Shown: positions 1 through 32,109 of the stretch, in pieces
Numbering within the stretch: position 1 is the first letter of the stretch
Layout: every line of letters begins with the position of its first letter
Assembly: GCF_028290885.1 (NCBI RefSeq)
Contig: NZ_JAQGIZ010000054.1
Coordinates: forward strand, 1 to 32,109
Direction: 5' to 3'
DNA from: Phenylobacterium sp.
Lineage (GTDB): Bacteria > Pseudomonadota > Alphaproteobacteria > Caulobacterales > Caulobacteraceae
Length of the DNA stretch: 32,109 nt
Made by a program: the position numbers and the translations under genes
Notes under the pieces: generated by a model
Databases searched by the model: none
Seen by the model: the letters and a program-made list of their open reading frames with translations, nothing else
What the model was told of the DNA's origin: nothing

Positions 1-110
1 CTCAGGCCCTCGTCCATGCCGGCGCGGCCGCCGAGCGCGGCGGTCAGGAGGTCGAGGGCTGCGGCGCGGGCCGGCAGGCCGGCTTTGTCGTTAGGCTGGG
101 TTTCGCTCAC
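1..110 (-). CDS. N-terminal fragment of probable 16S rRNA methyltransferase RsmB-like protein (truncated by window edge)
   Basis: Reverse complement from GTG at 110 reads VSETQPNDKAGLPARAAALDLLTAALGGRAGMDEGL, resembling the NusB-like N-terminus of RsmB; open to the window edge. Confidence 0.5.
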   Translation of the reverse strand, partial: MSETQPNDKAGLPARAAALDLLTAALGGRAGMDEGL

Positions 111-155
111 CGGCGCGGCGTGCCCTGGCGGGCGCGCCAACGCAAGGGCGATCGG

Positions 156-536
156 TCAGGCCGTCTTGGCGTCGCGCCAGCCGGAGAGCACCACGACGAG
201 GAAGACCAGCATACCCAGCAAGGCCAGCAAGGAGCCGGCGGTGGCGCCCGCTTCAGCCGCCTTGTTTCCGGTCAGGAGCAGCGCCAGCGACGGGATCGCC
301 ACCACCACCCCGCTCGCAGACAGGGCGAAATTGATCCAGCCCAGCCGGCCGCCCTTGCCGGTGAGCGCATAGAACCCGCCCATCAGGGCCAGGGTCGCCC
401 AGCCCATCAGGTTCAGGTGAGCGTGGGCCGTCATCATGCCGTGATCGTTGGACGCCGCCATGATCACGCCCCAGGTCATACCGCCGAGCGCGCAAAGCGT
501 GGCGGCGCTGAAGAACGCGAGTGGAAGTCTGGGCAT
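156..536 (-). CDS. small multi-TM membrane protein, function unknown
   Basis: 126-aa ORF with several hydrophobic segments and conserved-looking AHAHLNLMGWATLALMGGFYAL. Confidence 0.75.
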   Translation of the reverse strand: MPRLPLAFFSAATLCALGGMTWGVIMAASNDHGMMTAHAHLNLMGWATLALMGGFYALTGKGGRLGWINFALSASGVVVAIPSLALLLTGNKAAEAGATAGSLLALLGMLVFLVVVLSGWRDAKTA

Positions 537-636
537 TTCGTGCCTCCCCCGAGGTGAAATTGAGGACGAAGAAAATCAGCGTTTGTCCAAGGACGCAATG
601 CTTGGCCAGCCGGCGGACGGCGCTTAGATTGCGGCC

Positions 637-831
637 ATGGACGACCTCCCGCCCAACGCCACGCCCGACAAGCCGCTCACGCCCGCCGCGCGCCGGGCGC
701 TGGAAGAGGCCGAGGCGCGCCGCGCCGCCGCCGAGGACGTCGCGAGGACCGCCGAGCAGGGCGGCCCTAAGGGGCCGGAACCGACCCGCTTCGGCGACTG
801 GGAGCGCAAGGGCATCGCGGTCGACTTCTGA
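637..831 (+). CDS. DUF1674 / SDHAF4-like protein
   Basis: 64-aa ORF ending GPEPTRFGDWERKGIAVDF, the characteristic DUF1674 C-terminal motif. Confidence 0.9.
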   Translation: MDDLPPNATPDKPLTPAARRALEEAEARRAAAEDVARTAEQGGPKGPEPTRFGDWERKGIAVDF

Positions 832-983
832 CCTTCCCTTCCCATTCGTGGGAAGGGGGGACCGCCCGCCGAAGAGCGGACGGTGGGAAGGGCAAGCGGC
901 AAGCTCGGCGTCTGAGGCTTGCCCTCTCCACCACTCGCTCTGCGGCGAGCGGTCCCCCTCTCCCGCTTCGCGGGAAAGGAAGG
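832..983. repeat. long imperfect inverted-repeat element between convergent genes
   Basis: Arm ccttcccttcccattcgtgggaaggggggaccgcccgccgaagagcgga...gggcaag (832-894) aligns with the reverse complement of 918-983 (ccttcctttcccgcgaagcgggagagggggaccgctcgccgcagagcga...gggcaag). Confidence 0.8.
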
Positions 984-1706
984 CTACCCCGCCTGCGCCA
1001 TCTCCGCGGCGACGCGCAGGGCCGCGGCGTGGGGGTCGTTGGCGGCGGTGATCGGGCGGCCGCAGACGATGTGCGAGGCGCCGGCCTTCAGTGCGTCCAG
1101 CGGGGTGGCCGCGCGGGCCTGGTCGTTCTTGGCCGACCAGTCCGGACGCACGCCCGGCGTCACCACCAGGAAGTCGCGGCCGCCCAGCGCGCGGGCCAGC
1201 GCCGCCTCGTGCGGGCTGGCGATCACCCCGTCGCAGCCGGCGGCGATGGCCTGGTGGATGCGGCGCTCGACCAGGGCGCGGGCCTTGTCGGCGTAGCCCA
1301 TCTCCGCCAGGTCCTCGTCGGTGAGGCTGGTCAGCACGGTCACGGCCAGGATCTTCAGCGAGGAAGCGCCGCGTCCGCGCACGGCGGCGGCCATCACCTG
1401 CGGCTCGCCGTGCACGGTGATGAAGTCGCAGCCCGACTGGGCGATGGCGGCGGCCGCCCGCTGCACCGTCGTCGGGATGTCGTGCAGCTTCCAGTCGAGG
1501 AACACCTGCTTGCCCTGGCCCTTCAGTTCACGGGCCAGCGCCATGCCGTCGGTGGCGAAGAGCTCCAGCCCCACCTTGTAGAAGCTCACCGCCTCGCCGA
1601 GCGCCGCGACCATGGCGCGGGCTTCGTCGGCTGTCGGCACGTCCAGCGGCACGATCAGGCGGGGATCGGCGGCGGCATGGGTCTCAGCGAGCGCGGCGGC
1701 GGCCAT
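984..1706 (-). CDS. pyrF: orotidine-5'-phosphate decarboxylase
   Basis: RLIVPLDVPTADEARAMV, FLDWKLHDIPTTV, VTPGVRP and VCGRPITAANDP motifs; start chosen at MAAAALAE (the ORF extends upstream to 1784). Confidence 0.95.
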   Translation of the reverse strand: MAAAALAETHAAADPRLIVPLDVPTADEARAMVAALGEAVSFYKVGLELFATDGMALARELKGQGKQVFLDWKLHDIPTTVQRAAAAIAQSGCDFITVHGEPQVMAAAVRGRGASSLKILAVTVLTSLTDEDLAEMGYADKARALVERRIHQAIAAGCDGVIASPHEAALARALGGRDFLVVTPGVRPDWSAKNDQARAATPLDALKAGASHIVCGRPITAANDPHAAALRVAAEMAQAG

Positions 1707-1775
1707 GCAGGGCTCCGGGCAAGAGGGCGCCAGCCGAGGTTCGGCGCGCGCAGCGATTTGGGCTAAGACCCAGGG

Positions 1776-2485
1776 ATGATCCATTGGGACTTCGCGGTCA
1801 ACTTCTTCGTGGCGCTGTTCGCCCTGCTCGATCCGGTCGGCAACGTCCCGGTGTTCGCCGCCTCCACCGTCGGCGCATCGAGCCGCGAACGCGCGCAGAT
1901 CGCGTTCTACATCTCGCTGTTCGTGCTCGGTTTCCTGACCTTCTTCTACTTCTCCGGTCTTGCTTCTACTTCTCCGGTCTTGGCCTCCTGACCTTCTTCG
2001 GCATCTCCCTGCCGGCGTTCCGCATCGCCGGCGGGGTGATCCTGTTCATCCTCGGCCTGAAGATGGTCGGCGACGACTTCACCGCCAGCTTCGCCGACGC
2101 CGCAGACGCCAAGGCGGGCGACAGCCACACCTATGTCCGACGCCGCGTCGAGCAGATGATCGTGCCCTTCGCCATGCCGCTGCTGATCGGCCCCGGGGCG
2201 ATCTCTACCGTGATCATCTACGCCAGCCAGGCCAAGCAGTACGGCCTGCCGGGCGCGGCGCTGGGGATCGGCGCCATCGCCGCCGTGTCGGTCGCCACCC
2301 TACTCTCCTTCCTGGCGACGCCGTTGATCAGCCGGCTCCTCGGCAAGATCGGGCTGTCGATCATCGTGCGCGTGCTGGGCCTGATCCTCTGCGCCATGGC
2401 CGTGCAGTTCCTGCTGGCCGGGATCGCCGATTCCACCCACGGCCTGATCCGCCCGGAGGCGGCGGCGCCCTACGCGACGAAGTAG
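1776..2485 (+). pseudogene. MarC-family integral membrane protein, frameshifted by a 20-bp tandem duplication
   Basis: 5' half in frame 1776..1991 (MIHWDFAVNFFVALFALLDPVGNVPVFAA...FLTFFYFSGL) and 3' half in frame 1784..2485 (GLLTFFGISLPAFRIAGGVILFILGLKMV). Removing one 20-bp copy joins them as ...FLTFFYFSGLGLLTFFGISLPAFRI.... Confidence 0.9.
1943..1982. repeat. perfect 2 x 20-bp tandem repeat inside marC
   Basis: cttctacttctccggtcttg twice back-to-back (1943-1962, 1963-1982). Confidence 0.98.
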
Positions 2486-3286
2486 CTACACCTTCCGGAA
2501 CCGCGGCCCCTGCGAGGCCATCAGGGCCAGGGCCCATTCGTCGGGCACCAGCTTGGCGATGGCGGCGATGGCCTTGTTGGGCGCGCCCGGGACGCAGATC
2601 GCCCGGTTGGCCTCGACGGCCTCGTAGCCCGCGGCGGCCACCTCGTCGGCCCCCAGCCACAGCCACGGCGGGGTCGACTGGCTGAGCTGCGCGCGCGTGC
2701 CGTTGACGTCGTGGAACTCCGAATAGGTGAAGCCCGGGCAGAGCGCGCTCACGTGCACCCCGTGGCCCTCGGCCTCCAGGTGCAGGCTCTGGGAGAACCG
2801 CACCAGGAAGGCCTTGGTGGCGCCGTAGAGGGTGTGGCCGGCCGAGCCCGGGACCAGTCCCGCCAGCGAGGCGACGTTGACGATCCGCCCGAACCGCCGG
2901 TGGATCATGCCCGGCAGCACGCGGTGGGCGAGCTCGGCCGGCGCGGTCATCATCACCTGCATCAGGGCGCGCTGGTCTTCCCAACGGGTGTCGGCGTAGG
3001 CGCCGGGCAGGCCGTAGCCGGCGTTGTTGACCAGTGCGTCGACTGTGCGGCCGTGGGCGGTGAGGACGTCGAGGATCTGGCCGGGCGCCTCGGGCTCGGC
3101 CAGGTCGGCGGTGACGGTGAGCGCCTCGACGCCGTAGCGCAGCGACACCTCCTCGGCGAGCTTGTCCAGCCGGTCGGCGCGCCGGGCGGTCAGCGCCAGG
3201 TCGTAGCCGTGGCTGGCCAGGATGCGCGCGAACGCCGCCCCGATGCCGGCCGAGGCGCCGGTCACCAGCGCTAGTCTGCGATCCAT
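2486..3286 (-). CDS. short-chain dehydrogenase/reductase (SDR)
   Basis: LALVTGASAGIGAAFA (TGxxxGIG), VNNAGYG, and YGATK (YxxxK) motifs; start at MDRRLAL. Confidence 0.93.
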   Translation of the reverse strand: MDRRLALVTGASAGIGAAFARILASHGYDLALTARRADRLDKLAEEVSLRYGVEALTVTADLAEPEAPGQILDVLTAHGRTVDALVNNAGYGLPGAYADTRWEDQRALMQVMMTAPAELAHRVLPGMIHRRFGRIVNVASLAGLVPGSAGHTLYGATKAFLVRFSQSLHLEAEGHGVHVSALCPGFTYSEFHDVNGTRAQLSQSTPPWLWLGADEVAAAGYEAVEANRAICVPGAPNKAIAAIAKLVPDEWALALMASQGPRFRKV

Positions 3287-3515
3287 CGCGGCACTCCTTC
3301 TCGCGTGCGAAACTAGGGCCGAAGCGTGGGCATTCAAGGAAAAGCGTGACCGCCCCCGCAGCCACCCGACTCGCCCTGGGGGGCGCGCGCCATTGAACGG
3401 GGTCTGGAATAGGTGTATCGCGCCCGCCGCAAGACGGCATCGGGCCGCCGCCGAGCGTGACAGCCAAATGGTGGACACCGTTTTGGCGCCCGTCGCGCTC
3501 AAAGTTTTTGGACGG

Positions 3516-3585
3516 AGCCTTATCCTTTCAAATGTCGCCATTTGAAAGGATAAGGCTCTGGGGAACGGAGTTTACGTTCCCGGAG
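3516..3585 (+). promoter_or_regulatory. double-hairpin leader upstream of kup (candidate cis-regulatory RNA)
   Basis: Perfect 19-bp stem agccttatcctttcaaatg / catttgaaaggataaggct with TCGC loop (3516-3557), then gggaacg-gagttta-cgttccc (3561-3581) abutting GGAG (3582-3585), 7 nt before ATG 3593. Confidence 0.6.
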
Positions 3586-3592
3586 ATATTGG

Positions 3593-5512
3593 ATGGCTGA
3601 TCCGGCCGTGGGCGCCCTCGAGGCGTCCGAGGAGTCGCATCGCTCCCCGCATGCCGAGAGTTTCTGGGGCCTGGCGCTAGGCTCCATGGGCGTGGTGTTC
3701 GGCGACATCGGCACCAGCCCGCTGTACGCGATGCGCGAGGCGCTGCGGCATAGCCGCGCCACGGTCGATCCGTCCGTGGCCGTGCTGGGCGTCGTCTCGC
3801 TGATCACCTGGGCGCTGATCCTCATCGTGACGGTGAAGTACGTCATCTTCCTGATGCGCGCCGACAACAAGGGCGAGGGCGGCACGCTGGCGCTGATGGC
3901 GCTGGCGCAGCGGTTCGTGCCCCGGCGCTCCGGCTGGGTGCTGCTGCTGGGCATGATCGGCGCCGCCCTGTTCTACGGCGACGGGATCATCACGCCGGCG
4001 ATGTCGGTGCTGGCCGCGGTGGAGGGCGTGCGCGACGCCCCGGGCGCGCCGCACGAGATCGCCAGGCTGGTGGTGCCGATCGCCGCCGGCATCCTGGTCT
4101 TGCTGTTCCTCGTCCAGGCCAGGGGAACGGCCAGCGTCGCCCGGTTCTTCGGCCCGGTCTGCGCCCTGTGGTTCCTGGTCCTGGCGGGTCTCGGCGTCTA
4201 TCACATCGTCGAGGACCCCACGATCTTCCGGGCGCTGTCCCCGCACTATGGGATCATCTTCCTGGTCGATAACGGCTTCCTGGGGTTCGTCATCCTGGGC
4301 AGCGTCTTCCTGGCGGTGACGGGCGCCGAGGCGCTCTACGCCGACATGGGCCATTTCGGAAAGAAGCCGATCCGGGCGGCGTGGACCTTCTTCGTGCTGC
4401 CGGCCCTGCTGCTGAACTACCTCGGCCAGGGCGCGCTGGTGCTCCATCATCCGGGCGCGCACGTGGACCCGTTCTATCGGATGATCCCGCAGCCGATCTA
4501 TTGGCCGGTGCTGTTGCTGGCCAACGCCGCGTCGGTGATCGCCTCCCAGGCGGTGATCACCGGTGCGTTCTCGATGACCCAGCAGGCGGTGCAGCTGGGC
4601 CTCTTCCCGCGCATCTCGATCCTGCGCACCTCCGAGACCCAGGCCGGCCAAATCTACGTGCCGCAGGTCAACACCGCCCTGATGATCGGAGTCCTGGTGC
4701 TGTTGTTCGTGTTCCGCACCTCGTCGAACCTGGGCTCCGCCTACGGAATCGCCGTGACGGGAGCGATGTTCGTCGACACCCTGCTGTTCTTCGTGATCGT
4801 CCGCTTCATGTGGAAGCGCCCGCTGTGGCTCGCCCTGCTGGCCTCCGGCGGCTTCGGCCTGATCGACATCGTCTTCATCTCCTCGAACCTCCTGAAGATT
4901 CCCGACGGCGCCTGGATGCCGCTCGCGCTGGGGATAGCCATCGTGGTGGTCATGTGGACCTGGACTCGCGGCGCCCAGATCCTCACCGACAAGACGCGGC
5001 GCGACAGCGTGCCCTTGATCGAGCTCTCGGAAATCCTCAAGGCCCGCGCCCCGCACCGCGCGCCGGGCACGGCGATCTTCCTGACCTCCGACGCGTCGAT
5101 GGCGCCGGTCGCCCTGATGCACAATCTCAAGCACAACAAGGTGCTGCACGAGAAGAACATCGTCTTGACCATCGAGACCACCGAGACGCCGCGGGTCTCC
5201 GACGACAACCGGGTGCGTATCGAACCGGTCAACGACGACTTCAAGAAGGTGATCATCTCTTACGGCTTCATGCAGAGCCCGAACCTCCCCAAGGCGCTGG
5301 GGCTCTGCCGCAAGCAGGGTCTGAAGTTCGACATCATGGCCACCAGCTTCTTCCTGGGAAGGCGCTCCGTGGTGCCCTCGGCGCAGTCGGGCATGCCCAT
5401 GTGGCAGGACAAGCTGTTCATCTTCCTGATGAAGAACGCCGCCAACCCGACCGACTTCTACAAGATCCCGCCGGGGCGGGTGGTGGAGCTCGGAACCCAG
5501 GTGACGATCTAG
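3593..5512 (+). CDS. kup: KUP/HAK/KT-family potassium uptake transporter
   Basis: GVVFGDIGTSPLYAMREA and LFYGDGIITPAMSVLAAVEG motifs; 639 aa. Confidence 0.97.
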   Translation: MADPAVGALEASEESHRSPHAESFWGLALGSMGVVFGDIGTSPLYAMREALRHSRATVDPSVAVLGVVSLITWALILIVTVKYVIFLMRADNKGEGGTLALMALAQRFVPRRSGWVLLLGMIGAALFYGDGIITPAMSVLAAVEGVRDAPGAPHEIARLVVPIAAGILVLLFLVQARGTASVARFFGPVCALWFLVLAGLGVYHIVEDPTIFRALSPHYGIIFLVDNGFLGFVILGSVFLAVTGAEALYADMGHFGKKPIRAAWTFFVLPALLLNYLGQGALVLHHPGAHVDPFYRMIPQPIYWPVLLLANAASVIASQAVITGAFSMTQQAVQLGLFPRISILRTSETQAGQIYVPQVNTALMIGVLVLLFVFRTSSNLGSAYGIAVTGAMFVDTLLFFVIVRFMWKRPLWLALLASGGFGLIDIVFISSNLLKIPDGAWMPLALGIAIVVVMWTWTRGAQILTDKTRRDSVPLIELSEILKARAPHRAPGTAIFLTSDASMAPVALMHNLKHNKVLHEKNIVLTIETTETPRVSDDNRVRIEPVNDDFKKVIISYGFMQSPNLPKALGLCRKQGLKFDIMATSFFLGRRSVVPSAQSGMPMWQDKLFIFLMKNAANPTDFYKIPPGRVVELGTQVTI

Positions 5513-5515
5513 CCG

Positions 5516-5848
5516 GTGTTGGCCTCGGTCCCCTGGAGCGTGCTGGGCGCCTACGCGGGCGACGCCCTGTGGGTGATCGCGCTGACCATCATGTTCGCGG
5601 CCTCGCGGCAGGCCTGGCGACAGACCGATGGCCGCGAGCGCGTCCGCTTCCTGGGCGGGCAGGCCCCTCGCGCCGTGGCCCTGTGGCTGCTGCCGGTGGC
5701 GAGCTTCGCGGCCAGCCTGTGGCTCGCCCTGCAGGCCCGCGGCGCGCAGGAGGAGATGGCCCTGATCGTCTTCGGCGTGCGGGCCGTCTCGGCCTCGCTG
5801 CTGGCGCTGCTGCACCTGCGCTGGCTGGCCGACGCGCTCAGGCCCTGA
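5516..5848 (+). CDS. small membrane protein of unknown function
   Basis: 110-aa GTG-start ORF with hydrophobic segments immediately downstream of kup. Confidence 0.6.
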   Translation: MLASVPWSVLGAYAGDALWVIALTIMFAASRQAWRQTDGRERVRFLGGQAPRAVALWLLPVASFAASLWLALQARGAQEEMALIVFGVRAVSASLLALLHLRWLADALRP

Positions 5849-5934
5849 ACGCCCGCACTTGAACTTGGCCGCCGTTCGCCCTTAAAGGCGCGCGACCGCT
5901 TCCCTCCCGCCGCTCCCAGGACCCCGCCGCTCCC

Positions 5935-7167
<1,233 letters not shown>

Positions 7168-7323
7168 GGGCGCCCGCGGGCGCGCCGCTGGTCCGCCGCC
7201 AGCGCGCTAGCTCGACCATACTGTCTCTTGCGAGGGCATAGCTGCGTTTGCCAGCAATGAGCCGCCTTGCCGCCCTGCAACTCAAACGTGTTGGAACGCT
7301 TGCGGTTGGGGTACTTACAGTAG

Positions 7324-7341
7324 ATGTCGTGTGTACGACAT
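7324..7341. promoter_or_regulatory. palindrome overlapping a TATAAT-like -10 (candidate operator/promoter)
   Basis: ATGTCGT-GTGT-ACGACAT (7324-7341) running into TATAAT (7341-7346). Confidence 0.35.
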
Positions 7342-7500
7342 ATAATCGATTGCCTGGATATTGTCCCGCTTGTTGCCGCATGCAACTGTCTTGGCCGCGA
7401 AGCCTGTCACGACTCGGTAACATATTTGAGATGACCGAAGCGTTGCTGATCGAAATGCCACAATGTAGGTTGCAAGAATATCGAGGCTCGGGAGCATCGC

Positions 7501-7641
7501 ATGTCTGCGTGGTGGTCCATCGTCATCCTTCTGGTCCTTGTCGGTCTGGTTCCGCTGGTCGACACATCCCTCAGGAATATCTCCCTGCTGAGGGCGCGGC
7601 GACGAGGCGGCCGCCGGCTGGGGGCGAAGGCCGATGTTTGA
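7501..7641 (+). CDS. 46-aa single-pass membrane microprotein
   Basis: MSAWWSIVILLVLVGLVPLVDTSLRNISLLRARRRGGRRLGAKADV*; SD GGGAG at 7490-7494; stop overlaps the ATG at 7634. Confidence 0.65.
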   Translation: MSAWWSIVILLVLVGLVPLVDTSLRNISLLRARRRGGRRLGAKADV

Positions 7642-8653
7642 GCGCGTCGCCACGCTACGGGCGCCGCCGCCCGTTCTTGACTCCCTGCCCCCTTGGGCCC
7701 GGCCGGTCTTTCCGGACGGGCTGGCGCGGCAGAGCGCCGGCGTCTGGGCGCCTCTGGATTTCGAATTCACGCTGACCGAACAGGCGCGGATCAACCAGGC
7801 CGCCGCCCGACGCTCGGGCGGCACGGCGGACACGAGCCTGCATTTCGAGCATTTGCTGCACAGCGCCCTGGACGCCGGCCTGACGCCGCCATCCGAGGCG
7901 GTGGTGCTCGACCTGCAGAGCGGCGATGGGATGCGGTCGGTCGTGCCCTGGTTGCGGCTGCTGCCGCAGGCCCGGATCCTCGCCAGCGATCCGGCGAGCG
8001 TCCTGCTGGCCGGCCTCTATGGCCACGCCGCGGCGATAGGCGAGGCCGAGCGGGTGCTCTGTCTGGTGGCCGAGCCCGCTGCGGCGCCCGTAGCGCCTGG
8101 CTCGATCGACCTGGTGAGCGGCGTGGGGTGCCTGCATGAGCAGGACGATCCCGACCTCGTCCTGGCGGCGGCCGCGGTCGCGCTGCGGCCCGGCGGCCAC
8201 GCGATCTTTCTCGCGCCGTTCGACGGCTATGGGGTCCTGCGCCTCGCCTATGAACGGATCTGCGCGGAGTCGCGCTTGCGGCAGGACGAGCCCCTGTCGG
8301 ACGAAATCGATGCCGCGCTGCGGGTCCTGGCGCGCGATATCGCGGCCCGCACCCTGCCGGATCGATCGGACGCCGCGTTCGGACAGCTGGAGCAGAAGTG
8401 GCTGTTCGCACGCGCTTCGCTGGAGATGGCGGCCCGCGCCCTCGGCTTTCGCGATGTCCGCTTCCTGCCGCACAACGATCACGAGACGCTGTATCGCGAC
8501 ATGGCGCTCGTGCAGCTCCGAACGGCGACCGCTCATCCGACCGTCGAACTGCCGGGCTGGGCCCTGGCGATCCTCGACGGGTTCGACCGCGCGCTCCGCC
8601 CGCCGGTGAAGCGGCTGCTCATGCTGGACGGAACCGCGATCCTTACGCGCTAG
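7634..8653 (+). CDS. SAM-dependent methyltransferase-like protein
   Basis: Class I methyltransferase-like segments VVLDLQSGDG, SIDLVSGVGCLHEQDDPDLVLAAAAVALRPGG. Confidence 0.75.
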   Translation: MFERVATLRAPPPVLDSLPPWARPVFPDGLARQSAGVWAPLDFEFTLTEQARINQAAARRSGGTADTSLHFEHLLHSALDAGLTPPSEAVVLDLQSGDGMRSVVPWLRLLPQARILASDPASVLLAGLYGHAAAIGEAERVLCLVAEPAAAPVAPGSIDLVSGVGCLHEQDDPDLVLAAAAVALRPGGHAIFLAPFDGYGVLRLAYERICAESRLRQDEPLSDEIDAALRVLARDIAARTLPDRSDAAFGQLEQKWLFARASLEMAARALGFRDVRFLPHNDHETLYRDMALVQLRTATAHPTVELPGWALAILDGFDRALRPPVKRLLMLDGTAILTR

Positions 8654-8664
8654 GCGCCCGCGCG

Positions 8665-8871
8665 CTAGGCCTCGAGCCGGTTGAAGGGATAGCGGTCGCG
8701 CACGTGCAGCTGGAAGAAGCGGCCCTTGGAATCCGCCTCCACGAACGAGCGGTGCACTTCGCCCGGCACGCCCACGTAGACGTAGCGTTCGCCGCTACTG
8801 AAGCGGACCATCAGCTTGGCCCGCTCGGCGTCGTAGTCGATTTCACTGATCGCCGTGGACTCTACGTCCAT
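8665..8871 (-). CDS. KTSC-domain protein
   Basis: MDVESTAISEIDYDAERAKLMVRFSSGERYVYVGVPGEVHRSFVEADSKGRFFQLHVRDRYPFNRL matches the KTSC domain pattern. Confidence 0.88.
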   Translation of the reverse strand: MDVESTAISEIDYDAERAKLMVRFSSGERYVYVGVPGEVHRSFVEADSKGRFFQLHVRDRYPFNRLEA

Positions 8872-9002
8872 GGGAGCCTCCGGTGGCTGGTCCTCCGCGT
8901 AAAACGTCCCGCCGCGCATGGCCGGTTCCCGCCTGGCCCCGATACATGCCAAACTGGCGGTCAAGGCGAAGCTTCGTCGGCGCCTTTTGGGGGAAATACT
9001 GC

Positions 9003-9407
9003 ATGCATCCGCACAGCCTGGTGGCGCTCGTCACCCTTCTGGCGCTCTTGACCTACTTCTGGATGAGCACCCGCGTCCCGGTCGCGCGCCGCAAATGCGG
9101 GATCAACGCGCCCGCCATGACCGGCGACCCGCTGCTCGAGCGCACCATCCGGGCGCACTACAACACGTTGGAATGGCTGCCGATCTTCCTGGTCTCCATG
9201 TGGCTGTTCGCCATCTACTGGAACGACCTGGTCGCAGCGGGTTTGGGCGTAGTCTGGATCGTGGGCCGCATCCTCTACGCGCTTGGCTATGCCGCCGATG
9301 CGGCCAAGCGCGGCCCGGGTTTCCTGATCCAGACGTTGGCCACGGCGGTGCTGCTGTTCGGCGCGCTCGGGCGGATCGTCTACATCCTGGCGACGGTCGG
9401 GGCCTGA
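9003..9407 (+). CDS. MAPEG-family membrane protein
   Basis: RTIRAHYNTLEWLPIFLVSMWL and GRILYALGYAADAAKRGPGF are typical MAPEG segments. Confidence 0.85.
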   Translation: MHPHSLVALVTLLALLTYFWMSTRVPVARRKCGINAPAMTGDPLLERTIRAHYNTLEWLPIFLVSMWLFAIYWNDLVAAGLGVVWIVGRILYALGYAADAAKRGPGFLIQTLATAVLLFGALGRIVYILATVGA

Positions 9408-9520
9408 GGCGTGGCCGCAATAAGCTTCACGGTCGTGAAACAGCGCAACCACAATTGTGGCCAAGAGTTGTGCGGATTGGGTCACGACTTTCGAGGGATT
9501 GTTCGTTTCGAGGCTTCAAG

Positions 9521-10108
9521 ATGACCAAGTCGACTGCGGCCTTCGTCACCGCCCTGGCGCTGGCGGCGGGACTCGCCGCCTGCCAAACCGCCACCCCCTA
9601 CCAGCCCTACGTCCGCGGCCAAGCCACCTCCGGCGGCTATTCCGAGACGCGGATCGAGCCGGACCGCTGGCGGGTGAACTTCTCCGGCAACAGCATGACC
9701 TCGCGCGAGACCGTCGAGGGCTACCTGCTGTTCCGCGCCGCCGAGCTCACCCTGCAGAACGGCTACGACTGGTTCTCGATCGTCGACCGCCATACCGACC
9801 GCAATGCGCGGACCTATGTGGAGCCGGATCCGCTCTACAATCCCTGGTATGGCCCGGGCTTCGGCTACTGGCGACCGTCCTGGCGGTTCCGCGGCCGCGG
9901 CCTTGGCTGGCGCACCTGGGACCCTTGGTTCGGCGACCCCTTCTGGGCTGACCGGATCGATGTCCGGACGGTCGAGAACTTCGAGGCCTCCGCGGAGATC
10001 ATCACCCACAAGGGCGCCAAGCCTGTCGGCGATCCGCGCGCCTTCGACGCCCACGCCGTGGTGGACAACCTGAGGCCACGCATCCAGTACCCCGCGCCGC
10101 CGAAGTAG
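9521..10108 (+). CDS. putative lipoprotein
   Basis: Signal peptide and lipobox ALAAGLAAC; 195 aa; downstream RWRVNFSGNSMTSRETVEGYLLFRAAELTLQNGYDWF resembles conserved alphaproteobacterial lipoproteins. Confidence 0.85.
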   Translation: MTKSTAAFVTALALAAGLAACQTATPYQPYVRGQATSGGYSETRIEPDRWRVNFSGNSMTSRETVEGYLLFRAAELTLQNGYDWFSIVDRHTDRNARTYVEPDPLYNPWYGPGFGYWRPSWRFRGRGLGWRTWDPWFGDPFWADRIDVRTVENFEASAEIITHKGAKPVGDPRAFDAHAVVDNLRPRIQYPAPPK

Positions 10109-10111
10109 CGC

Positions 10112-10678
10112 TCAGAGCAGGTAGGCCGCGCCGCCCAGAACGAGCCCCAGCAGGCCAAGGCCGATGGAGCTCAGCCAGAAGGTGCGGCGCCGGGTGACGA
10201 TCGCCACCGTGCACAGCGCGATGCCGATCTCCAGCAGGGTGGCGGCCGCCGTCAGCCAGTGGTGGTGGCGCTCGTGGACGTGGCTGGCGGCCAGCAGCTT
10301 GTCGCGCTCGGCCTCGTCCTCCTGGGCCTGCTTCTTGAGCTCGGCCTGCTTGGCGCCCTGCTCCTTGGCCGTGCCCTGGTATTGCGCCGCCTTCGGCCCG
10401 CCGACGTCGGCGGCGATGCCGTAGAGGTGCTTCTTCAGGCTGTCGGCCTGGTACTCGCCCCAGACGTCGGTGGCCTTGTCCTGGTTCAGCACCGCTTCGC
10501 TGGCCGAGGTGATCGCGCCGCCGGCCTCCACGGTCTCCAGGCTGCCGACGCTGGCCGCCAGCACCGCCAGGACGGCGATGGTGATCGACACGCGGGAGAT
10601 GAACGGGTCGTGCTCGTGGGCTGCGTGTTCGGCGTGCTCGGCGTGCTCGTGGGCTTCGAGCGCGGGATCGTGGGTCAT
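10112..10678 (-). CDS. DUF4337-like membrane protein with His-rich N-terminus
   Basis: MTHDPALEAHEHAEHAEHAAHEHDPFISRVSITIAVLAVLAASVGSLETVE..., two terminal TM segments. Confidence 0.75.
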   Translation of the reverse strand: MTHDPALEAHEHAEHAEHAAHEHDPFISRVSITIAVLAVLAASVGSLETVEAGGAITSASEAVLNQDKATDVWGEYQADSLKKHLYGIAADVGGPKAAQYQGTAKEQGAKQAELKKQAQEDEAERDKLLAASHVHERHHHWLTAAATLLEIGIALCTVAIVTRRRTFWLSSIGLGLLGLVLGGAAYLL

Positions 10679-10753
10679 GCGGGTCCCCTGTCGTCCTGTG
10701 GGCCGGCCGATCATCTAGCGAGGTTCGAGGCGAGGGTCGAGCGGGGGCGCCCC

Positions 10754-12529
10754 TCAACGCACCCGGAAGATCTGCAGCGGCTCTCCGGGCCGTGAGAGGC
10801 GCTCGAGCCACGCGGGGACGCGGCCCGCGTCCAGGGCCTTCTGCAGGCTGTCCGCGGCCAGGCCCTGGCGGTCGCTCTGCGCGGCGTGGGCGGGGCAGTT
10901 GAGGACATAGGCGACCTTTAGCGCCCGGATGCGGCGTTCGGCCTTGGCCGGCTGCGCGCCTAGCGCCGCGCGGGCTTCACGAATACCCCAGCCCATCCGA
11001 TGGTAGGGCGCCTGCAGGGCGGCGTCCGGCGTGTCGGCGAGGATGTAGGGCCCTTCGTCGATCTCGCTGAGCACCAGGCCGGGGGCCAGCCGCGCCAGAG
11101 GCCGGAAAGCCTGGGTGTCGTTGCAGCGGTCGCCGGCGGACGCGGCTTGGGCCACCCGCGCCGGAGCGGAGGGGTGGCCGGCCCGGCCGGCCGCCGCGCC
11201 TGCCGCCAGTCCGGGAACCTGGGTGACGGCCACCAGCACGGCGACGGCGGGGACCATCAGGCCGGCCAGCGCGGCGTCGGCGAGGTCGACCAGCGCCGCG
11301 GCGGTCACCGGCGCGGCGAACCACAGGGAATACTGGATCGAACGGCTGGCCTGCAAGGCCATGGGGATGGAGACGGCCAGCAGCGCCCCGGTCGCCAGCC
11401 AGGCCGGATTGGCCCGCATGTCCGCCCGCCGCCCGAGCCACAGCCATCCGAGCAGGCCCGCCACCGCCGGCGCCGCCAGGTTGATCGCGGTCGGCGGGTC
11501 GCGGGCGAGCAGCGTCAGCCAGGGCGTCATCTCGCGCACGTTGGCCAGCCAGACGGCCTTGAGCTCCGGATCGACGCCCGCCATCGGCCCCCGGAGGCAG
11601 AGCGGCTCCACGGCCACATAGACGGCCCCGGCCAGGACTCCCACGACCGCCAGAACCCCAAGACGCCCCAGCCGGCCCCACCGCTCCCCGAGCGCCGGCG
11701 CCAGGCAAAGGCCCGCCCCCGTCACGCCGAGGCCGGCCGCCAGGTTGACCGCCAGGGCGTCGCAGGCCGGCAGCAGCCAGCGGTCGGGCGGTGTCTGCAG
11801 CGCGCCCAGTCCCAGGGCGCCCAGCCCCAGCGCGGCGCCATAGGCGACCAGGACGCGGCCGGGACTTCGCCGGAACGCCCACGAGAGGCCCATGGCGACG
11901 CCGATCATCGCCGCGAACGGCAGGGCCTCCAGCCCGACGGCGAGACCCAAGGCGGTCGCCAGGCCGCAGAGCGCGCCCCAGATGGCCGCCGGGCGCTGGG
12001 TCGCCGCGGCCAGCGCCAGCAGGCAACAGGTGATCTGGATATTGTGATGGTCCACCCGACCGGGCTGGAACTCGCCGGAGGCATGCAGGCTGAGCGCGGC
12101 GGTCACCATGCCCAGGAACACCGCCCGTCCGCCGCCCAGCCGGCGCGCGATCAGCAGCACGGCGACGGTCAGCGGCAGGATCCAGAGCACCGGCCAGATC
12201 AGGCGCATGGCCATCTCCGCCCGGTCTATGGGCAGAACGCTGGCGAACAGCTTGAGCAGCACCGCCTCCGCCCCGTCCACCAGCCGCGACCAGTGCGTGT
12301 AGAGCCCGGTCGGCGGCTGCAGCCGGCTCAGCCTCTGGTCGAACCAGCCGCGCCCGGCGACCAGGTCGCGGACCATGGTCAGGCGCAGCGCATCGTCGGT
12401 GTCGCCCACCGTGCGGAGCAGGCGCGGCCAACTGACCACCGCCGCCGCGCAGGCGATCAGCCACACGATCGACGCGGCCGCCGCCAACCGGCGCGGCGAT
12501 GAATAGTCGGGAATGGGGGAAAGCTTCAC
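10754..12529 (-). CDS. large polytopic membrane protein, possibly GT-C-type glycosyltransferase-like
   Basis: 591 aa, many TM segments; GDTDDALRL and DHHNIQ motifs in early loops are reminiscent of GT-C enzymes. Confidence 0.7.
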   Translation of the reverse strand: MKLSPIPDYSSPRRLAAAASIVWLIACAAAVVSWPRLLRTVGDTDDALRLTMVRDLVAGRGWFDQRLSRLQPPTGLYTHWSRLVDGAEAVLLKLFASVLPIDRAEMAMRLIWPVLWILPLTVAVLLIARRLGGGRAVFLGMVTAALSLHASGEFQPGRVDHHNIQITCCLLALAAATQRPAAIWGALCGLATALGLAVGLEALPFAAMIGVAMGLSWAFRRSPGRVLVAYGAALGLGALGLGALQTPPDRWLLPACDALAVNLAAGLGVTGAGLCLAPALGERWGRLGRLGVLAVVGVLAGAVYVAVEPLCLRGPMAGVDPELKAVWLANVREMTPWLTLLARDPPTAINLAAPAVAGLLGWLWLGRRADMRANPAWLATGALLAVSIPMALQASRSIQYSLWFAAPVTAAALVDLADAALAGLMVPAVAVLVAVTQVPGLAAGAAAGRAGHPSAPARVAQAASAGDRCNDTQAFRPLARLAPGLVLSEIDEGPYILADTPDAALQAPYHRMGWGIREARAALGAQPAKAERRIRALKVAYVLNCPAHAAQSDRQGLAADSLQKALDAGRVPAWLERLSRPGEPLQIFRVR

Positions 12530-12649
12530 GGCCCGGCCGTGACTTCAGCGCTGCCTTCGACCTGCCTGGACATGGCCTGCGCCGCACACTCGAGTTTGCC
12601 GCCCAGCAGGATTTCAGGTCGGCGTTAAGAATGTTTGATCGCGCCCGCC

Positions 12650-12681
12650 CGACCCTGGCCGAACGACCCTGGCCGAACGAC
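12650..12681. repeat. 14-bp tandem repeat, ~2.3 copies
   Basis: cgaccctggccgaa x2 followed by cgac. Confidence 0.9.
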
Positions 12682-12720
12682 GAGAGCCGCCGACCCAGGG
12701 CCGGCGGCTCATCGTTGAAC

Positions 12721-12783
12721 TATCGCGGAAATTTGGAGCGGGCGAAGAGATTCGAACTCTCGACCCCAACCTTGGCAAGGTTG
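12721..12783. repeat. attachment-site direct repeat, tRNA remnant side
   Basis: tatcgcggaaatttggagcgggcgaagagattcgaactctcgaccccaaccttggcaaggttg, identical to 16659-16721; includes truncated tRNA-Gly 3' half (12734-12783). Confidence 0.95.
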
Positions 12784-12893
12784 CTCACAGGCTTCCACGG
12801 CTTTCCACCGGCGGCGCCTCTTAACATAAGTTACCGTAATGTTTAGTGAATTCTTGCATCGCTAGCTTGTGCGGAAAGGGGTGGAAGCGCTAT

Positions 12894-12915
12894 CGGTGGT
12901 GACCCGGTGGTGACC
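12894..12915 (+). promoter_or_regulatory. two tandem 11-bp CGGTGGTGACC motifs (candidate integrase arm/Xis sites)
   Basis: 12894-12904 and 12905-12915 identical; the motif recurs near the opposite element end at 16584-16594. Confidence 0.55.
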
Positions 12916-12937
12916 GGACTGGAAAACCGAGGCGCTA

Positions 12938-14290
12938 ATGAAAGAGCGAATCAGCAAAGCAGTCGCGGACTCAGCCGAGCCAGCCGACGCCCGATATACG
13001 ATCTGGGACGACGAACTTCCAGGCTTCGGGCTCCGCATCGAGCGCACCGGCGCCAAGACCTTCGTCGTGAAATATCGGGGTGGCGGAGGGGGCCGAAATG
13101 CGCCGCAACGGCTGATGTCGCTTGGGCGTCATCCGACTGTGAAGGTGGCCGAAGCGCGACGGAAGGCGGCGAAGGTGTTGGCGGCTGCGTCGCTCGGCCA
13201 TGACCCGGCCGGTGAGCTAGCGGAGAAGCGCCGGCAGATGACCGTGGCCGCGCTCGTCGACCTCTACGAGGAAGACGGCCTTGTCGTTCAGCGGGGCGCA
13301 AAGATCGGCAGCCCCATGAAGCCGCTTACTGCCAAGTACACAATGGCCCGCCTTCGCCATCACGTGGTTCCGCTGTTGGGCTCGCGCCGTGTCGCAGAGC
13401 TGACCGAGGGGGACATAGAGGCGTTCGTTCGCGCCGTAGCGAAGGGCAAGACCGCAAAGGACGAGAAAACCGGACCTCGGAAGCGCATCATCGTTCGCGG
13501 CGGCGAGGGCGCGGCGCGAAAGGTCGTCAGGGACCTCTCGGCGGTACTCTCGTTCGCCCAACGCCGCCGGATCATCTCAGATAACCCGGTGGCCACTGCC
13601 TCTGTGAGGAAGACAGACGGGCGCCGCGAGCGCTTCCTGACCTTCGAGGAGGTCAAGCGGCTCGGGAAGGCTTTGGATGAACTTGAGACCGCCGGCGCCC
13701 GCGGCCCCGACAAACGCGGCAACCGGCTCGAACCGGCCAATCGCAAGGCGCTCAATATCACCCGCCTGTGGGCGCTGACTGGCTGTCGCCGCAACGAGAT
13801 CGCGGCCCTTGAGTGGAGTTCAGTGGACCTGGGGCGGGGTCTTCTGATCTTCGACGAGTCGAAGACGGGCCGCTCCATCCGACCGCTTGCAGCGCCCGCC
13901 GCGGCGCTCTTGGAGGTCATACGGGAGGCCGCCGTGCCTGGCGCGGCCTACGTCTTCCCTGCCGAGCGGGGGGATGGCCATTACACGGGCACGAAACGCG
14001 TATGGCCGGAGGCGGTGAAGCGCGCGGGGCTGCCAGGCGTAAGCCCGCACACGCTGCGCCATACGCTCGGCGCCGCTGCCGCGTCCGGTGGTGAGGGGTT
14101 GCTGTTGGTGGGCGCGATCCTCGGGCATGCCAACGCGCGCAGCTCGCAGATTTACGCCCACGTCGATAGGGACCCCGCCAGGCTGGCGGCTGATCGGGCC
14201 ACGGCTGGGATTGCGGCTGCGCTAGGCCGGCCGACTGCCAGCGCCAACGATACGCATCCGGTGCCGCAGGCCGCGAACGACGCAGCCTGA
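12938..14290 (+). CDS. int: tyrosine-type site-specific integrase with DUF4102-like N-terminus
   Basis: DDELPGFGLRIERTGAKTFVVKYRGGG...LGRHPTVKVAEAR N-domain; catalytic ALTGCRRNEIAALEW, HTLRHTLGAA, LGHANARSSQIYAHV. Confidence 0.96.
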   Translation: MKERISKAVADSAEPADARYTIWDDELPGFGLRIERTGAKTFVVKYRGGGGGRNAPQRLMSLGRHPTVKVAEARRKAAKVLAAASLGHDPAGELAEKRRQMTVAALVDLYEEDGLVVQRGAKIGSPMKPLTAKYTMARLRHHVVPLLGSRRVAELTEGDIEAFVRAVAKGKTAKDEKTGPRKRIIVRGGEGAARKVVRDLSAVLSFAQRRRIISDNPVATASVRKTDGRRERFLTFEEVKRLGKALDELETAGARGPDKRGNRLEPANRKALNITRLWALTGCRRNEIAALEWSSVDLGRGLLIFDESKTGRSIRPLAAPAAALLEVIREAAVPGAAYVFPAERGDGHYTGTKRVWPEAVKRAGLPGVSPHTLRHTLGAAAASGGEGLLLVGAILGHANARSSQIYAHVDRDPARLAADRATAGIAAALGRPTASANDTHPVPQAANDAA

Positions 14291-14398
14291 CAGCGCTACA
14301 TCAACCAGTTGATTGAGACCGGCCCTTACCAGCCCCGCAAGCCACTGCGGTTCATCCGGCAGGTGGAGAGGCCGAGGTGGCTGTGACGGTCTCAGCTA

Positions 14399-14902
14399 GT
14401 GAGCGTAAAAGCTGAAGTCGTGATCGATGAACAGGATGAAGAACCGCTCATCCTGTTTGGCCCCGACGATGCGGCCTCCCTTGGCACCTCCGAAACGGAA
14501 GACCTCTTCGCTTCCGGGGACAGCTACGGCCCTTACGTTGGCGCAGTGTTCGCACCCATCCAGGCCGCGCCTTTTGTGGCGGGCTTGCCCTTTGATGGCG
14601 ATCCGTGCGTCGGCCTTCCGTCGACATCCGGGGCGACCTGCGACGGGTATTTTCAGGGGCCGACAATCGGCGGTCAGTCCGACCTGCTAAACTTCAAACC
14701 ATCGCATCTGACGATCTCGGTCGACGGAACTCTGCCAGACGAGTTGCTGTCCATTCCTGAGCCCTCGACTTGGACGATGATGTTGGCCGGGTTCTTTGGT
14801 GTGGGAACGGCTCTGCGCCGCCGGTTCGGCCTTGGTGCGGGGGGCGGGAGGCGCGCCCGTCACGGGAAAAACAGGTCAACCCGCAATCTCATCCCCGCCT
14901 AG
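14399..14902 (+). pseudogene. PEP-CTERM-like ORF lacking signal peptide, with aberrant C-terminal extension
   Basis: SIPEPSTWTMMLAGFFGVGTALRRR matches PEP-CTERM; no signal peptide at the GTG start; 23 or so residues follow the basic cluster. Confidence 0.65.
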
Positions 14903-15162
14903 GACTTGGGGGCCACGATTTCCCTGGGGCTGCAAACCGGGCGCCAGGGTGATTGCGGGCGTTCGTTATGAAGCCCGCCGGAATTAACCTCCACTGCCCC
15001 CGGCGGGGAAATCTATCCGTCTGGCGGCTGGGACTGGGTAAGGAGAGCTAGCGGGAAGAGTCGCCCCAGCGGGATGCCCCTTGGGAGCCGGAGATGCGCC
15101 CCTCTATGCTGGCGGCCGATGATCGAGGGCCACGGGGGTCCGTTTAGGTGGGGGACGAGAAA

Positions 15163-16140
15163 ATGACCTGGCGAGAGGGGATGGCGCCTGACGATCTTCA
15201 GGCGTTCACGCTTTTCCACCCCTATGCGGCCGAGCGGCTGGACGACGCTGAGCGGGAACGGCGCCGCTTCGTCCATTACACGTCAGCCGACGTCGCAATG
15301 AGCATCATCAAGAACCGATCGGTTTGGATGCGCAACGCGATGACCATGAATGATTTCTCCGAAATCCAGCACGGCTTCAAGTGCTTGGCCTACGCATGGG
15401 GTCAGGACGAAGGTGGGAAACAGATCAAGGGTCTCTTGGATGAGGTACAGCCCGGCCTTGCGCAAGTACTAGAAAATCAGTTCGACGGCTGGCTTCCAAA
15501 CTTCCAGGCCCGCACGTACGTGACTTGCATATCGGAACACCGCGATGAGGAGAACGAACACGGGCGCCTTTCGATGTGGCGAGCATACGGTGGCACATCC
15601 GGGGTCGCTCTAGTAATCAACTCCGGCCCATTTATGAGCAACAACGACAAGTCAGCGGCCTATTCGAGCCCCGTTGCCTACCTCTCGCCGGAGAGCTTTG
15701 CGGCTCAGATGCGCCAAATCGCCGAGACGATGGCGGCGTCCCGCCCGTTGCTGGCCCGGTTGGGGGCAACTGCGCTCCAAGGCCATGTTTTCTCGATGTT
15801 GACGACCGCCATGGTTTGCACAAAGCACCCCGGCTTCGGCGAAGAGTTGGAATGGCGGGTCGTCTACAATCCTGACCTCAGCCGGTCGGCCGCGATCGTG
15901 GAAGCTGTGGAGACCGTACGCGGCGTTCCGCAGATCGTGCAAAAGCTTCCTCTCGTGAACGACCCTGATAACGGACTTGAGGGCGCCGCCCTGCCCGACC
16001 TTTTGGAAAAAGTGATCATCGGGCCGACTGACCATCAAACCTCGCTCCGTCATGCGTTCGTCGCCTTGTTGCAGGAAGCAGGCGTCCCCAATGCGCACGA
16101 ACGCATCACAATCTCAGGGATACCGCTTCGACACAGCTAG
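15163..16140 (+). CDS. DUF2971-domain protein
   Basis: RFVHYTSADVAMSIIKNRSVWMRNAMTMNDFSEIQHG, LSMWRAYGGTSGVALVI, KHPGFGEELEWRVVY typical of DUF2971; alternative GTG start at 15148. Confidence 0.87.
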   Translation: MTWREGMAPDDLQAFTLFHPYAAERLDDAERERRRFVHYTSADVAMSIIKNRSVWMRNAMTMNDFSEIQHGFKCLAYAWGQDEGGKQIKGLLDEVQPGLAQVLENQFDGWLPNFQARTYVTCISEHRDEENEHGRLSMWRAYGGTSGVALVINSGPFMSNNDKSAAYSSPVAYLSPESFAAQMRQIAETMAASRPLLARLGATALQGHVFSMLTTAMVCTKHPGFGEELEWRVVYNPDLSRSAAIVEAVETVRGVPQIVQKLPLVNDPDNGLEGAALPDLLEKVIIGPTDHQTSLRHAFVALLQEAGVPNAHERITISGIPLRHS

Positions 16141-16189
16141 GTCCGCGGTAAGCTCGACGCCGGTGGCGTAGGGGCAGTAGGGGGTAAAA

Positions 16190-16564
16190 CTGAAAACGGT
16201 AATTCTGATCACAATTCTTGCGACGCTGAGTCTGTTCGGCTGCCAGAAGTCGCCTCCAGCCCCAACTCAAGCACCATCACCGGCCGCGGTGCCGAAGACT
16301 GTGGAACCAGGGTCACTGGCCGCAGACCCCGGCCTGCAAATGTATCGGGGCCTGGCGCACCTACGGCAGGCCGAGGACAAGTGGATGGAGCTCAACGAGG
16401 CTTGTAGAGGCGGATCGGGCGACGATGCGAAGACCTTGGCCGCATGCGACGCGCGCGAGAAATTGGGCGCGGACCTCAAGGAAGTGGGCTTCTGCTACGG
16501 GGAGCACCCGGAGAAAGCGCAAGACCACATCATTCCTTCCGGGTGGGAAGCCTGCGCTAGCTAA
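16190..16564 (+). CDS. small Cys-containing lipoprotein (probable non-ATG start)
   Basis: Reading the 16289 frame upstream gives (L)KTVILITILATLSLFGCQKSPPAPTQAPSPAAVPKTVEP...; lipobox LFGC; GGGGG at 16180-16184 before CTG 16190; in-frame stop TAG 16178-16180. Confidence 0.6.
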   Translation: MKTVILITILATLSLFGCQKSPPAPTQAPSPAAVPKTVEPGSLAADPGLQMYRGLAHLRQAEDKWMELNEACRGGSGDDAKTLAACDAREKLGADLKEVGFCYGEHPEKAQDHIIPSGWEACAS

Positions 16565-16583
16565 CCGCTACGCTTTTTTGCAG

Positions 16584-16605
16584 CGGTGGTGACCGGGTGA
16601 TGACC
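16584..16605 (+). promoter_or_regulatory. tandem CGGTGGTGACC/GGGTGATGACC motif (candidate integrase arm site)
   Basis: 16584-16594 identical to the left-end motif; 16595-16605 differs at 2 positions. Confidence 0.5.
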
Positions 16606-16624
16606 GAGCAAATTGCAACGCGCC

Positions 16625-16645
16625 CCGCCGGCTATCTGCCGGCGG
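16625..16645 (-). terminator. hairpin downstream of tRNA-Gly within the element end
   Basis: ccgccggc-tatct-gccggcgg perfect 8-bp stem; no strong U tract. Confidence 0.5.
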
Positions 16646-16658
16646 TATGTCGTTGTTT

Positions 16659-16721
16659 TATCGCGGAAATTTGGAGCGGGCGAAGAGATTCGAACTCTCG
16701 ACCCCAACCTTGGCAAGGTTG
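16659..16721. repeat. attachment-site direct repeat, intact tRNA side
   Basis: 63 bp identical to 12721-12783. Confidence 0.95.
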
Positions 16722-16746
16722 TGCTCTACCACTGAGCTACGCCCGC
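16672..16746 (-). tRNA. tRNA-Gly(GCC)
   Basis: Reverse complement GCGGGCGTAGCTCAGTGGTAGAGCACAACCTTGCCAAGGTTGGGGTCGAGAGTTCGAATCTCTTCGCCCGCTCCA folds as a cloverleaf; anticodon GCC; encoded CCA. Confidence 0.98.
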
Positions 16747-16835
16747 GCTCCTCGAGGTCTTGCGCCCCGAAAAATCGAGAGGCGGCTTATGGCAGACACC
16801 CCCCCGCTTTGCAAGACGACCTTTGGCAACCCGCC

Positions 16836-17579
16836 CTAACGTCCGAACCTCGGCTCCTTCAGCCGGCGCTTGTTGACGTGGTCCTCGCGGGCGGGCGCGA
16901 CCTCTTCGGGGTATTCACCCTTGAAGTAGTAGCGCTGCCAGGCCTCCTTGGTGGCCTCCGGGTCCTGGCGGAAGATCCGCTGGTTGAACTCGGATCGGTG
17001 CTTTTCCCACACGTCGTACTGGTGGCGCAGCTCCGGGTTGGAATCCATGCGCCGGATCACCGGCTGGATCTCGTGCAGCGGCTTGTCCTGCAGGAGCGTG
17101 ATGAAGCAGAACGGCTCGCCCTTCTCGAAGCGCACCTTGCCCGGCCGGGTGAACAGCCAGTTCATGGTGAAGGGGAACGGCAGCCAGTCGGTTTCCACCA
17201 CGCCGGCCAGCGCCTGGATGCCGTCCTTGACGTGGTTGGGCGAGCCCATGGCCATCATCGACCATCCGGGCGGCGTGCGGAACAGGTAGCCCGGATGCAT
17301 GGTCAGGACGCCGTGGCTGAAGTGGCTGGACGCCAGGCGGTGGAAATCCGGGCTCGGGTAGTCGGGCCGCAGCGTGATGTCCTCCTGCCGGATGCCGCCA
17401 TTCCATTCCGCCGTGAAGGCCACCGGGCAGAGGATCTCCCAGCCCGAGGTGTTGGCCATGTTCAGCGGCAGGCAGCGGTAGGCGTGGCGGGCGTGGAAGG
17501 CGTCCATCCAGGCGCGGCTCTGGCGGCCCGGCACGATCTCCGGCGGGCGCTCGGTGGTGGGATAGCACTCCAGTTCCAT
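16836..17579 (-). CDS. DUF6065-like protein
   Basis: 247 aa; [40 protein letters not shown] segments. Confidence 0.75.
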
Positions 17580-17692
17580 GGGCTCTCTCAGGCGCGGTCT
17601 CTTGCTGGGCGTCGGGTCCCACGACCCTAAAGCAGCGGGTCGCCTTCGCGTCCAGTTCCGCTATGACCCCAAGTCCAGCTAAGGGGGAGCCG

Positions 17693-18214
17693 ATGAAGAC
17701 CCGCGCTGATCTCCTCGCCCTGCTGGACAGCCTGGGCGTCGAACACACGAGCCACGAGCATCCCGCCGTCTTCCGGGTCGGCGAGGGCGAGGAGGTCAAG
17801 GCCGCCATCCCCGGCGCCCACACCAAGAACCTGTTCCTGAAGGACGCCAAGGGGCAGCTGTGGCTGATCTCGGCGGCGGACCGGACGGTCATCGACCTGA
17901 AGCGACTGCACCAGGTGATCGGCTCGGCGCGGCTGTCGTTCGGTAGCGCAGAGCTCATGGAAGACGCCCTGGGCGTGACGCCAGGCTCGGTGACCGCCTT
18001 CGCCCTGATCAACGACCCTGCTCATCAGGTACGTTTCGTCCTGGATCGAACCTTGGCTGAGGCCGAACGGCTGAATTTCCACCCGCTCACCAACACGGCG
18101 ACCACCGGGGTCAGCCAAACGGCCTTCCGGAAGTTCCTGGCGGCGATGGGCGTGACGCCGCTGGTGGTCGATTTCGCGGCCATGGCGGTCATCGAGAACG
18201 TAGACGAGCGTTGA
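17693..18214 (+). CDS. YbaK/ProX-type aminoacyl-tRNA deacylase (prolyl-tRNA editing family)
   Basis: [52 protein letters not shown]. Confidence 0.92.
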
Positions 18215-18283
18215 AGCTGTCATCGCGCGGGACCATCTTGGCGGCCGAAGCGTTTTAGGAAAAACGAGCTAAGGAACCTGGCC

Positions 18284-19189
18284 ATGAGCCTGATCGGGGA
18301 AACCACCGGCAAGCCGGCCGGCGAGATCATCAAGGACGCCACCGACGCCAGCTTCCTGGCCGACGTCGTCGAGGCCTCGCGGGACCAGCCGGTGATCGTC
18401 GACTTCTGGGCGACCTGGTGCGGCCCGTGCCGCCAGCTGGGTCCCGCCCTGGAGAAGGCCGTCACTGCCGCCAAAGGCGCGGTGAAGCTGGTCAAGGTCG
18501 ATATCGACAAGAACCCGGCCTACGCCGGCCAGCTGCGCGTGCAGTCGATCCCGGCGGTGTTCGCCTTCGTCGACGGCAAGCCGGTGGACGGCTTCATGGG
18601 CGCGTTGCCGGACAGCCAGGTGAAGGCCTTCGTCGACAAGCTGGCCAAGGCCGGCAAACGCGGCGGCCCCTCGCCGCTCGACGAGGTGCTCGAACTGGCG
18701 CGGGAATCGCTCGAACTCGGCGACATGGGCGGCGCCGCCCAGGCCTACGCCCAGGTGCTGCAGGCCGACCCGGCCAACGCAAAGGCGCTGGGCGGGCTGG
18801 CGAGGGTCTACCTGGCCTCGGGCGACACCGAGCGGGCCCGCGAGGTCCTGGCCATGGCCCCGCCCGACGCCAAGGACCCCGACCTTGACAGCGTCCGCGC
18901 CGCGCTGACGCTGGCCGCCGAAGCGCCCTCCGAGACCGCCGCCTTCGAGGCCCGGCTGTCGAAGGACCCCGACGACCACGCGGCGCGCTTCGAGCTCGCC
19001 AAGGCGCTCGCCGGCGCCCATAAGCTCGAAAAGGCCGCCGATCAGTTGCTGACCATCATCGAGAAGGACCGCGGCTGGAACGAAGAGGCGGCGCGCAAGC
19101 AGCTGCTGACCGTCTTCGAGGCCGCCGGCCAGATGTCCGAGGTGGCCCGCAACGGACGGCGCCGCCTCTCCGCCATCCTCTTCAGTTGA
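18284..19189 (+). CDS. thioredoxin-TPR protein (CnoX/YbbN-like)
   Basis: VDFWATWCGPCRQLGPALEKAV thioredoxin motif followed by TPR-like helical repeats. Confidence 0.93.
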   Translation: MSLIGETTGKPAGEIIKDATDASFLADVVEASRDQPVIVDFWATWCGPCRQLGPALEKAVTAAKGAVKLVKVDIDKNPAYAGQLRVQSIPAVFAFVDGKPVDGFMGALPDSQVKAFVDKLAKAGKRGGPSPLDEVLELARESLELGDMGGAAQAYAQVLQADPANAKALGGLARVYLASGDTERAREVLAMAPPDAKDPDLDSVRAALTLAAEAPSETAAFEARLSKDPDDHAARFELAKALAGAHKLEKAADQLLTIIEKDRGWNEEAARKQLLTVFEAAGQMSEVARNGRRRLSAILFS

Positions 19190-19209
19190 ACCGCCTGGAG
19201 GGACGCCTC

Positions 19210-19872
19210 ATGTCGGCCTATCGACGCACCGCAGACCTGCCGCAGATGATTCCGGTCTTTCCGCTCGACGGGGCGCTGCTGCTGCCCGGCGGCGACCTGC
19301 CGCTGCAGATTTTCGAGCCGCGCTACCTCAACATGATCGACGACGTGATGGCCGGCGACCGGATCGTCGGCATGATCCAGACCCGCCCGGGCGGCGACCG
19401 CATGCGGCCCAGGCTCTCCGACGTGGGCTGTGCGGGCCGGGTCACCAGCTACGCCGAGACCTCCGACGGCCGCTATCTGATCACCCTCACCGGCGTCTGC
19501 CGCTTCGACGCCAGCGACGAGCTGATCGTCCACGCGCCCTACCGCCAGGTCCGCGCCCGTTACGACCGCTTCGAGGCCGACCTCTGCGAGCAGCACGAAG
19601 CCCTGGCGCCGCTGGCCGCCCGCAACCGTTTCGCCAAGGCGCTCAAGCGCTACCTGAACCGCCGCGAGCTCGACATCGACTGGGACACCGCCCAGGCCGC
19701 CCCGCTGGAGGCGCTGGTCACCAGCCTCGCCATGGGCCTGCCGTTCGAGCCGGCCGAGAAGCAGGCGCTGCTGGAAGCCCCAACGTTGTCCGGCCGCTTC
19801 GAGACGCTCTCGACCCTGCTGGAGATCGACGGCGTGGACGACGGCGATGACGAGGGCCATTCGTTGCAGTAG
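19210..19872 (+). CDS. Lon-protease N-terminal (substrate-binding) domain protein
   Basis: [44 protein letters not shown]. Confidence 0.93.
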
Positions 19873-19883
19873 GACTGCCCGGC

Positions 19884-20126
19884 ATGACTGAAGCCGCCGC
19901 CCCCATCGCCCCCGTGGCCGCAGAAGACGTCCCAAGCTTGCAGGGCGGGGACGTCGATCCTCGCCTGCTGGAGATCCTGGTCTGCCCGGTGACCCACGGG
20001 CCGCTGGAGTTCGACCGGGCCAAGGGCGAGCTGATCAGCCGCTCCGCCCGCCTCGCCTACCCGATCCGCGACGGGGTGCCGATCATGCTGCCCGAGGAGG
20101 CGCGCGAGCTCACCGATGCCGACTAG
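19884..20126 (+). CDS. Trm112-family protein
   Basis: [49 protein letters not shown]. Confidence 0.93.
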
Positions 20127-20607
20127 GCTTGGCGGCGGCCGCCGGGACTTCAGCGCCGTGCGCCGGTTCGGCATCGCCCATGTGATCGGCGCGGTCGTCG
20201 TGATCACCACGGGGATCGGCCTGGTCACCTTCGAGGCGGTCCGCAACCGCAACGCCAACATCGCCACCGCCAAGGCCTGGAACATCCAGGGCCCGCCCTG
20301 CCCCGCCCTCACCCAGGCCGAGTTCCAGGCCAAGCGCTACACGGCGCTGAAGACCTTCGACTACGACGGCATCGCCATCGGCCGCACCGCCGGCGACGCC
20401 AACTGCTCGGATATCAAGGAAGCCGGCGGCAGGGGCCTGGGAACCGACAAGGTCTGCCAGTTCACCAGCCCGGCGACCCTGACGGTCGTCTCGAAGGCCG
20501 GGTCATACTTCTTCGTCCCCGGCGCAGGGCAGCCCGCCAGCCTGATCATCCACCGCGACGTCCCCCGCTGCGTCATGGCGTCGAACTTCACATTGCAGAC
20601 CGAGTAG
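20116..20607 (+). CDS. membrane-anchored protein of unknown function
   Basis: 163-aa ORF overlapping the Trm112 gene end; one N-terminal TM; codon pattern consistent with coding. Confidence 0.7.
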
Positions 20608-20617
20608 TGCAACACCA

Positions 20618-20811
20618 CCTCCTCTCCCCCGGCGAAGCCGAGAGGGGAGAGGGTAGGGAGAGGGGCGACGCCGAACGCCGTGATCCGCCGATGGTCCAGC
20701 CATGACGCACGGCGACGACGCCGATCCTCGTGTGACCATCGGGAGAGTCCGAGAGGCTCCAGCCGCCCCTCTCCCTACCCTCTCCCCTCTCGCTTCGCGG
20801 GGGGAGAGGAG
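20618..20811. repeat. long inverted-repeat element between convergent genes
   Basis: Arms 20618-20666 and 20764-20811 are near-perfect reverse complements (gagaggggagagggtagggagaggggcg core); nested 9-bp IR ccgatggtc/gaccatcgg (20688-20696/20734-20742). Confidence 0.9.
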
Positions 20812-20988
20812 TCGGGTCTCGCATGCCCCGTCTTCAGAATGGGAGCCCCTTAAACCTCATGGCGAGATTGCAGCTTGGGTTTGGGGGCTGGTCAAGGACG
20901 CTGCCCTGGGCAGCGCCGCCCCGCGGCGAGGGCTGCGCGCTCGTCCTTGAGCAGACCCGAAGCCCAAGCAAAGATGGCCGCCGTGGTT

Positions 20989-21510
20989 TTAAGGATCGGG
21001 GTGTTTGGCGGCGATGATCACTGGGCCATCAGCCGTTGTGCCCGGTTCGCCAGGCGGCCAGCAGCCCCGCGCCCGATACCGCCACCCATTAAACTCAATC
21101 GCGGCAGTGCAGCCTTCAAGGTTGCCGCCGCCCTGTTGCCACGTGGACAGGTCCCGCCATCCGTTGTGTCTGGTTCGCAGCACTCTGATTGGTAAGCGAG
21201 TGGCGGGAGTGTTTCCGATAACGGCGAAGCCGCGAGCTGTTTGCCTGACGACTAGGGTGCTGCAACCGCCCGTACCGCACCAACCACTGGCGGGGAAATA
21301 CACAACGGCATCCCTCAAGCCGTCGCCATTCAGATCAATCCAGGCGACCTTGTAGTTAGCGCTCGCGACACTCTCATCCGTAATGCGGAGAAAGCGGCCG
21401 AGGGCGTGACGCATGCCACGATCTGCTCTGTCATCTTTGGCTGCGGCTGTATGCGTCGCTGTGAACAGCAGCATGAACGCGCCGGTGAGGACCTTGTGTC
21501 GAAGGGGCAC
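20989..21510 (-). CDS. secreted protein with FG-GAP/VCBS-like segment, unknown function
   Basis: Signal peptide MPLRHKVLTGAFMLLFTATHTAAA; WIDLNGDGLRDAVVYF calcium-loop-like motif. Confidence 0.7.
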   Translation of the reverse strand: MPLRHKVLTGAFMLLFTATHTAAAKDDRADRGMRHALGRFLRITDESVASANYKVAWIDLNGDGLRDAVVYFPASGWCGTGGCSTLVVRQTARGFAVIGNTPATRLPIRVLRTRHNGWRDLSTWQQGGGNLEGCTAAIEFNGWRYRARGCWPPGEPGTTADGPVIIAAKHPDP

Positions 21511-22772
21511 TACAGCGCCTCACCCCTGAGCAGCCGCGGTAGATCCCCCACCGCCCCACCCGCCTCGGTCATGAAGAACCGTCGCGCCGGGCCGATACGG
21601 TTCACCGCGGCCATCCACGCTCCCCGCGCCAGCCGCAGCAACGGATTGTCGTTGGAGAACAGGCGGACGAAGGCGTCCATGCCGGCCGAGAGGGTGACGG
21701 TGTCGAACCTGCGCCAGGCGGCGTAGCGCTCCAGCACGGCCTCCGAGCCGATGTCCTCGCCTAGGCGCGAGGCCTCGACCAGCACCTGCGCCAGCGCCGC
21801 CGCGCCCTTCAGGCCGAGGTTCAGCCCCTGGCCGGCGATCGGGTGCACCCCATGCGCCGCGTCGCCCAGCAAGGCGGCGCGGGGGGCCACGAACCGCTCG
21901 GCGAGCTGCAGGCTGAGCGGATAGGTGAACACCGGCCCCTCGACGGTCGCCTCACCCAGGAAGTCGCCGAACCGGCGCTGCAGGTGGGCGTGGAACACCT
22001 CCGGGCGGGCGGCCTTCAGCGCCGCGCCCCGGCGGCTGCTCTCGGTCCAGACCAGGCTCGCCCGGTCGCCGGTCAGCGGCAGGATGGCGAACGGGCCGCC
22101 GGGCAGGAAGTATTCGTGCGCCACGCCCCCGTGCGGCCGCTCCAGGCGCACAGTCGCCACCACGCCGGTCTGCGGATAGTCCCAGCCGACCGCGCCGATC
22201 CCGGCCTCGGTGCGGATCACCGAGCCGCGGCCCTCGGCGCCCACGGCGACCGGCGCACGCAATTCCCGCCCGTCGGCCAGCCTCACCACCGCCTCGCGCG
22301 GCCCGAACGTGGCGCGCGCCACCTTCGCCGGGGCCAGCACTTCGATGCCGGCGTCCATCACGGCTCCCGCGAGCGCGGCGCGGATGTGGCGGTTCTCCAG
22401 CAGGTAGCCCAGCGGCTCGCCGTCGGATGAGTCGGCGATCTCGGCCGAATCGAAGCGCAGGAAGAAGGGGCTGGGGCCATGCGCCGCCGCGCCGGGCGTC
22501 TGGCCGTCGGTGACCAGGATCTGCTCGATCCGCTGGGCGTACGGCTCCAGCGCCGCGCCGACCCCCAGCGCGCGCCACTGGCGGAAGGCCGCGTAGGCGA
22601 TGGCCGAGGCGCGTCCATCGAAGGTCGGCGCAACTTGTGCATCGAACACCACCGGGTCGATCAACACCGGCTTGAGGCCCGCCTGGTTCAGCGCCAGCGC
22701 CAGCGTCGCGCCCGCGATGCCGGCCCCGGCGATGATCACGTCGACATCCTCAGGCGCGCCGGCGTTCGCCAT
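21510..22772 (-). CDS. UbiH/UbiF/VisC-family FAD-dependent hydroxylase
   Basis: DVIIAGAGIAGATLALAL, GAEGRGSVIRTEAGIG, LLGDAAHGVHPIAGQGLNLGLKG. Confidence 0.94.
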   Translation of the reverse strand: MANAGAPEDVDVIIAGAGIAGATLALALNQAGLKPVLIDPVVFDAQVAPTFDGRASAIAYAAFRQWRALGVGAALEPYAQRIEQILVTDGQTPGAAAHGPSPFFLRFDSAEIADSSDGEPLGYLLENRHIRAALAGAVMDAGIEVLAPAKVARATFGPREAVVRLADGRELRAPVAVGAEGRGSVIRTEAGIGAVGWDYPQTGVVATVRLERPHGGVAHEYFLPGGPFAILPLTGDRASLVWTESSRRGAALKAARPEVFHAHLQRRFGDFLGEATVEGPVFTYPLSLQLAERFVAPRAALLGDAAHGVHPIAGQGLNLGLKGAAALAQVLVEASRLGEDIGSEAVLERYAAWRRFDTVTLSAGMDAFVRLFSNDNPLLRLARGAWMAAVNRIGPARRFFMTEAGGAVGDLPRLLRGEAL

Positions 22773-22775
22773 GCC

Positions 22776-23573
22776 TCAGCCCTCCGCTTCGTCCTCGACG
22801 AAGCCCATGATGTGGAAGCCGGCGTCCACGTGGATCAGCTCGCCGGTGGTCGACCGTCCGAGGTCGGAGAGCAGCCAGAGCGCCGCGCCGGCCACGCCCT
22901 CCATGGAGGTGTTTTCCTGCATCGCCGAGAGGGAGCGGCCCTTGGCCAGCATCGCCCGGCCGCCCTGGATGCCGGCCAGCGACAGCGTCCGCATGGCCCC
23001 GGGCGAAAGCGCGTTCACCCGGATGCCCTTGGGCCCCAGGTCGCGGGCGGCGTAGCGGGCGGCGGCCTCCAGCCCGGCCTTGGCGACGCCCATGGTGTTG
23101 TAGTTCGGGATCGCCCGCTCCGAGCCCATGTAGGTCAGGGTGACGATGGACCCGCCGTTCGGCATCAGGGCCGCGGCGCGCCGGCAGCAGTCGGCGAAGC
23201 TATAGACCGAGATTTCCATCGCCTGCAGGAAGCCGGCGCGGTTGGCGTTCTCCACGAACGAGCCGCTGATCTGGTCCTTCGGGGCGAAGGCGATGGCGTG
23301 CACGAAGAAGTCGATGGTCCCGAAGGCCTTCTCGACCGTGGCGAAGCCCGCATCCATCGAGGCGTCGTCGGTGACGTCGACGGGCGCCAGCACCTTCACC
23401 CCGATGCTCTCGGCCAGCGGCTGCACGCGCCGCTGCATGCCGGGCAGGTGCAGGAAGGCCATCTCCGCGCCCTGGGCGGCCAGCTGGCTGGCGATCCCCC
23501 AGGCGATCGACTGGTGGTTGGCGACGCCGGTGACGATCCCGCGCTTGCCGCGCATGAGCTCACCCTTGGGCAT
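22776..23573 (-). CDS. fabI: enoyl-[acyl-carrier-protein] reductase (NADH)
   Basis: RGIVTGVANHQSIAWGIASQLAAQGAEMAF; YNTMGVAKAGLEAAARYAARDLGPKGIRVNALSPG. Confidence 0.94.
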   Translation of the reverse strand: MPKGELMRGKRGIVTGVANHQSIAWGIASQLAAQGAEMAFLHLPGMQRRVQPLAESIGVKVLAPVDVTDDASMDAGFATVEKAFGTIDFFVHAIAFAPKDQISGSFVENANRAGFLQAMEISVYSFADCCRRAAALMPNGGSIVTLTYMGSERAIPNYNTMGVAKAGLEAAARYAARDLGPKGIRVNALSPGAMRTLSLAGIQGGRAMLAKGRSLSAMQENTSMEGVAGAALWLLSDLGRSTTGELIHVDAGFHIMGFVEDEAEG

Positions 23574-23707
23574 CTGGTACTCGTCTGCCACGTGGCGTCT
23601 CCCGTCGTTTCCCTCCACGGTTTGTGGCCGGGCCCCGCCGGTTAGGCAAGCGGCCATCGCCCCTTCAATTTTGGCGCTCGGACGCTCATAGGGGGCCTGG
23701 AACCCTG

Positions 23708-25482
23708 ATGATCGACGTCCCTTTCCTGTCGCCGCCGCGCAGGTGGCCGGCCCGCTTGCTGGGCGCCCTCCGCCGGCGCGTGCGGACCAGCGAGCTGTGG
23801 CTGATCATGCTCTCGGTGGGCGTCGGCGCGGCGGCCGGGCTGCTGGCCGTCTTCCAGAGCCGCATCGCACACGCGCTGCAGCAGGTGCTCTACGGGATCG
23901 GCGAGGCCGACCATCTGAGCGCGGTCGCGCGGATCGACCCCCTGCAGGCCTTGTGGCTGCCGGTGGGCGGCCTCGCGCTGGGGCTGTTCACATGGGCGGT
24001 CAGCCGCCGGCGCTCCACCCCCCTGGTGGACGTGGTCGAGGCGAACGCGTTGCACGGCGGCGTGCTCGGTCTCGCCGACAGCCTGATCGTCTGCGTCCAG
24101 ACCGTGCTCTCCAACGGGGTCGGCGCCTCGGTTGGGCTGGAAGCGGCCTACGCCCAGGCCGGCGGGGGCGTGGCCTCCTTCGCCGGCAGCCGCCTCAAGC
24201 TCCGTCGCCACGACCTGCGCATCCTGGTGGGCGCGGGCGCCGGCGCGGCGATCGGGGCGGCGTTCGGGGCGCCCCTCACCGGCGCCTTCTATGCGTTCGA
24301 GATCGTTATCGGCTCCTACACGCCCTCCGCCATCGCCCCTGTCGCGGCGGCGTGCCTGGCGGGAGTCTGGGCGGCCAAGGGGATGGGCGGCGTGCCCTAC
24401 TCCATCGGGATCAAAGCCCAGCACGCGCCGGACGCGGTCGGCTACCTGCTCTATGCGGGCCTTGGGCTGATCTGCGCCCTGGTCGGCGTGGCGATCATGC
24501 AGCTCGTGGCGGTCGTGGACCGCACGGTCCGGCGCTCGCCGATCCCGACGCCGCTGCGGCCCGCGCTCGGCGGCGTGCTGCTCGGCGGTCTGGCGATCAT
24601 CTCGCCGCAGACCTTGTCGGCCGGACACGGCGCCCTGCACCTCGATCTGGCGGTGGGCATGCCGCTGACGATCCTGGGTGTTGTATTCCTCATGAAGACC
24701 GCGGCCTCGGTGGTGTCGCTGGGCTTCGGGTTCCGCGGCGGCCTGTTCTTCGCCTCCCTGTTCCTCGGGTCGCTGCTCGGCCAGGTGTACGCGGGCCTCG
24801 CCGACCTCACGCCGCTGACCGAAAGGCTGACGCCGGAGAACGCCGCCCTGGTGGGCATGGGCGCGCTCGCGGTCTCGATCGTCGGCGGCCCGCTGACCAT
24901 GTCCTTCCTGGTGCTGGAGACCACCGGCGACTTTGGCGTCGCCGCCGCAACGCTTGCGGCGGCCCTGATCGCCTCGACCGTGGTGCGGGAGCGCTTCGGC
25001 TACAGCTTCTCGACCTGGCGGCTGCACCTGCGCGGCGAAACCATCCGCAGCGCCCGCGACGTCGGCTGGGTGCGCAGCCTCACCGCCGGGCGGATGATGC
25101 GGCCCGACCCGCAGACCGTGCCGGCCACCACCACGGTCGAGGCGTTCCGCCAGCGGTTCCCGCTGGGCTCGGCCTCGCGGGTGCTGCTGCTGGACGACAC
25201 CGGCCGTTATGCGGGCGTCCTGATCACCGCCGACGCCTATGCGGAGAACGTCAATCCGCAGGCCGCCGTCGCGGCCTTGGCGATCAGCAAGGACCTGGCG
25301 CTATCGCCCGAGATGAACATCAAGGCGGTGATGCGGCTCTTCGAGTCCAGCGGCACGGACGAGCTGGCGGTGGTCGACGAGGAGCGCCGCGTGCTGGGCC
25401 TGCTGGCCGAGGCCTATGTCGTGCGCCGCTACGCCACCGAACTCGAGCGCCAGCAGCTCGACCTCTACGGCGAAGCCAAGCC

Positions 25483-25486
<4 letters not shown>
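23708..25486 (+). CDS. CLC-family chloride channel/transporter with CBS domains, divergent selectivity motifs
   Basis: [65 protein letters not shown]-terminal tandem CBS-like region. Confidence 0.9.
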
Positions 25487-26694
<1,208 letters not shown>

Positions 26695-26718
26695 GGTTTC
26701 TTCCCGAATCCCCCGGCT

Positions 26719-27234
26719 CTACGGCCGCTGATAAAGGCCGACCCGAAGGTCGGCCGCCCAATAGATGGGCGTTCCGTCGGCTTCCAACACCCCGTCGCCG
26801 ATCCCCATGACCAGGCGCCGGTTGATGACCCGCTTCATATCCACCTTGTAGGTGACCTTTTTGATAGCGGGCGTCACCTCGCCCCCGAACTTCACCTCGC
26901 TGCAGCCGAGCGCCCGGCCGCGGCCCTTGCCGCCGATCCAGCCCAGGTAGAAGCCGACCAGCTGCCAGAGCGCGTCGAGGCCGAGGCTGCCCGGCATGAC
27001 CGGGTCGCCGATGAAGTGGCAGGCGAAGAACCAGAGGCTCGGATCGATGTCGAACTCGGCCTCGATGTAGCCCTTGCCGTGGGCGCCGCCGTCGTCGCTG
27101 ATCTTGGTGATGCGGTCGAACAGCAGCATCGGCGGCGACGGCAGCTGGGCGTTGCCCGGCCCGTACATCTCGCCGCGCGCGCAGGTCATGAGCTCGTCGA
27201 AGCTGTAGTGATCCTTGGCCTTGGCGTCGATCAT
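26719..27234 (-). CDS. fabA: 3-hydroxydecanoyl-ACP dehydratase/isomerase
   Basis: [60 protein letters not shown]. Confidence 0.97.
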
Positions 27235-27296
27235 CTGCCGTTCCGTATCCTTTAGGGGTCTGAGGCCCTAGCAGAGCCGACCCCGGCGCTCAATGC

Positions 27297-27336
27297 CAGG
27301 CTCGTGGGGCAGGCTCGTGGGGCGGGCTCACGAGCC
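27297..27336 (-). terminator. 13-bp tandem repeat plus hairpin at the end of the SH3-like gene
   Basis: caggctcgtgggg x2 (27297-27309, 27310-27322); ggctcgtg (27312-27319)/cacgagcc (27329-27336) stem. Confidence 0.5.
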
Positions 27337-27885
27337 CGGCTGGCGACACTGCGGACCGTCCGTGGTGCCCCAGAGCGCGCCTTCGCGCACCCAACCGGAA
27401 GCGTGGTCGGCCCGCACCCGGCACCAGCCCTTGCGGCAGCGGTCCAACGCGGCCAGCGAGCGGGGGTTCAAATAGGCCACGGGCCTGGCGCCGTCCTTGG
27501 GCTTCTGCAGCAGGGGCGCGGCGGCCTGGCTGGTGTTCATGGTCATCCGCCGCCCGTCGGTGACGCGCTTGTGCACCCAGGCGAGCGCGCCCTCGGGATC
27601 GCAGACGCGGCGCCACTCGGCGGTCTCCGCAATCACCTGCAGCGGCAGGCCTCGGACCGTGTAGACCCAGAGCAGCTTGTGGTCGTCGCCGGGGCCGGCG
27701 CGGGCGTTCACCTTGTCGAATTTCAGGGAGACGTAGCGTGGCACCGGCATGCCGGACGGCGTCTGCCGCTCGGCCGCCTGGGCGGCTGCGGCCAGGCCGA
27801 GCGCGGCCAGCAGGCCGAGCGCCGAGGCTTTCAGCAGCCGCGGTCGCATCCTCACCAATTCAATAGCCTCGCCTTGGCCGCCCAT
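27328..27885 (-). CDS. exported bacterial SH3-like domain protein
   Basis: Signal-peptide-like N-terminus; YVSLKFDKVNARAGPGDDHKLLWVYTVRGLPLQVIAETAEWRRVCDPEGALAWVHK. Confidence 0.88.
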   Translation of the reverse strand: MGGQGEAIELVRMRPRLLKASALGLLAALGLAAAAQAAERQTPSGMPVPRYVSLKFDKVNARAGPGDDHKLLWVYTVRGLPLQVIAETAEWRRVCDPEGALAWVHKRVTDGRRMTMNTSQAAAPLLQKPKDGARPVAYLNPRSLAALDRCRKGWCRVRADHASGWVREGALWGTTDGPQCRQPGS

Positions 27886-27994
27886 GACGCCTTTGCTAGA
27901 GGTGCTGAGAACACGACGCGCCGGGGAAGCGGCGCGGGTAACGCCCCCTTGTCACGTCGCCCCTTTTCGAGTCGACCCCAATCTCAAGTCACAC

Positions 27995-28981
27995 ATGGCA
28001 GCCCGCAAGCCGAAAGTCATCGTCACGCGAAAGCTCCCCGATCCGGTGGAGACGCGGATGCGTGAGCTGTTCGACACCGAGCTCAACCTGACTGACGCCC
28101 CGATGACCCGCGCGCAGCTCTCCGACGCGGTGGGGCGCGCCGACGTGCTGGCGCCGACCATCACCGACAAGATCGATGCGACCCTCCTGGAAAAGGCCGG
28201 GCCGAAGCTGAAGCTGATCGCCAGCTTCGGAGCCGGCGTCGATCACGTGGACGTCGCCGCGGCCAACGCCAGGGGGATCACCGTCACCAACACCCCGGGC
28301 GTGCTCACCGAGGACACCGCCGACCTGACCATGGCGCTGATCATGGCTGTCGCCCGCCGCATCGTGGAAGGCGCCAACGTCGCCCAGGCCGGCGGCTTCA
28401 CCGGCTGGACGCCCACCTGGATGATGGGCCATCGGATCACCGGCAAGCGGCTGGGCATCATCGGCATGGGCCGCATCGGCCAGGCGGTAGCGCGGCGCGC
28501 GCGCGCCTTCGGCCTGCAGATCCACTACCACAATCGAAAGCCGGTCAGCCCGCGGATCGCCGAGGAGCTGGGGGCCACCTACTGGGAAAGCCTCGACCAG
28601 ATGCTGGCGCGGATGGACATCGTCTCGGTCCACTCGCCGCACACGCCGGCCACCTATCACCTGCTCTCCGCGCGTCGGCTGAAGCTGCTGCAGCCCCACG
28701 CCATCCTGATCAACACCGCCCGCGGCGAGATCATCGACGAGACGGCGCTGACCGAGCTGCTGGCGCAGGGCGCGATCGGCGGGGCGGGCCTGGACGTCTT
28801 CGAGTTCGAGCCCCGGATCAACCCGAAGCTGCTCAAGCTCCCCAACGCCGTCCTGCTGCCGCACATGGGCTCGGCCACCATCGAGGGCCGCATCGACATG
28901 GGCGAGAAGGTGATCATCAACATCCGCACCTGGATGGACGGTCACAAGCCGCCGGACCGGGTGATCCCGTCGATGATGTGA
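27995..28981 (+). CDS. D-isomer-specific 2-hydroxyacid dehydrogenase (glyoxylate/hydroxypyruvate reductase-like)
   Basis: GKRLGIIGMGRIGQAVARRARAFGLQIHYHNRKP; LINTARGEIIDETAL; LPHMGSATIEGR. Confidence 0.94.
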   Translation: MAARKPKVIVTRKLPDPVETRMRELFDTELNLTDAPMTRAQLSDAVGRADVLAPTITDKIDATLLEKAGPKLKLIASFGAGVDHVDVAAANARGITVTNTPGVLTEDTADLTMALIMAVARRIVEGANVAQAGGFTGWTPTWMMGHRITGKRLGIIGMGRIGQAVARRARAFGLQIHYHNRKPVSPRIAEELGATYWESLDQMLARMDIVSVHSPHTPATYHLLSARRLKLLQPHAILINTARGEIIDETALTELLAQGAIGGAGLDVFEFEPRINPKLLKLPNAVLLPHMGSATIEGRIDMGEKVIINIRTWMDGHKPPDRVIPSMM

Positions 28982-28982
28982 C

Positions 28983-29126
28983 TGTCTTCCCCCGGTACGG
29001 GGGAAGTGGCCCGACAGCCCCTTGGCTGGAGGGTCGATGGGGGAAGTCTTCCGGCGCCTTATACACCTCCTCCATTGTCGCCCGCCTTCGGCTTTGGCGA
29101 CATTTCCCCAGTACCGGGGGAAGACA
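28983..29126. repeat. inverted-repeat element between convergent genes, overlapping the moeB/thiF 3' end
   Basis: tgtcttcccccggtacgggggaagtg (28983-29008) vs reverse complement of 29101-29126, 2 mismatches. Confidence 0.88.
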
Positions 29127-29871
29127 TGTTCCCGCACACCGGGCAGTCCGGGTCCGCGCCCACCTTCACAGTCCGCGTCTCGCCCGACAGCGCGTCGTAG
29201 ATCAGCAGCCGGCCCAGCAGCGGCTCGCCCGCGCCGGCGATCAGCTTGATCGCCTCCAGCGCCATCATCGAGCCGACGACGCCGGCCAGAGCGCCCACCA
29301 CGCCCACCGCGACACAGGTCTCGGCGTCGGGCGGGATCTCGGGGACCAGGCAGCGGTAGCAGGGCTGGCGGCCGAACACCCCCACCTGGCCGGTCCAGCG
29401 GCCGATGGCGCCGGAGATCAGCGGCTTGCCATGCCGCACGCAGGCGGCGTTCACCTCATAGCGGACGGCGAAGTCGTCGGTGCCGTCGAGCACCATGTCG
29501 ACGCCCTCCACCAGCTCGTCGGCGGTCGAGGCGTCGAAGGCGCCGTTGTAGCCGGCCACGAAAATGTGCGGATTGAGCGCCGCCAGCCGGTCGGCGGCGG
29601 TCTCGGCTTTGGAGCGGCCGACATCCTCCTCGGCGTAGAGGATCTGCCTTTGCAGGTTCGAGCGGTCGACGTCGTCCGGGTCGATCACGAAGAGGGCGCC
29701 CACGCCGGCGGCCGCCAGGTAGAGGGCCGCGGGCGAGCCCAGGCCGCCGGCGCCGACGACCAGCGCGCTCGCGGCCTTCAGCTTCTGCTGGCCGGGCCCG
29801 CCCACCTCGCGCAGCACCAGGTGGCGGGCGTAGCGTTCGATCTCGACGTCGGTGAACACCATGACAGCCAT
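29059..29871 (-). CDS. ThiF/MoeB-family adenylyltransferase
   Basis: RYARHLVLREVGGPGQQKLKAASALVVGAGGLGSPAALYLAAAGVG; DGTDDFAVRY; CYRCLVPE; CPVCG. Confidence 0.94.
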   Translation of the reverse strand: MAVMVFTDVEIERYARHLVLREVGGPGQQKLKAASALVVGAGGLGSPAALYLAAAGVGALFVIDPDDVDRSNLQRQILYAEEDVGRSKAETAADRLAALNPHIFVAGYNGAFDASTADELVEGVDMVLDGTDDFAVRYEVNAACVRHGKPLISGAIGRWTGQVGVFGRQPCYRCLVPEIPPDAETCVAVGVVGALAGVVGSMMALEAIKLIAGAGEPLLGRLLIYDALSGETRTVKVGADPDCPVCGNMSSPGTGEMSPKPKAGDNGGGV

Positions 29872-29908
29872 CTTGGCCGGAAGGCCCTGGCACGCAAGCC
29901 GTCGTGAA

Positions 29909-30439
29909 TCATCCCCGTTCCTGCCGCGCCTCCCAGATCGCCTGCTGCAGGGCCTTGGCGAACTCGCCGCGTTCCCGGGGGCTGAGCGCTTGGGCGACGG
30001 CGACCTCGCGCCCGGAAATCGCCAGCCGCAGGCCGACGGTGCGCTCGTCCTCGGTCTCCACGGCGACGCGGGTGAAGGCCGTCGGGCTCTCCCAGACCAC
30101 CCGGCTCCAGTTGGGCGCCTCGTGGGTGACCACCACGTCGCGAGCGGTGACCTGCACCCGCTCGACCCGCCGCGCGGCGCGGAAGCTCGCCATGAAGGCG
30201 ACGATCACCGCCAGGACGTCGAGGGCCAGGAAGAACGGCACGAACAGCGCGCCCATGTAGATAAACACCGCCGCGGAACAGCAGTTCGCCAGCGTCACTA
30301 CGCTGATCAGGATGATGAACCCCCGCTCGGAGAGCGAGCGGTGCGGGGTGATCACCGCATCCATGTAGGTCTGGCCGAGCATGAGGGCTGCGAAGATAGG
30401 CCCGGAAACCGCCTTGGCGGAAGGGGTCGGCGCAGCCAT
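29909..30439 (-). CDS. DUF2244-like membrane protein
   Basis: ITPHRSLSERGFIILISVVTL...WSRVVWESPTAFTRVAVE; two TM segments. Confidence 0.85.
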   Translation of the reverse strand: MAAPTPSAKAVSGPIFAALMLGQTYMDAVITPHRSLSERGFIILISVVTLANCCSAAVFIYMGALFVPFFLALDVLAVIVAFMASFRAARRVERVQVTARDVVVTHEAPNWSRVVWESPTAFTRVAVETEDERTVGLRLAISGREVAVAQALSPRERGEFAKALQQAIWEARQERG

Positions 30440-30451
30440 CTTGCGCCTCCC

Positions 30452-31147
30452 ATGGCCAAGTCCCCCAAGCCCACGACCGCGCCGCCGCGCAAGAAGCGGC
30501 TCAGCCCTGCCGAGCAGGCCCGGATCGCCGAGATCTTCCGGCGGTTCGAGGAGCAGGAGAGCGATCCGCGCACCGAGCTCGATTACGAGAGCCCTTTCAC
30601 CCTGCTGGTCGCCGTGGCGCTGTCGGCCCAGGCCACCGACGTCTCGGTGAACAAGGCGACGGACAAGCTGTTCAAGGTCGCCGACACGCCGCAGAAGATG
30701 CTGGCGCTGGGCGAGGCGGGCCTGAAGCCGTTCATCTCCTCGATCGGCCTCTACAACATGAAGGCCAAGAACGTCATCGCGCTGTCCCGCATCCTAGTGG
30801 AGCAGTATGGCGGCGAGGTTCCGCTGAACCGCGAGGCGCTGCAGGCCCTGCCGGGCGTCGGCCGCAAGACCGCCTCGGTGGTGCTGAACGAGCTGCGCGT
30901 CGAGCCCGCCATCGCCGTCGACACCCACGTCTTCCGCGTCGCCCACCGCCTGGGGCTCGCGACCGGCAAGACGCCGGACCAGGTGGAGGCCGAGCTGATG
31001 GCTATCGTTCCGGACCGCCTGAAGACCCGCGCCCACCACTGGCTGATCCTGCACGGCCGCTACGTCTGCCTGGCGCGGCGCCCCAAGTGCGAAGAGTGCA
31101 TCGTCGCGGACCTCTGCCCGTCGAGGCATCTGTTCGTGGGGCGGTAG
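30452..31147 (+). CDS. nth: endonuclease III
   Basis: SPFTLLVAVALSAQATDVSVNKATDKLF; LPGVGRKTASVVLNE; C-terminal CLARRPKCEECIVADLC 4Fe-4S Cys cluster. Confidence 0.97.
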   Translation: MAKSPKPTTAPPRKKRLSPAEQARIAEIFRRFEEQESDPRTELDYESPFTLLVAVALSAQATDVSVNKATDKLFKVADTPQKMLALGEAGLKPFISSIGLYNMKAKNVIALSRILVEQYGGEVPLNREALQALPGVGRKTASVVLNELRVEPAIAVDTHVFRVAHRLGLATGKTPDQVEAELMAIVPDRLKTRAHHWLILHGRYVCLARRPKCEECIVADLCPSRHLFVGR

Positions 31148-31250
31148 GGCTTCGCGTTTCATCCCTCTGCCGGTCACGGCCTGGCGCGTACGTTGCCGCC
31201 AAGCCCGATTTCCTCTAAGTCCCGCCCTCTCGTTCCCCGAAAGCTGAGCA

Positions 31251-32109
31251 ATGCCAGACCTCTACGACGTCGCCGCGATCGGCAACGCCATCGTCGACGT
31301 GATCGCCCCGGCGACCGACGAATTCCTGGCGGCCAACGGCCTCGACAAGGGCGCGATGATGCTGGTCGATCCGGCGCAGTCGGCGGCGCTCTACGCCAAG
31401 ATGGCGTCGGGCGTCGAGGCCTCCGGCGGCTCGGCCGCCAACACCATCGCAGGCGTGGCCAGCTTCGGCGGCAGGGGCGCCTACATGGGCAAGGTGGCCG
31501 ACGACAAGCTGGGCGAGATCTTCGCCCACGACATGCGGGCCATCGGCGCGCGGTTCGAGAATGCGCCGCTGGTCGGCGGCCCGGGCACCGCGATCAGCAT
31601 GATCAACGTCACCCCGGACGCCCAGCGCACCATGTGCACCTTCCTGGGCGCCTCGGTGGAGTTCTCCGACGCCGACGTGGACCCGGAGGTCGTCGAGGCG
31701 GCGAAGATCGTCTATCTCGAGGGCTACCTGTTCGACGCCGAGGCCGCGCGGCGCGCCTTCGCCAAGGCGGCCGGCCTGGCGCACGGGGCGGGGCGGATGA
31801 TCGCGCTGACGCTGTCCGACGGCTTCGTGGTCGAGCGCCACCGCGCGGGACTGATGGGCTTCATCGAAAGTCAGGTCGACCTCCTGTTCGCCAACGAGAA
31901 CGAGATCCTGGCGCTCTTCGAGACCGACAGCTTCGACGAGGCGGTGGAAGGCCTGCGCACCCGCGTGAAGCTGGCGGCCGTGACCCGCAGCGCCGCCGGT
32001 TCGGTGATCCTCAGCGCCGGCGAACGGCTGACGATCGAGGCCGAGCCGGTGGAGAAAATCGTGGACACGACCGGCGCCGGCGACCAATACGCAGCCGGAT
32101 TCATGTTCG
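31251..32109 (+). CDS. PfkB-family sugar/adenosine kinase (truncated by window end)
   Basis: MPDLYDVAAIGNAIVDVIAPATDEFL...SGGSAANTIAGVASFGG...LFANENEI...DTTGAGDQYAAGFMF; open to the window edge. Confidence 0.94.
   Translation, partial: MPDLYDVAAIGNAIVDVIAPATDEFLAANGLDKGAMMLVDPAQSAALYAKMASGVEASGGSAANTIAGVASFGGRGAYMGKVADDKLGEIFAHDMRAIGARFENAPLVGGPGTAISMINVTPDAQRTMCTFLGASVEFSDADVDPEVVEAAKIVYLEGYLFDAEAARRAFAKAAGLAHGAGRMIALTLSDGFVVERHRAGLMGFIESQVDLLFANENEILALFETDSFDEAVEGLRTRVKLAAVTRSAAGSVILSAGERLTIEAEPVEKIVDTTGAGDQYAAGFMF

What the first reader, a model, noticed from the sequence alone, without database searches (positions are those of the whole stretch)
15163..16140. DUF2971 protein as the main cargo: candidate anti-phage effector
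The only full-length, well-conserved cargo gene on this small element is a DUF2971 protein. Uncharacterised DUF2971 proteins are, as I recall, often in variable or defence-type loci. It has an early HYTS motif, a MND-x2-E motif and a late E-x-E-W-R (EELEWR, 15841-15858). I hypothesise an ADP-ribosyltransferase-like fold with the late ExE as a catalytic glutamate pair.
Basis: inference. Interest (0 to 1): 0.65.

Follow-up and report, generated by a model that had tools for sequence, protein, structure and literature searches.

The report
Mobile solo DUF2971 gene, probably ADP-ribosyltransferase-like
A tiny mobile DNA element in a Caulobacteraceae bacterium carries one intact gene of a widespread unexplained family, and its sequence profile suggests an enzyme related to toxins that attach ADP-ribose to DNA and to the lactococcal abortive-infection protein AbiGi; protection against phage is a reasonable guess but is not shown.

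Summary
An intact 325-aa DUF2971 gene (15163-16140, +) is the only full-length cargo of known family on a 3.9-kb integrase element in tRNA-Gly, bounded by an exact 63-bp repeat; relatives show the empty site. The AlphaFold model is confident (pLDDT 96.6), but Foldseek finds no significant relative; ART-fold proteins appear only among insignificant hits. Profile comparison does better. DUF2971 matches AbiGi (hhalign probability 89%, score 47) and, more weakly, DarT (score 28-34), against at most 21.8 for 40 unrelated families. H38-Y39-T40 and N63-D64 align with the NAD-binding H17-F18-T19 and N48-D49 of DarT1. Placing E230 on the DarT1 catalytic Glu is my inference; the C-terminal profile match is not significant. 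No partner gene recurs. The family is patchy (9 of 199 Caulobacteraceae genomes) and frequent in prophages and plasmids, but a near-versus-far PADLOC comparison showed no defence-gene enrichment. Best reading: a stand-alone DarT1/AbiGi-like ART or NAD-consuming conflict effector. ART relationship about 0.65; phage defence about 0.5.

The parts
12721..12783 (.). left copy of the 63-bp exact direct repeat (attL-like; partial copy of the 3' part of tRNA-Gly)
12938..14290 (+). tyrosine integrase, P4-type (Arm-DNA-bind_3 + Phage_integrase)
   Evidence: PF00589 E 1.8e-17, PF13356 E 1.1e-14; phrog_1 E 8e-47
14399..14902 (+). ORF with a C-terminal PEP-CTERM sorting signal and no evident signal peptide; probably a truncated remnant
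   Evidence: PF07589 E 2.3e-5; translation
15163..16140 (+). DUF2971 gene, 325 aa, intact; candidate ART-like effector
15274..15285 (+). H38-Y39-T40-S41 in predicted strand beta-1; aligned with H17-F18-T19 of DarT1 (NAD binding)
   Evidence: PMC11543638
15346..15363 (+). M62-N63-D64..E67; the ND aligns with DarT1 N48-D49 (NAD phosphate contacts)
   Evidence: PMC11543638
15568..15588 (+). L136-S-M-W-R-A-Y142 helix; proposed equivalent of DarT1 M71-F72 (inferred)
15841..15858 (+). E227-E228-L-E230-W-R232; E230 proposed as catalytic Glu, E228-x-E230 as the ART [E/Q]xE motif (inferred)
16190..16564 (+). putative small lipoprotein (LFGC lipobox), apparently CTG start; no recurrent association with DUF2971
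16659..16721 (.). right copy of the 63-bp direct repeat (attR-like)
16672..16746 (-). intact tRNA-Gly(gcc), the integration target

Best explanation
The gene encodes a stand-alone enzyme of the ADP-ribosyltransferase (ART) fold, most like DarT1 and AbiGi. It would bind NAD+ with H38-Y39-T40 in the first strand and N63-D64 in the NAD loop, and use E230 (with E228 as the substrate-side residue of an ExE motif) to break the nicotinamide bond, either transferring ADP-ribose to a macromolecule, perhaps nucleic acid, or hydrolysing NAD+. It is carried as a single-gene conflict effector by a minimal integrative element in tRNA-Gly, plausibly acting against phages or rival elements in an infection-triggered way, since no antitoxin gene accompanies it. 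Shown here: intact conserved gene, mobile element, empty site in relatives, AbiGi profile link, modest DarT link, no partner gene. Inferred: ART fold, catalytic residues, NAD use, target, defence function.
For: AlphaFold2 gives a confident single domain (pLDDT 96.6, pTM 0.92), and the order of strands and helices fits beta1-alpha1-beta2 ... beta3-helix-beta4 ... Glu strand ... last strand-helix. The broad DUF2971 profile against AbiGi scores 47.2, probability 88.8%; against DarT sets 28-34, while 40 unrelated families reach at most 21.8 and column-shuffled alignments at most 20.8. DarT against Tpt1, accepted ART relatives, scores 28.8 in the same test. hhalign itself puts HYT on HFT and ND on ND of DarT1; in DarT1 these residues contact NAD (PMC11543638). 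Y39, N63, D64, E67, E228 and E230 are conserved in essentially all of 58-88 diverse members. Mobile and patchy: 9 of 199 Caulobacteraceae genomes, 43 and 62 viral contigs, 110 plasmids; no neighbour family within 1.5 kb in more than 6 of 136 loci. Individual defence neighbours: directly after qatD on pAtC58, beside an abortive-infection gene on E. coli plasmids.
Against: Foldseek of both models against PDB has no hit at E<=0.001; the best ART hit, Tpt1, has E 0.7-1.3 and probability 0.13-0.18. The DarT profile match is only 12-37% probable by hhalign's own scale. The C-terminal part with the catalytic Glu does not match DarT significantly, and hhalign prefers another strand there. PADLOC hits were not more frequent near the gene than beyond 6.5 kb (31 versus 49 families). 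PADLOC has no model that matches the protein. AbiGi alone was not toxic in E. coli (PMC3985639).
Confidence: 0.5

Rival explanations
1. A metal-dependent nuclease or other hydrolase: the conserved acidic residues D64, E67, E227, E228 and E230 with K221 would bind metal and cut nucleic acid.
For: All these residues are invariant or nearly so, and mobile conflict genes are often nucleases.
Against: No nuclease family in Pfam or PADLOC, and no PDB hit of a nuclease fold at useful significance. The order K221 before ExE does not fit PD-(D/E)xK. The DarT and AbiGi profile links are not explained.
Confidence: 0.12
2. An ART-like fold that no longer transfers ADP-ribose: a pure NAD+ hydrolase, or an inactive ligand-binding or antitoxin-like protein, as AbiGi is annotated in databases.
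For: Closest profile relative AbiGi is annotated as antitoxin and neither AbiGi nor AbiGii alone was toxic in E. coli (PMC3985639). The catalytic-Glu assignment is uncertain.
Against: The putative active-site residues are invariant across very diverse members, which argues against an inactive protein. No toxin partner recurs, which argues against an antitoxin.
Confidence: 0.2
3. A passenger on a decaying mobile element with no role in defence; DUF2971 proteins do housekeeping or element-maintenance work.
For: The rest of the element's cargo looks degraded or unrecognised. Defence neighbours are not enriched. In E. coli many copies are truncated.
Against: The family is broad, patchy and mobile, with strict conservation of a catalytic-looking residue set, as expected of conflict genes rather than housekeeping genes.
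Confidence: 0.18

Closest known systems
DUF2971 (Pfam PF11185)
   Same: Passes the curated cut-off; all conserved motifs present
   Different: Nothing: it is a member; the Pfam model covers only residues 138-233, whereas conservation spans the whole protein
AbiGi (PF10899), abortive infection protein of Lactococcus
   Same: Collinear profile match, probability 53-89%, with shared H[FWY]T, C[FI][ST][ED], YG..GI, PV.Y and ExEWR pattern
   Different: Not over the AbiGi Pfam cut-off; no AbiGii partner; AbiGi function itself is not established
DarT1, guanine-specific DNA ADP-ribosyltransferase of DarTG1 (PDB 8baq)
   Same: HFT and ND NAD-binding motifs align; same order of strands; [Q/E]xE before a strand (inferred)
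   Different: Profile score modest; DUF2971 is longer, has a beta-hairpin between the Glu strand and the last strand (from the model), and has no NADAR or DarG antitoxin beside it
Tpt1/KptA, CteC and PARP (other ART-fold enzymes)
   Same: Appear among Foldseek hits of the two models
   Different: All hits insignificant; TM-scores at most 0.26

Membership tests
DUF2971 (PF11185) | score above the curated Pfam cut-off | tested here: met
   36.6 bits versus 22
[quoted passage not shown]
ART superfamily | NAD-binding H or R in the first strand | tested here: met
   H38 conserved in 71 of 88, Y39 in 88 of 88; hhalign aligns HYT with HFT of DarT1
ART superfamily | catalytic Glu at the end strand, often as [E/Q]xE | tested here: inconclusive
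   E228-x-E230 invariant; alignment to DarT Glu not significant
ART superfamily | NAD+ cleavage or ADP-ribose transfer | not testable with these tools
   needs biochemistry
DarT (PF14487) | Pfam cut-off and macrodomain or NADAR antitoxin partner | tested here: not met
   no DarT hit in Pfam; no recurrent partner
AbiGi (PF10899) | Pfam cut-off | tested here: not met
   one search lists DUF2971 only, although profile-profile similarity is strong
Anti-phage defence gene | enrichment next to known defence genes | tested here: not met
   PADLOC families at 1e-10: 31 among 129 near genes, 49 among 129 far genes; a crude test, counting families not genes
Anti-phage defence gene | protection against phage | not testable with these tools
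   needs phage challenge

The most novel reading that the evidence does not exclude
DUF2971 and AbiGi together form an unrecognised clade of DarT1-like ADP-ribosyltransferases, carried widely as antitoxin-free single-gene effectors by prophages, plasmids and integrative elements, which would also explain the unsolved biochemistry of AbiG abortive infection.
Probability: 0.4. Interest if true: 0.72.

Novelty: new variant of a known kind. Interest (0 to 1): 0.5.

Why it matters
DUF2971 is a common domain of unknown function: 325 candidate loci in one genome scan, and 348 of 5,426 E. coli genomes carry at least part of one variant. The held library has one paper that mentions it, a genome reannotation, and none on PF11185. 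Placing it with AbiGi and DarT1 gives point mutants to test (H38, Y39, N63, D64, E228, E230) and links it to AbiG, an abortive-infection system described in the 1990s.

Tried and rejected
PADLOC, PHROGs and PDB sequence searches with the protein or its profile gave no functional family. Foldseek of two different models (long window form, short prophage form) against PDB, and of the first against BFVD, gave no significant annotated match. BFVD hits to a betabaculovirus ORF32 and iridovirus 422L recall the ORF28 family that Iyer et al. relate to DarT (PMC9503650), but I could not show that these proteins belong to it, so this is only a lead. Tpt1 profile comparison ranged from background to slightly above it (scores 15.5-26.4). 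A search for a conserved partner gene found none; the commonest neighbour within 1.5 kb, in 6 of 136 loci, appears to be a serine recombinase. A near-versus-far defence test was negative. An association of the lipoprotein with DUF2971 was not found: lipoprotein relatives lie in 3 other Caulobacteraceae genomes, none of which is among the genomes with DUF2971 hits.

Full report
What is there. The gene at 15163-16140 (+) is intact and codes for 325 aa. It passes the Pfam cut-off for DUF2971. It lies in a small integrative element: a P4-type integrase at 12938-14290, and an exact 63-bp direct repeat at 12721-12783 and 16659-16721, the right copy overlapping the 3' part of an intact tRNA-Gly(gcc) on the minus strand. 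Eleven relatives matched with the right flank show that tRNA region once, without the element. The DUF2971 gene has lower GC (0.59) than the flanks (0.69), as expected of acquired DNA.

Distribution. Close relatives (40-50% identity) are in 9 of 199 sampled Caulobacteraceae genomes, the window's own included. A genome scan found 325 candidate loci, of which 80 were kept, in Pseudomonadota, Nitrospira and others. Two scans of viral contigs gave 43 and 62 loci, partly overlapping, and 110 plasmid records hold a relative. None was found in the collection of phage records. Neighbours in viral contigs include terminase, portal, tape measure, integrase and repressor genes, so the gene sits at varied sites.

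Conservation. In 88 diverse members Y39, D64, E67, S137, W139, R140, Y142, Y173, K221, F225, E228, E230 and R232 are invariant, N63 is present in 87, H38 in 71. A 58-member set centred on short prophage forms agrees.

Structure. AlphaFold2 gives pLDDT 96.6 and pTM 0.92 for the window protein and pLDDT 88.5 for a short prophage form. Foldseek against PDB finds nothing at E<=0.001 for either. Tpt1, an ART-fold enzyme, is ranked first and second, without significance. For the short form 5 of 38 listed hits are ART-fold entries (Tpt1, three of one Chromobacterium effector bound to ubiquitin, one PARP); that effector is the ADP-ribosyltransferase CteC (PMC10810742, identification mine). This is a hint, not a proof.

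Profiles. DUF2971 against AbiGi (6 sequences) gives probability 53% with the first alignment and 88.8% with the broad one, score 47.2. Against DarT the score is 28-34. Controls: 60 column shuffles per comparison reach at most 20.8, reversed alignments 14.3, and 40 unrelated families at most 21.8. DarT against Tpt1 scores 28.8. So the AbiGi link is firm and the DarT link is above background but weak in itself.

Residue mapping. hhalign places the DUF2971 HYT on the DarT1 HFT and the ND on the DarT1 ND. In DarT1, H17 and T19 contact the adenosine ribose, F18 stacks on nicotinamide, and N48-D49 hold the phosphates (PMC11543638). The MWRAY helix lies where DarT1 has KMFYKY, by my reading. The last step, E230 as the catalytic Glu (DarT1 E152) and E228 as Q150, rests on the register through AbiGi members such as ELEWRIV...DDVKTVLIP against QAEVLV...YVKEIFV (by eye). 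The unaided C-terminal profile comparison with DarT is not significant and prefers another strand. I mark this step as inferred.

Context and function. No neighbour family recurs within 1.5 kb in more than 6 of 136 loci; the gene is a single-gene cargo. Individual neighbourhoods look defensive: directly downstream of qatD on pAtC58, beside an abortive-infection gene in E. coli. A solitary AbiGi gene sits beside Avs4. But 129 near genes matched 31 PADLOC families and 129 far genes 49, so enrichment was not found. The test counts families rather than genes and is crude.

Verdict. Observation confirmed. The ART reading is supported by profiles and by conserved NAD-site motifs, not by fold search; I give it about 0.65. 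The anti-phage role is about 0.5. The combined statement gets 0.5.

Noticed in passing
window 10754-12529 (-): A 591-aa ORF without a Pfam match lies between the left flank and the element; in relative L255 the homologue of window 10007-10678 ends about 90 bp from the tRNA, so this gene is absent there and the site seems variable beyond the element itself.
   Followed up: partly
window 14399-14902 (+): ORF with a C-terminal PEP-CTERM signal but no evident signal peptide, probably a truncated exosortase substrate.
   Followed up: partly
window 16190-16564 (+): Small putative lipoprotein with an apparent CTG start; residues 65-112 match phrog_25984 (E 2.4e-12), and relatives of this part occur in three other Caulobacteraceae genomes.
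   Followed up: partly
window 12894-12916 and 16584-16606: 23-bp imperfect repeats (CGGTGGTGACC...) inside both ends of the element, possible arm-type integrase sites.
   Followed up: no
L013 7962-8786 (pAtC58): A short-form DUF2971 gene directly follows qatD of a Qat defence system in Agrobacterium fabrum C58.
   Followed up: partly
L179 1438-2259: A solitary AbiGi-family gene without AbiGii, about 540 bp from avs4 on an E. coli plasmid.
   Followed up: no
L014 and L264: In E. coli the DUF2971 gene follows a KfrA-like DNA-binding gene and a hypothetical gene and precedes an abortive-infection family gene; it is annotated as broken in some copies, and O157:H7 plasmids keep only a 181-bp piece.
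   Followed up: partly
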